This document shows, piece after piece, positions 1 to 50,669 of a stretch of DNA of 50,669 bases. Under the pieces are notes generated by a model. That model searched no databases, was not told where the DNA came from, and saw nothing but the letters and a program-made list of their open reading frames with translations. Position 1 is the stretch's first letter. Every line of letters begins with the position of its first letter. The position numbers and the translations under genes are program-made. Origin of the DNA: Candidatus Methanoperedens sp. (GTDB lineage: Archaea; Halobacteriota; Methanosarcinia; Methanosarcinales; Methanoperedenaceae); assembly GCA_012026795.1 (NCBI GenBank), contig VEPM01000031.1, positions 1 through 50,669 of the forward strand, given 5' to 3'.

Positions 1-55
1 ATGATGAATCTCAGAGAAATTCACAGGAAGATATTGGCACTTATGGGCTCAAATT

Positions 56-1048
56 ATGAAAAAATGTATTTGTGTTAGGGGGTATGCGGAATGTGGGTTA
101 ATTCCTTTAATAATTGTATTATGCGCAGTTCTCTTGTTTTTTGCTTTAACTTACCCTGATTATCACCGTGAAATGAGTTTAGCAAAAGAACGTATAAAGA
201 CAGGTGAAATATTAAAGACTCCTGCTGGAGAAATTGAGTATTCAGTAGAAGGTGAAGGAACTCCAATGCTCCTTTTACATGGAGCTGGAGGCGGCTTTGA
301 TCAGGGTCTCTGGATGAAAAAAGTATTTCTTGAAGATAAATATAAATTTATCTCGGTGTCAAGATATGGTTTTCTCCGTTCACCAATTCCAGACAATGCA
401 TCAATTAAGAATCAAGCCGCATTATATTCTGCTCTCCTTGATGATCTCAATGTAACAAAAGTCATAGTAGTGGCCGGTTCAGCAGGAGGCGCTTCGGCTA
501 TCCAGTTCGCCAATGATTATCCTGAAAAGACTTTAGCTCTAATATTATTATTTGCAGTAAGCGGGCCCGAACCGGAAGGAAGCGAAGAGCCCATCAGTAC
601 TAAAATAATTCATCTGATACAGCAATCGGATTATACCTACTGGATTTTTTCTGAATTTATGGAGTCGTCTATTCTTAATTTAATGGGCGTTCCAGAGGAT
701 GTCTTTGAAAGTTTCGATCCGGAACAAAAACGATTGGCTAAGGAGATGCTGGATGTGATGCATCCGATGACCCGGAGGTATAAAGGGACAATCAACGACG
801 CAAAGATGCTTTATCTTGAGAATATATCCACTGAAAATATAACTTCACCAACGCTGATATTACATTCTAAAGATGATGCTTTAGTGAATTATGCTCACGC
901 GATAAATTCCCATGATAAAATAAAACAATCAAAATTAATATTATTTGAAACTGGCGGGCATGCAATGTTATCTCAATTGGATGAAGTCAGAAGGAATATA
1001 AAAGAGTTTTTAAATATGTCTGGTAATGAAATTTTGGATAGTGAATGA
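56..1048 (+). CDS. membrane-anchored alpha/beta hydrolase
   Basis: A 330-residue alpha/beta-hydrolase-fold protein. Residues about 13-32 form one hydrophobic N-terminal segment, so the enzyme is probably anchored with its domain outside or at the membrane. The oxyanion-side HG motif is at 75-76, and the nucleophile elbow reads AGSAGG with Ser142. The acid is probably one of the Asp residues in LILHSKDD, and the base is the His in ETGGHAM near the C terminus, so the triad looks intact. The family includes esterases, lipases and haloperoxidase-like enzymes; the substrate cannot be read from the sequence. It heads the same-strand MDR/DUF4386 array, 36 bases upstream of the next gene. No strong ribosome binding site precedes the start, and a start closer to residue 40 would remove the membrane segment. 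Confidence 0.8.
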   Translation: MKKCICVRGYAECGLIPLIIVLCAVLLFFALTYPDYHREMSLAKERIKTGEILKTPAGEIEYSVEGEGTPMLLLHGAGGGFDQGLWMKKVFLEDKYKFISVSRYGFLRSPIPDNASIKNQAALYSALLDDLNVTKVIVVAGSAGGASAIQFANDYPEKTLALILLFAVSGPEPEGSEEPISTKIIHLIQQSDYTYWIFSEFMESSILNLMGVPEDVFESFDPEQKRLAKEMLDVMHPMTRRYKGTINDAKMLYLENISTENITSPTLILHSKDDALVNYAHAINSHDKIKQSKLILFETGGHAMLSQLDEVRRNIKEFLNMSGNEILDSE

Positions 1049-1084
1049 GTATAAAAAGAGCCAAATAAATCAGGAGAAATTGAA

Positions 1085-1795
1085 ATGAAAGACCACAATG
1101 AAGAAGCATCAATGAAAAAGACCGCAAGAATTACAGGCATATTATTTATTCTCGGGTTTGCAGGCGTGGTGACCGCTGCGCTTACCGTGCCTATTCTGAA
1201 TGCTCCGGATTATCTTGTCAAAATCTCCGAAAATGAAAAACAAGTAACCATGGGCGCGTTTTTTCAGTTTATTATGGCTGCTGCATGCGCAGGTATTGGA
1301 ATTTCGCTGTATCCGGTTTTAAAAAAATATAATGAAGGCCTGGCTCTTGGGGCGGCTGGTTTCCGGATTATCGAGGCAGTATTCCATATTGTTGGTGTGG
1401 TCATCCTGTTATTACTGGTGACATTAAGCCAGGAATTCGTAAAAGCCGGAGCTCCGGATTCATCGTATTTTCAAATCGCAGGTGTATTATTACAGGCAGG
1501 GATTAAATGGTTGAATGATGTGGTGGTATTGTTAGCCTGGAGCACTGGGGCTATGATGTATTATTATATATTCTATCAAACAAGACTCATTCCCGGATGG
1601 TTAGCAGGTTGGGGTATTGTCGGAATCACATTGACCATTATAGGGAGCATATTAGTTTTGTTTCGTTTCATCCCTACGATACAAATCGTTTTTGTTGCCC
1701 CTATAGCCTTGCAAGAAATAGTCTTAGCGGTATGGCTGATAACCAAAGGATTCAATCCAACCGCAATCGATGCCGATTCTGCAGGGCAGAAATAA
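1085..1795 (+). CDS. DUF4386 family membrane protein (copy 1)
   Basis: A 236-residue integral membrane protein of the DUF4386 type with about six hydrophobic segments. Family hallmarks visible here are the N-terminal ARITGILFI, the LYPVLKKYNEGLALG segment, FRIIEAVF, LIPGWLAGWG and the C-terminal WLITKGFNP. The function of the family is unknown. It is one of five copies in the first 10 kb and alternates with MDR oxidoreductases. The start at 1085 follows an AGGAG-type site; a second in-frame ATG at 1112 gives the N terminus seen in the other copies (MKKTARITG), so either may be used. The gene ends 46 bases before an MDR gene. Confidence 0.82.
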   Translation: MKDHNEEASMKKTARITGILFILGFAGVVTAALTVPILNAPDYLVKISENEKQVTMGAFFQFIMAAACAGIGISLYPVLKKYNEGLALGAAGFRIIEAVFHIVGVVILLLLVTLSQEFVKAGAPDSSYFQIAGVLLQAGIKWLNDVVVLLAWSTGAMMYYYIFYQTRLIPGWLAGWGIVGITLTIIGSILVLFRFIPTIQIVFVAPIALQEIVLAVWLITKGFNPTAIDADSAGQK

Positions 1796-1841
1796 ATTAA
1801 TTTAAATGAAATGATAAAATCAAAAGAGTAAGAGGAAATTT

Positions 1842-2852
1842 ATGAAAGCAATTGTATGCACAGAATATGGACCGCCTGAGGTTCTTCAGGTCAAAGAAGT
1901 GGAAAAACCTGCTCCGAAGGACAATGAAGTACTGATAAAAGTATATGCGACATCTGTAAATTACGGGGATCTTTTGGCTCGAAATTTTAAAGATATCTCC
2001 CCTCGTAAATTCAATATGCCTTTGCTCATCTGGTTTTTTGCGAAAATGTATTTTGGTTTCTGGAAACCCAGGATAACAATACTTGGGAGTGAGTTTGCGG
2101 GGCAAATTGAAGCAACAGGAAAAGACGTTAACCTGTTTAAGAAAGGCGACCAGGTTTTTGGATACCTCGGTCAAAACATGGGTGCTTACGCCGAGTATCT
2201 ATGTATGCCTGAAGACGGGTGTGTGGCATTAAAACCCGCCAATATGACATATGAGGAAGCCGCCATCGTTCCTTATGGGGCAATAATGGCATTGAATTTG
2301 CTTAGAAAAATGAATATCCAGTCAGGACAAAAGATTTTGATCAATGGAGCCAGCGGGGGGATAGGTTCAGCCGCTGTCCAGATTGCAAAATATTATGGGG
2401 CAGAAGTTACCGGGGTATGCAGTACCCCGAGATTGGAATTTGTAATATCTCTGGGAGCGAATAAGGTTATTGATTACGCTAAAGAAGATTTTACCCAAAG
2501 CCGTGAGACCTATGATCTTATTTTTGACATATTAGGCAAGAGTTCGTTTTCAGGCTGTAAAAACTCGCTGAAGCAAAACGGACGCTATCTTTTAGCCAGC
2601 TTTAAGATGAAACAGCTTTTTCAAATGCTGTGGACTTCAATAACTGGTGGCAAGAAAGTGATATGCGCGATTGCGCCAGGGAGTAGGGAAGATTTAAATT
2701 CCGTCAAAGAGCTTATTGAGGCGGGAAAGATAAAATCAGTCATTGATAGGCGCTATTCTTTGGAACAGACTGCCGAAGCTCATAGATATGTGGACTCAGG
2801 ACGCAAAAATGGAAATGTTATAATAACTGTTAAATATAACAATAAAATTTAA
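1842..2852 (+). CDS. MDR-family NAD(P)-dependent oxidoreductase (copy 1)
   Basis: A 336-residue medium-chain dehydrogenase/reductase resembling quinone oxidoreductase. The N-terminal GroES-like domain opens [16 protein letters not shown]. The cofactor-binding Rossmann motif GASGGIG is at residues 169-175. The catalytic and structural zinc cysteine clusters of alcohol dehydrogenases are absent, as in the zinc-free quinone oxidoreductase branch. The C-terminal YSLEQTAEAHRYVDSG is typical of that branch. The natural substrate is unknown; reduction of a quinone or an activated alkene is what the family usually does. The start is preceded by AGAGGAAATTT. It is one of four paralogues in this array, and a short stretch of it (about 2593-2657) recurs in the chimeric remnant near 15.3 kb. 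Confidence 0.88.
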   Translation: MKAIVCTEYGPPEVLQVKEVEKPAPKDNEVLIKVYATSVNYGDLLARNFKDISPRKFNMPLLIWFFAKMYFGFWKPRITILGSEFAGQIEATGKDVNLFKKGDQVFGYLGQNMGAYAEYLCMPEDGCVALKPANMTYEEAAIVPYGAIMALNLLRKMNIQSGQKILINGASGGIGSAAVQIAKYYGAEVTGVCSTPRLEFVISLGANKVIDYAKEDFTQSRETYDLIFDILGKSSFSGCKNSLKQNGRYLLASFKMKQLFQMLWTSITGGKKVICAIAPGSREDLNSVKELIEAGKIKSVIDRRYSLEQTAEAHRYVDSGRKNGNVIITVKYNNKI

Positions 2853-2883
2853 TAAATTAAGAGAAATTAAAAAGAGAAAAGAA

Positions 2884-3588
2884 ATGAATTCAAACAAAAA
2901 TATCGCAAGAATTACAGGAGTATTGTTTATTATTGCGACAGTTGCATCTCTACTGGGTAGTGGTCTTACGGGATCAGTCGTGGGTGCTCCTGACTACCTC
3001 GTTCAGATTGCTGCAAACAAGAACCTGGTAGTGCTGGGAGCTCTTTTCACGTTTGTCGCGGCTGCCGGAAGTGCCGGCATCGCGATTTCGCTGTACCCTG
3101 TCTTACGGAAATACAATGAAGGGCTAGCTATCGGGTCAGTTGGTTTCAGGCTTATTGAGGCGGTGTTCTATATTGTGAGTGCACTCGGCTTGCTTTCTCT
3201 GCTGTCATTAAGCCAGGAATATGCGGGCGCAGGGCCTCAAGCTGTTCCAACCTTTCAAGTCCTGGGCACCTCGATTCTGGCAATGCGTGTTTGGGCGGGT
3301 TTCGTGCTTGCAGTGATTGCCTTCTGCCTGGGTGCGGCTATGTACTACTATGTTATGTATCGATTTAGACTCATCCCTCGATGGCTATCAGTCTGGGGTC
3401 TGGTCGCGCTCGCATTGTTGCTCTTGATGACTCTATTGATCGCATTCGGCGAAAGGATTTCAGGACCTTCAGGCATGCAGATGTTGTTGGTTCTCCCGAT
3501 CTTTGTGCAGGAAATGGTTCTGGCGGTATGGTTGATCGTTAAAGGATTCAATTCACCAGCAATCGAAGCCGAACCAAAAAACAACTGA
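2884..3588 (+). CDS. DUF4386 family membrane protein (copy 2)
   Basis: A 234-residue DUF4386 paralogue with about six membrane segments. It opens MNSNKNIARITGVLFI and shares LYPVLRKYNEGLAIG, FRLIEAVFYI, RLIPRWLSVWG and the C-terminal WLIVKGFNSPAIEAEP with copy 1. Codon use looks more GC-rich than the surrounding copies, which may mean a different history rather than a very recent duplication. It lies 31 bases after the MDR copy 1 and 8 bases before the next gene, which supports co-transcription. Function is unknown; a role beside the oxidoreductases is only an inference from position. Confidence 0.82.
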   Translation: MNSNKNIARITGVLFIIATVASLLGSGLTGSVVGAPDYLVQIAANKNLVVLGALFTFVAAAGSAGIAISLYPVLRKYNEGLAIGSVGFRLIEAVFYIVSALGLLSLLSLSQEYAGAGPQAVPTFQVLGTSILAMRVWAGFVLAVIAFCLGAAMYYYVMYRFRLIPRWLSVWGLVALALLLLMTLLIAFGERISGPSGMQMLLVLPIFVQEMVLAVWLIVKGFNSPAIEAEPKNN

Positions 3589-3596
3589 AATGGAAG

Positions 3597-4052
3597 ATGT
3601 GTAATATGAATACAAAAAAAATAACCACCGAATTGGAAGACATGAAAATAGGTGTAAAGATGAAGCTTTCAGCGCTATGGGCAGCCGTAATGTTCTGTTT
3701 TATATATGGGGATATTTTTTCACATTATAAGCCCGGAGTAATTGCAGATATGATGGCGGGGAAAATAGGGCCTTTTCCCGTGTCACAGGAATCGTTGTTG
3801 GGACTCTCATTATTCATGGCAGTTCCGGGCGTTATGGTTTTCCTGTCCCTGGCATTGAAGCCTAAAGTGAATCGTTGGACAAATATTGTCCTGGGTGTAA
3901 TCTATATAATTACTAATTCCTTGTCAGCATTTACAGACTCTTGGGCTTTCTTCATAGTTTTGGGTGTTATAGAAGGAGCGCTTCTTGCACTGATTGTCTG
4001 GTATGCCTGGAAATGGCCTGAACAAGAAAGTGTCGTCAATACTAAAATTTAA
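3597..4052 (+). CDS. DUF6326-like four-TM membrane protein
   Basis: A 151-residue protein with four predicted membrane helices, roughly 28-40, 63-82, 92-112 and 116-137. The segments YGDIFSHYKPG, FLSLALKPKVNRW and the final LIVWYAWKWPE are what I associate with the DUF6326 family of small bacterial and archaeal membrane proteins. No catalytic residues are evident. It sits between two DUF4386 genes in the array with short spacers (8 and 19 bases). The start at 3597 is preceded by a weak GGAAG; ATG at 3606 is an alternative. Family assignment is from memory of the motif pattern, so moderate. Confidence 0.68.
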   Translation: MCNMNTKKITTELEDMKIGVKMKLSALWAAVMFCFIYGDIFSHYKPGVIADMMAGKIGPFPVSQESLLGLSLFMAVPGVMVFLSLALKPKVNRWTNIVLGVIYIITNSLSAFTDSWAFFIVLGVIEGALLALIVWYAWKWPEQESVVNTKI

Positions 4053-4071
4053 TAATTTATGATAAATTAAA

Positions 4072-4797
4072 ATGACAACCAAAATGAGTTCAGAAAGAAA
4101 AACAGCGATAATCGTGGGAGTGTTATATATCATTGGAACGATTGCTGGTATACTAAGTAAAATCGTCTCGTGGGGGTTTCTGGACACTCCGGATTACCTC
4201 AACACAATAGCCTCAAATGCAAGTCGAGCCCAGTTAACAGCTTTTCTTATTTTGGTCATGGGATTTTCACTCGCCATGATGCCGGCGGTGATGTTTCCGA
4301 TCCTCAGGAGAAAGAACGAGGCTTTAGCTGTCGGGTATGTCATCTTCAGAGGGGGGCTGGAGACATTCACATATATTGCATCGGCGATTTGCTGGCTTTC
4401 CCTGGTCGTAGTGGCCCGACAATATGTAGACTCCGGGGCTGTAACCGCGACCCAGTTTGCCAGTCATGGGATTCTGTTGGTCAAAACAATTGGTATATTC
4501 GACGGGATCCTGAGCATCGTCTTTAGCCTCGGCCTCCTGATGTTCTACTCGGCGCTGTACCAAGCGAGACTCATTCCGCGATGGATATCCGGTTGGGGTC
4601 TTATTGGAGTCATATTGTATTTTGCGTCTGGCCTATTGATGATGCCCGGACTTATCACGTCGACGACCAATGACGTTTTACAGCTCCCCATATTTTTGCA
4701 GGAAATGTTTTTGGCAGTATGGCTGATCGTGAAAGGGTTCGATCCATCGGCAATCGCTTCTCTGTCTGCAAAAACCGATACAAACGAGGTAAAATAA
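4072..4797 (+). CDS. DUF4386 family membrane protein (copy 3)
   Basis: A 241-residue DUF4386 paralogue. It opens MTTKMSSERKTAIIVGVLYI, then shows VMFPILRRKNEALAVGYVIF (equivalent to the LYPVLKKYNEG element), ARLIPRWISGWG and WLIVKGFDPSAIA. About six membrane segments are present. The start could also be the Met at residue 5, which matches the length of the other copies. It lies 29 bases before the second MDR gene, reproducing the DUF4386-then-MDR order seen with copy 1. Function unknown. Confidence 0.82.
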   Translation: MTTKMSSERKTAIIVGVLYIIGTIAGILSKIVSWGFLDTPDYLNTIASNASRAQLTAFLILVMGFSLAMMPAVMFPILRRKNEALAVGYVIFRGGLETFTYIASAICWLSLVVVARQYVDSGAVTATQFASHGILLVKTIGIFDGILSIVFSLGLLMFYSALYQARLIPRWISGWGLIGVILYFASGLLMMPGLITSTTNDVLQLPIFLQEMFLAVWLIVKGFDPSAIASLSAKTDTNEVK

Positions 4798-4826
4798 CAA
4801 AATCAAAGTAAATTGGAGGAATAATC

Positions 4827-5813
4827 ATGAAAGCAATTGTACACACAAAATACGGGCCACCGGATGAACTACAGCTCAAAGAGGTGGAAAAACCTATCCC
4901 TGAGGACAATGAAGTACTGATAAAAATACACGCAACAACAGTAACAACTACGGATTGCAACGTCCGCAACTTCACATTTGTACCTGAATCGTTCAGATTC
5001 CCGGCACGGATGAATTTTGGTTTAAGGAAACCAAAAATAAATATACTGGGGATTGATTTAGCAGGAGAAATTGAAGCGGTTGGCAAAAAGGTAAAACTAT
5101 TTAAAGAAGGCGACCGGGTTTTTGGATCATCCGGTACTAAATTTGGCGGCCATGCAGAGTACATATGTATATCTGAAGATGGGGTGCTGGCAATAAAACC
5201 GGCTAATATGACATATGAGGAAGCTGCAGCCATTCCTTTAGCAGGGAATACTGCACTGTTTTTTATAAGAGATCTGGGAAAAGTCCAGGCCGGACAAAAA
5301 ATACTTATCCATGGCGCTTCCGGAGCTATCGGTACTTATGCAGTTCAACTTGCCAGGTATTATGGAGCAGAAGTTACCGGGGTCTGCAGTGCCACGAATG
5401 CAGAAATGGTAAAATCTTTAGGCGCGGATAAGGTAATTGATTATACTAAAGAGGATTTTACCAGAAGTGGTGAGACTTATGATGTTATTTTTGATGTGGT
5501 AGGCAAGATTACGTTCTCACAATGTAAAAGCTCGTTAAAACAAAAGGGAATTTATCTTGAAAATTTGCTTCAACTGCAGGATATTCCAAAAATAATCTGG
5601 ACCTCAATTACCGGCGGTAAGAAAATTAAGGGCGGGATATCAATCGAAAGTGTTGAAAATCTAAATTTCTTCTTAGAACTTATTAAATCGGGAAAGTTAA
5701 AACCGGTTATAGATAGAAGCTATCCGCTGGAACAGACGGCCGAAGCTTTCAAGTATGTCGAAAAAGGACACAAAAAGGGAACTGTAGTAATAACTGTGGG
5801 GCATAATGACTAA
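4827..5813 (+). CDS. MDR-family NAD(P)-dependent oxidoreductase (copy 2)
   Basis: A 328-residue paralogue of the 1842 gene. The N terminus MKAIVHTKYGPPDELQLKEV and C terminus YPLEQTAEAFKYVEKG are shared, and the Rossmann motif is GASGAIG. No zinc-binding cysteine cluster is visible. A strong TTGGAGGA ribosome binding site ends about eight bases before ATG. The end overlaps the next gene by 8 bases, so the two are translationally coupled. A zinc-free quinone-oxidoreductase-like reductase is the best general call; the substrate is not known. Confidence 0.88.
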   Translation: MKAIVHTKYGPPDELQLKEVEKPIPEDNEVLIKIHATTVTTTDCNVRNFTFVPESFRFPARMNFGLRKPKINILGIDLAGEIEAVGKKVKLFKEGDRVFGSSGTKFGGHAEYICISEDGVLAIKPANMTYEEAAAIPLAGNTALFFIRDLGKVQAGQKILIHGASGAIGTYAVQLARYYGAEVTGVCSATNAEMVKSLGADKVIDYTKEDFTRSGETYDVIFDVVGKITFSQCKSSLKQKGIYLENLLQLQDIPKIIWTSITGGKKIKGGISIESVENLNFFLELIKSGKLKPVIDRSYPLEQTAEAFKYVEKGHKKGTVVITVGHND

Positions 5814-6564
5814 ACATGACAAATCAGGAGGAATTGAAATACCAGGTCATACCGAAGAAGCATCACAACGAAAAGCTGCAAAAGTCGCAGGCTTGATGTT
5901 CCTGTTTATCGTAATAGGCTGGACCCTTAACTGGACTCTTATAGACTCCAAACTTATTGTAGCAGGAAATGTCACAGCTACAGTCAATAACATAATGGCC
6001 AATGAGTTGCTATTTCGTATCGGCATTACTAACCAGCTAATCTTCTCTATCAGCGGGGTAGTATTGGCTCTTGCTCTGTATATAATACTCAAACCCGTAA
6101 ACAAAAATCTTGCTTTGCTTGCGCTTTTCTTGAAATTGACAGAAGCCATCCTGGGAGCAGTTATTGCACTTGGCAGTTTTATTGCTTTGCTGATTTTAAA
6201 CGGCCAAGCTTCTTTGACAGCATTTGAACAGGAATATATACAAGCCCTCGTCGGATTATTTCTCAATGGGCGTATTTCTATATCTGCTATTCCCATGGTA
6301 TTTCTTGGGCTCAATTTGATGGTATTTTTTTATTTATTACTCAAGTCGAAATACATTCCCGGTATATTAGCCAGTTTTGGAATTCTTTCGTATGCGCTTA
6401 TTTTCATGTATGCATTAATAACTATTCTTTCGCCGAATTACGCAGCGATAATGATAATTCAAATAATTTCCTGGGCACCGAGCGTTATTTTTGAACTAAT
6501 AATTGGCTTATGGCTTCTGATTAAAGGAGTAAACGTAGAGCAGAGGGATATAATAAATGAATAA
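5806..6564 (+). CDS. DUF4386-type membrane protein (copy 4, divergent)
   Basis: A 252-residue membrane protein that is the most diverged of the five DUF4386-like copies. It keeps the N-terminal KAAKVAGLMFLFIV, ALYIILKPVNKNLALL, LKLTEAILGAVI, KSKYIPGILASFG and WLLIKGVN landmarks at the expected positions. About six or seven hydrophobic helices are present. The first about 20 residues are hydrophilic, including GGIEIPGHTEEASQRK. The start overlaps the MDR copy 2 end by 8 bases, and its own end overlaps the methyltransferase by 8 bases, indicating one transcript. Function unknown. Confidence 0.75.
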   Translation: MTKHDKSGGIEIPGHTEEASQRKAAKVAGLMFLFIVIGWTLNWTLIDSKLIVAGNVTATVNNIMANELLFRIGITNQLIFSISGVVLALALYIILKPVNKNLALLALFLKLTEAILGAVIALGSFIALLILNGQASLTAFEQEYIQALVGLFLNGRISISAIPMVFLGLNLMVFFYLLLKSKYIPGILASFGILSYALIFMYALITILSPNYAAIMIIQIISWAPSVIFELIIGLWLLIKGVNVEQRDIINE

Positions 6565-7174
6565 ATCTGAAAAGTTCTGGGATAGGATGGCGAAGTATTT
6601 TGATAGGGAAGAAAAAGAAGATGAATCGACTAATGTTAAGATTATTGAAAAAACCAGAAACCGACTTAAAATTAGTGATAATGTTTTAGATTATGGGTGT
6701 GGAACAGGAACAGCAGCCATTGAGATTGCGGGCAGTGTGAAATCAGTCTATGGTATTGATATCTCATCCAAAATGATTGAAGCTGCGAAAAGAAAAACTG
6801 TAGAACGTAAAGTTAAAAACATAGATTTCGCGCAAACAACAATATTTGATGAAAAATTAATAAAAGGGTCCTTTGATGTAATTTTATGTTTCTACCTGCT
6901 CCATTTAGTGGAAGATAAGCCTAAGGTTATGCAAAGGATAAATGAATTATTGAAACCGGGTGGATTGATTATTTCTGCAACACCGTGTATGAGAGGGACA
7001 TTTTTAGGAGTTCTGTTATCGCCTGTGAGCAAAATCGGATTAATTCCTCCGATCACATTATTTAAGATATCTGAATTAAAAGATTTAATGACTGATGGAA
7101 ATTTCGAAATTGTTGAAACTGAATGTTTGAATCAAAGCGGACAACAATATTTCGTTGTAGCAAAGAAGAAATAG
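6557..7174 (+). CDS. class I SAM-dependent methyltransferase
   Basis: A 205-residue methyltransferase with the class I Rossmann fold. Motif I is VLDYGCGTG at residues 43-51. The acidic end of strand 2 is in [17 protein letters not shown], the motif-IV-like region is [16 protein letters not shown], and [14 protein letters not shown] follows. This is the arrangement of UbiE/COQ5-like small-molecule methyltransferases. The acceptor is unknown, although neighbouring quinone-oxidoreductase-like enzymes make a lipid or quinone-like acceptor an attractive guess only. It overlaps the preceding DUF4386 gene by 8 bases and lies 41 bases before the next MDR gene. Confidence 0.85.
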
Positions 7175-7215
7175 AAAATATAATAACAAAACCATATAAA
7201 ATTGGAAGAAAATTT

Positions 7216-8154
7216 ATGAAAGCAATTATATATACAAAATATGGGCCGCCGGAAGTTCTTCAACTCAAAGAGGTTGAAAAACCTGCGCCCAAGGACAATG
7301 AAGTACTGATAAAAGTGTATACAACAACGGTAACCAGAGGAGATTCCAGAATGCGAAGCTTCATAGTTCCAATTTTAATGTGGCTCCCGGCTAGAATATA
7401 TCTGGGTATCAGAAAACCCAAAAGAGCTATCCTCGGAATGTCGCTGGCCGGGAAAATAGAATCCGTGGGAAAAAACGTAACAAAATTCAAGAAAGGGGAC
7501 CTCGTTTTTGCGTCTACCTTCAAGGAGAATTTCGGTGGATATGCCGAATATAAATCCATGCCAGAAAATGGAATGGTATTTATAAAACCCTCTAATGTGT
7601 CCTTTGAAGAAGCCGCTGCAATTCCGGGAGGTAGCAATATGGCATTGAGATTTCTTAGAAAAGGCAATATCCAAAAAGGACAGAAAGTGCTTATTTATGG
7701 AGCTTCTGGAGCGGTCGGTACTTATGCAGTACAGCTTTCCAGGTACTTTGGGGCAGAAGTCACCGGGGTATGCAGTACCACAAATTTGGAATTGGTAAAA
7801 TCTCTGGGAGCCGATAAGGTAATTGATTACACTAAAGAGGATTTTACCAAAAATGGTGAGACTTATGATGTTGTTTTCGATGCAGTAAGTAAAACAACTT
7901 CTCGGCAAGTTAAAAAATCGCTTAAAAAGAATGGAATCTATCTTAATGTTCATGATTCATCTGACCATGATGGTGAAAAAACTGAAGAGTATCTATTCAT
8001 CAACGAGCTTATTGAGGCAGGGAAGATAAAACCGGTTATCGATAGAGTTTATCCGCTGGAGCAAATGGTCGAAGCTCACAGGTATGTGGACAAAGGCCAC
8101 AAAAAAGGAAATGTAGTGATAACTGTGGGACACAACAATAAAAAAGAGAAATAA
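7216..8154 (+). CDS. MDR-family NAD(P)-dependent oxidoreductase (copy 3)
   Basis: A 312-residue paralogue of the other MDR enzymes. I place the start at 7216 ([16 protein letters not shown]), after a GGAAGA ribosome binding site, because this is the family N terminus. An in-frame ATG at 7123 would add 31 residues that overlap the methyltransferase and have no family match. The Rossmann motif is GASGAVG. Compared with copies 1 and 2 it lacks the segment equivalent to MKQLFQMLWTSITGGKK, which is replaced by a short hydrophilic stretch ([14 protein letters not shown]). The C terminus [16 protein letters not shown] is conserved. Substrate unknown. Confidence 0.87.
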
Positions 8155-8210
8155 AAATGAATACTGAAGTTAATGCAAAGATGCAGAAGGAGTAAAATAG
8201 TGATCGCAAA

Positions 8211-9317
8211 ATGGCAAAGCGCATAGTAGAACATGACGGCAAGTTCGCCACGAATACCCTCATATTGTCTATCCTACTGGGAACACTTCTTGTTGGGCTT
8301 ATGATTTTTTCACCTGAATCACTGCTTTACATCCTGGGGTTTATAAAGGGTTCAGATAATCACATTAATGTACAACCCTCACGAGCTAATAATTATGTTC
8401 CTGAAAGATCAACTCCCTATCCTTTCCCAGGTACAAATCAAAAGATATACACCAATTCCATCGGCATGGAGTTCGTGCTGATCCCGGCAGGCGAATTCGA
8501 TATGGGTTCGCCATCTGATGAATGGGACAGGCATGGTCGTGAAAGTCCTATCCATAAAGTGAATATCTCCTATGGATTCTACTTGGGCAAATATGAAGTT
8601 ACACAGAAGCAGTGGCATGAGGTCATGGGAGACGATCCTTCTTTATTCAAGAGTGACGACCGGCCTGTTGAGAGTGTTTCATGGAATCAAGTTCAGGAAT
8701 TTATCAACAAGCTAAATGCAAAAGAAGGTACGGACAGGTATCGCCTGCCTTCAGAAGCAGAATGGGAATATGCGGCGCGTGCTGGAACCACCACTTCCTA
8801 TTCATTTGGTGAATGGAAGTTAACAGTGGAGGTGCAAGGTCTGGTACTCTCATGCATTTCTTGCTCACCCCAATCATCTAGTGAAAGGGGGTTAATAGCG
8901 GAGGAAGGTGAGTTTGTTAATATAGAAACCACATTGGAGAAAATAAGAAGAGCTAATGAATTAATGCTTGATGGGTATGCGTGGCATAAAGGTAACTCAG
9001 GTGGTGAAACACAACCTGTCGGTCAAAAGAAGCCAAATCCGTGGGGCCTGTACGACATACACGGAAATGTCTGGGAATGGGTACAGGATTCGTATCATAG
9101 TGATTACAAAATTACTCCAACCGATGGAAGTGCCTGGGAAGGTGGAGATGGCTGGTTATGGGACATTTTTGGCTCGAAACGGGTATTTCGGGGCGGTAGC
9201 TGGTATGGCGCTAATTGCTGTAGATCAGCGCTTCGGAATTACCGAGCCCCTGACGAACGCAACCAAGCCCTGGGTTTTCGTCTTCTGATGTCTCAACAGC
9301 TTGATTTGTCAACTTAG
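8211..9317 (+). CDS. membrane-anchored FGE-sulfatase-fold (SUMF1-like) protein with an internal insertion
   Basis: A 368-residue protein. Residues about 15-45 are one membrane segment, followed by a Pro-rich linker. The formylglycine-generating-enzyme (PF03781-type) fold starts near residue 83 with GMEFVLIPAGEFDMGS. It continues through YEVTQKQWHEVM, RLPSEAEWEYAARAG, WGLYDIHGNVWEWVQDS and FRGGSWYGANCCRSALR to LGFRLL. The catalytic cysteine pair of true formylglycine-generating enzymes is not visible at its expected place, so a structural or other activity of the fold is likelier. Residues about 201-254 are extra compared with the usual YSFGD...DYAW spacing and have no family look. A broken inverted relative of this gene lies at 17857-18240. 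Its ribosome binding site is poorly placed, so the start is uncertain. Confidence 0.8.
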   Translation: MAKRIVEHDGKFATNTLILSILLGTLLVGLMIFSPESLLYILGFIKGSDNHINVQPSRANNYVPERSTPYPFPGTNQKIYTNSIGMEFVLIPAGEFDMGSPSDEWDRHGRESPIHKVNISYGFYLGKYEVTQKQWHEVMGDDPSLFKSDDRPVESVSWNQVQEFINKLNAKEGTDRYRLPSEAEWEYAARAGTTTSYSFGEWKLTVEVQGLVLSCISCSPQSSSERGLIAEEGEFVNIETTLEKIRRANELMLDGYAWHKGNSGGETQPVGQKKPNPWGLYDIHGNVWEWVQDSYHSDYKITPTDGSAWEGGDGWLWDIFGSKRVFRGGSWYGANCCRSALRNYRAPDERNQALGFRLLMSQQLDLST

Positions 9318-9359
9318 GGAACTTACTGAAAAAAGGATGGAAAGTTACAGGAGATTAAA

Positions 9360-10121
9360 ATGAACAATTTAGAGGAAGCTAATATGACAAATATAATAAA
9401 GGTGAAGAAAATGAATTCAGACAGAAAAACAGCGATAATTGTGGGTGTGTTATTCCTTTTTGGGTTTGCAGGCGTATTCAGCGCTGTTATTTTGAAACCC
9501 ATACTGGATGACCCAAATCTTCTTATTAATTTGACCAGGAACAAAAATCTGGTGATGTTGGGGGCGTTCCTCGAGTTAGTTATGGCATTTGCATGCGCGA
9601 ACATTGCAATCTGGCTGTATCCAGTCTTAAAAAGACATAACAAGTTCTTGGCTCTTGGAGCTGTTGGTTCCCGAATTATTGAGAACGTATTCCAGATTGT
9701 TGCTGCGCTCGGCCTGCTATTATTATTGACATTAAGCCAGGAAGCTGTAAAAGCAGACGCTCCTGCTGTTTCCACTTTTCAAATCGCAGTTGCTTTGCTG
9801 CTCGCAGTGCGTTTTTGGGTACCTTTAGTGTTGGCGCAAATCGCTTTTTGCCTGGGCGCTTTAATGTATTACTATGTATTTTACCAATCAAAACTCATTC
9901 CAGGGTGGCTGTCAGGTTGGGGTATTGTTGCGATCATATTGCATTTGACTTCAGTCTTCTTGGTGATGTTCCTTCAAATTGATCCCTTTTCGGGGTCACC
10001 AATCATATTATTGAGTATACCCATATTTTTCCAGGAACTGACTCTCGCAGCATGGCTGATCGTTAAAGGATTCAATCCAGTTGCACTTGCTTCTGGGGCT
10101 GCTAAAGTAGATATGAACTAA
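9360..10121 (+). CDS. DUF4386 family membrane protein (copy 5)
   Basis: A 253-residue DUF4386 paralogue with about six membrane helices. It shares RKTAIIVGVLFLFGFAGVFS, LYPVLKRHNKFLALGAVGSR, KLIPGWLSGWGIV and WLIVKGFNP with the earlier copies. Two starts are plausible. ATG 9360 follows CAGGAG with good spacing, while ATG 9411 follows AAGGTGA and gives the N terminus (MNSDRKTAII) that matches the paralogues. It lies 42 bases after the FGE-like gene and 11 bases before the next gene. Function unknown. Confidence 0.8.
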   Translation: MNNLEEANMTNIIKVKKMNSDRKTAIIVGVLFLFGFAGVFSAVILKPILDDPNLLINLTRNKNLVMLGAFLELVMAFACANIAIWLYPVLKRHNKFLALGAVGSRIIENVFQIVAALGLLLLLTLSQEAVKADAPAVSTFQIAVALLLAVRFWVPLVLAQIAFCLGALMYYYVFYQSKLIPGWLSGWGIVAIILHLTSVFLVMFLQIDPFSGSPIILLSIPIFFQELTLAAWLIVKGFNPVALASGAAKVDMN

Positions 10122-10132
10122 GGAGATAAAAA

Positions 10133-10594
10133 ATGAATTCAATTAACAATACTTCAAAAATGCTAAAAGCAGGTTCAAGATTTCTTTCCTTATGGTGCGG
10201 CCTCAATTTTTTTCTCTCCTCCTTGATACTGATCATTGTCGTCTTTCACTTTGGAAACTCACCGCTTCTGGGAATGGTGTTTGAAAAATCTGAAATCGCT
10301 AGCCTGGATTCCAAGGTCATTACATCGCTCAATGCTTTGACGATCCTGTACAACTCTTATGCGATTGCCCTCTCAGTACTGGCTTGGTCTGTTATCCGGT
10401 TAAGTCTAAGCAAAGGCCAAAAATGGGCATTTTGGGCGTTGTTGATTACGATTGGCTTTGTCGAGATATTTGCCTTCATCGCCTCCGCACCCATCGAAAA
10501 TGTGAGATGGCAGGTGAATGTTGTTCTGAGCGCTTTATACGCTGTGGGCATTGGCCTGTCGGGCTATTCCCTGTTCAAAGGAGATAAAGAATGA
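10133..10594 (+). CDS. small four-TM membrane protein
   Basis: A 153-residue protein with four hydrophobic helices, roughly 18-40, 63-85, 97-115 and 125-145. No recognised motif is present, and I cannot place it in a family. It is preceded by an AAGGAGAT ribosome binding site and its end overlaps the start of MDR copy 4 by four bases (ATGA). It therefore belongs to the same transcript, in the position that a DUF4386 gene occupies before MDR copies 1 and 2. It could be a shortened distant relative of that family, which the sequence alone does not show. Confidence 0.7.
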
Positions 10595-11541
10595 AAGCGA
10601 TTATATGCACAAAATACGGACCGCCGGAGGTTCTTCAGCTCAAAGAGGTGGAGAAACCTACGCCCAGAGACAATGAAGTCCTGATAAAAGTCCATGCGGC
10701 AGCAGTAACAGTCTCGGACTGTATAGTTCGAAGCGGCAAAGTAAATCTCTTGCTATGGATCCCCATGCGAATATTCGTTGGTTTCGGAAGACCAAGAAAA
10801 CCTGTACTTGGGTTAGAATTAGCCGGAGAAATTGATGCAATAGGCAAAGATGTAAAACGATTTAAGAAAGGTGACCGGATTTTTGCATTTACCGGCAAGC
10901 GTTTTGGTGCTTATGCCGAATACACATGTCTGCCCGAAGACGGATTGTGTATGCCTGCTGACTGTATTATGGCATTAAAACCCTCCAATGTGACCTATGA
11001 GGAAGCCGCAGCTGTTCCTTCCAGGGGAACTTTAGCATTGTATTTTCTAAAGAAAGGAAATATCCGGGACGGACAAAAAGTTCTTATCTATGGAGCATCC
11101 GGAGGGGTGGGTACATTTGCGGTACAGCTTGCCAGGTACTTTGGGGCAGAAGTTACCGGGGTATGCAGCACCACAAATTTGGAGTTGGTGAAATCTCTGG
11201 GAGCAGATAAGGTAATTGATTACACAAAAGAAGATTTTACGAATAAGGCAGAATCTTATGATCTTATTTTTGATGCCGTTGGAAAAAGATATAGCTCAAA
11301 ACTTCAGTGCAAAAAAGCGTTAACTCCGAACGGGAAATACATTTCAGTCGATGATGAACATCCAAAGATATATGTTGAAGATTTAATTTTACTCAAAGAG
11401 CTTATTGAAGCGGGGAAAATAAAGGCGATCATTGACAGATGCTATCCTCTGGAGCAGATTGTCGAAGCTCACCGGTATGTGGAAAAAGGACATAAAAGGG
11501 GAAATATAGTAATAATTGTGGGACATAAGAAAAAAAGATAA
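10591..11541 (+). CDS. MDR-family NAD(P)-dependent oxidoreductase (copy 4)
   Basis: A 316-residue MDR enzyme that closes the array. It opens [20 protein letters not shown], has the Rossmann motif GASGGVG, and ends with [16 protein letters not shown]. An eight-residue addition sits in [20 protein letters not shown], where the paralogues read CMPEDGxxALKPxN. CLPEDG and CMPADC look like an imperfect tandem duplication. As in copy 3, the MKQLFQMLWTS-like segment is absent. The start codon lies in the ATGA overlap with the preceding gene and has an AAAGGAGAT ribosome binding site. Substrate unknown. Confidence 0.87.
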
Positions 11542-11545
11542 AAAG

Positions 11546-11584
11546 TCTCTCATGTCATTTGCGATCCTGGCAAGGTCTGAGAGA
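11546..11584. terminator. inverted repeat after the MDR/DUF4386 array
   Basis: TCTCTCA (11546-11552) and TGAGAGA (11578-11584) are perfect 7-base complementary arms separated by 25 bases, starting four bases after the stop of the last array gene. It may be a transcript-end hairpin. There is no long T tract after it, so the terminator label is tentative. Confidence 0.3.
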
Positions 11585-11660
11585 ATTAAATCTATGGATT
11601 TGCCTGTGCAAACATTAAGTAAATATGTTTTTATATGTAATTAATATAGTAATAATAAAC

Positions 11661-11697
11661 ACCAACTTGACTATTAATAGACAAGTTTAAGTATTTT
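11661..11697 (+). promoter_or_regulatory. promoter with 18-bp near-palindromic operator and TATA-like box (site 1)
   Basis: TTGACTATTAATAGACAA at 11667-11684 is an inverted repeat broken only at the paired fourth positions. It is followed immediately by GTTTAAGTATTTT, a TATA-like element, 19 bases before the ABC ATPase start at 11716. The same block recurs before 17640 and before 18363, so it is likely a shared regulator site overlapping or abutting the promoter. Confidence 0.7.
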
Positions 11698-11715
11698 GAC
11701 GTAAATGGGTGATGT

Positions 11716-12393
11716 ATGGAAACTAAAATTGAACTTCAGGACGTCTGGAAAATTTATCGCATGGGTGAGTTTGACGTACCAGCTCTTGCAGGAATAGACC
11801 TGACAATCAAGGCACGTGAATTCGTAGCTATAACAGGGCCAAGCGGCTGCGGCAAATCAACAATGCTAAATATGATAGGTTGTCTTGATATGCCAACACG
11901 CGGAAAAGTTTTGCTTGAGGATAAAGATATAACGGGATTTAAAAGTGACGAACTGGCGCGGGTAAGAGGTAAAAAGATCGGATTCATATTCCAGACTTTT
12001 AACCTGTATCCAACCCTGACAGCTCTTGAAAATATCCGGCTGCCTATGAGGATCCATGAAATTCCTGAGCCGGAGGTAGAAGACACATCCAAAAAACTTC
12101 TTGACATGGTTGGATTATCAGAACGAGCAAACCATTTTCCTTCCCAGCTATCGGGCGGACAGCAGCAAAGAGTGGCGGTTGCAAGGGCGCTATCGACAGG
12201 TCCATCCATCCTCCTTGCAGACGAACCTACAGGGAATCTTGATACGAAATCAGGAGGCGAAGTTATGGATGTTTTTAAACAATTGAACCGTGAGGGAATA
12301 ACTACAGTAATGATAACACATGACCCAAAAATTGCAGGATCTGCAGGAAGAATTGTAAAAATGCTTGATGGAAAAATAGTAGGTGGAATATGA
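11716..12393 (+). CDS. ABC transporter ATP-binding protein, MacB/LolD type
   Basis: A 225-residue ATPase of the MacB/LolD class, which powers mechanotransmission-type exporters with FtsX-like permeases. Walker A is GPSGCGKST (41-49), the Q-loop Gln is at 93 in IFQTFNLYP, and the signature is LSGGQQQR from residue 145. Walker B is ILLADEPTGNLD with catalytic Glu170. The switch His follows in MVITHDP. All catalytic elements are intact. It is first of three co-directional genes: its stop overlaps the start of the exported protein gene by four bases, and the FtsX-type permease follows. The promoter carries the shared near-palindromic element. The cargo is unknown; lipid, peptide or envelope stress functions are all known for the family. 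Confidence 0.92.
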   Translation: METKIELQDVWKIYRMGEFDVPALAGIDLTIKAREFVAITGPSGCGKSTMLNMIGCLDMPTRGKVLLEDKDITGFKSDELARVRGKKIGFIFQTFNLYPTLTALENIRLPMRIHEIPEPEVEDTSKKLLDMVGLSERANHFPSQLSGGQQQRVAVARALSTGPSILLADEPTGNLDTKSGGEVMDVFKQLNREGITTVMITHDPKIAGSAGRIVKMLDGKIVGGI

Positions 12394-13586
12394 ATAAATT
12401 CAATATAATTTTAATAATCGTATCGACATTAATGATAGCACAGGCTGCATCGGCAGCCTCTAATTATCTTGTGACCGAGAGCGCGCCTGTGTATCCCGGA
12501 GATACCACGTATGTTTATGTACCGATACAGAACAAAGGATTTGGGAACTTTATGGAGGATGTTACAGTACAACTTGCACCAAAGGACAACGCATCTGCCA
12601 ATGCTGTAACGCTCCTTAATGATATATATTCACTTGGAACTATTAATGATTGGGGCGATCAGCGAACTGCAAAGTTCAGGATATATGTGAATCCTGATGT
12701 GGTGGAAGGGGATTATTATTTTAATGTTTTTATTACCTACAGGGGATTGCAGACAGACATCTCTAATCCGCAGGCCAGAGCCACAACCAAACTGGATGAT
12801 CAGGTATTGAACATCAGGGGAAGGCCCATGATAATGCTTGTAAATTCAACGATCGGTACCGTGGCACCGGGGAGCAAGAACACAGAAACAATAACATTTA
12901 AAAATACTGGCACAGGTACGGTACAGAACGCTGTTGCCGAAATAAATATTGCGAGTACGAATGCACCGTTTTCTGTACTCGGGGGTGGAAGGCAATTTTC
13001 CCTGGGTACTATGAAATCAGGGGATATTGCATCGATAACATTCGATCTTGCCGTAGATGTAGCAGCAAATGCTGGAGTATATAATATTCCGGTAAAGATC
13101 ATCGGACAGAACAATTATTCAACTGATACTCTCATCGGACTGGTCGTTGCAGGTATAACCGATTTTGAAATAAGCTACGTGGAGACCCTGGGCTCATTTT
13201 CGCTCAACGTCGCCAATGTCGGGATAAGCTCTGCAAACGCAGTAGCTGTCACCCTGCCGCGCCAGGAAAATTTCTCGATAGCAGGGAGCAGTACGTCGGT
13301 TATTGGCAATTTAAATTCCGGTGATTATACGTCCGCAATATTCCAGATCGCGAAAACAGCCGGAGCAGGAAACGGTCTTGAACTGGAGATACAATATACC
13401 GACACCAGCGGGCAGAGACACAGGATCCCGAGATATCTTAATGTGGAATTATCCTCACCCGGATCACAGGCAGGGAACACGACAGGCGGTACGAATTATA
13501 CCTTATGGCTGGCGGTTGCAGTAATCATACTGGTAATATACTGGCAGCGTGGGAAAATATCAAACTATTTCAAGAAACCAAAATGA
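12390..13586 (+). CDS. exported CARDB/S-layer-like protein with C-terminal anchor
   Basis: A 398-residue protein with a signal peptide (residues about 1-23, cleavage near AASAAS). Repeated beta-sandwich-like modules follow: NKGFGNFMEDVTVQL, then FKNTGTGTVQNAVAEI, then LNVANVGISSANAVAVTLP. This alternating 'new module, accessory strand' pattern is that of the CARDB/COG1361 S-layer-type proteins common in methanogens. A Thr/Gly-rich linker precedes a single C-terminal helix (about 371-388) with a basic tail KISNYFKKPK that should lie in the cytoplasm. It is encoded between the ATPase (4-base overlap) and the FtsX-type permease (8-base gap), so it is probably the external partner of that transporter, taking the place of a periplasmic adaptor. 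Confidence 0.82.
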   Translation: MNKFNIILIIVSTLMIAQAASAASNYLVTESAPVYPGDTTYVYVPIQNKGFGNFMEDVTVQLAPKDNASANAVTLLNDIYSLGTINDWGDQRTAKFRIYVNPDVVEGDYYFNVFITYRGLQTDISNPQARATTKLDDQVLNIRGRPMIMLVNSTIGTVAPGSKNTETITFKNTGTGTVQNAVAEINIASTNAPFSVLGGGRQFSLGTMKSGDIASITFDLAVDVAANAGVYNIPVKIIGQNNYSTDTLIGLVVAGITDFEISYVETLGSFSLNVANVGISSANAVAVTLPRQENFSIAGSSTSVIGNLNSGDYTSAIFQIAKTAGAGNGLELEIQYTDTSGQRHRIPRYLNVELSSPGSQAGNTTGGTNYTLWLAVAVIILVIYWQRGKISNYFKKPK

Positions 13587-13594
13587 GATAGATT

Positions 13595-14797
13595 ATGAAG
13601 ACGTTTGATATTTTCGGATTGTCATTAAGCCATATCAGGAAAAGCAAGATGCGAAGCTGGCTTACTATAATCGGGATAGTAATCGGCGTAGCTGCGATAG
13701 TGGCTATAATCTCTATCGGTGAGGGTATGCAGGCAAGTGTACAAAAGAGCCTTGGAAGTCTTGGAGGAGACCTTATAACAGTCTATGCGGCATCGACATC
13801 GAATCTTACAGATAAAGATGTGAATGTGATCAAACAGGTGCCGGGTATTCTTTACGTAAGTGGGGTGGTTTCTGGCACCTCTGAGATAATATTGGGTAAT
13901 GAAGAGGCCTCTGTTTCAATACGCGGGATTGATACCACAGTGTGGCGCTCCACAATTACTACTGACCTTGAATCAGGCAGGTATCTCCAGCCCGGGGACT
14001 CAAATTCTGTAGTGATTGGATATAGATTGGCTCATGATTTATTTTTGCAGCCGATCACCCAGAATAGGCCGATAACGATCGGGGGAAAAACATTCAAAGT
14101 AGTGGGTATTTTTGCCCTGTCAGGTGGAAACTCATTCTTGGGCCAAACTGATAATGACATATATATGCCTGCCGATTCGGCTCGTGATGTTATTACTGAC
14201 CCTAAGGAGAGAAACCAGTTCTCATACATCACGGTGAAAATTGCAGACCTGAATTTAGCGGATAAGGTGACAGCCGATATTAATCAGAAGCTTATGATGT
14301 CCCGCCATGTAAATCCAAGGACAAAGGATTTTACCGCTATTCCTTTTGCATCGATCCAGCAGCAGGTAAGCAGCATCACCCTGGCAATAACAATATTCCT
14401 TGGTTCAATTGCGGCTGTTTCGCTTCTTGTGGGCGCTGTGGGTATTGCAAATACTATGTTCATGTCAGTTATGGAGCGCACAAGACAAATCGGATTACTA
14501 AAAGCCCTGGGGGCTACTGATAATGAAGTGATGAAACTTTTCCTTATTGAATCAGGATTATTCGGAGTCGTGGGGGGAGTGATAGGAATAACTGTCGGTA
14601 TTCTGATATCAGTTTTAATAACAGCAATAGGACCTCAGATAATAGGGCCGGGCGGGGCTATGACTACTGTTATCCCTCCATCGCTTATTATCTTCGCGCT
14701 TTCTTTTTCGATCATCATGGGTGTGCTTTCAGGAGTTATGCCAGCGAGGAATGCAGCAAAGATGAATCCTGTGGATGCGCTGAGGTTTGAACAATAG
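13595..14797 (+). CDS. MacB-like FtsX-domain ABC permease
   Basis: A 400-residue permease. The first membrane helix (about 22-45) sits in RKSKMRSWLTIIGIVIGVAA, the N-terminal hallmark of MacB/LolE-type permeases. A large extracellular domain (about 50-270) resembles MacB_PCD. The FtsX domain with three helices follows: LAITIFLGSIAAVSLLVGAV, then the coupling-like segment MERTRQIGLLKALGAT, then two more helices and the ending MNPVDALRFEQ. It forms a transporter with the ATPase at 11716 and the exported protein between them. Bacterial relatives export substrates or signal across the envelope rather than importing. The cargo here cannot be deduced. Confidence 0.9.
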   Translation: MKTFDIFGLSLSHIRKSKMRSWLTIIGIVIGVAAIVAIISIGEGMQASVQKSLGSLGGDLITVYAASTSNLTDKDVNVIKQVPGILYVSGVVSGTSEIILGNEEASVSIRGIDTTVWRSTITTDLESGRYLQPGDSNSVVIGYRLAHDLFLQPITQNRPITIGGKTFKVVGIFALSGGNSFLGQTDNDIYMPADSARDVITDPKERNQFSYITVKIADLNLADKVTADINQKLMMSRHVNPRTKDFTAIPFASIQQQVSSITLAITIFLGSIAAVSLLVGAVGIANTMFMSVMERTRQIGLLKALGATDNEVMKLFLIESGLFGVVGGVIGITVGILISVLITAIGPQIIGPGGAMTTVIPPSLIIFALSFSIIMGVLSGVMPARNAAKMNPVDALRFEQ

Positions 14798-14828
14798 AAT
14801 TAAAATATGAAAGTGGATGAATTTATAA

Positions 14829-15182
14829 ATGAAATCACAAATAAAACCTGTATTCGGTTATAAGATATGCCCGTTTTGCGGTGGAAATGTAGAATACGCA
14901 GGAATCAGCAGCGGTCATATATTCCCTGCCATAAATACAGGACAAATGTATGTATGCAGGGAATGCGGCTACCAGGGAGGATTCATAATGGAGGTGGATG
15001 ATCTTGATGATGCAGGGAAAATCAGGGAAGAGCTAAAGATCAATAGCGATGGGATTAAAACTCCTGCTTACAAACTTCCTGAGAAATGGGTGTGGTTATG
15101 GAAGATCTGGCTGGCAATTATGGTTCTTATTTTCTTATCGGAAATAATTGTTCTCATACCTCGAATCATTGAACATGGATAA
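14829..15182 (+). CDS. zinc-ribbon protein with C-terminal membrane helix
   Basis: A 117-residue protein. Two cysteine knuckles, CPFCGG near residue 13 and CRECGYQGG near residue 41, make a four-cysteine zinc ribbon. The middle is acidic (EVDDLDDAGKIREELK), and a C-terminal helix (WLAIMVLIFLSEIIVLIPRI) anchors the protein with the zinc ribbon in the cytoplasm. It follows the transporter permease by 31 bases on the same strand and may be an accessory to it. No specific family recognised. Confidence 0.75.
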   Translation: MKSQIKPVFGYKICPFCGGNVEYAGISSGHIFPAINTGQMYVCRECGYQGGFIMEVDDLDDAGKIREELKINSDGIKTPAYKLPEKWVWLWKIWLAIMVLIFLSEIIVLIPRIIEHG

Positions 15183-15198
15183 AGGATCAAAACAGAAA

Positions 15199-15393
15199 AT
15201 GAAGATTAATGCAATGGCTACTGATTCCCTATCACGGCGCCGTTTGGTGCTGCCGATCCGTCTGGGCATCGAGCCAATGGAAAGGCTCCTTGTAGCCAGC
15301 TTTAAGATGAAACAGCTTTTTCAAATGCTATTGACTTCAATAATAGGCGGCAAGAGAGTACCAAGACATCTTTATAAGGAGGAGATATCTTGA
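15199..15393 (+). pseudogene. chimeric gene remnant: N-terminal piece of the 15518-type gene joined to an MDR fragment
   Basis: This reading frame is a mosaic. Its first part, LVLPIRLGIEPMERLLVASF, matches the start of the protein encoded at 15518 (ILLPFRLDIDPMERLLVADF). From 15293 on, the DNA instead matches MDR copy 1 at 2593-2657 almost base for base (MKQLFQMLLTSIIGGK against MKQLFQMLWTSITGGK). The two parents share a GCC-A/GCTT-like word at the junction, consistent with recombination at short homology. It ends with an unrelated tail. No function is expected, although the frame remains open over 64 codons. Confidence 0.7.
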
Positions 15394-15521
15394 TTATTGC
15401 AATAATCTGGGAAGATGAAGGCAGTCCCTGGTCATACTGGACTGTTGAAGGGGCTGAATACAACATTGATGTTACACAGATGATAAAAGACAATACAGAT
15501 CCAGCAAAGGTGATAATATGA
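15390..15521 (+). CDS. small ORF (43 aa), TTG start, coupled to the next gene
   Basis: A 43-residue reading frame starts at TTG 15390, five bases after a near-perfect AAGGAGGAG site, and stops inside an ATGA overlap with the gene at 15518. It encodes IIAIIWEDEGSPWSYWTVEG followed by a short acidic tail. The ribosome binding site and coupling suggest that it is translated. An alternative is that it is the leftover end of a deleted gene. No family recognised. Confidence 0.5.
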   Translation: MIIAIIWEDEGSPWSYWTVEGAEYNIDVTQMIKDNTDPAKVII

Positions 15522-16585
15522 CAGCAGGTGCCCGATCTCCACGTCAGATATTGCTGCCATTTCGCCTGGACATCGATCCAATGGAAAGACTTCTCGTCGC
15601 CGACTTCAAAGACGATCCAGAGTTTAAAGGATTGGAGCCTCAAGTATTCGATGATCCAATCAACGGCAGGGGCATGAGAGTGCTGCGCTACAGAAAGAAT
15701 GGAAAAGTCGATGTTTACTGGCAGCAGGGTGTCATGGTTGACAGGAGCACGTTAGCAGTTGGCACAGGCATTGAGGACTTTATGGAGACAAACATCGAAC
15801 CAGCGCGCTTTGAACTTACTGAACGAAGAGTTGATCTTCATGTGGCATTCATCGATGCGCAGGGACGCAAAGTTGAGCTGCGCGTCCATGAGGACATTCA
15901 TGGGAAGCGCGGTTTCCCGCTGCTTGCGCCGGTTGGCGCGGATGTAGAAAAGCCGCCAAGACTCATGCTTGTATTCATGCCAGATATCGACCTTGTCCGG
16001 CGCTCTGGATCTCTTGTGGAAGGAAGAATCGGTGACCGAACCTTGCGCCCCGCGTCTTTGCCAATTCTTTTGAACTGGCAGCGGGTGTGGTTTGTACGCT
16101 ATGTAGAGAGACCTATCATCGGCATACTGAACCCTCCAATGAGCCGACCCGTGGCAGTCGAACTTCCAACGCCGGGAAGCGCAGATGTTGAAGGGATGAC
16201 AGTTGTAGCGGATGGAGATGGAAGCGTCACCCGGATCAGCGTCGGACAAGAGCCCCAAAAGGTTGAAGTGGGTTTTTCCCCCAGCTTTCCAAACATACAT
16301 GAAATCCCATATCGAGGCTCTGTTGCCGGTAAATGGACAATTCACATTGCCGGAGTAAAAATCACTGGCGGTTCATTCAGCGCTTCGCGGACGGGGAATC
16401 GTGTGGCTGTTGAACTTGATGTTATCGGGCACTGGAAACCGTCAGGTCTGCCACTTAGCATGGAGATATTCACGCGCTTGATGCCCATGTTTCGCACCTG
16501 GCCAGCCACTTACCGATGGAGAGGCATTGTCGAACTTGGCTCGGCGCCGACCATGTCCGGAGCATGGGAGCGAAAAAGGGGATGA
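15518..16585 (+). CDS. uncharacterised GC-rich gene product, 355 aa
   Basis: I do not recognise the family. The 355-residue protein is soluble with no signal peptide or membrane helix and is rich in beta-strand-like stretches, for example RFELTERRVDLHVAFIDAQG, KVELRVHEDIHG and FSASRTGNRVAVELDVIGHW. It has the look of a lipocalin-like or carotenoid-hydratase-like beta barrel, but I see no decisive motif. Base composition is clearly more GC-rich than the flanking genes, suggesting acquisition from elsewhere. A truncated relative of its N terminus lies 300 bases upstream in the chimeric remnant. Translation is probably coupled to the small upstream ORF. Confidence 0.7.
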   Translation: MTAGARSPRQILLPFRLDIDPMERLLVADFKDDPEFKGLEPQVFDDPINGRGMRVLRYRKNGKVDVYWQQGVMVDRSTLAVGTGIEDFMETNIEPARFELTERRVDLHVAFIDAQGRKVELRVHEDIHGKRGFPLLAPVGADVEKPPRLMLVFMPDIDLVRRSGSLVEGRIGDRTLRPASLPILLNWQRVWFVRYVERPIIGILNPPMSRPVAVELPTPGSADVEGMTVVADGDGSVTRISVGQEPQKVEVGFSPSFPNIHEIPYRGSVAGKWTIHIAGVKITGGSFSASRTGNRVAVELDVIGHWKPSGLPLSMEIFTRLMPMFRTWPATYRWRGIVELGSAPTMSGAWERKRG

Positions 16586-16734
16586 TGAGCGAATATCTCC
16601 ACCGTGCCAGGTGCAGCATTATTGTGAAACGCAGTTCCGCAGCTTATTTATAGTTTACATCTAAAATATACTATGGGCGCACTGTTAAAAAACGCATCAG
16701 TGGGGCATAATGTATCCGTATATGGGGTGATTAT

Positions 16735-17556
16735 ATGAAATACAAATTCAAGAAACAATCAATACAGGAATCATTAAAGTCGAGACAATGGCTGTTTGCC
16801 AGACTCTTTATTATTGTTGGTATTATCTTGGCCGGATTGCTTGTTATGCTTGATCCTCTGAAAGTGATCGCTAAAGAACAGCCTTCGGAGATTAAAACCA
16901 TCACTTTACATTACCTGATAGATGTAAATAGCTACCTTGTAAAAACCGCCGACGGTTATATCCTGATCGACACGGGCTTCTCAACTAAGCGCGCTGATTT
17001 TGAAAAGGAGCTTGAAAACGCAGGCTTAAGGCCCGGCAACCTCAAACTTATCGTTTTAACACATGGAGATTTTGACCATACAGGCAATGCCGCCTATCTC
17101 CGTAAAAAGTTTGGGACGGAAATAGCGATGCACAATGGCGATTCAGGAATGGTTGAACGCGGAGATATGTTCTGGAACAGAAAAAAAGGCAATATTCTCC
17201 TGGGAATGATGGTACCCATCCTCTTCGGTTTTGGCAAATCGGAAAGATTTAAACCCGATCTATATGTCGAGGATGGATACAATCTCTCCGGATATGGATT
17301 CGACGCTATAGTTCTTCATACTCCAGGGCACTCAAAAGGTTCTATAGGAATACTGACAGCAAGTGGCGACCTGTTTTGTGGCGATTTATTTCTAAACGAG
17401 GACAAACCGGGTCTTAATTCTAATATGGATGATCCAACGGCAGCGAATGCCAGTGTTGAAAAACTGATAGGTTTGCAAATAAATACCGTTTATCCTGGGC
17501 ATGGAAAGCCCTTCCCGATGGAACTGTTTATAAATCAAGAGGTAATCAAAAGATAA
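16735..17556 (+). CDS. membrane-anchored MBL-fold metallo-hydrolase
   Basis: A 273-residue metallo-beta-lactamase-fold protein with one N-terminal membrane helix (about 21-41). The metal motif reads THGDFDH (His110, Asp112, Asp114, His115), so the second His of the classical HxHxDH is Asp, a variant found in part of the family. Further ligands fit HTPGHSKGS, GDLFLNED and VYPGHGKP. The enzyme is therefore probably an active hydrolase of unknown substrate, perhaps a thioester, lactone or phosphodiester. It starts after GGGGTGAT. Intergenic DNA before it (149 bases) has a possible TATA-like CTTATTTATAG stretch. Confidence 0.85.
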   Translation: MKYKFKKQSIQESLKSRQWLFARLFIIVGIILAGLLVMLDPLKVIAKEQPSEIKTITLHYLIDVNSYLVKTADGYILIDTGFSTKRADFEKELENAGLRPGNLKLIVLTHGDFDHTGNAAYLRKKFGTEIAMHNGDSGMVERGDMFWNRKKGNILLGMMVPILFGFGKSERFKPDLYVEDGYNLSGYGFDAIVLHTPGHSKGSIGILTASGDLFCGDLFLNEDKPGLNSNMDDPTAANASVEKLIGLQINTVYPGHGKPFPMELFINQEVIKR

Positions 17557-17570
17557 CACATTTATTTTTT

Positions 17571-17608
17571 AACCAATTTGACTATAAATAGACATGTTTA
17601 AGTATGAA
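17571..17608 (+). promoter_or_regulatory. promoter with near-palindromic operator and TATA-like box (site 2)
   Basis: TTGACTATAAATAGACAT (17578-17595) followed by GTTTAAGTAT is the second copy of the element found at 11661. It sits about 32 bases before the ATG at 17640. The operator half-sites are conserved except for one central base and the last base. Confidence 0.65.
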
Positions 17609-17639
17609 GTTGCTAATTAAATAGATTGATCAGTTTTCC

Positions 17640-17927
17640 ATGTTTTCATATTATACCATAAGAGGCATCAGAATTGTAATAGGAATAATAGCCCTGTCAT
17701 TCTTATTGTTTGTAGACAGTGCAGGCGCGGCTATTTCAAACACATCTTCTTACAGGACATATGCACCTGGAGACTTGATACTGTCGGAGGACAGGGTTTA
17801 TCTTCCATTATATGAGGGCATTTGTGTCTCCTGGGTATGCCCAAAGAACATGATTTTGCTTAAGGAAGGATTGTCTCCCATGACCTCAAGCCACTGTTTC
17901 TGTGTAACTTCATGTTTGCCAAGGTAG
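17640..17927 (+). pseudogene. truncated signal-peptide protein gene running into an inverted FGE-gene fragment
   Basis: The first about 59 codons look genuine: a signal peptide or membrane helix (IVIGIIALSFLLFVDSAGA), then SNTSSYRTYAPGDLILSEDR, under its own promoter. After about 17820-17857 the frame reads through the antisense strand of an FGE-like gene fragment, so the C-terminal residues (LLKEGLSPMTSSHCFCVTSC) are not native. I read it as a surface-protein gene whose 3' end was replaced by the rearrangement. The original product is not recognisable. Confidence 0.6.
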
Positions 17928-18240
17928 AACCCGTCAGGGATCTTCACTTATTCTTTTGATTTGAATCCGTACCCGGGAAAGGATATGGGGTCGATTTTTC
18001 AGGAACATAATTATTAGTTGGTGAAGGTTGTACGTCACGTGAACCATCTGAACCCGTAATAAACCACAGGATAAAAAGCAATGATTCCGGCGCAAAGATC
18101 ATAAACCCAACAAGCATTGCACCCAGCACGATCAGCAGTATGAAGATATTTGTGCTGGACTTGCTGTCCTTTTCTGCTTTGCTCTTTATTTTGACGATTT
18201 TTTTAGCTATATTTAACTCCATATTTGAATATTGATTCAT
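17857..18240 (-). pseudogene. inverted, internally deleted copy of the FGE-like gene
   Basis: On the minus strand an open frame starting at 18240 has the same membrane segment and linker as the intact gene at 8211: MLVGFMIFAPESLLFILWF, then NNYVPEKSTPYPFPGT. It stops at 17944. Immediately beyond, from about 17935 down to 17857, the minus strand encodes GFYLGKHEVTQKQWLEVMGD, which corresponds to residues about 122-140 of the intact protein. About 40 codons between the two parts are missing, as is everything after the second part. It is a decayed paralogue rather than a gene. Confidence 0.8.
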
Positions 18241-18257
18241 ATACTTAGCTAATATGA

Positions 18258-18297
18258 AACCAACTTGATTATTAATAGACCAGTTTAAGTATTTGAA
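18258..18297 (+). promoter_or_regulatory. promoter with near-palindromic operator and TATA-like box (site 3)
   Basis: TTGATTATTAATAGACCA (18265-18282) followed by GTTTAAGTATTT is the third copy of the element. It lies 40 bases upstream of a short ATG frame at 18322 and 81 bases upstream of the gene at 18363. Confidence 0.65.
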
Positions 18298-18362
18298 CGT
18301 TGTATTAAAGATTGAGATTCAATGGATAAAATGAATAAATTATTTGGAAAAAAGCGAACAAA

Positions 18363-19301
18363 ATGAAATATAAAAACTGGTCAAAATCGAAAAAGATCGT
18401 CATTGCGATATTACTTGTACCGGGAATATTGATAGCAGCAAATGCATTAAATATATTGTTTTCAGGATTGATCATTTTAACAGATCAGGCCCAATATTCC
18501 TCATACGGAAGTAACCTTGGTCAAATTAATTATGATAAGGTCATCTCCAGTGCAAAAAAAACCGGATATACAGTTGAAGAGCCTGAGTTCCTCCCTATTG
18601 GAGTGCATCCCCCCTCTAATATAGCAGACCTTGATGAACGACTTGGTAAAGACTATAGATTTCTTTCAACTGCATTTTTTTACCGTGAAAATGTGTATTT
18701 TTTAGCATCAGAGGATGATTTTTCTGAAGATAGCACTCCTATAACCTTCTTTATCGAAAAATCACCATATACCGGTGCACCAATCAAGCTTGAGGATCTC
18801 CCACCAGATGAATGGATTGTTGAAAAGTTCAAGTTGATGTTTGGTTTAACTGAACCGGAATCAAGAAATTATTTGACACAGCTCAAAGATTCTATCAGGA
18901 AGAATCATGAAACGCATGGATCAATTATTATAAAAAAGGTGCAGAACCTCCAGGCAGTATATTCCAATTTAAATGCGTCAAGTACCAGCTCAAATTTTAC
19001 TTCAAGCGGTTCAGAAGGCGTTACAGAAACATTCTATAACAAGGACAAAAAGATGGGTACTTTAGAATTTCTTGTCCCAAATGTAAGAATAATCTTTCAG
19101 GATAAAGAGCACGAGTATGGTATCAGAATCGATAGTTCCGGAGGCGTAGCTCTTTGGATTATACTAGGCGTAAGAGAGGAAATCCCGGAAGAAGAATATC
19201 GCCGTATTTTCAAGAAAATGTTTGCTAACATTGGATTACAGCCAGAGAAGGTGGATGAATTTGAATTTAATTATGTACCGAGTAAGTTGAATGGAAATTG
19301 A
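18363..19301 (+). CDS. membrane-anchored protein of unknown function, 312 aa
   Basis: Not recognised. One N-terminal membrane helix (about 12-38, IVIAILLVPGILIAANALN) is followed by a soluble domain of about 270 residues, probably extracellular. A Ser/Thr-rich stretch (SNLNASSTSSNFTSSGSEG) divides two halves. The last part, EEIPEEEYRRIFKKMFANIG, is a charged helix. A 14-codon frame (18322-18366, MDKMNKLFGKKRTK) overlaps its start by an ATGA and may couple translation. Its promoter carries the shared operator of this region, so it is probably co-regulated with the ABC exporter at 11716. Confidence 0.7.
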   Translation: MKYKNWSKSKKIVIAILLVPGILIAANALNILFSGLIILTDQAQYSSYGSNLGQINYDKVISSAKKTGYTVEEPEFLPIGVHPPSNIADLDERLGKDYRFLSTAFFYRENVYFLASEDDFSEDSTPITFFIEKSPYTGAPIKLEDLPPDEWIVEKFKLMFGLTEPESRNYLTQLKDSIRKNHETHGSIIIKKVQNLQAVYSNLNASSTSSNFTSSGSEGVTETFYNKDKKMGTLEFLVPNVRIIFQDKEHEYGIRIDSSGGVALWIILGVREEIPEEEYRRIFKKMFANIGLQPEKVDEFEFNYVPSKLNGN

Positions 19302-19483
19302 ATTAGCATCCCCGGCGCCTGACCCAATACAGAAAGATGCTGTGGATTTGGGAAACCGCACAAATTAATTTCGGTGATGGTGGAAGCTCTAATTTGTATG
19401 TTCATGAAAAGTAGTTTAAGTGTAATGGAGGGAATTATTAGCAACGAATCCGCCTGCGAAACCAGAATGGATATCGAATTATG

Positions 19484-21058
19484 CTAAGTCAGAATCTTCA
19501 AAACAAGCATATTGGCAGTAGCATTGACTACTTCATATTTCCCGATAACATCCCCTGTTTTTATATACATAACATCTTCGGACATCAACCAGGTATATCT
19601 CAAAAAAACAACGTCAGTCTCTAATCCTTCAAAAATCGCATCTACATAAATCGAAAAAATGGGAATATTGGTTTCATTGCTGATATTTGTCGAATATTCA
19701 AAAAGATCCCCTGATGATAAAGTCTGGCTTTTGAGTATCCTTTTATCTTTATAAAAAGTCAGTCTGGTAGAATTCCTTCTTGAAATATTTGGACTTGCAC
19801 CTGAATCAACCCATTGTGCATATAGGGAATATCCATTTCCCATATCCATGGTTTGACCTTTAACTAAAGATTTTTTTTCTGTATCTTCTATCAGGATCTC
19901 TGCAATCTCATTTGATTTACCATTCAAAGCCGCGTATTTTTTACCTCCAACCTCAATGGCATAATAGGTGGACTTTCCCTGTATTGGAATCCCTTTCAGG
20001 TCATAAATATCGAAGTTTTTTGGAACAGCAGATATCTGATATGTGAGATTTCCTTCTCCGGTTATTCTTTCTGAAATCCTTAAAGTAATCACACGAGAAT
20101 AGTCAGCAGGGACATTATATGAAATATTTTTGAAGATTATTCCGGCTTTGTATGTCCCGGGTTTGATCAAGTTGTTATTTATATCGGTCTGATTCCAGGA
20201 AACACCCAATCCTGATTTTGCACCGGTAGAGCCTGAACCGGTAATTATGGATTTTTCGGAATGACTCCCCTCACCAGTAGGATTGACGGATTGATTCCAG
20301 ACGGTAGTTCCATTCGTATCTGATATTACAAAAGTAATCTCATCTGCAATCCGTGGAAAATATCCTTTCCTCAATTCCTCGGAAGACAGCATTATCTCAA
20401 CTGGTTCCCCTATCTGGAAAACAAGGTCTTTTTTCGGTGAATAAGGAGGATAGTAATAATAGTACCCTATACTTAGGGTTTCCCTTATTTCACCGGGAAT
20501 CTCAAAAAGGGTTATTTCAGGTGAATATTTTATTGTGGTGTATCCTCTGGTTTCATTAAAAAGTATACTCTCATTTTTATCATATATTTTTATAGAGTAC
20601 CACCCATTATTGATATTTGTCTGGTTCTGATCTACAATGATTATTGAGCTACTATTATTGTTGACAGGTTCTCTTATCTCGTCTTTATTTTCGAATATTA
20701 CACTTGCCATGCAGGCTTTTTTAAATAGTTCATTATCATGAATAGTAATCGTCACAAGAGATCCTATGTTATTGATTGACACCTGTTCCGAAATATTCAT
20801 AATTACTGGCATTGAGCATGCCCAACCCATTTCTCCGTTTTCATCGACCGATGCAGAACAAATTTGATTTTCAGATAAAATTATGGTATAATTTTCAACG
20901 TTTCTAATTGCTAAAGGCGTCAATTTGTGTTCTGCAATAAATTGATCTGTTTGGCGTTCGGAAAGAGGGCTATTTGTATTTTGCACACATCCTGAAATCA
21001 ATAACGACAAAAATATTATTATAAAAAATATAGCTTTAAGATACACCTTTTTATCCAC
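19484..21058 (-). CDS. secreted lipoprotein with S-layer-like C-terminal domain
   Basis: A 524-residue exported protein. The lipobox-like LLISGC places the first mature residue at Cys24. The middle contains beta-sandwich-like stretches, including SDTNGTTVWNQSVNPTGEG, and a segment for a flexible backbone (SWNQTDINNNLIKPGTYKAG). The C-terminal about 150 residues (YSLYAQWVDSGA, FYKDKRILKSQTLSSGD, YVDAIFEGLETDVVFLRYTW, GDVIGKYEVVNA) resemble the S-layer domain found in Methanosarcina-type surface proteins. It is therefore likely a cell-surface protein. It lies on the opposite strand to the preceding genes, and the convergent spacer of about 180 bases holds no clear gene. Confidence 0.75.
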   Translation of the reverse strand: MDKKVYLKAIFFIIIFLSLLISGCVQNTNSPLSERQTDQFIAEHKLTPLAIRNVENYTIILSENQICSASVDENGEMGWACSMPVIMNISEQVSINNIGSLVTITIHDNELFKKACMASVIFENKDEIREPVNNNSSSIIIVDQNQTNINNGWYSIKIYDKNESILFNETRGYTTIKYSPEITLFEIPGEIRETLSIGYYYYYPPYSPKKDLVFQIGEPVEIMLSSEELRKGYFPRIADEITFVISDTNGTTVWNQSVNPTGEGSHSEKSIITGSGSTGAKSGLGVSWNQTDINNNLIKPGTYKAGIIFKNISYNVPADYSRVITLRISERITGEGNLTYQISAVPKNFDIYDLKGIPIQGKSTYYAIEVGGKKYAALNGKSNEIAEILIEDTEKKSLVKGQTMDMGNGYSLYAQWVDSGASPNISRRNSTRLTFYKDKRILKSQTLSSGDLFEYSTNISNETNIPIFSIYVDAIFEGLETDVVFLRYTWLMSEDVMYIKTGDVIGKYEVVNATANMLVLKILT

Positions 21059-21108
21059 TATAAAATGCTTATAAAATCATGACTATACATAAATATGGAA
21101 TTTCAAAC

Positions 21109-21606
21109 TCACTTCATCTCAAACTTCTCAAACCTCTCCTTCTTAGCCCTGCAAATAGGACATAGATCCGGCGCTTCTTCCCTTGCGCATAAATATCCGC
21201 AAACCTGGCACCTGTAAACCTCTACCATTTCTCCACCTCCTGCTCCTTTCTGTTCTCTGATACTCGGATAACCTTTTACATAATATTCCTGGGGCCGCCG
21301 CTCCGGGATCGGATCATGCGGCTTTCTTCCTGATATCCATTCGTCATTTACATATAATGTACACAGGCAGCATCCGTATTGTGCAATATCGGGGTCCCTG
21401 TAGTTGCAGGGGCAGATTATATCCATGTCATTGGCAAGAGCACCGCTTGCGATACGGCAGGGGCACGACCCATAGCCATTTTGGTGCTCATTATCCCACA
21501 AACCCTGCAGGATATCATCAAGTTCATCCTTATAAGGATTGAACTTATAACCTTCCTCATCTGCAATTTTTTTCATTCCTGCAAACATCTCTTCAACTGT
21601 TGTCAT
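21109..21606 (-). CDS. ferredoxin:thioredoxin reductase catalytic chain fused to rubredoxin
   Basis: A 165-residue fusion. Residues 1-95 match the ferredoxin:thioredoxin reductase catalytic subunit: CPCR (Cys48, Cys50), CPC (Cys65, Cys67) and CCLC (Cys80, Cys82). These supply the [4Fe-4S] ligands and the redox disulfide. The residue between the last two cysteines is Leu, where plant-type enzymes carry His. Residues about 130-155 are a rubredoxin-like iron site with YRCQVCGYL and LCPICRA. The chain should pass electrons from ferredoxin or rubredoxin to a disulfide partner, for which the overlapping glutaredoxin-like gene upstream is the obvious candidate. It is last in the operon that begins with the ferritin-like gene at 26442. 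Confidence 0.88.
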   Translation of the reverse strand: MTTVEEMFAGMKKIADEEGYKFNPYKDELDDILQGLWDNEHQNGYGSCPCRIASGALANDMDIICPCNYRDPDIAQYGCCLCTLYVNDEWISGRKPHDPIPERRPQEYYVKGYPSIREQKGAGGGEMVEVYRCQVCGYLCAREEAPDLCPICRAKKERFEKFEMK

Positions 21607-21860
21607 AAGCCCAGAGCCTCTCTTATTTTATTTTCATGGAAGCCTATGATCACATCATCACCGATAATTATGGTCGGGAATCTCAGGTCCGGACTTATTT
21701 TCATCATTTCAGAAATTATATCCTCCCTTTCCTTCCCGCTTAATTTATCGACATCCACATAGTCATATTCGATTCCGTTCTCCTTCAAGAACCGTTTTGT
21801 TGCGCGACAATGAACGCATGTGCTAAGCGTATAAAGCTTTGGTTTAATTTTGTTCTTCAT
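21603..21860 (-). CDS. glutaredoxin-like disulfide oxidoreductase
   Basis: An 85-residue glutaredoxin-fold protein with the active site STCVHCRATKRFLKEN (Cys15 and Cys18) and the cis-proline loop RFPTIIIGD. It starts four bases before the end of the 2-oxoacid oxidoreductase beta gene and its stop overlaps the start of the ferredoxin:thioredoxin reductase, so all three are coupled. It is likely reduced by that reductase and then reduces a protein disulfide. The target is unknown; the presence of McrC in the same operon suggests methyl-coenzyme M reductase activation or repair as one possibility. Confidence 0.85.
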   Translation of the reverse strand: MKNKIKPKLYTLSTCVHCRATKRFLKENGIEYDYVDVDKLSGKEREDIISEMMKISPDLRFPTIIIGDDVIIGFHENKIREALGL

Positions 21861-22819
21861 GGTCCGTGCATCTCCCTGTGTTCTTCCGTAACTGCATGAT
21901 GCTCCTCAGGCGGCGCGATTTCACAGATATCCGGCGATCCTTTCTCCTTATAATGCAGGTTCCATTTCCTGCAAACCCACATCTGGAGAGTATTTATATC
22001 TTCATCGCTCATGTGCCTGAACCGCCCCTGCATCATCAGGTAATCTTTTACTGATTTCATTTTTCCCGGTTTATAAGTGATCCGTTTCTCACCGTTCTCC
22101 ACTTCATACAATGTCCACATCCCGCTTTCCACAGCCCTTTTTGTGACCTCAACGGTTCTTGCCGGGTCCATTTTCCAGCCCGGTATACATGGAGTGAACA
22201 TATGAAGAAAACGGAAACCCTTTATATTTTTTGCCTTCTCTACTTTTCTTATGAAATCAAGGGGCTGCCCGATGGAAAGTGTAGCATAATACGGAATTTC
22301 ATGCGCTACAACGATATCCCCGAGGTTTTTCTTAAACCTCCTGTTTCCCTGGATATACTTCCCTACAGGTGTGGTCGTGGTCCATGCGCCAAATGGTGTC
22401 CCGCCGCTTCGTTGTATCCCTGTATTCATATATGCCTCATTATCAAGGCAAATATAAAGAACATCATCATTACGTTCCGCAGCACCCGACATGCTCTGCA
22501 AACCGATATCATAAGTCCCGCCATCCCCTGCAAAGCCGGCCACGGTTACTTTCTTCCCTTTCTTTTCAAAAGCTGCCTGCATTCCGGTCAGGCAGGCCCC
22601 GGTATTTTCAAAAGCTGTATGGAAAAACGGGACTTTCCACGCCCCATACGGGAATGTTGTGCCAAACACCACGCCGCAGCTTGCAGGGACATATACGGCA
22701 GTATCTTTTCCAAGAACACGTATCGCATTCCTTATCGACATGGCAACGCCACATCCCGGACATGCGGTATGTCCTGCGGTAAAAAGATTCTCATCCGGCA
22801 GTTCCTTTATTGTGATCAT
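21857..22819 (-). CDS. porB: 2-oxoacid:ferredoxin oxidoreductase beta subunit (pyruvate synthase-like)
   Basis: A 320-residue thiamine-diphosphate-binding beta subunit. It has the N-terminal HTACPGCGVAMSIRN cysteine pair that binds the proximal Fe-S cluster, and the ThDP motif GFAGDGGTYDIGLQSMSGAA followed by DNEAYMNTG. These residues are those of the pyruvate/2-oxoisovalerate:ferredoxin oxidoreductases. The complex oxidatively decarboxylates a 2-oxoacid to acyl-CoA with ferredoxin as acceptor, or runs in reverse. Pyruvate is the likeliest substrate, but 2-oxoisovalerate cannot be excluded. Its start overlaps the end of the alpha subunit by four bases. Confidence 0.92.
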   Translation of the reverse strand: MITIKELPDENLFTAGHTACPGCGVAMSIRNAIRVLGKDTAVYVPASCGVVFGTTFPYGAWKVPFFHTAFENTGACLTGMQAAFEKKGKKVTVAGFAGDGGTYDIGLQSMSGAAERNDDVLYICLDNEAYMNTGIQRSGGTPFGAWTTTTPVGKYIQGNRRFKKNLGDIVVAHEIPYYATLSIGQPLDFIRKVEKAKNIKGFRFLHMFTPCIPGWKMDPARTVEVTKRAVESGMWTLYEVENGEKRITYKPGKMKSVKDYLMMQGRFRHMSDEDINTLQMWVCRKWNLHYKEKGSPDICEIAPPEEHHAVTEEHREMHGP

Positions 22820-23988
22820 ACAGTTTCACCCCGCGTACCATGCCAATTTATCTGATTAACTTTTTCACCTTTTGCTGCCTTTCGTGTCAGCTCGAACATT
22901 TTCATTATCTGCTCCTTTGTCACATCGCGGCCTCCTAATCCTGCAAGATGATTGATTACAGGTATTGTCATCCCGAAAAGGGCCGAACGGACCTCATTAT
23001 ATACCTGCCCTCCCCCGTGATAGGATACCGAGCGGTCAAAAACGCCAAGGGCGCTTACCTGCGCTACCGCTTTTCTTAATTCCTCTGAAGGGAATGGCCT
23101 GAAAAACCGAAGCTTTATTAAACCCGCCTTTTCTCCTTTTTGCCTCAATTCATCGACAACCTCGCGGGATGTACTTGTGACAGTTCCCATAGTGATCAAA
23201 GCAATATCCGCATCATCCATCCGGTAAGTATCAATCAGGCCCCCATAATCCCTTCCGAATTCTTTTGCAAATTTACCGTTTATTTCCTGGATTACTTCTT
23301 TTGAGGATTCAACTGCTCCCGCAGTTTGTCTTCGCAATTCCATAATATATTCAGCAGGCATGAAAGCCCCTATCATAGCAGGTCTTGCGGGATCAAGGAT
23401 GATATCAGGCTTATAAGATGGCAGGAACGAATCAACCTTCTCCTGTTCCGGGACATCAACCGGCTCAACCGTATGCGTAAGTACAAAACCGTCAAGGCAT
23501 GGCATTACAGGAAGTAAAACCCTCTTATCTTCAGCAATCCTGAAAGACTGGATCACCATATCCAGGGCTTCCTGGTTATCTTCCACATAAAGTTGCAGCC
23601 ATCCCGAATCACGCGCGCCCATGGAATCATTGTATTCGCACCATATGCCCGGCGGCCCTGCAAGAGTGCGGCTGGCATCTGGCATCACAACCGGAAGCCG
23701 AAACGGCGCTGTAGCATAGAGCATCTCATGCATGAAAGCAAGTCCCTGGGAAGAAGTCGCGGTGAAAACCCTTGCACCCGCAGCAGATGCTGCTGCTGCT
23801 GCACTCATTACGCTGTGCTCGGATTCCATTGTAAGGAACTTTGCATCAAGTTCCCCATCATTTATAAAATCCGCGATATGCTCTATTATCAGCGTTTGCG
23901 GGGTTATCGGGTAAGCAGGTACTACCTCCACGCGGCAAAGTTTTGCACCGATCGCAACAGCATGGTCGCCTGTAATTACTTTCTTCAT
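22816..23988 (-). CDS. porA: 2-oxoacid:ferredoxin oxidoreductase alpha subunit (pyruvate synthase-like)
   Basis: A 390-residue alpha subunit with the ThDP-side pyrimidine-binding domain, seen in [19 protein letters not shown] and [37 protein letters not shown] and the transketolase C-terminal-like domain ([21 protein letters not shown]) follow. It is full length for the family. The end overlaps porB and the start overlaps the gamma-delta gene, both by four bases. The gene order gamma-delta, alpha, beta is typical of archaeal four-domain enzymes. Confidence 0.92.
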
Positions 23989-24884
23989 GCGCGGGCCCTC
24001 ACCATTTTTATCGCGTCAACAGGGCATTCGTTGGCGCATACCCCGCATCCTTTGCAATAATCGTAATTGGTCATCAGGTCCCCCTTGTTGGATATCCTGT
24101 GAATCGTGCCTTCAGGACAATAAAACCAGCATAAAAGGCACATAACGCATTTTTCCCTGTCCCTCAACGGGCGATACGTAGCCCAGCCCGATACTTTATT
24201 CTCTATAAAACTTCCGGGCCCGATAAGACCTGCATCAGTTTTACTTTCAATAAGAGATCCGCCCACCGGCATTTCCTGATATGTGGGCAGCCATTGTTTT
24301 CTTGCTTCAAGCTTTTTTATACCCCTGCTTTTTCCCATTACTGTCTTTTCATAGGCGGTCCGTGCAGCAAGCGCATTTTTTTCACCTGTTTTTTCTCCGA
24401 GCTTTTCACCGAATTTTCTCTTGATCGATTCTTCTAAGGACTCTATCTTTATAATCCCTGTCGCTTTTGCAAATGCCCCCAGGATTGCAGTATTGGTGAT
24501 CGGGGCTTTCAGGATTTCAAGCGCGATGGATACTGCATCGACGGTCGCGGTGTTAATGGTCTTACCCAGATCTATGTCTTCCGGTTTTTCCTTTGAGTTA
24601 ATAACCGCGATACCTTCCGGTTTCAAACCTGATACAACATCAATCGTGTCAAGCAGCGAATCATCAAGTACGACAACGCAGTCGGGATTATATACCTGCG
24701 TTTTACTGAATATTTTTTTTGAATCGATACGTGTGAAGGCAAGAACCGGCGCTCCCCGTCTTTCAGCCCCGAAAAAAGGAAATGCTACAGCATAATTTCC
24801 TTCATTGACCGCAGCTTCTGCAAGGGTCTGAGCAGCCATGACCGCCCCCTGCCCGCCGCGGCCATGAAACCTTACTTCGTACAT
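23985..24884 (-). CDS. porG: 2-oxoacid:ferredoxin oxidoreductase gamma-delta fusion subunit
   Basis: A 299-residue fusion. Residues 1-180 are the gamma domain ([40 protein letters not shown]). The C-terminal part is the ferredoxin-like delta subunit with two [4Fe-4S] motifs: [14 protein letters not shown] and [14 protein letters not shown]. In many methanogens gamma and delta are separate genes, so here they are joined. It transfers electrons from the ThDP site to external ferredoxin. It lies six bases after the second DUF2180 gene in the same operon. Confidence 0.9.
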
Positions 24885-24890
24885 GACTTT

Positions 24891-25121
24891 TTATTCACAG
24901 GAGCCGGGTAAAAGTATATTCCCGCAATCACTGCATACGAATCTGGGAAGACCTTTTTTCAGCATCTTCACAGGCGCCGGATATCCTCCCTCCCATATCG
25001 GAAGGTCAATCCTGTGTGTATGTCCCATACATAGCCCTTTGCCGCACATTATGCAGATAGATACGGATTCTTCAACAGTCCCGTTTCGTGCACATTCAAA
25101 ACATTTCAACATGACGATCAC
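24891..25121 (-). CDS. DUF2180 family cysteine-rich protein (copy 2)
   Basis: A 76-residue zinc-binding-looking protein of the DUF2180 family found in methanogens and relatives. Paired knuckles CFECARNG, CIMCGKGLCMGH and CSDCGN make a cross-brace of Cys and His ligands. The family N terminus is MxCYxC, so translation may start at the Met equivalent to 25112 rather than at 25121, which lies in an ATGA overlap with the upstream copy. Function unknown. Its position between McrC and the oxidoreductase suggests a regulatory or redox role. Confidence 0.82.
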   Translation of the reverse strand: MIVMLKCFECARNGTVEESVSICIMCGKGLCMGHTHRIDLPIWEGGYPAPVKMLKKGLPRFVCSDCGNILLPGSCE

Positions 25122-25330
25122 CAGTTTTCCTTCAAAGCTTCATGACATGGCGGACACATTATTCGTTTCATTTTCTCGATGTCCTTTTCAAGCCTTACAG
25201 GATAGTCACCTTTCCAGACAGGCGTTTCTTCATATATCGCATGTTCCATGCAAACTCCCATACCGCACACTATACATGCCGCCACTGCGTCCGTATCTTT
25301 CCCCATTTTAGCACAAACATAACATTTCAT
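25118..25330 (-). CDS. DUF2180 family cysteine-rich protein (copy 1)
   Basis: A 70-residue DUF2180 protein: MKCYVCAKMG, CIVCGMGVCMEH and CPPCHEAL. It is a paralogue of the adjacent copy, sharing the order of cysteine knuckles and the W-[KE]-GxYP element (VWKGDYPVRLEK). The two overlap by four bases. It lies six bases after mcrC, so the pair is probably translated together with it. The zinc or Fe-S content is not established by the sequence. Confidence 0.85.
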   Translation of the reverse strand: MKCYVCAKMGKDTDAVAACIVCGMGVCMEHAIYEETPVWKGDYPVRLEKDIEKMKRIMCPPCHEALKENW

Positions 25331-25336
25331 ACTAAA

Positions 25337-26020
25337 TCACTCTTCCTCGTCTGCCATCAGTCCTTCTTTTATCAACAGGTCGCTTCTTACCGCATGGGTT
25401 GATTCTATTTTCTGGCCAAGTATCTGCCGGATCTCTTTTGCCAGTTCATTTAGCTTTATTCGTGAACAGGTCTCTCCTCTCGTTATTCCACTGACGATCG
25501 CAGCCACGGTTCCTTCTGTTTCCGGATTTTTAGGTTTTACAAGCTTTGTTTTAATACCTGCTTTTGCAAAATCCTCAAAGTCAATAGGATATTCACAGGC
25601 TACTACTGCAGGGATATTTATATATTTCAATATCTTTTTTGTTTTTGAGATTATATGGGAATTCACATTTCCCATATTGAGCAATACGATTTTGTGTCTT
25701 GCTATCTGTTCTATCTCTTTAGCTGTCAAACCGAAATTTGCCCCGTAGCCTCTTGAAACATTGGAAGATCCGGTTTCATCCATGGGAACGCCTGCGCCAG
25801 CCTCAAGGACAAGGACGCTTACCTGTATACTTTCCCGCCTGAGTCCCTGCGTTATTTCGCATACCGGTTTTGTGATATGCCTGCGGCCTGGAGACATGGC
25901 AATAGCTACTACATCAGGTCTTGCTGCCTCAGACAGGGTTCCTCTCTGGGCAAGACCGCCGCCCCGGCCAAGACCCATTGTTTCCCTGCAATCCACCAGT
26001 TGTGTTTCTCTTCCGAACAT
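25337..26020 (-). CDS. mcrC: McrC, methyl-coenzyme M reductase operon/activation protein C
   Basis: A 227-residue protein with the unmistakable McrC pattern: TQLVDCRETMGLGRGGGLAQ near the start, then DVVAIAMSPGRRHITKPVCE, LRRESIQVSVLVLEAGAGVP, FGLTAKEIEQI and KIVLLNMGNVNSHI. McrC is known from methanogens and ANME archaea as part of the component that reductively activates the nickel cofactor F430 in methyl-coenzyme M reductase. Here it is not next to mcrBDGA but sits in a redox operon with ferritin-like, DUF2180, 2-oxoacid oxidoreductase and thiol-redox genes. That placement fits a role in low-potential electron supply for activation, which is inference. Confidence 0.93.
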   Translation of the reverse strand: MFGRETQLVDCRETMGLGRGGGLAQRGTLSEAARPDVVAIAMSPGRRHITKPVCEITQGLRRESIQVSVLVLEAGAGVPMDETGSSNVSRGYGANFGLTAKEIEQIARHKIVLLNMGNVNSHIISKTKKILKYINIPAVVACEYPIDFEDFAKAGIKTKLVKPKNPETEGTVAAIVSGITRGETCSRIKLNELAKEIRQILGQKIESTHAVRSDLLIKEGLMADEEE

Positions 26021-26022
26021 GA

Positions 26023-26442
26023 TTATTTTTTTATCTTAAGTATGGTTTCCCATGTATCTGCATGGTCTTCTTCATCTGAGAGTATTTTCTCAAGCATAAG
26101 TCTTGTTGTAGGGTCATCTTCTTCTATGGCAAGTTTGATATGTTCTTTATATTGCTCTATAGCATGATTCTCCTTTGCCAGGTCATCCTGTACCATTTTC
26201 TTTAAGTCTCCGCCTTCAGCTATTGGCTCGGGTTTCTTTGTCGGGGTTCCGCCAAGATATACAATCCTCTCACCGAGCTTTTCAGCATGTTCCATCTCAC
26301 TTTTTGCAAGTGATTTGAATATTTCGAGGATAGCAGGACTTTCCATTCCATCTCCCTCATAATGATGCTTCATATACTGTATGATAGCGCTCAATTCTTC
26401 TTCTCTGTCCTTGTTCAATGCATCTATTATTTTCTGGCTCAT
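26023..26442 (-). CDS. ferritin-like diiron protein (bacterioferritin-type)
   Basis: A 139-residue four-helix ferritin-like protein. The diiron ligands fit DREEELSAIIQYMKHHYEG, SEMEHAEKLGERI, KENHAIEQYKEHI and DEEDHADTWETI, which supply the paired E...ExxH motifs. It likely binds iron and consumes oxygen or peroxide. It is the first gene of the operon that includes mcrC, just 2 bases apart, which suggests protection of an oxygen-sensitive pathway. A perfect inverted repeat lies about 30 bases upstream. Confidence 0.85.
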   Translation of the reverse strand: MSQKIIDALNKDREEELSAIIQYMKHHYEGDGMESPAILEIFKSLAKSEMEHAEKLGERIVYLGGTPTKKPEPIAEGGDLKKMVQDDLAKENHAIEQYKEHIKLAIEEDDPTTRLMLEKILSDEEDHADTWETILKIKK

Positions 26443-26472
26443 ATTTTCCTCCCTTTTGATCTTATTTTATAT

Positions 26473-26488
26473 CATTGATTTATCAATG
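26473..26488 (-). promoter_or_regulatory. inverted repeat upstream of the ferritin/mcrC operon
   Basis: CATTGATTTATCAATG has perfect 7-base arms around a TT centre. It sits about 30 bases upstream of the minus-strand start at 26442, near the expected promoter, next to two copies of TATATTTCAAT(G/C). It is a candidate operator, perhaps for an iron or redox regulator; no regulator gene is adjacent. Confidence 0.4.
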
Positions 26489-26540
26489 AACAATAGTATA
26501 TTTCAATGAATATTAATATATTTCAATCTTACAATCTTAT

Positions 26541-26960
26541 TTACTGCCTTTTTCTTCCAGGCATACAGCCGTGACCGCTGCCATATCCTTCTTTTCCCCC
26601 TGTTCCCTCTATAAGTTTCAGGGCTCGCCTGCATGTGGCTACTCCGGGGGCGCCCGAAGTGATGAAAATTACACTCATGGTTTCCATTATTTCTTCTTTT
26701 GTGGCGCCGTGATTGAGTGCACTCCTTAACTGGGATTCACAGCATGGCTCGCATCTCTGGGATGCCATGACAGCAAGAGACATTAATACCTTGACCTTTG
26801 CAGAAAGAGCACCATCCTCCTGGATCTGGTCATCGCATTCCTTATAATGTTCAAATAGCTTCGGGTTCATTTCCCCCATCATATTCATTATTTCGGGAGT
26901 AAACCCCATTTTACCTTCTATGCTATCTATCACTTTCTTAGGTTCCATATTTTCTTTCAT
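26541..26960 (-). CDS. carboxymuconolactone decarboxylase / AhpD-like protein
   Basis: A 139-residue all-helical AhpD-like protein with the redox motif [20 protein letters not shown] (CxxC plus the downstream His). AhpD-type proteins recycle peroxiredoxins or act as disulfide oxidoreductases. The C terminus is Gly/Cys-rich ([16 protein letters not shown]). A start at the Met five residues in is also possible. It belongs to the same-strand group of oxidative-stress genes upstream of the mcrC operon. Confidence 0.82.
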
Positions 26961-26986
26961 AGTATATCTTTTGTTAAAGAGTTTAT

Positions 26987-27367
26987 TTAATACTTTGCCT
27001 GCAATTTTGAAAGGATTTTCTTTATTTCTTCCTTATGCCTGGTTTCATCTTTCATTGATTTTTCAAAAAATTGGAACGCTTCATCGTTTCCTTCAGCAAA
27101 TGCCACTTCTGATGCATCTGATTTATCTTTTTCCGCCTGTATCTCTCCTGCGAGCATACTCAGAAGATTCGTTTTTGTGTCCTTTACCATTCCCAGGAGA
27201 GCTGCAAATTGGGCTGCATGAGAGGCCTCATCCATTGCGATATTAAAGAGATAAGCCGCAATCTCGTTTTCTCCTTCTGCCTCTGCTCGTTTTGACATGG
27301 CAAGATATAATGCAATATCATTTGATTCCGAATCAAACGTTTTTTCCATTATTTCCATTGTTTGCAT
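26987..27367 (-). CDS. rubrerythrin/ferritin-like diiron protein
   Basis: A ferritin-like protein of 126 residues from the chosen start ATG 27367 ([11 protein letters not shown]), which has an AGGTG ribosome binding site. An in-frame upstream start at 27388 would add seven residues overlapping the next gene. The ligands lie in [46 protein letters not shown] and [13 protein letters not shown]. The rubredoxin tail of true rubrerythrin is lacking. It probably consumes peroxide or oxygen. Confidence 0.8.
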
Positions 27368-27368
27368 T

Positions 27369-27767
27369 TTACACCTGTTGAAGATCAATAACTTTCTTTA
27401 AGCCTTCTTCTGCTTCTATTGCGAGTTTGCTTAATTTATCATACCCGGAGAGGGAGCTTGCAGTGCTCAATGCAACAGTTGGCTTATAGAGTGAAACTTT
27501 AGTTTTTCCTTTGTCGGAATAAACGACTATCTTGCAGGGAAGGATCAGGCCAGCCTGCTTATTTATGGAAAGTCCCTGATATGCAAGATCCGGGTTGCAT
27601 ACATCCAGGATAATGTAATCATCATATTCAATTTTTAATTTTTCTGCAAGGATCTTTCTGACATCAATGACGCTCAATACTCCCCATTTGTTAGCTTTAA
27701 GATCTTCTGAAAGCTTTTCGACTGCGGATTTCACACTAAGTTTCGATTCTTTTGTGTAATCGATCAT
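27369..27767 (-). CDS. DUF302 domain protein
   Basis: A 132-residue DUF302 protein (MIDYTKESKLSVKSAVEKL, WGVLSVIDVRKILAEKL, YIILDVCNPDLAYQGL, GLILPCKIVVYSD). I choose ATG 27767 because GGAGGAGG ends four bases upstream; the frame is open further upstream (27782 and 27824). The family is of unknown function and is often found in sulfur, copper or redox contexts. Here it heads the oxidative-stress genes. Confidence 0.82.
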   Translation of the reverse strand: MIDYTKESKLSVKSAVEKLSEDLKANKWGVLSVIDVRKILAEKLKIEYDDYIILDVCNPDLAYQGLSINKQAGLILPCKIVVYSDKGKTKVSLYKPTVALSTASSLSGYDKLSKLAIEAEEGLKKVIDLQQV

Positions 27768-27820
27768 AACTTCCTCCTCCATCTTAATTTGTCTTTCAAG
27801 TATAATAAAAGATTGGATTG

Positions 27821-30268
27821 TCAAATCGATTCAACTTTCGCATCCGCCCACCTATCAACAAAAAGGTACTTGAGCATACCGATTATCTGGAAATTTGAAC
27901 CGGTTTTTACCTCAATGGTCACTAATGTATCTTCCTGACTAAATAAAACCGAATCCAGGAGCTTTTTTTTCCTGTCCTTGACTGCAACCTCAAAATAGAT
28001 ACTTCCTTCCTGTTTCTTGATATCAAAACCAAGCCCGTTTAAGAGCAGGTATTCCTGCAAACGATTCTGGAAGCTGTACTTTGAAGGGTCGTTCCATAGT
28101 GATGCTATCCTGAAACTATTCCCGATCTCTTTCCCGTCGAAAAATGAGATATCCAGTAGTGATGACTCAATACTTTTTTCCTTGAGACGCCTGATGAATA
28201 TTTCCTGGCTTCCCGAAAATTCAAAATCGTACAGGAATCGGCCGAAAAGGAAACCATATCCTCTGGAAGCCACCATATTCTGCACCTGCCTGCATAGAAG
28301 ATAGTCCTTTACAAGAGCAGGTACCTGTTCAAGAATAGCTTTTCCGATAAATGCGCACTTTGCTTCCGGGGTCAGGTATCGCCCCTGTTCTTTTAAAGTA
28401 ACTGCCGCCTGCACGATCTTTGGCCTTTTCTTTTTCTCAACAGTATTTTTGAGCCTGTCGAGGTCTTCCCGTAAAACCACAGGAACCGATAAAAGTTTTC
28501 GTTCCTCACATCCCCCACACCCGATGCAGCCGCCTTTTCCTTTAAGGCAATATCCATTGTCTGTAAAATTCATGGATTCGGTGTACATTTTATAAAGAAA
28601 TGACTTGACAGGAGTGCCTTTTAAGATTTCAAAAGGAAAAACGTAATTCATGTCTTTAGCTTTGGATATTCTATTGCCTGATGCCGACCTTAAGTCAGAG
28701 ATTAGCAAACTTTTGCCACCGGTCATATGTTCACCGTCAAAATATCCACCTTTTCCGGCAAATTCGGAAATAACCCCAAAACATTCAAAACCTGCAAGAA
28801 CAATATGCTGCGATATCAGGAATTCTTCTATATCCTGCGCCATTCTGAACTCAAAATTATTGGTTTCACAATCCCTCTTAATATCCCCTTTTATTTTTTT
28901 TATGCTTTCAGGGTCTTTTATGGTCGGGCTGAATTGCAGGGGTGTAAAAGGAAGGTTTGAAAGAAGCCCGAAGCTCATAATTGTCCTGCATCCCGGTGAT
29001 AATTTTGTTTTTAAATTTTTAAGCTTCATTATGAAAGCTTTGAATTCCCGGCAGTCATTTTCATTTTCATGACCTGTAATTATGAAAAATAATTTTATTT
29101 GCCTTGGTTTTCTTGAATAAATATGCTCAAGCGATGCAAGAAGTTCCTTTTCAGATAAGCTCTTATGCAAAAACCTTCTCATCCTGTCGTTTATCCCTTC
29201 CACCCCCAGTGTGAAAGTCCTTTTCCCGGAGAGTATCTCAAGATCAAGGAGTTCAGGGTTCATTGCGATAATATCTGCCCGCTGGCTCTTGAAATTCACA
29301 AATTTTGCAACTTCATTAAGGTCAGCGATTATTTTAGATATTCCTGTATGAAGATTGAAATTAAAACTCAGGGTATCAAACTCGCTCGGTGCATGTTTTA
29401 TTTTTACTTCAAGCGCTTTTGAAACTATGTCCCCGGATTCATAGTCCCTGAATGGTTTTCTTGTATGCCCCTCAAAGCAGAATGAGCAGAAGCATGGACA
29501 CCCCTGCGTTATCTGGAGTTTTACCATATTTTCAATATCGGTATTCAGTATAGGGTATTCGGTGATAATATACGGGGCGTGCGGCTTTTTGGGAGAAGAA
29601 ACACTAATGTTATCCGGGATTGGAAGCCTGATATCAAAAAATCCTTTTACTTCAGCTTCAAGGCGGCGCAGTACCAGCATCTTTGGTTTTTCTTTGCTGT
29701 CATTCACGATAGCCGCAATTTTCCCGACAGCATCTTCGCCTTCCCCGAAAAACAGCGCATCAATAAAAGAATCACCTTCCGGCGATATTGCACATTGGGC
29801 CATAAGTGCATTTGAGCCGCCCATAATTACGATGGGGCGAAGCGTTTGTCTTTGTGATTTCAGGGCCGGGATCCCGGTATTTGAAAAGAGGTATGGCAGA
29901 TTGAATAATTCCAGGGTGAAAGAGTTTGATATCAGGACAAGGTCAAAATCATTTACTGGATGGAGAGACTGGATGCCCAGGAAAAATGGTATTTTGTTAT
30001 CATTGAAAAACCGGATATTCTTTGGATCTGGAAAAAAAGCATAATCAATATATGCCGACGGTAGTGTTCTCCTTATTTCCTGGAAAAGAAAATGATGCGT
30101 TATGGACTCCCTGATATTTTGGACAGGAGAGAGGCGGATGATCAATACCCGCAGCCGGGCATTCTCGAACTCTGGATTATCGAATGTGGGATTTATCCGG
30201 GGAAAAAAGATACGGTATCCCTCAATCTTATAAAAATTCTTTAATATAACCTCGGAATGATCAATCAT
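27821..30268 (-). CDS. B12-binding-like radical SAM protein with a nuclease-like C-terminal tail
   Basis: An 815-residue enzyme. Residues about 35-200 look like a cobalamin-binding-type alpha/beta domain (VLIIRLSPVQNIRESIT, PIVIMGGSNALMAQCAISPE). The radical SAM motif is CPCFCSFC, with the CxxxCxxC ligands at Cys257, Cys261 and Cys264, followed by a TIM-barrel region (LEILSGKRTFTLGVEGIND). A second cysteine cluster (GKGGCIGCGGC, around 575-590) may bind another Fe-S centre. The last about 75 residues (LLDSVLF...TLVTIEVKTGSNFQ) resemble a PD-(D/E)XK nuclease core. The reaction is unknown. Confidence 0.82.
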   Translation of the reverse strand: MIDHSEVILKNFYKIEGYRIFFPRINPTFDNPEFENARLRVLIIRLSPVQNIRESITHHFLFQEIRRTLPSAYIDYAFFPDPKNIRFFNDNKIPFFLGIQSLHPVNDFDLVLISNSFTLELFNLPYLFSNTGIPALKSQRQTLRPIVIMGGSNALMAQCAISPEGDSFIDALFFGEGEDAVGKIAAIVNDSKEKPKMLVLRRLEAEVKGFFDIRLPIPDNISVSSPKKPHAPYIITEYPILNTDIENMVKLQITQGCPCFCSFCFEGHTRKPFRDYESGDIVSKALEVKIKHAPSEFDTLSFNFNLHTGISKIIADLNEVAKFVNFKSQRADIIAMNPELLDLEILSGKRTFTLGVEGINDRMRRFLHKSLSEKELLASLEHIYSRKPRQIKLFFIITGHENENDCREFKAFIMKLKNLKTKLSPGCRTIMSFGLLSNLPFTPLQFSPTIKDPESIKKIKGDIKRDCETNNFEFRMAQDIEEFLISQHIVLAGFECFGVISEFAGKGGYFDGEHMTGGKSLLISDLRSASGNRISKAKDMNYVFPFEILKGTPVKSFLYKMYTESMNFTDNGYCLKGKGGCIGCGGCEERKLLSVPVVLREDLDRLKNTVEKKKRPKIVQAAVTLKEQGRYLTPEAKCAFIGKAILEQVPALVKDYLLCRQVQNMVASRGYGFLFGRFLYDFEFSGSQEIFIRRLKEKSIESSLLDISFFDGKEIGNSFRIASLWNDPSKYSFQNRLQEYLLLNGLGFDIKKQEGSIYFEVAVKDRKKKLLDSVLFSQEDTLVTIEVKTGSNFQIIGMLKYLFVDRWADAKVESI

Positions 30269-30586
30269 ATCTGCTGTTAATTCTCGTGCCCAAATTCTAA
30301 ACCTCTATTAGCCTTCATGGACATAATGCCTTTTACAGAATAATCATTTTTAATAGTTTTACAAGAATATCATCACATTTAATAAAATTGTCATCATGAT
30401 ATTATTAATTCAAAGAGTAAGATTTATTAATGAGTTTTTTCATAATAGTATTCAGTGAAGCATTTGGTTCGAGAAACAATTTTCTTCAAAAATAATCCAA
30501 CTGGATTTTGTATAATTTATTTTTAATAATATTTACTAAAGATACTAGATAGTTATGATAATTTTTAATAATAAGGAGGAGGAATC
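30269..30586. other. AT-rich divergent intergenic region
   Basis: This spacer of 318 bases separates the minus-strand radical SAM gene from the plus-strand genes and must hold promoters for both directions. It is very AT-rich, with several TATA-like runs (for example around 30517-30535). No open frame, tRNA-like fold or repeat array stands out. Confidence 0.6.
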
Positions 30587-30733
30587 TTGAAGTATTGTGT
30601 TGATTGCAGACACTTCTCAACAAAAGTAAAAGGAAGCAACAGGGAGCAATACGATGGTTCTTGCACCAGGATGAAAAAAAATGTGTATGAAACAAATCTT
30701 GGATGCAAAGAATTCAATGAAGAACGCGTTTAG
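30587..30733 (+). CDS. small cysteine-rich protein (48 aa), TTG start
   Basis: A 48-residue reading frame begins at TTG 30587 behind a strong AAGGAGGAGG site. It encodes KYCVDCRHFSTKVKG, then SCTRMKK, then GCKEFNEERV. The four cysteines (C4, C7, C26, C40) give a CxxC...C...C pattern, suggesting a small zinc or iron-sulfur protein of a type often annotated in methanogens. It ends six bases before the transporter start. The ribosome binding site and conserved-looking cysteine spacing make it a likely real gene. Function unknown. Confidence 0.72.
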   Translation: MKYCVDCRHFSTKVKGSNREQYDGSCTRMKKNVYETNLGCKEFNEERV

Positions 30734-30739
30734 GCATAA

Positions 30740-32029
30740 TTGAATCAGCTTCTGGCTATTGGTGTTTTTTTATTTACATATGCACTGATAGTCCTGAAGC
30801 CAAAAAAGATCAATGAAGCCCACGCTGCTTTAATTGGTGCGATCCTTGCTGTAACATTCCTTCTCAAACCTCACCAGGTACTTGAAGCTCTTGGTATTTC
30901 GACACAGGAAATGCCAGTGCCTCTTGTTACAACATGGAACGTGGTTATAATTCTTATAACCCTGATGATAATATCAAGTCTTCTTGACGATTATGGGTTC
31001 TTTGCGTATTGCGCAAGGAAAGCGATACATGCGTCAGGGAACAGCGGGCACAGGTTATTTTTATATACGTATCTTGTAGTATCATCAATAGCCCTTTTTG
31101 CCGGAAATGATGTTGTCATCCTGACTACTACTCCCATTATCCTGATTTTCTGCAAAAATGCCGGGATAAATCCCAAACCATATATGTATGCATCTTTTTT
31201 TGCTGCAAATACGTTTTCAATACCGCTCTATATCGGAAATCTTACAAATATCCTGATAGGGGATAGTTTCGGGCTTGATTATTTCGGATTTACCGGATAT
31301 ATGTTCCTTCCCACCATCGCAGCAGCTTTAATAAATTATCATTTGCTGAAATATATCTTCAGGAAACAGATACCGCCTGGTTTTATCCCGAAAGATGATT
31401 CCGAAGTTGTCATAAAAAATAAACCTGTTGTAACTCTTGGACTTGCAGTATTGCTTGGAGTCATCATTTTTGGAGGTATAGCTAATTATTATAAAGTGCC
31501 AATATCCTTTGTGACATTAAGCGGGGCTTTAATCCTGCTGGTTTCCGAGAGAAGAATTGTACACCGGCTGCACAGGATATCATGGAATGTCGTGATCTTT
31601 GTTATCGGGCTTTTCATCGTAGTAAAGAGCCTGGATGCAAGCGGGGTAAATAGCAAAATAGGCGAAATGGTTTTTGCAGGGTTGAGCGATAATATTTTCA
31701 TTGCAATTTATTCCATGTCGCTTTTATCTGCTTTAATGTGTAATTTTGTAAATAATATTCCCATGACAGCCATGATGCTTTCAATAATCCAGCAGGCAAA
31801 CCTGCCCCCATCAATGGATACAGCAATGGGTTATTCGCTTGTTATCGGTTCAAACCTTGGCGCCAATTTTACCACATTCGGGGCGCTTGCCGGCATACTC
31901 TGGGTCGAAAGCGCACGCAGGTATGGATGGAATACTACAATTACTGACCTTCTTAAGATCGGATTATTCGTTACTCCTGTTGCCATACTGGGAGCAAGTA
32001 TAGTGCTTGCGATCGAGCTATCCTTGTGA
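30740..32029 (+). CDS. ArsB/SLC13-type anion or ion transporter
   Basis: A 429-residue membrane protein with about 11-12 helices, of the ion transporter superfamily that includes ArsB, NhaD and SLC13 carriers. Family-type stretches are TWNVVIILITLMIISSLLDD, FAGNDVVILTTTPIILIFC, ANTFSIPLYIGNLTNILIG, FVNNIPMTAMMLSI and GSNLGANFTTFGALAGILW. The paired NxxT/P hairpins are as expected for substrate sites. It uses a TTG start (30740), as the next in-frame Met is at residue 58. Substrate could be arsenite, sulfate, dicarboxylate or Na+/H+; the sequence does not decide. Confidence 0.82.
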   Translation: MNQLLAIGVFLFTYALIVLKPKKINEAHAALIGAILAVTFLLKPHQVLEALGISTQEMPVPLVTTWNVVIILITLMIISSLLDDYGFFAYCARKAIHASGNSGHRLFLYTYLVVSSIALFAGNDVVILTTTPIILIFCKNAGINPKPYMYASFFAANTFSIPLYIGNLTNILIGDSFGLDYFGFTGYMFLPTIAAALINYHLLKYIFRKQIPPGFIPKDDSEVVIKNKPVVTLGLAVLLGVIIFGGIANYYKVPISFVTLSGALILLVSERRIVHRLHRISWNVVIFVIGLFIVVKSLDASGVNSKIGEMVFAGLSDNIFIAIYSMSLLSALMCNFVNNIPMTAMMLSIIQQANLPPSMDTAMGYSLVIGSNLGANFTTFGALAGILWVESARRYGWNTTITDLLKIGLFVTPVAILGASIVLAIELSL

Positions 32030-32152
32030 ATCCTGATTTTTTAACTTCTTGAATCAATATTTTTAATTTCTCGAATCGATACATCCTATTTCCGGATAAC
32101 AGTAGATATATATCTCTTTGAGTAGTACTCAAACCCCAGTTCAGGTGATATT

Positions 32153-32332
32153 ATGGATTTTATAGTCAAAGGAAATTTCAAAGCAGGACAAAAATGGGAA
32201 CAATTTACAAAAAGGATAACAACATTAAACAAGAGCCTGGCATTAGAAAAGACATTTTCCCTTCTTGGAAGCGAGCACAGGTTAAGACGCAGCTTAATTA
32301 AGATAAATTCAGTAGATGAGGCTAAAAAATGA
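32153..32332 (+). CDS. rplX: 50S ribosomal protein LX (L18ae/L20a)
   Basis: A 59-residue protein beginning MDFIVKGNFKAGQKWEQFTK, with the family ending LGSEHRLRRSLIKINSVDEA. This is the archaeal LX (L18Ae/eL20-type) ribosomal protein. It is preceded by CAGGTGAT and overlaps the prefoldin alpha gene by four bases (ATGA). LX-prefoldin alpha-FtsY is a conserved archaeal gene order, which strengthens the call. It is too short for usual length cut-offs. Confidence 0.9.
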   Translation: MDFIVKGNFKAGQKWEQFTKRITTLNKSLALEKTFSLLGSEHRLRRSLIKINSVDEAKK

Positions 32333-32772
32333 GTGGTGTATTGAACCAGCAGCAGTTAGCAGAATTATCAGAAAAGCACCAGGTCTACCAGTACCAGGCG
32401 GAATCCATTGCACAGCAGATAAATATGGTTAAATTGACAATCAAGGATGTGGAGACCGCATTGATCACAATTACCGCTTTAAAAGACGAACCATCGGGAA
32501 TAGAAACACTTGTGCCCATCGGTTTTGGTTCTTTCGTGAAGGCGAACCTGGTAGATACTGATACTATTGTTGTTGGAATCGGGGCGGGAGTGAGCATTGA
32601 AAAAAAAATAGACGATGCAAAATCATTCCTTGAAAAAAGGAAAGATGAACTTACAAAATATCATGAGCAGCTGAACACCACAATAGCAAAGATCGGCCAG
32701 GAAATTCAAAATATCGAGAAAATCGTCCAGAAGCACCAGCAATCCCAGCAGCAGCCCATGCGCGCTGAATAA
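32329..32772 (+). CDS. pfdA: prefoldin alpha subunit
   Basis: A 147-residue prefoldin alpha subunit. N- and C-terminal coiled coils (LAELSEKHQVYQYQAESIAQ and FLEKRKDELTKYHEQL) flank the short beta hairpins in LVPIGFGSFVKANLVDTDT and VVGIGAGVSIEKKIDDA. The full hexamer with prefoldin beta captures unfolded proteins for the chaperonin. It lies between rplX and ftsY with overlap or 6-base spacing, the usual archaeal arrangement. Confidence 0.95.
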   Translation: MSGVLNQQQLAELSEKHQVYQYQAESIAQQINMVKLTIKDVETALITITALKDEPSGIETLVPIGFGSFVKANLVDTDTIVVGIGAGVSIEKKIDDAKSFLEKRKDELTKYHEQLNTTIAKIGQEIQNIEKIVQKHQQSQQQPMRAE

Positions 32773-32778
32773 TTTCAC

Positions 32779-33933
32779 ATGTTTGATAAACTAAAAGAAA
32801 AACTTGGCGGTTTTAAGAAAGCACTTGGCACGGTTTTAGAAACAAAAGAAAAAGAAGCCATAAAAACAGAACCTTCAAAGATCGAGACTGTAAAGGTTGA
32901 AACAGTTAAGCCAGGGACCAAAGCCGATATTAAAAAAGACACTAAAACTGACGTTAAAACAGACATTAGTACCCAGGTCACAAGTCCGCAAGCTGAGGAG
33001 ACCAGGAAAACTCCTGAACCTGCGATTCCGCCGAAGGCTCCTGAAAAATTCGGTATATTCGATAAGATAAAAGCAGCGGTTTTTGAACAGGAGTTCATAA
33101 TAGAAGAAGGCAGCGTAAAAGACATTCTCTGGGAGCTTGAGATGGCGCTTCTTGAGAGCGATGTAGCTCTTCCTGTTGCTGAAAACATAGTTGAATCGGT
33201 AAAATCGGATCTTGTTGGGACAAGGAGAAAAATCGGCTCTGATACAGGTAAGATCGTTGAAGACGCACTCAGGAAAGCTATCCTTAAAGTCATTTCAGTA
33301 GATTATTTTGATTTTGACGAGTTCATCAAGAAAGCCAATAAACCGGTAAGCATTGTTTTTGTTGGTGTAAATGGAACAGGTAAGACCACAACTGTTGCAA
33401 AAATGGCAGAGCGCTTTAAATCGCAGAATTATTCAGTCGTTATAGCTGCGGGCGATACATTCCGCGCCGGTGCGATTGAGCAGATAGACAGGCATGCACA
33501 AGCCCTAGGGATAAAGATCATCAAGCACGAAGAAGGCTCTGATCCCGCAGCAATAATATATGATGCTATACAGTTCGCAAAAGCAAAGCACAAGGACATT
33601 GTGCTTGCAGATACGGCCGGACGGATGCATATCAATATCAACCTGATGGATCAGTTAAAAAAGGTATGCAGGGTCAACAATCCCGATCTTATTATTTTCG
33701 TGGATGAGGCAATAGCAGGTAACGATGCTGTTGAACGTGCAAAGCTATTCAACAGTGCTGTACCATTTAGCGGCAGCATACTCACAAAAGCGGATGCAGA
33801 TTCAAAGGGCGGCGCAGCGATATCAATATCATACACTACCGGGAAGCCAATTCTTTTCCTTGGAGTCGGGCAAACCTATAAGGATCTTGTCAAATTCGAG
33901 CCTCAGTGGTTAATCTCAAGGTTATTTGAATAA
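32779..33933 (+). CDS. ftsY: signal recognition particle receptor FtsY
   Basis: A 384-residue SRP receptor GTPase. A charged, Lys/Thr/Glu-rich N-terminal region of about 90 residues may mediate membrane contact. The NG domain follows: the N helical bundle (about 92-175), then the G1 loop GVNGTGKTT at 196-204, AGDTFRAGAIEQ, DTAGRMH, and TKADADSKGGAA near the C terminus. It docks ribosomes carrying SRP to the membrane for Sec-dependent insertion. Its stop is one base before the next start. Confidence 0.97.
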   Translation: MFDKLKEKLGGFKKALGTVLETKEKEAIKTEPSKIETVKVETVKPGTKADIKKDTKTDVKTDISTQVTSPQAEETRKTPEPAIPPKAPEKFGIFDKIKAAVFEQEFIIEEGSVKDILWELEMALLESDVALPVAENIVESVKSDLVGTRRKIGSDTGKIVEDALRKAILKVISVDYFDFDEFIKKANKPVSIVFVGVNGTGKTTTVAKMAERFKSQNYSVVIAAGDTFRAGAIEQIDRHAQALGIKIIKHEEGSDPAAIIYDAIQFAKAKHKDIVLADTAGRMHININLMDQLKKVCRVNNPDLIIFVDEAIAGNDAVERAKLFNSAVPFSGSILTKADADSKGGAAISISYTTGKPILFLGVGQTYKDLVKFEPQWLISRLFE

Positions 33934-33934
33934 A

Positions 33935-34780
33935 ATGCAAAACAAAATCGGTAAAGCTTTCGCCCCTGCCCATATATCAGGTATTTTCATAATCGATATA
34001 AAAAAAGACCCATTACTTTCAGGCTCAATGGGTTGCGGAATATGTCTTGAGGACGGCGCTGTAACACAAGTGCGCCCATCAGAGGAAACAATGATCAGGA
34101 TCAATGGAATTGTTACTGAAGCCCCCACGACGTTATCGGCAATAGGACTCCTGACCCCGGAACCTGTGCTTGTAGATACAAAACTTAACATACCTGTCGG
34201 CTCAGGCTTTGGTGCAAGCGGAGCCGGGGCATTGAGCGCAGCACTTTCACTAAATGAAGCTCTTTCCCTGGATTTGACCTTAAAAGAAGTAGCAGGAGCC
34301 GCTCATTGCGCCGAAGTGATGAACATGACAGGGCTTGGGGATGTCACAGGAATGACATTTGGCGGCATGGTATTAAGGAAAAAAGCAGGTGCGCCTTTTC
34401 TTGGGATTATTGATAAGATCCCAACGAGGGATACAAAAATATCCTGGATAGAGTTCAATGAAATCTCCACGAAATCAGTTTTATCCGATGAACTGAAAAA
34501 GAGGAACATAAACAGGGCCGGGAAATCAAGGCTCAAAGAACTCTTTAAAAAACCCACGGTTGAAAATTTCATGATACAGTCCGCAGCATTCGCAAAAGAT
34601 ATCGAACTTATGAGCCCCAAGGTAAAAGATGCTATCGAAGCTGTAACAGCCGCGGGTGGCCTTGCAAGCCAGGCAATGCTTGGAGATACTGTTTTTGCAA
34701 TAAATGATAATGGCGCACTTATGGAATTCGGGGAAGTACATGAAAGCAGGATAAGTAATGCCGGAGCCCGCCTGATATGA
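33935..34780 (+). CDS. pantoate kinase (archaeal GHMP-type)
   Basis: A GHMP-family kinase of 281 residues from ATG 33935 (MQNKIGKAFAPAHISG); a TTG start at 33926 would overlap ftsY. The GHMP glycine-serine motif is PVGSGFGASGAGALSAAL, and GLGDVTGMTFGGMV follows. Together with the next gene it makes the archaeal CoA route: pantoate is phosphorylated first, then joined to beta-alanine. The order after ftsY is seen in related archaea. The call rests on family resemblance and on the neighbour. Confidence 0.88.
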   Translation: MQNKIGKAFAPAHISGIFIIDIKKDPLLSGSMGCGICLEDGAVTQVRPSEETMIRINGIVTEAPTTLSAIGLLTPEPVLVDTKLNIPVGSGFGASGAGALSAALSLNEALSLDLTLKEVAGAAHCAEVMNMTGLGDVTGMTFGGMVLRKKAGAPFLGIIDKIPTRDTKISWIEFNEISTKSVLSDELKKRNINRAGKSRLKELFKKPTVENFMIQSAAFAKDIELMSPKVKDAIEAVTAAGGLASQAMLGDTVFAINDNGALMEFGEVHESRISNAGARLI

Positions 34781-35526
34781 TACCGAAAAGCCATCCCCGA
34801 TACAAATCCCTGATGACGCGTGAGTTGATAGTTGAAGGAGTAAGGAAAGGTATTACAAGTACCCAGGGTTTGATCGCACAGGGGCGGGGGGAAGCTTTTG
34901 ATTATTTGATAGGTGAGAAAACCACACAAAGCGCTTTGCGTGCTGAAAAAGTATCAGCAGCAAAGTTACTTCTTGCACGAAAACCTGTAATATCGGTGAA
35001 TGGAAATGTTGCGGCCCTTGCCCCTTATGAACTCATAAGGTTAAGTGAACTTGTAAATGCGCCTCTTGAGGTTAATTTATTTCACAGGACAGAAGAGAGG
35101 GTAAATAACATCATCGTATATCTTCGGTCGCTCGGTGCAAAAAAACTGGTTACAAAGAGCGATGCCCTGATCCCTGGACTTGGACACGACCGCGCAAAAG
35201 TGGATAGTGATGGCATATTAGTTGCGGATGTCGTTCTTGTCCCCCTTGAAGATGGCGACAGGTGCAAAGCACTTACGGATATGGGAAAAACCGTAATTGC
35301 CATTGACCTCAATCCGCTTTCAAGAACGGCGCAATGTGCAACGATAACGATCGTTGATAATATAATCCGCGCTGTGCCCAATATTTCAAAATTCGCGGAA
35401 GGATTGAAAGGACTGGAACAGGAAGAACTTCTGGAGATAATTCGGGAATATGATAATAAAGAGACACTATCTCTTGCTATTGAAGAGATAAACAGGAACC
35501 TGAGCTCCTTTATGGACAGGACATAA
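34777..35526 (+). CDS. 4-phosphopantoate--beta-alanine ligase
   Basis: A 249-residue archaeal phosphopantothenate synthetase. The start (HPRYKSLMTRELIVEGVRKG), QGLIAQGRGEAFDYLIGEKT, the N-V-A-A-L loop of KPVISVNGNVAALAPYELIR and the LVPLEDGDRCKAL segment are characteristic. It joins 4-phosphopantoate and beta-alanine with ATP hydrolysis to give 4'-phosphopantothenate for CoA. It overlaps pantoate kinase by four bases, which supports the two-step pathway. Confidence 0.92.
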   Translation: MIPKSHPRYKSLMTRELIVEGVRKGITSTQGLIAQGRGEAFDYLIGEKTTQSALRAEKVSAAKLLLARKPVISVNGNVAALAPYELIRLSELVNAPLEVNLFHRTEERVNNIIVYLRSLGAKKLVTKSDALIPGLGHDRAKVDSDGILVADVVLVPLEDGDRCKALTDMGKTVIAIDLNPLSRTAQCATITIVDNIIRAVPNISKFAEGLKGLEQEELLEIIREYDNKETLSLAIEEINRNLSSFMDRT

Positions 35527-35660
35527 TATTACTCATATCGGTGGGACAATCACCCCACAAAGTTGGCTACGAACTATGATTTCCTCCCGAATGATGGCGT
35601 TGCCTATGGTTTTGGTTCAAGGTAATCTTGGTAACCACTACTACAATTTCAACAATAAGA

Positions 35661-35675
35661 AAGTTTAATATATAA
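35661..35675 (+). promoter_or_regulatory. TATA-box-like promoter of the coiled-coil gene pair
   Basis: AAGTTTAATATATAA at 35661-35675 reads as a purine BRE-like start followed by a TATA box, about 40 bases upstream of ATG 35714. A GAGAGGG ribosome binding site lies 6 bases before that ATG. The spacing fits an archaeal promoter. Confidence 0.5.
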
Positions 35676-35713
35676 TGAACAATTAAACAACATTCATATT
35701 AGAGAGGGTATGG

Positions 35714-36133
35714 ATGTTTAAAAAAATTTTCATTTCAATTATTATCTTAGGTTTTTATTATTTAATACCTGTTACTGCCAATTTGGAGCAACATGTAGAT
35801 GAATATTACGACAACTTGCATCAACTAAAAGAATTAAATTTGACCAAACAACAGCTTGAAGGTAATTTGGCAAATTTAAATAAATCCGAATTAAAAACTA
35901 ACGAATTGATAGGCAATGTTGATAATAATATTAACGTATTCAATTCTGAAATAGATACTTTTGAAAAGATATTGCAGGAAAATAAACAAAAGAAGAATGA
36001 AATTAAACGAAATATTCAAGTAATTAATATTTTAAATAATAAAGAATCTTTTTTTCTTATTGGAGCATCTTTAGGCATAATAACAGGTTTATGGATAACA
36101 TGTTTACCTCTCGTACTTCTTTGGAGGAAATAA
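35714..36133 (+). CDS. coiled-coil protein with signal peptide and C-terminal membrane helix
   Basis: Not recognised. It is a 139-residue protein with a signal or anchor helix (residues about 5-20, FISIIILGFYYLIPVTA), an extended coiled coil (about 28-108, rich in Leu/Asn/Lys/Glu heptads), and a C-terminal helix FLIGASLGIITGLWITCLPL with a basic end WRK. The coiled coil would thus be outside the cell, held at both ends. It is followed one base later by a gene of similar architecture, so the two probably pair. It opens the AT-rich tubulin-like neighbourhood. Confidence 0.65.
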   Translation: MFKKIFISIIILGFYYLIPVTANLEQHVDEYYDNLHQLKELNLTKQQLEGNLANLNKSELKTNELIGNVDNNINVFNSEIDTFEKILQENKQKKNEIKRNIQVINILNNKESFFLIGASLGIITGLWITCLPLVLLWRK

Positions 36134-36134
36134 T

Positions 36135-37034
36135 ATGCCGCCCAAAAGAAGGAAATCCAGAAAAAGTAAAAAAAATAATACTATATATTATTCAATTTAT
36201 ATCATATTTGTTTTATTATTTGCGTCTGTTTTAATTTCACAATCAAATGGAGTTGAAAAATACGGTTTTTGTGAAAAAATGGATCAACTGAATGAGAGTA
36301 AAAAAAATTATCCTGAGTTAAGTGAGCAGATACTAAAATTATGTGAAAAGGATTTAAATAAGGATGAGAAAGAACTTGGAAATTTCAGCGTTCAATTTTT
36401 AGAGAGCCTTACATTTTTTTCTGAAAATTGGAAAGAAAATGAGACTATAGCTAAACAATATGCAAAGAAAATTGATAACAGTCATGAAAGTATTAATGAA
36501 ATTGGTATAAATTCTTCCGAAATTATAAATCAAATTGAATCTATTTACAATTCAGAAATAAATAATTTGGGATATGAGTTAGAAATTCAAAATGTGTCTA
36601 TAAGTAATACAACTTACTCAGTGAAGCAACTTAAGCAGAACGAGGAAAATCTAAATACAACTTTAGAAAGGATAAATAATGAACTTGAAAAAAAGAATAA
36701 TCAAGAAAAAAATCTATCTTTAATATACAAACAAAAAATGAATGAATCGAAGAGTTTTGAATTAGATTTGATCTCTTCAACAAATGAGCATCAAAAAATT
36801 AAGAATAGTTTTATTGATAATCTATATCCATTTTTGCTTCTTGGCATTGCGTTTGGTTGTATAACAGGTTTTGTATTAAGCTCTAAATGGAAAAAAGAGA
36901 AAATCTATTGGGATGCTTATTCTTCGTCTGCAAAAGTGAGATCTCCTTTGGTATATGCAGCAGTAATAACTGTGGCACTCTTAGTTATATTGATTATATA
37001 CCTCTTCTTTTCGGGGGTTTTTGATATTTTTTAG
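36135..37034 (+). CDS. membrane protein with long extracellular coiled coil
   Basis: Not recognised. It is a 299-residue protein with a basic N terminus (PPKRRKSRKSKKN), a membrane helix (about 17-35), a long coiled coil (about 45-225), a helix FLLLGIAFGCITGFVLSS, a short loop, and a last helix (AAVITVALLVILIIYLFF). The element LGIAFGCITG echoes IGASLGIITG of the preceding protein, which suggests related membrane helices. Gene spacing (1 base) supports co-translation. The coiled coil might bridge the membrane to the surface layer or form fibres. Confidence 0.65.
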   Translation: MPPKRRKSRKSKKNNTIYYSIYIIFVLLFASVLISQSNGVEKYGFCEKMDQLNESKKNYPELSEQILKLCEKDLNKDEKELGNFSVQFLESLTFFSENWKENETIAKQYAKKIDNSHESINEIGINSSEIINQIESIYNSEINNLGYELEIQNVSISNTTYSVKQLKQNEENLNTTLERINNELEKKNNQEKNLSLIYKQKMNESKSFELDLISSTNEHQKIKNSFIDNLYPFLLLGIAFGCITGFVLSSKWKKEKIYWDAYSSSAKVRSPLVYAAVITVALLVILIIYLFFSGVFDIF

Positions 37035-37137
37035 TCTGGTGAGTTTTTCAAACCAGTTATTTTTATGATGTGATTAATCTTACAACCAAAACAAATTTAT
37101 ACACAAGAATAATTATTAGCTTGAGCGGTGTTGAGTA

Positions 37138-38238
37138 TTGGAAAATGAGACGCAAATTAATAAGAAAATCTTAAGCAATGAAAAAACAGAAGTCATAGAA
37201 GGCATACAACAGCTGGGAAGTAATTTTTTAATTTTTTCCGACAAGAAAAAGGCAATGAATGAATTTCAAGGGCATATAAAAAATTCAGACAGTAGAGTGC
37301 GACAAAGTGTGGCAAATGCATTGTATCTGGCTTTTCCATATATCCCGAATAAGGAAGTGGCTTGGGATGACCTGATTCAGCTAACACGAGACAGAGATAA
37401 GGATATACGGAGGAATGCAGCCTATTCATTAGGTTTAGTCTTTTCCTATGTTCCTGATAAAAAACAAGCTTGGGAACAACTGAGAGGACTAATTAAGGAT
37501 AGTGACAGAGAAGTGTATGCAGGTTCAATAAGTGCGTTAGGTATATCTTTTCCTCATATACCTAATAAAAAACAAGCATGGGAAGACTTAATTAATCTTA
37601 TGGCGGATAATGAGAGGGATGTTCAAGAAATTGCTTCAAGCGCTTTAGGTTTAGCTTTTCCATACGTCATTGAAACGAAACAAGCATTGCAAAGCCTTAT
37701 TAGGTTGACTCCGAACAAATATGACAAATTGCATGTACGTACAATAAATGCTCTAAATTCAGTTTTTCTTTATTTTCCTGACAAAAATAAAATTTGGAAA
37801 GACTTGGTCGAATTGGCTGAGGACTTAGATAACGAGAGGAGGAGACATGCAACAAGTGCATTAGGTTTAGCATTTCCTTATGTATCCAACAGGAAAAAAT
37901 CATACGAGTACTTGATTCATTTGACTAGTAACCCAGATAGCGAACTAAATAAAGGCGCTATAAGTGCATTAGGTTCAGCTTTCCCTTATATACCTAATAA
38001 GAAAGTTGTGTGGGAAGATCTGAAGACTTTGATAAATGAAAAGGGTGGCGATTGGCGGAGTGCAGTAGATGCATTGGGAGTTGCTTTTCCTTATATTCCA
38101 GACATAAAAGCTTGGGATGATCTTGTTGTATTAATGCTTAATCCAGATTTGTCGTTGCGAGTAGGAAATGTGTTGGCTTTGGCATTTTCCTATATGCCAG
38201 ACAAGAAAAAAGGATGGGAAGATATATATATAGATTAA
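37138..38238 (+). CDS. HEAT-repeat protein, 5' part (interrupted by frameshift)
   Basis: A 366-residue reading frame made of about nine 36-37-residue helical repeats with the consensus AWxDLIxLxxDxDxxVRxxA, then ALGLAFPYIPDKK. Its start is TTG 37138 downstream of GGTGTTGAG. Repeats of this HEAT/PBS-lyase type act as protein-binding solenoids and are frequent in Methanosarcina relatives. It stops at 38238, just after a TA tract. The next frame continues the repeat register exactly, so this is the 5' part of a broken or slippage-controlled gene rather than a complete protein. Confidence 0.8.
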   Translation: MENETQINKKILSNEKTEVIEGIQQLGSNFLIFSDKKKAMNEFQGHIKNSDSRVRQSVANALYLAFPYIPNKEVAWDDLIQLTRDRDKDIRRNAAYSLGLVFSYVPDKKQAWEQLRGLIKDSDREVYAGSISALGISFPHIPNKKQAWEDLINLMADNERDVQEIASSALGLAFPYVIETKQALQSLIRLTPNKYDKLHVRTINALNSVFLYFPDKNKIWKDLVELAEDLDNERRRHATSALGLAFPYVSNRKKSYEYLIHLTSNPDSELNKGAISALGSAFPYIPNKKVVWEDLKTLINEKGGDWRSAVDALGVAFPYIPDIKAWDDLVVLMLNPDLSLRVGNVLALAFSYMPDKKKGWEDIYID

Positions 38239-39503
38239 TCCAGGTTGGGAATAGTAGCGAAGTTCGAAAGGGCGCAGCAAAGATAATAGGATCGGTTTTT
38301 TCCTACCTTCCAGATAAGGAATCTGCATATACAGAATTGAAATGGTTGAGTCAGGAAGATGGGGACAAATATGTTCGACAAAGTGCAATAAATGCATTAG
38401 GTTCAGCTTACCAGTACCTCCCTGATAAGAAGGATATATTGGACCATTTAAATAAATTAACTCAGAACTCATTGACTGAAATCCGGGAATCTGCACATTG
38501 TACTTTGGGTAAAATATATGTATTTGAAGCAACGCTGGCAGAAAATGAAGATATTTTTAAGAGACATTTAGAAAATGCATTGGGATTCTTTGAAAAATCA
38601 TCAAATGAATCATATCATGATTTCTACTTAAACCCTGCTAAATTCTGTCTACCATTTTATAATTCTTTTTACTTAATAACATTCAGAAAACAAGAAGCAG
38701 AAGCTGATGTGGAACGAAATCTTAATGAAGCGAAAATAGCTGCAGAGGGTTCAGAAAGTAAAGAAAATCTACTCGAAGCAATAGGGAACCTCAAAAAAGC
38801 AAAAAAGGAGCTGCAAAATGAGATAGTTTTCAATGAAATCAGGAATGACCTTATTAAATATAGGCAATATTGTGAACGGGCTTCAAACATTTTGGATACT
38901 GTGGAAAAAAAATTACCAATACCAGCTAAAATTATTAAGACAGGATTTAAAATTGATGAAAGGATAATTGATGAAATTCAGAGGAATACAAGAATACTTT
39001 GCAAAAAGACACAGAATCCTGACATTCGTGATTTAGGGAAAAAAGTATATCTCATGAGTCGAAATATTTTACAAATAAGAAATTATGAGGGATGTGAAAA
39101 AAGTATAGATAATTTGCAATATTTACTATCTGAAATCTGCAAGAAAATACCTAAAGAAGAAGGAGAAGAAGCATGCAAATTACTTAATAAAATAATTGAA
39201 GAGCCAATTATAGAGGATAAAATTGCTTTAATTAATATGGTTCTAAGTAAAATATCCCAAGTAGGTAAATGGAACGAATCAGAATATAAACCCAAAACAC
39301 TTTCAGATAGGATTAGATATTATCTAGAAAAAATAAATGCTCCAGCAACTATTGCATCTTTTTTTGGTTTTATCATTTTAGAATTTTTAGAGATATTTGA
39401 TATTTATCCTATTGAATACAATAAATATAAACATGTAATCAGCGTTACAGGGGCAATAACAGTTTTTATTATTGTTTTCATATTTACACGAAAGAAAAAA
39501 TGA
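38214..39503 (+). CDS. HEAT-repeat protein, 3' part with coiled coil and two C-terminal membrane helices
   Basis: A frame of 429 codons that carries on the HEAT repeats of the upstream frame for about three more units (IIGSVFSYLPDKE, ALGSAYQYLPDKKD). A helical region (about 165-225, EADVERNLNEAKIAAEG), a further helical domain and two C-terminal membrane helices (ATIASFFGFIILEFLEIF and ITVFIIVFIFTRKKK) follow. The nominal ATG at 38214 has no ribosome binding site and lies inside the upstream frame, so independent translation is doubtful. Restored, the protein would be about 790 residues: a cytoplasmic HEAT solenoid attached to the membrane. Confidence 0.75.
   Translation: MGRYIYRLIQVGNSSEVRKGAAKIIGSVFSYLPDKESAYTELKWLSQEDGDKYVRQSAINALGSAYQYLPDKKDILDHLNKLTQNSLTEIRESAHCTLGKIYVFEATLAENEDIFKRHLENALGFFEKSSNESYHDFYLNPAKFCLPFYNSFYLITFRKQEAEADVERNLNEAKIAAEGSESKENLLEAIGNLKKAKKELQNEIVFNEIRNDLIKYRQYCERASNILDTVEKKLPIPAKIIKTGFKIDERIIDEIQRNTRILCKKTQNPDIRDLGKKVYLMSRNILQIRNYEGCEKSIDNLQYLLSEICKKIPKEEGEEACKLLNKIIEEPIIEDKIALINMVLSKISQVGKWNESEYKPKTLSDRIRYYLEKINAPATIASFFGFIILEFLEIFDIYPIEYNKYKHVISVTGAITVFIIVFIFTRKKK
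38222..38232. repeat. TA dinucleotide tract at the HEAT-gene frameshift
   Basis: ATATATATATA. Removing one AT unit joins WEDIY to RLIQVGN and restores an unbroken HEAT repeat across the two frames. The tract is thus the point of the frameshift, whether from slippage in the population, decay or a consensus error. Confidence 0.75.
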
Positions 39504-39555
39504 AAAGTTGCTTAGGATTTATAATAATATAAAAATAATATATAGTAAGTAAATA

Positions 39556-40602
39556 TTATCTTAGCTGATTAAGTATATTTTTCAAACCTGCAATGCTCGG
39601 TGTTATCTGTCTCTTAATACTTTCAATATCAGCAGCTTCTTTTTCAGCGCCGGGTATGCTGGAAATATTAATTTTTTCTAGTTTATCAGCATTCTGTTTT
39701 AAAGTATTATAAGACCTATCCATCTGATTAATAAGCTCAGGACTTACCTTTTCTCCACCCTGTCCTATTTTATATCCTGCAATGCCGGTTATAACAGCGA
39801 GAGTAATCCCCACAACAATGGCTATGAGCATTGTGCCTTTGTTATCGTCATTCTCAGGCTTGTTATTTCGGAGATATTCAACAATTTTTGCAAATGATTT
39901 TGAAAGATCATAAGCCAATCCCACATGTCCATTCCTGCTTAATCCGGAAATATATTCTTTTTGTTCATTTAAAGCATTAATATGATTGATATTTAGATTG
40001 GAAGTATCCAAATTTGACTGAATCTTATCTAAGTAATCTTTTATATTGGAATTGGTGGATATAAAATTATATGCTCCAGCATCCTGAATTTTGTTTTTCG
40101 CATCAGTGCCGTCATAAACAGTAAAGATGGAAAGTTCAGTGTTCCTTAATCCAGGCCCTTCTCCAGTGTAATCTTTGAAATTTGGCTCTTCAATTTTAAT
40201 CGAAGGTTTTGGAATCCTTCCATAAAGAACTATTTCAAAAAAGGATTCTAAATGATCCCGTGAATTATTCCAGACAGTCCATTTATCAACACGCATTGAC
40301 TTAGTTTCACCATAAATTTTATATTGCCATTCCGGATCTTTTAACTCAGTTCTGACCTCAAGTCCGTAGCTATCCCTTGGATTTGAGGAAGAGGTTTTTA
40401 TGAAAAAAAAATGGGCTTCCAGCTTCTGACCTTCAATGAATGAATGTTTATTTGATGTTAGAAAATCCTCGATTGGATATTTCTTACCTGCGTCATCGAT
40501 ATTGATGACATAGCTCCTTGAGTTATCTATTGATAATATTTCCTGTGCATTGACTGTATTAGTAAGCAAGAGAATAATTAAAACAAATAAAATAATCTTC
40601 AT
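39556..40602 (-). CDS. exported protein with single membrane helix and cytoplasmic coiled coil
   Basis: Not recognised. It has 348 residues: a signal peptide (1-19, ILFVLIILLLTNTVNA), an ectodomain of about 230 residues, a helix GTMLIAIVVGITLAVITGIA (about 258-278), then a helical C terminus with heptads (NQMDRSYNTLKQNADKLEKI). The start overlaps the end of the large tubulin-like gene by four bases, so production is coupled to it. The cytoplasmic coiled coil is a natural candidate for binding the GTPase, or its own coiled coil, at the membrane. Confidence 0.7.
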   Translation of the reverse strand: MKIILFVLIILLLTNTVNAQEILSIDNSRSYVINIDDAGKKYPIEDFLTSNKHSFIEGQKLEAHFFFIKTSSSNPRDSYGLEVRTELKDPEWQYKIYGETKSMRVDKWTVWNNSRDHLESFFEIVLYGRIPKPSIKIEEPNFKDYTGEGPGLRNTELSIFTVYDGTDAKNKIQDAGAYNFISTNSNIKDYLDKIQSNLDTSNLNINHINALNEQKEYISGLSRNGHVGLAYDLSKSFAKIVEYLRNNKPENDDNKGTMLIAIVVGITLAVITGIAGYKIGQGGEKVSPELINQMDRSYNTLKQNADKLEKINISSIPGAEKEAADIESIKRQITPSIAGLKNILNQLR

Positions 40603-43223
40603 TCGTTTTTCTCCATTACAAGTTTTCCATTAAGCATATCAATGTTTGATGCAACATCACCCAGAGGGACAATTATTTGCTGGAGATTCTTTCCAATATC
40701 AAGAAGCTTGGGGGGGATATCATCAAGGTTTCTCCCAATGTCGATTATCAGATGGGTAACCTGTGGTGTTTCCTGATCTTTTGTAATACTTTTTATAAAG
40801 GCATCAACTCTTTGCAGCCTTGATGGTACCTCTTTATCAAGCAAGTTTCCTATTTCTGCGATTTTATCATTTACACTATAAATTCGTCTTGATGTTGTTT
40901 CAAGGAAATTCTTGATTTTGATAATCTTTGCCTTATCTACTTTATCATCTGGATCAACCTGCAATATGAAGTCAGAAAGATAAGTTTTTCCCTCATCAAA
41001 CTTTATGATATAGTTGCTGATCGAATTTTCAAGATTGTTCAAATCATTGCGCGCTTCCTGTATCTGTGACCTTATATTCGCAACCGCTACTGGAGAAAAT
41101 TGTACAGGAGAATCTATTCTTGAGAGCTTTTGTTTTAATAGAGACAATTGATTATCAAGTTCTTCAACTTTTCTTAGCATTTCTGCGACTGTTATCGGGA
41201 CTCTGCTCCATTTTGCTTCTCTGTCCACAAGTTCATAATTTTTCCAGAATTTTATTACGCCTGCCACGGATGCCTTGATATCTCCCCACGGCATCGGGAC
41301 TCCAGTAATATCACTGAATACCTGAAAGTCTCCCAGAAATAGGGAATGATGAAGGAAATACTCCTCATCTGTGGAATTTTCATAGTTTTGTTTCATCTTA
41401 TCAAGGTCTGTTAACCTTGAAGGATATCCCGGTGCAGGAGCCCATGGATGCAGTCCGATCATCAAAGTATAAATATTTACACTGAATTTATCAAGGGGAA
41501 CATTCAGAGGGAATAATTGCGCATGTCTTGCAATGGTATCTCTTAAAAGTTTTTCCGCATTTTCTTTTCCGATTTTTTCTTCATCGATATTAGATTTATC
41601 AGAACTCAAAATAGCGGCTACATACCCTATTTTAGATTCATCATCAATTATACCCCCGGCTCTCTGGTCAATTTTCATGAATTCTTTTTCAAGCAATATG
41701 TTAAGAACATTCGGATGGATTTGTTCTTTATTCATCTTATGCTGGTAATTAAGAAGGGGGGAAGTAGCGATTTGAAGTTCCGTAAAGGGTGTGTGAACAT
41801 GATTATCGTACTCCTCATATCGTCCCAGTTCTTCCATGACTTTCTTGAAACTTGAACTTAGCTCAGGTCTGTCCACATTCAGATGCGTTTCTCTACCCCT
41901 GAAGCTGTTAATTTCCTGGTCGTTTAATCTTATCTGGTACATATGGATATTGGAAGGTGGAGTGACTATCTGCTGGTAAATTTTCTCTTTATATGCCTTA
42001 AGGTTCTTTAATTCGGTTTCAAGATTACCCCTCTTCAGTTCAAGCTCCTTTAGATCATTAAATAAATTATTCTTATAGAATGAAATTTCCTGCATTTGCT
42101 GCTTGGCCATATCAAGTTTTCCTCTTGTGTCCCTTATGGCTTTCTTCCTGGAGAACCAGCCCTGGTTCATTTCCATTTTATTAACTTCGTTCTCAAGCAT
42201 TTCAATATTTACTTTTGAATTTTCCAGATCGTTTTCTAAAGTATTGATCTTATCCCTGGTAGAATTGATATCGGCCTGAAAATTCACCAGCTTTGAATTA
42301 ATGTCCTTGATCTTATCTTCGGTCTCGAACAATCTTAATATTTTATTTGCCGGGAATTCAATAAGATGGTAGCCTATGGTCGAGAATGAACTCGTTAGAG
42401 GTGCAACAGCGGTCATCAGGTCGTTAAGGTCGAACCATTTATCTTCTGTATTCTTCTTTTTCCCGGGCACGAATCCAAGATCAATAAAGAACCTGAGTGC
42501 AATTTCCCTGAGAGAGTCATCATCTTTTGCTCCTGATACTTTTCTCCCGGTCAGTATGAACAGTTTAAAAGGATTAATGTATTTGTCCTTTCTTTCTTTC
42601 TGGGACATAATGAAATGCAGCTCTTTCAAGGTAGCCATTGAATTTCCAATAGTTATTTTCTCTTCATCCATCGAAGGAAGAATTCCAAATCCCAGTATTA
42701 TCGGATCTTTATAATTTGTCTGAAGCCAATTCTTGATATCTATTGATAGATCCGTGATTATGCTTGAACCGGTTCCTCCTCCTAATGAACTTACAATGAT
42801 AACAACAAATCCGTTCTTATCTGTTTTTGAAACAAGATCCTGTGCGGCTTTGTTTATGATCTCCCCGATCCCATCCCTGTGTATTGAATACAGGGCTTTA
42901 CCGAACACCCGCCGCTGTCCTGCACCGATACCACCAACGAGTGCCATATATTTTTCAGGAAACCATGGATTCTTTGCTGTAAAAATATTTCCTGAAGGCA
43001 TTGGAAGAGATTTTTTGTATATAGTGGATTGCAATGTTTTAATATTACGGCAAAGGCCGGAAAGGTCAGAATCATTACTGTCTATAAAAATAAAAGCCTC
43101 ATTTTTTGGAATTCCTCCGTGTGTATCCAGGTAATTGGCCATCATATCAACTATCCTGCAGCCCTGCCCACCAAGACCGATCATGATCCGGTTTACGGTT
43201 TCCTCTGAAAAAACAGTATCCAT
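40599..43223 (-). CDS. large tubulin/FtsZ-superfamily GTPase with coiled-coil insertion
   Basis: An 874-residue member of the tubulin-like superfamily. The N-terminal nucleotide domain shows GLGGQGCRIVD (T1 loop, 16-26), GGIGAGQRRVFGKAL (T3-like, about 97-111) and SSLGGGTGSS (T4 signature, 145-154). After about residue 300 comes a strong coiled coil to about 418, then a long C-terminal region with a second coiled coil (about 690-780). This size and design differ from FtsZ, CetZ and TubZ and best fit the 'tubulin-like' Tubulin_2/FtsZl-type families predicted to remodel membranes. No T7 synergy loop (NxDxxD) is obvious. It lies between a 4-TM protein gene (7-base gap) and a signal-peptide protein gene (4-base overlap). 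Confidence 0.85.
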   Translation of the reverse strand: MDTVFSEETVNRIMIGLGGQGCRIVDMMANYLDTHGGIPKNEAFIFIDSNDSDLSGLCRNIKTLQSTIYKKSLPMPSGNIFTAKNPWFPEKYMALVGGIGAGQRRVFGKALYSIHRDGIGEIINKAAQDLVSKTDKNGFVVIIVSSLGGGTGSSIITDLSIDIKNWLQTNYKDPIILGFGILPSMDEEKITIGNSMATLKELHFIMSQKERKDKYINPFKLFILTGRKVSGAKDDDSLREIALRFFIDLGFVPGKKKNTEDKWFDLNDLMTAVAPLTSSFSTIGYHLIEFPANKILRLFETEDKIKDINSKLVNFQADINSTRDKINTLENDLENSKVNIEMLENEVNKMEMNQGWFSRKKAIRDTRGKLDMAKQQMQEISFYKNNLFNDLKELELKRGNLETELKNLKAYKEKIYQQIVTPPSNIHMYQIRLNDQEINSFRGRETHLNVDRPELSSSFKKVMEELGRYEEYDNHVHTPFTELQIATSPLLNYQHKMNKEQIHPNVLNILLEKEFMKIDQRAGGIIDDESKIGYVAAILSSDKSNIDEEKIGKENAEKLLRDTIARHAQLFPLNVPLDKFSVNIYTLMIGLHPWAPAPGYPSRLTDLDKMKQNYENSTDEEYFLHHSLFLGDFQVFSDITGVPMPWGDIKASVAGVIKFWKNYELVDREAKWSRVPITVAEMLRKVEELDNQLSLLKQKLSRIDSPVQFSPVAVANIRSQIQEARNDLNNLENSISNYIIKFDEGKTYLSDFILQVDPDDKVDKAKIIKIKNFLETTSRRIYSVNDKIAEIGNLLDKEVPSRLQRVDAFIKSITKDQETPQVTHLIIDIGRNLDDIPPKLLDIGKNLQQIIVPLGDVASNIDMLNGKLVMEKNE

Positions 43224-43230
43224 TAATTGC

Positions 43231-43800
43231 TCATCTCCTGGTCATTTCTATCCTATTTTTCTCTGAGATTTTTGCAGCATCAACAAGTGAATCTTTCACA
43301 TCTTTATCCCTGGATTTCATATCCCTCCCGATTTCTTCAGATTCATTCTTTAATCGATCCAGATTGTGTTGCTGTTTAATTAATTCAATTGAAATTGCAT
43401 TCGGAAGGTTTCTTTCAACATAAATCCAGGACAAAATAAGGCATATCGTAGTAAGCGATCCAACTATTATGAAATATATCAGATTACTCTGGATATCGGC
43501 TTCAAATACATATACTTTAAATTCATTGAGCAAATATCCAAGACCACCAAGAATGAACATAAGTACACTGATTATCAATAATATTGTGAATATATTTTTC
43601 AATGAATCAGGGTTTGGCTTTCCCATTGGTTTTCTTTTACTATCCCAGAAATAATACGCACTTAAAATTGAAATAACTATTCCGAGCAATAGAATTCCAG
43701 AAAAGCCAATAAGACCAAGGGTGTTGTAATAATATAATAGACTCGAAAGAATTAATAACAAAATCCCTGCAATTAACCAAAAAATTAATATCTCAATCAT
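43231..43800 (-). CDS. four-TM membrane protein with C-terminal coiled coil
   Basis: Not recognised. It is a 189-residue protein with helices at about 3-20, 29-47, 70-93 and 106-126, then a charged, helical tail (IELIKQQHNLDRLKNESEEI and on to KNRIEMTRR) that should be in the cytoplasm. It starts the operon of the large tubulin-like GTPase, 7 bases upstream of it, and could be its membrane receptor. Upstream (43839-43856) is a perfect palindrome at promoter distance. Confidence 0.68.
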   Translation of the reverse strand: MIEILIFWLIAGILLLILSSLLYYYNTLGLIGFSGILLLGIVISILSAYYFWDSKRKPMGKPNPDSLKNIFTILLIISVLMFILGGLGYLLNEFKVYVFEADIQSNLIYFIIVGSLTTICLILSWIYVERNLPNAISIELIKQQHNLDRLKNESEEIGRDMKSRDKDVKDSLVDAAKISEKNRIEMTRR

Positions 43801-43838
43801 TTTTTAATCACCGAATACCATAATCACTCTGGAATTCA

Positions 43839-43856
43839 ATAATCTTTAAAGATTAT
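43839..43856 (-). promoter_or_regulatory. perfect 18-bp palindrome upstream of the tubulin-like operon
   Basis: ATAATCTTTAAAGATTAT is its own reverse complement and lies 39-56 bases before the minus-strand start at 43800. TTTAAA in the centre could serve as the TATA element, so a dimeric regulator binding here would compete with transcription factors. Confidence 0.45.
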
Positions 43857-43895
43857 AAATATATCGTTCTTTCTTTCAAAAATGTCATGATCATG

Positions 43896-45011
43896 TCATA
43901 ATCCGATCTCACGTAATTTTCTTAATCTATCAATTACTTCTTCTTTATATAGAAGATCTTTAGCAGCATAAATAAGCCCTTCTGCTACTTCTGTTTTGTT
44001 ATCATTCAATTTTTTCTCAGCCAATAATAACAAGAAATAAGGTATATAAATATCAAAAAATTGCCTTTTACTATCTACCTCATTTTTCATCTTTTCCAGT
44101 TCCAGTGTAATATGAATTTTATCAGCAATTCTTGGTTCCTTTGCTTTAATATTTGAAATAAGGGCCTTTGTTCCTTTCTTTATCAAGTCTAAATCTCCGG
44201 ATTCATTATCATTAGAACCTTCATCTCTCATAGTTGAAGCAATGTTTTCAAGAAAATCAGAAATAAATTCATATTCTTTTTCCTTCCTGAGTTCCTCTGA
44301 AGTGCTTCTCAAATATCCAATAATGGCATTTTTTTTCGGATGAGGATCATTTAAATGAAGAACTGATGTTTTGGCGATTTCATCATTTGAAGAAATGCTC
44401 ATTTCTTCTTTTTTTGCTATATTTTCTTTCAGAGAAGTGCCAGGATATTGTATCTTAGAACCCGGATCAGACACTCTTTCCAATGAACCAAGATTTCTAT
44501 TTCCATATTTGAATCCATTTTCATTTCCAAAGCTTCTGTTTTTAATATTACTATATATTATGAAAATCAAAATTATGATTCCACCCAATACAGCAAGTAC
44601 CCAAAAAACAGTATAATTTGTTCCTTCTTCGCGGATTGGCTGCTGTTTTGAGACACTTATTTCAACTGATTTTTTAGCTACTTCCAAACTATTTTCGTAA
44701 ACTATGACCGATATTTCCCTGTTCCCGGAAGAAATACTCGTTCCACCTTCAGATGTTATTTTCTTAGACTTTCGTGGTTCAATTATTACGTTTTTAATAA
44801 CGCTAACATTTTTTGAATCAAGCAGGAATTGAAGTGTTACTTCTGTCTGTGTATAAAGACTGTTATTCAGCTTTGCATAAAAATGTGCATTAATACCATC
44901 AATCAATACAGTTGGTTCAGTGCCAATTTCTTCTACTGAAACATTTCCCTGCGCATGGGTTGGCAATATCAATAACAACCCAAATATTATCCTTAACAAC
45001 TTCGATAACAT
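43896..45011 (-). CDS. exported CARDB-like protein with cytoplasmic helical domain
   Basis: A 371-residue protein from ATG 45011 (MLSKLLRIIFGLLLILP), chosen because it gives a clean signal peptide. A TTG at 45056 would extend the N terminus. One beta-sandwich domain (VSVEEIGTEPTVLIDGINAH, FLLDSKNVSVIKNVIIEPRK) precedes a membrane helix (FWVLAVLGGIIILIFIIY, about 135-155). The C-terminal 210 residues are cytoplasmic: a linker, then an all-helical domain with TPR-like helices (FFDIYIPYFLLLLAEKKLND). The design joins a surface sensor or anchor to a cytoplasmic module next to the tubulin-like operon. Family not recognised. Confidence 0.68.
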   Translation of the reverse strand: MLSKLLRIIFGLLLILPTHAQGNVSVEEIGTEPTVLIDGINAHFYAKLNNSLYTQTEVTLQFLLDSKNVSVIKNVIIEPRKSKKITSEGGTSISSGNREISVIVYENSLEVAKKSVEISVSKQQPIREEGTNYTVFWVLAVLGGIIILIFIIYSNIKNRSFGNENGFKYGNRNLGSLERVSDPGSKIQYPGTSLKENIAKKEEMSISSNDEIAKTSVLHLNDPHPKKNAIIGYLRSTSEELRKEKEYEFISDFLENIASTMRDEGSNDNESGDLDLIKKGTKALISNIKAKEPRIADKIHITLELEKMKNEVDSKRQFFDIYIPYFLLLLAEKKLNDNKTEVAEGLIYAAKDLLYKEEVIDRLRKLREIGL

Positions 45012-45091
45012 AATACACTTATTAAGTCTATTCAAGATATAATAAAGTTTACCCAAAAAATTATATTGTTCTTAAAGCTAAACTGAGGACA

Positions 45092-45982
45092 ATGCAAGAA
45101 ATAATGAATATCCTGAAAAGAACATATGGGTTGTTTTTTCCAGAGGATAAAAAAATAGCATTCAAAAAGCTTCAAAATCTAAATAATAGAATTCTTATCA
45201 TTACTCTTGAAAAAGAAAAACAATTTTTTGAGAACGAAGTGGAAAAAATTCGAAATAATATATATGTGGGCATGCCAATAAAAGAAATTTTTGCCTCTAT
45301 AGATCAATTATCCTCGGAAGTTGAAAGATACATCATGGTCCAGAACGATGATGACTATATACGGATAATTCAACATCTTGTGGTTAAAAATATTAAAACT
45401 GAGAACGAAATAGAAGAGATATGTGATATAAAGGATAGAAGCATTGTCTTTAAATATTTTAAATCCGGTGAACATGAAATATTTGTTCATATATATGAAA
45501 ATATTAATGAAAAAATTAAATCCATAGAACAAATTCTTAAAACTATAGAAAATATAACCTCAAGGAAAGAAGATTTTGGAGAATTAAAAATTATCTGGAA
45601 TAATATTATTGATGATGAAAAAAATAAATTATATCAAGTTAAGATCAGAATGGATGATCCAGAAAAACCCGAAATGGAAAGGATCAATGCATTGGATAAT
45701 GAGATATCAGGCTTAAACAATAGATTTATCTCCCTTGAGAAATATGCTAAACACTACTTGAGTGAAGAATCACTTGATCTTTTTACAAGCGAAATAAAAG
45801 AATATATGCCGTCAAGGGCAGATATTACTTATTATGATATTCTTAATGGAATGGCGGATTGCATTGTTACTGAATTAAAATATTGTATTGGCAGAGATAA
45901 TGAAGGAAAATCAATTGAAATTAAAAAAAGAATGGCAAAGCTGATATATGGCAGGCTCAAGAAAGGAATGTTTGTGATCTGA
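45092..45982 (+). CDS. helical/coiled-coil protein, 296 aa
   Basis: Not recognised. It is a soluble, predominantly helical protein of 296 residues with no signal peptide, rich in Glu/Lys/Ile, and with likely coiled-coil stretches (about 20-60 and 125-215). It starts after CTGAGGAC and ends one base before the 419-residue tubulin-like gene, so it is probably co-translated with it. A partner that organises or regulates the filament would fit the context. Confidence 0.65.
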   Translation: MQEIMNILKRTYGLFFPEDKKIAFKKLQNLNNRILIITLEKEKQFFENEVEKIRNNIYVGMPIKEIFASIDQLSSEVERYIMVQNDDDYIRIIQHLVVKNIKTENEIEEICDIKDRSIVFKYFKSGEHEIFVHIYENINEKIKSIEQILKTIENITSRKEDFGELKIIWNNIIDDEKNKLYQVKIRMDDPEKPEMERINALDNEISGLNNRFISLEKYAKHYLSEESLDLFTSEIKEYMPSRADITYYDILNGMADCIVTELKYCIGRDNEGKSIEIKKRMAKLIYGRLKKGMFVI

Positions 45983-45983
45983 A

Positions 45984-47243
45984 ATGAACATGTTGGTAAT
46001 AGGAATCGGGGAATGTGGAAGGAATATCACCATACAGATGTATTACCAACTCAGTAGTATGCGATACAAATATCTAATTAAAAATTTTGATTTTTTCGTA
46101 ACTGATACTGAGGATAGTTTAAGAATAATCCAAGATATAAAGCGCAAGGGCATCCCCACCGAAGCAATAAATCCTGGAAAATTCGATGAAAAAATTAAAC
46201 CTTTAAATCTTTTTGCGCTTTCTTCAAAATTACTATCAGGAGTTGGAGGAGCATGGATAACTTCTTCAGAGATCGCCAAGAAATTCTTCCAACAAAAAGA
46301 AGGTGAAAATAAACAATATTTGGACTTTCTTAATTTACCAATAAAATATTGTGAATGTTTCAATATCTTTAATAGTGCAGGAGGAGGAACAGGAAGCGGA
46401 GCAGGGCCAGTTTTTCTGGAATATTTGTATAAGAACGCAGAAGACTCATCACGTAAACTCTTCACTGCGACCATAGTACTTCCTTTCAAAAAAGAAGGAG
46501 GGAACTGGAGGGATATGAATTCTGCAATCAATATATCCAGATACAGCAGACTTTGCGATGGAATTATTATTGCAGACAATGAATTTATGCAAGATAAATT
46601 AAAATCTGATATAAAAACTGTCCAGAATAGTATAAATGAACTTTTAGGAAATATCTGGATGTGGATGAATGCTTGCTCCAGTCCACAGTTAATCATAACT
46701 CCTAAACGCTGGGAAGGATCTGACATTAAAAGAAACTTCCGATTTGGAAACAACGGTTCGCTAATTGTGCCTTGCTTCAGGGAAGAACCTGTGGAAAAAT
46801 TAAGAAGAATAAGTTTGAAATGGATAGTCCTTCGGACAATAAGAGAGAATTGCGCGGCGAAATGTTTGCCTGATACATCAAAACGAATTTTAATATTAGC
46901 CTCTCTACCAGATAAAGAAGTTTGTCCTGTATCAGAATCCGATGTGGCTGATTATATCAGCAGCGAATTGTTCAGGGGCAAAGGGTCAGCGATAGATGTT
47001 ATTTTTATTCGTGGGAAGGCTATGCAGAATGTGAGCGTAACGGCATTGCTTATTTCTCCTGAAATTCCAAGGCTTAAGGAACTCAATGAAACTTTCAGGG
47101 CTTATATGGAAAATCCCAGTACATTAGAAAAAGATATGGTTGGTCAGATCCAACAAAATTCCCAAGAAGATCTTATGAGTTATTACAGGATTGAATATGA
47201 GAATTTTCAGAAATACCTGTATGATCTTAAAAGTCTTGGTTAA
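45984..47243 (+). CDS. divergent tubulin/FtsZ-superfamily GTPase, 419 aa
   Basis: A 419-residue protein with the tubulin-superfamily nucleotide pocket: GIGECGRNI (T1, 7-15), SGVGGAWITSSEIA (T3-like, 85-98), NSAGGGTGSGAGP (T4 signature, 130-142) and IIADNEFM, where Asn199 fits the guanine contact. The T7 catalytic loop is not recognisable (EGSDIKR at the expected place), so GTP hydrolysis upon polymerisation may be weak or absent. It lies two bases after the helical protein gene and converges with a second tubulin-like gene, overlapping it by four bases. It is distinct in sequence from canonical FtsZ. Confidence 0.82.
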   Translation: MNMLVIGIGECGRNITIQMYYQLSSMRYKYLIKNFDFFVTDTEDSLRIIQDIKRKGIPTEAINPGKFDEKIKPLNLFALSSKLLSGVGGAWITSSEIAKKFFQQKEGENKQYLDFLNLPIKYCECFNIFNSAGGGTGSGAGPVFLEYLYKNAEDSSRKLFTATIVLPFKKEGGNWRDMNSAINISRYSRLCDGIIIADNEFMQDKLKSDIKTVQNSINELLGNIWMWMNACSSPQLIITPKRWEGSDIKRNFRFGNNGSLIVPCFREEPVEKLRRISLKWIVLRTIRENCAAKCLPDTSKRILILASLPDKEVCPVSESDVADYISSELFRGKGSAIDVIFIRGKAMQNVSVTALLISPEIPRLKELNETFRAYMENPSTLEKDMVGQIQQNSQEDLMSYYRIEYENFQKYLYDLKSLG

Positions 47244-48460
47244 AGTTCCTGATATGTAGCCATCCCTTTTTCTGTTTCGTATTTTCGGGCAGTTTCCTCG
47301 ATTTCTAACAGTCTGTTCAGTTCATCAGGCAGGAATGTGAATAGGACAGTCAAAGATACAAGGTCTCTTTTTGTTCTTGATATTCCAAGTATTCTCCATC
47401 CTTCCCTGCTGTACTGTTCCATATATTTCTTTATATTTGAGGTATCCAGATATTCCTCTTTTTGTAGATAATAATTCGGTACCCTTAGATTCACAAGATT
47501 TTTCCTGGCATTTGCAAGTTCTGATTTTTCAATTTCCATACTCAGGCTTTCGATAGCTTCATCTAGCATTTCCTTAGGTTCTATACTCTTGTATCCTTTT
47601 GGTAATTTTGAAATTATGGGCATATAGTAAAACAGAGTTCTCATCTGCCTGCTGGCTCTTCCTATCACAGCAAATCCTGGATTATTTTTTCCGTTTGATT
47701 GAAAAGATGTAGTAGATACCATATCCATGAAATCTATGTCCTTTAATTCTCTTCCGAAATTTAGCTTTGAAAGGTCAATTTTCTCGATCATTAATCCGGC
47801 TATCAGATCTGTAAGGCAGCGAGCAATATATTTATTGTATTTAGGAAAAAAAGATTCTATGCTTCTTTTATGCGAAAGTTTTTCATTGTCAACAAGGATA
47901 AAACTATTCACATGTTCGGAAAGTTTTTTTATGCATCTCCATGAATTCCAGGAGAGATGCATGCCTTCTTTGCCTTCTCCACTTGCAGGGATTACTGCAA
48001 TAACAATAATGGGGATATTATACAGTTCTTTTATGGCTCTGGCAACAAAAGGGGCAGTACCGCTTCCAGTACCTCCTCCTGTTCCGACACAAAGAAGCGC
48101 AAAAGGGATCCCTGGTTTATTTTCGTTCTTACTTTTAGGAGTGGTCTTTTCTATACGATTTTTGAGAACTTCTTTTAATTTTTCATAATTCGGCTTTATG
48201 ATCTTTTCTGCATTTTCAGGATAATTTCCAAACCCACCTGTTACGTGTTCTCCAAAACCCGTTGTTTTGCCTTCAATAAATCCTTTTTCCTTGGAAATAC
48301 CTAACCAATACTGGTTTCCAATATTCTTAAGCTTCTTTAGGTCATTGACATCTGAGTTTATAACAATAGGTTCCGCTATCTGGAACATATTTTTTTCTTC
48401 AAATATCGCATCCAGTATTGCACTGCCACACTGCCCTATTCCAATAAATGACCTAGCCAT
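47240..48460 (-). CDS. tubulin/FtsZ-superfamily GTPase with tubulin-like loops, 406 aa
   Basis: A 406-residue protein with a complete nucleotide pocket: GIGQCGSAILDA (T1, 7-18), TTGFGEHVTGGFGNYPENAE (T3, 66-85) and VGTGGGTGSGTAPF (T4, 125-138). The T5-like IPASGEGKEG follows, then LVDNEKL (Asn192). The T7-like DIDFMD (241-246) keeps both acidic residues of NxDFxD. The GQCG in T1 is also that of eukaryotic tubulin. It is therefore the most tubulin-like of the three paralogues and is likely to polymerise. The start follows CAGGTGA; a promoter lies 31-40 bases upstream. Confidence 0.85.
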   Translation of the reverse strand: MARSFIGIGQCGSAILDAIFEEKNMFQIAEPIVINSDVNDLKKLKNIGNQYWLGISKEKGFIEGKTTGFGEHVTGGFGNYPENAEKIIKPNYEKLKEVLKNRIEKTTPKSKNENKPGIPFALLCVGTGGGTGSGTAPFVARAIKELYNIPIIVIAVIPASGEGKEGMHLSWNSWRCIKKLSEHVNSFILVDNEKLSHKRSIESFFPKYNKYIARCLTDLIAGLMIEKIDLSKLNFGRELKDIDFMDMVSTTSFQSNGKNNPGFAVIGRASRQMRTLFYYMPIISKLPKGYKSIEPKEMLDEAIESLSMEIEKSELANARKNLVNLRVPNYYLQKEEYLDTSNIKKYMEQYSREGWRILGISRTKRDLVSLTVLFTFLPDELNRLLEIEETARKYETEKGMATYQEL

Positions 48461-48490
48461 AGTTTCACCTGATACTAGGTTTGCCGGGTA

Positions 48491-48500
48491 TCTTTAAATA
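48491..48500 (-). promoter_or_regulatory. TATA-like promoter of the 406-aa tubulin-like gene
   Basis: Read on the minus strand, TATTTAAAGA is preceded by the purine-rich GGAAAG, a BRE-plus-TATA arrangement about 31-40 bases before ATG 48460. The resulting leader would be short and carries the AGGTGA ribosome binding site. Confidence 0.5.
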
Positions 48501-48570
48501 CTTTCCTTGCAAATCAGTTATTCACAATATTATCAATAAAACAGAATAAAAGGATATGGTGGTATTTGCG

Positions 48571-50661
48571 ATGAGTAATATACTTCGAAGGATTTTTTTC
48601 TTTATTAGTTTATTAATAGTCGCCTCAATGCTAATATTTCCTCCCGCTAGTTCGTCCAATGAAATAAATTCATATATAAATTATACATTCATACCGGAAA
48701 GTTCTATGGTAAGTATAGAGGAAGGGAAAAATCTGAGATTTCTTGTCAAACCCTCATTTCCTCGCAATAATTCAGTATTATATGTGTGGTTACTGGATAC
48801 AAAATTAAGTAAATCAGAAAATGATAGTTGGGCTTCAGAATATGAATATAATCCGGATTTTACTGAAGGAGATAGTAATAAAGAGTTAGAATTACGGATA
48901 TATGAAGGCAATAAGGTTATTTCTAGAAAATGGATTATCGATGTGATAAATGTGAATCGACCACCGGTAATTGATCAATATGACCCCAGCGGAATGATAC
49001 TGCAAATAAAAGAAGGAGAATCTTTGCCATTCTCTATACACGCTTCAGACCCTGACCTTGGAGAGATAAATAGACTTACATATTCGTGGACTCTAAATGG
49101 GAATTTTAAATCTAATATGGAATTTTTTGAATTTAAGCCCGCTCCAGAGTCGGAATATTATGAAAAGGGTATGAATATAATCGAGGTGATAGTGAGTGAC
49201 GGAAAAACAGACATTTCCTGGAAATGGTTTATCAAAGTGGAAGGCGTTAATAGACCTCCAAAAATTACAAACATCACCTCTGATAATAACTGGGAAGTGG
49301 AGGAGGGTGAAAATATCACTTTTTCGATAACTGCATCTGATCCTAATGAGAGCGATAATCTTAGTTATACTTGGAGAATAAGTGAAATTAATCAGAAATG
49401 TGGGAATGTCAGTTGTACATATTATCCAAAATATCATGACGAAGGGAAAAAAACTTTATATGTGACCGTAAGCGATGGTAGTTTGAGCGATTCTAAGGAA
49501 CGTATTTTTAAAGTGATAGATAAAAATGGTCCGCCCATTATCAATAATTTAAGTCCTAAAGCTGAACTAAGATTTTTATTCACATGGGATAATGTATATA
49601 AAAATGATAATAATAGCCTTATTAATTATCTTAAGGATAATCTTAGTATTCAATGGGTAGAAAATGCAGAATTCATCAAAAATAATAATACAATCCGCGT
49701 CTTTAAGAAGAAAGAATCAGTAAACATCACCCTCGATAAAGAAAAAGCAAACCTAATAATTGATGATGGAAAAATCTACAATTTGAAAGTAAAAAACGAA
49801 AATAATACTTTTAATATATATGAAAGATATTTAAATTTATCCAAATCCAATGTTATATTCGAAAATTTTTCCGTGAATGCTAGTGATCCTGAAGGGGATA
49901 ACCTCACTTATAAATGGGAATCATTAAGTAAAAATGATTCCAATAGAACTTATTTTAATTTCTATCCAGATTATAATTGTTGTGAGAGTAAAAAAGAAAT
50001 CATAAGTTTAAAAGTGAATGATGGCAATAATTCTATTTTTGAAACTTGGCATATTGTGTTAGAACAAACGACATCCAGTGCAGAAATCTTATTTTTAGAA
50101 TCTATCATATTAATAGCTGCGACAATTTATATAGGGACACCTTATGCCAGAAGCTTGTTATCTATGATATCTGGCTTTTCCTTGGAAACAATTGACAATA
50201 TTTTGAAATCTATATTGTTTTTACCTCTTGCACTTGCAGCAATACTCTGGATTCATTATGGTTTTCCATTCGGAATAATAGCTTTATTTTTTTCATGGAT
50301 TTTCTTCAATGAAGCCATAAGGAAATTAATAGTAATAAAATATTTTCGAAATCATTTTAAATGGGAAGATATTCCAAACAGTAATGAATTTCGAGCTTTT
50401 CTAAAAAAAAAATTGAAATTTGAATGGACAATTGAAGAATTAAAAAAAGAAGATGAAAATACTCTGAGTATATCCAAGGACAACAAATCCATTAAACTCA
50501 AACTTGAAGATGATATGTCAAATGCAAATCTTATACTTAATAATAAAAAAATCGGTGAATTTTATGTGAATATTGATGAATATAACAAACCAAATCTATT
50601 TTGGAAGCCGGATATAATTTATGAACTAATTATCTCTAAAATAATAGTAGCTGTCTATTAA
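48571..50661 (+). CDS. surface protein with cadherin/PKD-like repeats, three membrane helices and a duplicated domain
   Basis: A 696-residue protein from ATG 48571 (GGTGG 8 bases upstream; ATG 48556 adds five residues). Numbered from 48556, a signal helix (about 11-30) precedes four beta-sandwich repeats (VNRPPVID...PFSIHASDPD...LTYSWTLNG; VNRPPKIT...FSITASDPNESDNLSYTWR; FSVNASDPEGDNLTYKWE). Three C-terminal helices (about 509-527, 550-567, 570-588) lead to a cytoplasmic tail (about 595-701). Residues 342-422, between repeats three and four, align with 601-682: F-W-[DE]...LK..L...W...ENT...ANLI...KI. The same domain thus occurs on both predicted sides of the membrane. It is divergent from the 406-aa tubulin-like gene. 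Function unknown. Confidence 0.78.
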   Translation: MSNILRRIFFFISLLIVASMLIFPPASSSNEINSYINYTFIPESSMVSIEEGKNLRFLVKPSFPRNNSVLYVWLLDTKLSKSENDSWASEYEYNPDFTEGDSNKELELRIYEGNKVISRKWIIDVINVNRPPVIDQYDPSGMILQIKEGESLPFSIHASDPDLGEINRLTYSWTLNGNFKSNMEFFEFKPAPESEYYEKGMNIIEVIVSDGKTDISWKWFIKVEGVNRPPKITNITSDNNWEVEEGENITFSITASDPNESDNLSYTWRISEINQKCGNVSCTYYPKYHDEGKKTLYVTVSDGSLSDSKERIFKVIDKNGPPIINNLSPKAELRFLFTWDNVYKNDNNSLINYLKDNLSIQWVENAEFIKNNNTIRVFKKKESVNITLDKEKANLIIDDGKIYNLKVKNENNTFNIYERYLNLSKSNVIFENFSVNASDPEGDNLTYKWESLSKNDSNRTYFNFYPDYNCCESKKEIISLKVNDGNNSIFETWHIVLEQTTSSAEILFLESIILIAATIYIGTPYARSLLSMISGFSLETIDNILKSILFLPLALAAILWIHYGFPFGIIALFFSWIFFNEAIRKLIVIKYFRNHFKWEDIPNSNEFRAFLKKKLKFEWTIEELKKEDENTLSISKDNKSIKLKLEDDMSNANLILNNKKIGEFYVNIDEYNKPNLFWKPDIIYELIISKIIVAVY

Positions 50662-50669
50662 ACACATCT

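Follow-up and report, generated by a model that had tools for sequence, protein, structure and literature searches.

Three divergent genes of the tubulin superfamily lie together with genes for membrane and surface proteins in Candidatus Methanoperedens sp., and the gene set recurs, partly shuffled, across methane oxidisers and cultured salt-loving archaea. We propose that the products form a cytoplasmic, GTP-driven mixed tubulin-like assembly that is docked on single-pass surface proteins and organises the envelope, and that is not concerned with division or DNA partition. This reading is given a probability of about 0.6. Such an internal "skeleton", attached to the surface of the cell, appears not to have been described before. 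If several different tubulins are indeed tied to surface proteins, archaea have built a mixed tubulin cytoskeleton that is linked to the outside of the cell. A complete block is carried by Halobacterium salinarum R1 (plasmid PHS2), an organism that is culturable and genetically tractable, and the long-standing guess of an FtsZ-like membrane system is therefore directly testable.

The gene cluster and its setting

The DNA analysed, called the window throughout, is a whole contig (C31) of 50,669 bases from a genome of 3.6 Mb in 68 contigs. Genes for prefoldin, an SRP54-type GTPase (FtsY-like), a GHMP kinase and phosphopantothenate synthetase lie to the left of the cluster, and because of them the setting looks chromosomal. 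The GC content is 33% in the cluster (window 35700-50660) and 42% in the rest, that is the left part, of the window, which suggests a different origin or constraint for the cluster. The initial annotation, made from the sequence alone, had placed three tubulin/FtsZ-like GTPases of 874, 419 and 406 residues, each with the GGGTGS signature, in a membrane-protein gene cluster at 39556-48460. The three open reading frames are found at these positions and sizes and the signature is present in all of them, but the left limit was drawn too short, as the conserved set takes in hp139 and tm299 (35714-37034). The topologies that it gave for the neighbours also hold, with four transmembrane (TM) segments in B, a signal, one TM segment and a cytoplasmic helical tail in A and C, and a soluble D (Table 1). 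All topologies of the cluster proteins are predicted from hydropathy only.

Table 1. Genes of the cluster, with positions counted from the first base of the window.
Feature	Position	Strand	Predicted product	Support or remark
hp139	35714..36133	+	signal-like N-terminus, coil, C-terminal TM	TM at 5-23 and 118-136
tm299	36135..37034	+	signal, ectodomain, two C-terminal TMs	
HEAT-repeat genes (two, overlapping)	37138..39503	+	366 and 429 aa	Pfam HEAT_2 1.4e-18, 6.2e-5
A	39556..40602	-	exported protein, TM 258-276, cytoplasmic helical tail; Z1 partner	signal and one TM
Z1	40599..43223	-	FtsZl1/Tubulin_2-type tubulin-like GTPase, 874 aa	PF13809 1.8e-24
B	43231..43800	-	4-TM protein, cytoplasmic helical tail	7 bp upstream of Z1
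C	43896..45056	-	exported single-TM protein with cytoplasmic domain	absent from L067
D	45092..45982	+	soluble helical protein	ends 1 bp before Z2
Z2	45984..47243	+	tubulin-like GTPase, 419 aa	PF00091 4e-16
Z3	47240..48460	-	tubulin-like GTPase, most widely conserved member, 406 aa	PF00091 1.3e-21
PKD701	48556..50661	+	Ig/PKD surface protein with TMs	Pfam Big_9 1.5e-10; between Z3 and contig end

Not all of these genes belong to the conserved set. C, the two HEAT-repeat genes and PKD701 look like local insertions because they are missing from an otherwise syntenic ANME-2 locus (L067), in which no HEAT-repeat genes lie between A and tm299. The HEAT-repeat genes are thus probably an insertion outside the core, and the same is probably true of PKD701, which contains a segment that is dispersed in the genome. 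PKD701 holds two copies of this "WDD" insert (49576-49824 and about 50356-50660). The 88-aa segment (WDDVPGND..LKEFL..KTAKI..DNGKTI) is found in diverse Methanoperedens open reading frames, with 15 copies in the source genome (G000), 12 in G006 and 9 in G025, where it also occurs at locus L063, and it resembles an in-frame mobile insert. A match of the PKD701 C-terminus to a gene beside Z1 in G025 (1.7e-10) had been considered as proof of a Z1-linked system and was dropped, because what is shared is this dispersed segment.

At the left edge, homologues of hp139 adjoin Z3 in two Methanoperedens loci (L039/L040) and lie at the cluster edge in L067. In phmmer searches tm299 matches L039/L040 at 1e-8 to 1e-9 and L067 at 3.7e-65. 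The two proteins correspond to slots 4 and 5 of the haloarchaeal block described below, in both cases by position and topology only.

The three tubulin-like GTPases

Prokaryotic relatives of tubulin are known mainly as FtsZ in division, CetZ in cell shape, TubZ and PhuZ in the movement of DNA, and FtsZl1, for which membrane remodelling is predicted, and they have generally been treated singly. By their Pfam matches Z1, Z2 and Z3 are all members of the tubulin superfamily, and none of them is FtsZ. With the FtsZ equivalog model TIGR00065 (cut-off 295 bits) Z3 scores 63.8 and Z2 26.9, Z1 gives no match and the haloarchaeal members score 22-32, whereas the control FtsZ1 (L187) and FtsZ2 (L193) from the same genome score 437 and 411. 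With PF00091 this genome yields 12 matching loci, of which the cluster accounts for three, and the genomes examined keep a separate FtsZ1 and FtsZ2. In two Methanoperedens genomes (G000 and G006; for example L004-L008, L198, L204 and L211) further FtsZ paralogues have multiplied in addition to FtsZ1 and FtsZ2. They form a clade of their own, and one of them reaches 337 bits, which exceeds the FtsZ cut-off.

Two trees were built, one from 62 and one from 42 sequences. In both, Z2, the haloarchaeal zinc-finger tubulin (ZnTub), a further tubulin (tub456) and the cluster-type Z1 separate into well-supported groups, one for each, and Z3 forms one group with support of 75/61 in the first and 100/99 in the second. 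None of the five falls in the FtsZ1, FtsZ2 or CetZ clades of these trees. Branches are long and the deep order is unsafe; the rows taken as CetZ do not form one clade and the deep branches are weakly resolved. No CetZ profile in the library searched was matched.

Z1 is the member with a named family. It passes the Tubulin_2 cut-off (PF13809, 87.1 bits against 27), a check that had been proposed, as well as that of PF00091 (8.9e-11), and its ANME-1 orthologue scores 75.4 bits with PF13809. Z2 and Z3 do not reach the PF13809 gathering score. The FtsZl families to which the initial annotation had referred are those of Makarova and Koonin 2010 (PMC2875224), and Z1 fits FtsZl1 while Z2 and Z3 lie outside. 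The secondary structure of the AF2 model agrees with the FtsZl1 architecture, which is an FtsZ-like domain followed by a coiled coil and a helical C-terminal part: long helices form the coiled coil at about 292-420, mostly with pLDDT above 80, and the helical remainder is of low confidence. The overall pLDDT of 51.7 makes the model unreliable outside the coiled coil and parts of the N-terminal domain, and it gives no sign either way on the fold. Z1 shares 69% identity with its orthologue in L067 and 31% with that of ANME-1. Its glycine loop reads GGGTGSS, and a profile-profile alignment to FtsZ places a T7-like acidic pair at D265 and D268 in the motif KWFDLNDL, where K262, W263, D265, N267, D268 and L269 do not vary among nine sequences. 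In their work on FtsZl1, Makarova and Koonin were unable to locate the T6-H7 elements (PMC2875224), so the Z1 motif is a specific addition.

The two membrane neighbours of Z1 each recur beside it in other loci. The start of A lies within the Z1 stop codon (a 4-bp overlap), and A is found downstream of Z1 in L067 and in the ANME-1 loci for which this region is present in the data. Homologues of B adjoin Z1 in L067 and in L063. At the latter (L063:6657-12715, in Methanoperedens G025) Z1 and B form an operon together with a membrane P-loop GTPase, Z3 is absent, and the locus represents an FtsZl1-type module that lacks the remaining set. The P-loop GTPase, read from its sequence, is related to one in G045 of the same order, and it is found with Z1 only in G025.

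Z2 matches PF00091 with 60 bits (cut-off 33). Its only clear orthologue, with 57% identity, is in L067, and otherwise a search of 60 related genomes returned only FtsZ-like matches. The orthologue of D adjoins it there (1.8e-60). Z2 groups with ZnTub with support of 99/91, or 87/75 once other long branches are removed, and a relationship as counterparts is possible and moderately supported by these trees. A non-catalytic, beta-tubulin-like T7 loop was considered for Z2 and dropped, because profile alignment puts E244 and D247 at both acidic sites (E/D in place of the D-x-x-D of FtsZ).

Z3 matches PF00091 with 78 bits (cut-off 33) and has the T7 motif DIDFMD in a profile-profile alignment. Its AF2 model, built from 33 sequences, has a pLDDT of 82.5 and a pTM of 0.86. 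The best PDB match is CetZ (3zid, E 1.3e-21), and CetZ and FtsZ structures are matched across both domains with TM-scores of 0.73-0.79 normalised to the CetZ targets. Z3 is thus predicted to have a CetZ/FtsZ-type tubulin fold, and the structure prediction that had been suggested as a check gave a good model for Z3 and a poor one for Z1. The first orthologues to be found were those of two further Methanoperedens genomes and of seven genomes that belong to another family in the order, and relatives are now recognised at 38 loci of named Halobacteriota records, from ANME-2, ANME-2c, Methanophagales (ANME-1), Halorubrum, Halobaculum, Halobiforma and Natrinema as well as Candidatus Methanoperedens.

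The marks of an active GTPase, a GGGTG(S/T)G loop and a T7 acidic pair, are present in the window's Z1, Z2 and Z3, and polymerisation is inferred. By these motifs Z3 of ANME-1, in which neither the GGGTGSG loop nor the first T7 acid survives, is an apparent pseudo-GTPase, although it has kept its position in the cluster. These proteins (L094:9878-10843 and others) have about 300-320 residues and are also missing much of the region that separates the first glycine loop from GGGTGSG.

Surface partners encoded on a second contig

P331 and P684, which are among the best-conserved partners, lie outside the window. They are encoded in the same genome on contig C24, at a distance of about 0.8 kb from its end, which is consistent with a contig break beside PKD701. 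The two contig ends share no k-mers, and for this reason their adjacency is only probable and has not been shown. A 1258-aa multihaem-like protein with many CxxCH motifs (L117:6739-10515) is encoded a few kb from P331 and P684 on C24.

In P331 a signal-like N-terminus precedes a helical ectodomain, which is followed by one TM segment and a tail of about 20 residues, in which a conserved pattern (W..ELDDTRLGEEL and variants) immediately follows the TM segment. P684 has Ig/fn3-like regions, one TM segment and a short tail that resembles that of P331, with ..ETRMGDD or EREVGDI directly after the TM segment, as in RDTSETRMGDDFL and RDMYEREVGDI. Some P684 proteins match the P331 profile, and the two are therefore partly homologous. 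Together with A, they are natural candidates for anchoring a cytoplasmic assembly, an interaction that is inferred.

Gene layouts and co-occurrence

Family profiles built from the Z3-related loci resolved four layouts. In ANME-2 B4-08 (L067), P684 and P331 are divergent from Z3, which is followed by Z2, D, B, Z1, A, tm299 and hp139, and this is the complete set of the window without C, the HEAT-repeat genes and PKD701. In a second Methanoperedens type (L039/L068 and L040/L091) the genes are P684, P331, Z3, hp139, tm299, TM713, tub456 and an exported homologue of slot 8. The haloarchaeal block has 11 genes (slot 0, ZnTub, slot 2, Z3, slot 4, slot 5, TM713, tub456, slot 8, P331 and P684). In ANME-1, P684 and P331 are again divergent from Z3, followed by TM429, TM146, Z1 and A. 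In ANME-2c loci Z3, P331 and P684 are kept, and in most of these loci no second tubulin is close by.

The order Z3-hp139-tm299-TM713-tub456-slot 8 is identical in two Methanoperedens genomes and in haloarchaea, with the reservation on slots 4 and 5 made above. The complete collinear block is present in H. salinarum R1 (OE_RS12075 to OE_RS12025 of PHS2), on a Natrinema plasmid and in Halobaculum roseum, and ZnTub, Z3, TM713, tub456, P331 and P684 are recognised by profiles in each of the three. From Z3 onward most neighbouring genes are only a few bases apart or overlap slightly, as they would in an operon. Of the three tubulins in a block, two are annotated as "cell division protein FtsZ" and the third as "hypothetical protein". 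The T7 acidic motif of tub456, aligned by profile to the D-x-x-D of FtsZ, is VIDIKD. Several copies of the set are on large haloarchaeal plasmids and several on multi-megabase contigs.

Profiles for P331, Z1 and tub456 were searched in 393 Halobacteriota genomes. P331 is present in 40 genomes, and 39 of these have exactly one of Z1 (29) or tub456 (10); Z1 and tub456 never occur together (0 of 393). Conversely, all 10 genomes with tub456 and 29 of the 31 with cluster-type Z1 have P331, and either tubulin is found in only 2 of the 353 genomes that lack it. The exception, G153, has P331 without either tubulin in a genome that is 87% complete, on a contig of 3.5 kb. A Fisher test of P331 against either tubulin gives 3e-50, uncorrected for shared ancestry, and this overstates the independence because the genomes are related and the co-occurrence is clumped, mostly in ANME-1 and haloarchaea. 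The pattern covers the families coded f1, f10, f18, f20, f22 and f23.

P331 adjoins Z3 in 34 of 36 loci. At one of the other two (L165) P331 is at a contig end, and at the other (L147, G081) P331 and P684 have no adjacent tubulin while Z1 is on another contig, so that in this genome linkage is lost and co-occurrence of P331 and Z1 is kept. The combination proposed to define the system, Z3, P331, P684 and either Z1 or tub456 in one genome, is found. The gene set co-occurs strongly in at least four lineages, and conservation of the neighbourhood, which had been named as a check, extends to ANME-2, ANME-1, Methanoperedens and haloarchaea. With the tubulin fold modelled for Z3, this supports the initial suggestion of a system of its own with surface-anchored partners: neither of the two outcomes that were to refute it, a fold unlike tubulin and a lack of co-occurrence in related genomes, was observed.

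Proposed role and alternative explanations

How could these proteins work together? Two or three divergent tubulin-superfamily GTPases may act together at the membrane's cytoplasmic face, where Z1 (or tub456), Z3 and Z2 (or ZnTub) would co-assemble into GTP-dependent filaments or patches, with turnover driven by GTP hydrolysis at subunit contacts. The assembly would attach to P331 and P684 through their short conserved tails and to A through its helical tail. The multi-TM proteins would serve as the base of the assembly, which would position or deform the envelope and its surface proteins. In ANME-1, Z3 without the GGGTG loop may be a non-hydrolysing adaptor, with Z1 as the sole GTPase found in the cluster. 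This proposal rests on the gene families, their linkage and co-occurrence, the modelled Z3 fold, the GTP-binding and T7 motifs and the prediction of P331, P684 and A as single-pass exported proteins with cytoplasmic tails. Co-assembly, polymerisation, GTP-driven turnover, tail docking and the envelope role are inferred, without any experiment and without a modelled contact between the products. Local organisation of the envelope or of surface structures is our choice of purpose, with shape, protrusion, vesicle and cell contact unresolved, since surface attachment leaves the function unspecified. Against docking, the shared tail of P331 and P684 may reflect descent and not a common dock, because the two are partly homologous. 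The ANME-2c loci without a nearby second tubulin, P331 without an adjacent tubulin at L147 and the poor Z1 model also count against the proposal as a whole.

The alternative that deserves most attention, although it is improbable, is an FtsZl1-type membrane-remodelling operon of the kind that Makarova and Koonin predicted, to which Z2 and Z3 are incidental neighbours. Z1 is of the FtsZl1 type and the G025 locus, with its P-loop GTPase and B homologue and no Z3, looks like such an operon; however, no vWA protein or P-loop GTPase was detected next to Z1 in the window, ANME-1 places Z1 with Z3, P331, P684 and A, nearly all Z1 genomes (29 of 31) have P331, and in haloarchaea tub456 takes the place of Z1. 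A lineage-specific accessory to division, in which extra FtsZ-like proteins modulate or replace the Z-ring, is slightly harder still to accept. It would account for the tubulin fold and for the two haloarchaeal members annotated as FtsZ. On the other hand, equivalog scores of 22-64 against a cut-off of 295 are far from the 411-437 of true FtsZ1 and FtsZ2, the cluster tubulins lie outside the FtsZ clades, presence is patchy (40 of 393 genomes), and the absence of a SepF-type partner that the initial annotation reported was confirmed by a Pfam search, which recognised no SepF or other divisome gene nearby. A division role is unlikely, given that canonical FtsZ genes already serve division in the genomes examined and that the set occurs only sporadically.

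A defence or signalling system, with the tubulin-like NTPases as switches and not as a cytoskeleton, would suit the patchy accessory distribution, the low GC content and the degenerate Z3 of ANME-1. PADLOC, however, gave no convincing match, only coiled-coil noise, and Pfam recognised no nuclease, toxin or other effector domain, which leaves this possibility with very little support. Hardest to maintain is partition of a plasmid or other element in the manner of TubZRC, or a virus-derived tubulin such as PhuZ, even though several haloarchaeal copies are on large plasmids, Z1 has a weak PHROG match to PhuZ (E 7e-4) and the cluster differs in GC from the rest of the window (33% and 42%). The only direct-repeat arrays in the window are the HEAT repeats, so that the initial statement that no partition centromere is visible stands: there are no iterons, and no DNA-binding Pfam domain is recognised among the cluster genes. 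Partition is unlikely given the lack of a centromere or recognised DNA adaptor and given that the set consists mostly of exported or membrane proteins. Several copies are on multi-megabase contigs, and the window also has the prefoldin, SRP54-type and phosphopantothenate synthetase genes. A phage or mobile origin was rejected because no match was found in phage records or IMG/VR.

We therefore prefer the envelope-organising mixed assembly. A more general formulation, which we advance only tentatively and would not yet defend against an even wager, is a prokaryotic heteromeric tubulin-superfamily cytoskeleton of two or three co-evolving, non-redundant subunits, one of them able to degenerate to a non-GTPase, with a link across the membrane to single-pass surface proteins that are dedicated to it. 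It would have no part in division or DNA segregation, would be common to anaerobic methanotrophs and cultured haloarchaea, and would include a deep replacement between Z1 and tub456 in a fixed slot.

Comparison with known systems

The literature searched, which did not include subscription papers or preprints, held no account of a multi-tubulin cluster, the haloarchaeal block, its surface partners, an exclusive Z1/tub456 slot or sharing between ANME and haloarchaea, and these are the features that appear to be new. The tubulin superfamily and the named family of Z1 are known, and the closest known kinds are the FtsZl1 operons described in 2010 and CetZ. An unexplained "Halo.Tub" group with a quasi-tandem arrangement has been reported (PMC9871819) and may include some of the cluster's proteins, although no sequences were compared; the main text of that report does not describe membrane partners, an alternative tubulin slot or an occurrence in ANME.

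TubZ and PhuZ are likewise tubulin-fold GTPases in multi-gene units, but the cluster has exported partners in place of a centromere, a DNA adaptor and a phage context. Like the cell-shape tubulins CetZ of Halobacteria (PMC9856176), the cluster proteins are archaeal and distinct from FtsZ, and CetZ provides the nearest solved folds for Z3. Z1, Z2 and Z3 nevertheless lie outside the CetZ rows in our trees, and the set and its partners differ from published cetZ neighbourhoods (PMC9856176). The FtsZl1 operons (PMC2875224) share with the window the N-terminal FtsZ-like domain, coiled coil and helical C-terminal part of Z1 as well as membrane proteins in the neighbourhood. The partners that mark such operons (a vWA protein, P-loop GTPase or protein kinase) have no Pfam match among the cluster genes. 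In contrast to those operons, the window has a Z1 with a recognisable T7-like acidic pair (D265/D268) and links to it two further, different tubulin-like proteins.

Follow-up and report, generated by a model that had tools for sequence, protein, structure and literature searches.

The gene for a divergent FtsZl1-type tubulin homologue with a coiled-coil hairpin neighbours genes for membrane proteins and two other tubulin-superfamily proteins in Candidatus Methanoperedens

To our knowledge, little is known of the cell biology of archaea that oxidise methane without oxygen. In contig VEPM01000031.1 of Candidatus Methanoperedens sp. (GCA_012026795.1), whose 50,669 nucleotides were analysed as a whole and are referred to here as the window, a large protein named TubA in this report is encoded among membrane-protein genes, which raises the question of what kind of GTPase it is, how it relates to known families and what it might do at the membrane. 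No account of the TubA module was found in the literature searched, and the terms FtsZ, tubulin and cytoskelet- are absent from the main text of a large ANME comparison (PMC9012536). The TubA open reading frame is genuine and lies on the minus strand; read on the plus strand, these positions contain stops throughout. The protein consists of a tubulin/FtsZ-type GTPase domain, a coiled-coil hairpin, a conserved globular region and a helical tail (Table 1).

Table 1. TubA, its parts and the neighbouring genes, with positions in the window
Feature	Positions	Strand	Basis
TubA, FtsZl1/Tubulin_2 protein, 874 aa	40599..43223	-	ORF; PF13809 1.8e-24; clade 99/95 within Tubulin_2 branch
Nucleotide (GTPase) domain, residues 13-295	42339..43187	-	PF13809 13-299, PF00091 13-202, structural match
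T4 phosphate loop GGGTGS, residues 148-153	42765..42782	-	Invariant in 17/17 homologues (alignment A6)
Putative T7 catalytic loop K-W-[FL]-D-[LF]-N-D-L, residues 262-269	42417..42440	-	D265, N267, D268 kept in 17/17; aligned by hhalign with matching TubC stretch
Coiled-coil hairpin, residues 292-420, tip Gly355	41964..42350	-	AlphaFold2 helices, near-constant length in 17 homologues, heptad test
Conserved C-terminal globular region, residues 421-682 (YTLMIGLxPW, HHSLFxG)	41178..41963	-	Alignment A6, conservation; no significant profile match
C-terminal tail, residues 683-874: helical, variable, coiled coil in part	40602..41177	-	AlphaFold2 helices 672-704, 711-755, 764-812; heptad test
348-aa partner with a hydrophobic segment at the N-terminus, an ectodomain, a TM (258-276) and a helical tail in the cytoplasm	39556..40602	-	TM scan; family alignment A7 of 14; ATGA overlap
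189-aa protein, four hydrophobic segments, charged helical-looking C-terminal tail	43231..43800	-	ORF list, TM scan
TubC, second tubulin-superfamily protein, 406 aa	47240..48460	-	PF00091 1.3e-21
TubB, third tubulin-superfamily protein, 419 aa	45984..47243	+	PF00091 4e-16; 57% to B4-08
296-aa soluble protein	45092..45982	+	No family match; conserved in B4-08 (40%)
139-aa protein, hydrophobic segments at both ends	35714..36133	+	Conserved in B4-08 (35.9%)
299-aa membrane protein	36135..37034	+	39% to B4-08; weak conservation in G003 and G009
701-aa PKD/Ig-type membrane protein at contig end	48556..50661	+	PF17963, PF18911

TubA belongs to the tubulin/FtsZ superfamily by its tubulin-type nucleotide domain with a T4 loop. 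The Pfam model Tubulin_2 (PF13809) matched with 87.1 bits (cut-off 27) and Tubulin (PF00091) with 42.9 bits (cut-off 33) and an E-value of 8.9e-11; the FtsZ equivalog model (TIGR00065) gave no match to TubA at E <= 1 in the NCBIfam search. The AlphaFold2 model, based on three sequences, is of low confidence (mean pLDDT 50.1, pTM 0.33), the hairpin and some of the GTPase core excepted; structures of tubulin, CetZ and FtsZ aligned with its N-terminal part over ~200 residues (Z ~16, 13-24% identity). A Foldseek search with the full model returned zero matches at E <= 0.001, and the best rows, starting at 1.2e-3, were mostly FtsZ, tubulin and TubZ, with one dynein motor among them. PADLOC, SMC and Rad50 matches of TubA, located on its coiled-coil stretches, were set aside as effects of composition.

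The T7 loop of FtsZ and tubulin acts on the nucleotide of the adjacent subunit, and canonical FtsZ carries an Asn in this loop at the place of TubA Trp263, a difference that weighs against a polymerising TubA. The putative T7 loop of TubA was assigned by way of TubC, because the direct alignment of TubA with FtsZ ended before the loop; hhalign aligned TubA with TubC over the whole GTPase domain, this loop included, with E-values of 1e-7 and 2e-8 in two runs.

Directly after the GTPase domain, AlphaFold2 predicts two long helices (residues 292-352 and 360-420) joined by a short turn, with pLDDT mostly 73-88. The length of this hairpin is nearly constant and Gly355 at its tip is invariant across 17 homologues, indicating that the hairpin did not arise by accident in a single gene. 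In a heptad test, the leucine-type residues of arm 1 followed a 3.5-residue repeat in all 17 homologues (median z 7.45 relative to shuffles), as did those of arm 2 in 16/17 (z 3.72). Three control segments from the GTPase domain scored below 0; however, a control stretch from the C-domain (530-587) scored 3.47, and the test is therefore supportive rather than specific. The first-pass annotation had proposed a tubulin-fold GTPase with helical arms and a coiled coil at about residues 300-418, and both proposals are borne out by the Pfam and structural matches, the predicted helices and the repeat: the 300-418 stretch is not predicted to be globular, and no family match to another nucleotide fold was found. 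Its second coiled coil, placed in the C-terminal half, was upheld in part, as the tail gave a weaker, partial signal (z 4.02 at residues 764-812, 15/17 homologues; z 1.17 at 683-750, 5/17), with pLDDT ~45-71.

Between hairpin and tail, residues 561-640 show a degree of conservation close to that of the GTPase domain, with a mean top-residue frequency of 0.82; AlphaFold2 predicts region 421-682 as mostly helical, but with pLDDT mostly 25-50, and the VIA-align structure rows span mainly residues 9-537. By eye, motifs of the region resemble those of a standard FtsZ C-terminal domain, an assignment that was dropped for want of hhalign support. Comparisons of the C-domain were not significant with FtsZ (E 0.17 and 0.4), TubC (E 0.26 and 0.055) or canonical FtsZl1 (E 0.08 and 0.15), which counts against claiming a standard polymer interface.

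The combination of a GTPase domain with a coiled coil has been known as FtsZl1 (Tubulin_2) since 2010, and the TubA layout is thus not new in itself: Makarova and Koonin described FtsZl1 as consisting of a GTPase domain, a long coiled coil and a C-terminal domain made up largely of helices (PMC2875224), so that the arrangement, which the first-pass annotation set apart from classical FtsZ and tubulins, is not without precedent. Two features of this family recur in TubA, namely the Tubulin_2 match above the curated cut-off (homologues in L093 and L094 score 89.5 and 67.4) and a long coiled coil immediately behind the GTPase domain. In the tree, TubA relatives fall into a 25-row branch with canonical FtsZl1 and f17 proteins (100/99), a branch at which long branches meet, and are united there in a clade of their own (99/95). 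By sequence, TubA thus appears to group with FtsZl1 rather than FtsZ, and its relatives appear to form a separate clade within FtsZl1. The frequent operon partners of FtsZl1 (vWA, protein kinase, P-loop GTPase, OmpA) were not found, at E <= 1, in the 10 proteins of the window that were scanned, which does not by itself bar membership because the association is common, not universal. Beyond the 2010 description, in which the T6-H7 region of FtsZl1 could not be identified (PMC2875224), TubA has a recognisable, if putative, T7-like loop, a hairpin of nearly fixed length, a membrane partner next door and two more tubulins in the locus.

The 348-aa partner gene overlaps the TubA gene by 4 bases; in 16/17 opened TubA loci a member of its family, whose proteins cross the membrane once and end in a helical tail, is encoded next, with the ATGA overlap in 14 of 16. 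The cytoplasmic tail of the partner is predicted, at low confidence, to be helical, and its AlphaFold2 structure (two sequences, mean pLDDT 38.8) was too poor to use. On the other side, the 189-aa protein has homologues in L028 (41%) and L029 (33.7%); homology to the three-TM protein upstream of TubA in families f11 and f21 was considered for its like layout and rejected for lack of sequence support (hhalign E 0.061). The overlap, adjacency and predicted tail of the partner, and the hydrophobic segments and charged tail of the 189-aa protein, lend indirect support to the earlier suggestion that TubA is attached to its flanking membrane proteins.

TubB and TubC are homologous over 342 columns (E 2.2e-14) and score 26.9 and 63.8 bits with TIGR00065, below its cut-off of 295.2; a T7 motif was not recognised by eye in TubB. 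All eight genes of the set recur in B4-08, with order and orientation as in the window. TubC lies within the TubA locus in the window, in B4-08 and in 8/14 f11/f21 loci and is missing from the other 6, some of which are cut by contig ends; in the SR-VP locus the 348-aa partner is absent and a P-loop membrane protein follows TubA. Neither TubC nor the partner is thus strictly required. At the place of the 701-aa protein, relatives carry another membrane-protein pair. The genes upstream of the module are chromosomal and common to congeners, and within the flanks fetched for 25 congeners this upstream gene is never followed by a module gene. Insertion of an island at a tRNA was considered and discarded, no tRNA being found within the window.

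Near full-length TubA relatives are present in 32/51 f11 genomes, two f21 genomes, one ANME-2 genome and two Methanoperedens genomes; none were found in the other sampled Halobacteriota families, in plasmid sequences or in IMG/VR viral sequences. Genome-contig scans found none at first and two in a second scan with an alignment. TubA is thus absent from 19/51 f11 genomes and most Methanoperedens, and 13/15 high-quality f11 genomes keep it. Family f11 is read as ANME-1 because mer was absent in 19/19 genomes tested and McrA, in many as fragments, was found in 18/19 (none in G464); f21 is read as Syntrophoarchaeum-like because each genome has four McrA-family genes and no mer above the cut-off (2/2, with a sub-threshold partial match in G307). 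Both patterns agree with PMC9012536 and PMC10322722. TubC homologues occur in 21/237 genomes of the class at E <= 1e-20, and TubC is present in all 17 genomes drawn from f4, which by our guess is ANME-2a/b. This distribution in the sampled genomes, like the anatomy, conservation, adjacency and overlap described above, is observed directly. The occurrence of TubA mainly in methane- or short-alkane-oxidising archaea, beside membrane proteins and two tubulins, suggests an uncharacterised envelope-tied cytoskeleton.

We consider it about an even matter that the module forms a GTP-dependent, membrane-held polymer with lateral arms, coupled to the envelope by the membrane partners encoded with it; polymerisation, GTP hydrolysis, arm direction, partner binding and an envelope role are what we infer here. 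TubA would polymerise with GTP beneath the cytoplasmic membrane. Based on motif alignment, the hairpin would leave the body just after the strand following the T7 loop, approximately where tubulin has its lateral-contact M-loop, and with ~60 residues per helix could reach roughly 9 nm sideways, linking or spacing adjacent filaments. The helical tail, and perhaps the arms, may bind the cytoplasmic helical tail of the 348-aa partner, whose ectodomain would extend to the outside, and the 189-aa protein may be a second anchor. TubC could serve as a companion tubulin and TubB, seemingly without a catalytic loop, as a modulator. As a whole, the module would connect a filament inside the cell with the envelope of archaea that oxidise methane and alkanes anaerobically. 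A broader proposal, which we put forward only tentatively, is a lineage-bound cytoskeleton: TubA and its overlapping partner, in most cases joined by a second tubulin and by Ig-type surface proteins, would form a membrane-spanning filament system that shapes the envelope, sheath or cell contacts in syntrophic consortia. The system would be ancestral to ANME-1 and the Syntrophoarchaeum-like archaea, and transfer would account for its scattered occurrence in ANME-2 and Methanoperedens.

Alternatively, TubA could act without polymerising, as a membrane scaffold or switch under the control of GTP: the tubulin fold would serve for nucleotide binding, and the coiled coils would dimerise, as long coiled coils frequently do, and gather membrane proteins. 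The lack of detectable similarity of its C-domain to those of FtsZ or tubulin would fit such a scaffold, but the putative T7 loop, whose counterparts in FtsZ and tubulin act on the nucleotide of the next subunit, is invariant, and two more tubulin homologues are encoded at the same locus; we regard this alternative as unlikely, although non-polymerisation was listed as possible for FtsZl1 in 2010 (PMC2875224). A division or septation apparatus, in which an extra tubulin ring builds or splits the envelope in chains or packets, is less probable still. The kinship with FtsZ, the partner's ectodomain and the constancy of TubC in f4, which suggests a housekeeping role there, would favour it; however, the window genome has 12 PF00091 matches in all, several of them far closer to the family profile, and the many f11 and Methanoperedens genomes that lack TubA indicate that it is dispensable for division.

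The low GC content of the module stretch (0.30-0.38 relative to 0.36-0.48 upstream), the lack of module genes behind this upstream gene in the flanks fetched for 25 congeners and the sporadic occurrence of TubA in Methanoperedens are what might be expected of a defence or conflict island moving between archaea. Yet there was no credible PADLOC match, no nuclease, toxin or sensor domain was recognised in the scanned window proteins, and retention in high-quality f11 genomes is steady for a defence system, making this reading very improbable. Divergent tubulins such as TubZ and PhuZ serve plasmids and phages. Tubulin-like proteins are likewise encoded by the Borg elements of Methanoperedens (PMC11208441, PMC12660748). 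A TubZ-type system for DNA segregation is nevertheless scarcely credible here, given partners that are membrane proteins, upstream genes that are chromosomal and no match to a DNA-binding adaptor family in the 10 proteins scanned.

The 2010 paper left the filament-forming capacity of FtsZl1 open (PMC2875224). With its T7-like loop, compact arm of near-fixed length and overlapping partner, the TubA subfamily is tractable for a biochemical answer. Should TubA polymerise, anaerobic methane oxidisers would gain a further cytoskeleton, coupled to the membrane and possibly built from several tubulins.

Compared with known systems, TubA shares with FtsZl1 an N-terminal FtsZ-like GTPase with a GGGTG loop followed by a coiled coil and a C-terminal region, membrane-protein genes nearby and presence alongside ordinary FtsZ (PMC2875224); unlike that family, it has a short hairpin of fixed length (~120 residues), an additional helical tail after the C-domain and the T7-like loop, and its locus holds two more tubulins and the overlapping partner. 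The canonical FtsZl1 proteins of other Methanoperedens (1057-1092 aa; L034-L037) resemble TubA in the Tubulin_2 GTPase domain (hhalign E 1.8e-13), the tree branch and a neighbouring protein with two terminal hydrophobic segments; they differ in a longer coiled region, in showing no significant similarity outside the GTPase domain, and in the next gene, whose product has 4 to 5 TM segments and a P-loop motif (DO-GTPase2-like in L034). The Borg tubulin-like proteins, one subfamily of which is annotated Tubulin_2 (PMC9879509), come from the same host genus; unlike the Borg elements, the window adjoins chromosomal genes. With FtsZ, CetZ and tubulin, TubA has the fold of the nucleotide domain in common, and it differs from them in the arms inserted after the T7 region.

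The 874-residue tubulin-like ORF claimed by the first-pass annotation exists and lies on the minus strand (40599-43223), the plus-strand reading of the same interval being broken by stops throughout. Residues 13-299 of its product, TubA, match Tubulin_2 (PF13809, E 1.8e-24), and Tubulin (PF00091, E 8.9e-11) is matched as well. An AlphaFold2 model built from three sequences was poor overall (mean pLDDT 50.1, pTM 0.33); approximately 200 of its residues superpose on tubulin, CetZ and FtsZ chains (Z ~16, rmsd ~3-3.8; VIA-align), and Foldseek alone ranked FtsZ and tubulin at the top, yet at E > 0.001. Across 17 homologues the GTPase domain is rich in invariant residues (GGGTGS at 148-153, ILPS and KEL), and a conserved K-W-[FL]-D-[LF]-N-D-L at 262-269 is followed by F-x-[ST]-[ILM]-G-Y...FP. 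Residues 262-269 pair with the matching stretch of TubC, a second tubulin homologue of the locus, inside one whole-domain profile alignment (E 1e-7 and 2e-8). This stretch may be read as a T7-like loop, in which D265 and D268 would correspond to the acidic pair of FtsZ T7; because the direct FtsZ alignment stops before it, the assignment runs via TubC and the general FtsZ motifs.

The coiled coil that had been placed at about 300-418 was recovered as two long predicted helices (292-352 and 360-420; pLDDT largely 73-88) separated by a short turn, so that it is best read as an antiparallel hairpin. Its sequence is variable and its length nearly constant: from Pro291 to the tip Gly355 there are 64 residues in 14 of the 17 homologues (66, 66 and 67 in the remaining three), and from Gly355 to Pro422 there are 69 in 14, 67 in two and 60 in one, as would be expected of a spacer. 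The hairpin directly follows the strand next to the T7-like stretch. In tubulin nomenclature the segment from S7 to H9 is called the lateral M-loop, and we infer that the TubA arm takes its place. For the second, C-terminal coiled coil (683-812), a helix is indeed predicted, with weaker support than for the first. Between the two, residues 561-640 of the C-domain are dense in invariant residues, including the motifs YTLMIGLxPW and HHSLFxG (17 homologues).

Eight genes keep the same order and orientation in the window and in ANME-2 cluster archaeon isolate B4-08, encoding proteins of 139, 299 and 348 aa, TubA, proteins of 189 and 296 aa, and the tubulin homologues TubB and TubC; no B4-08 counterpart was found for the HEAT-repeat pair or the 386-aa gene. 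A gene of the 348-aa family, predicted membrane proteins, directly follows TubA in 16 of 17 opened TubA loci, the exception being Methanoperedens isolate SR-VP, and the two genes overlap by ATGA in 14 of the 16. TubC shares the locus in 8 of 14 loci from families f11 and f21, and is also found without TubA: among 237 class genomes it occurs at E <= 1e-20 in 21, namely the window genome, B4-08, G003, G009 and all 17 drawn from family f4. It adjoins a membrane protein of ~320-370 aa in six of the seven f4 loci opened, in G003, G009 and B4-08 and in several f11/f21 loci, mostly followed by another of ~650-850 aa; the window has a PKD/Ig membrane protein there instead of this pair, at the contig end. 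TubB keeps the GGGTGSG loop, a T7-like motif is not visible in the alignment, and the protein is perhaps a catalytically inactive tubulin. Amid the G003 module genes lies an RRXRR-domain gene (PF14239, E 3e-39), absent at that place in G009 and probably a recent insertion.

A single-sequence TubA query matched 4 of 34 family genomes and 11 of 237 class genomes (E <= 0.001), and besides the window the only real near-full-length relatives were those of B4-08 (70% over 1-869) and SR-VP, of the same genus as the window (36% over 9-687). A profile of these three sequences, run against a draw of 392 genomes of the phylum, gave matches in 130 at E <= 0.001. Of these, 35 fell below 1e-60, comprising the window genome, 32 of f11 and two of f21, and weaker matches fall mostly on the GTPase region or the coiled coils. 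TubA is present in 32 of 51 f11 genomes, 13 of 15 high-quality f11 genomes and 9 of 14 f11 genera, and no full-length relative was found in the remaining families of the class and phylum draw; beyond this phylum the search covered plasmids, viral contigs and pattern-based contig scans. mer was absent from all 19 f11 genomes tested, 18 of which had McrA matches, and each of the two f21 genomes carries four McrA-family genes and no mer above cut-off. Since published work describes ANME-1 and Syntrophoarchaeum as lacking mer (PMC9012536) and Syntrophoarchaeum as having four Acr copies (PMC10322722), f11 would be ANME-1 and f21 Syntrophoarchaeum-like.

In the window, GC drops at ~35.5 kb, being 0.36-0.48 before this point and 0.30-0.38 after it. 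The gene just upstream was detected in 26 of the 31 genomes from this genus, and module genes were beside it in none of the 25 other congeners, within flanks of <= 1.5 kb. This suggests that the TubA module was acquired, the alternative being loss elsewhere. The window genome (3.6 Mb) has twelve PF00091 matches, all above the curated cut-off, a large paralogue set.

A domain of ~90 residues (FSWD[DE][IV]PGND...RLK[ED][FV]L...) is repeated in the SR-VP locus, where four adjacent proteins contain it, among them the TubA homologue, in its C-terminal part, and a P-loop membrane protein, in its middle; it resembles a mobile domain that has inserted in frame. The window's 701-aa protein has one copy by tblastn, and a second, near residues 600-690, was seen by eye only. 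One end of the SR-VP contig differs from the remainder: it has a chemoreceptor-like 766-aa gene that is overlapped by long out-of-frame ORFs, as is seen in GC-rich DNA. Possibly the contig is a chimera, and its locus calls for caution.

Coordinates of features in the window and in related loci
Feature	Sequence	Coordinates	Remark
Upstream gene	window	34777-35526	
HEAT-repeat genes	window	37138-39503	two, adjoining, within island; second with two hydrophobic segments near C-terminus
386-aa gene	window	43896	
TubB	window	45984-47243	
~90-residue domain	window, 701-aa protein	49576-49827	tblastn
~90-residue domain	SR-VP, L094	8406-8612	tblastn
~90-residue domain	SR-VP, L094	10852-11109	tblastn
~90-residue domain	SR-VP, L094	12330-12566	tblastn
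~90-residue domain	SR-VP, L094	13109-13375	tblastn
Unlike contig end	SR-VP, L094	1-2700	
RRXRR-domain gene	G003, L040	2559-3419	
FtsZl1-like locus	f17, L173	4395-7486	
FtsZl1-like locus	f17, L174	6935-9934	

The best reading, which we regard as about evenly balanced between right and wrong, is that TubA would polymerise in a GTP-dependent manner, the polymer being linked to the membrane and bearing lateral arms. Its main rival, a scaffold that does not polymerise, appears rather unlikely. Polymerisation of the FtsZl1 family was left open by Makarova and Koonin, who could not assign T6-H7 with confidence (PMC2875224).

The same source gives the FtsZl1 layout as a GTPase domain, an extended coiled coil and a mostly helical C-domain; the combination of GTPase and coiled coil has therefore been known since 2010. 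In a GTPase-domain tree the TubA clade (support 99/95) falls on a branch (100/99) that includes canonical FtsZl1 of Methanoperedens and others as well as proteins of family f17, and FtsZ, TubB and TubC fall apart from it, several joins being long branches. No significant similarity of TubA to canonical FtsZl1 was found beyond the GTPase domain; thus, as judged from sequence, TubA is an FtsZl1 member in the broad sense and a separate subfamily. The f17 proteins are shorter (721-757 aa), and their gene adjoins one whose product has 273-274 aa and two hydrophobic segments, a pairing of the same kind as that of TubA and its partner. Canonical FtsZl1 loci (G002, G005, G006 and G027) have a P-loop membrane protein, DO-GTPase2-like in G005; neither the window locus nor that of B4-08 was seen to carry it. 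As far as the literature searched shows, what is new relative to FtsZl1 is the subfamily itself, its fixed arm and T7-like loop, the overlapping partner, the multi-tubulin locus and the distribution.
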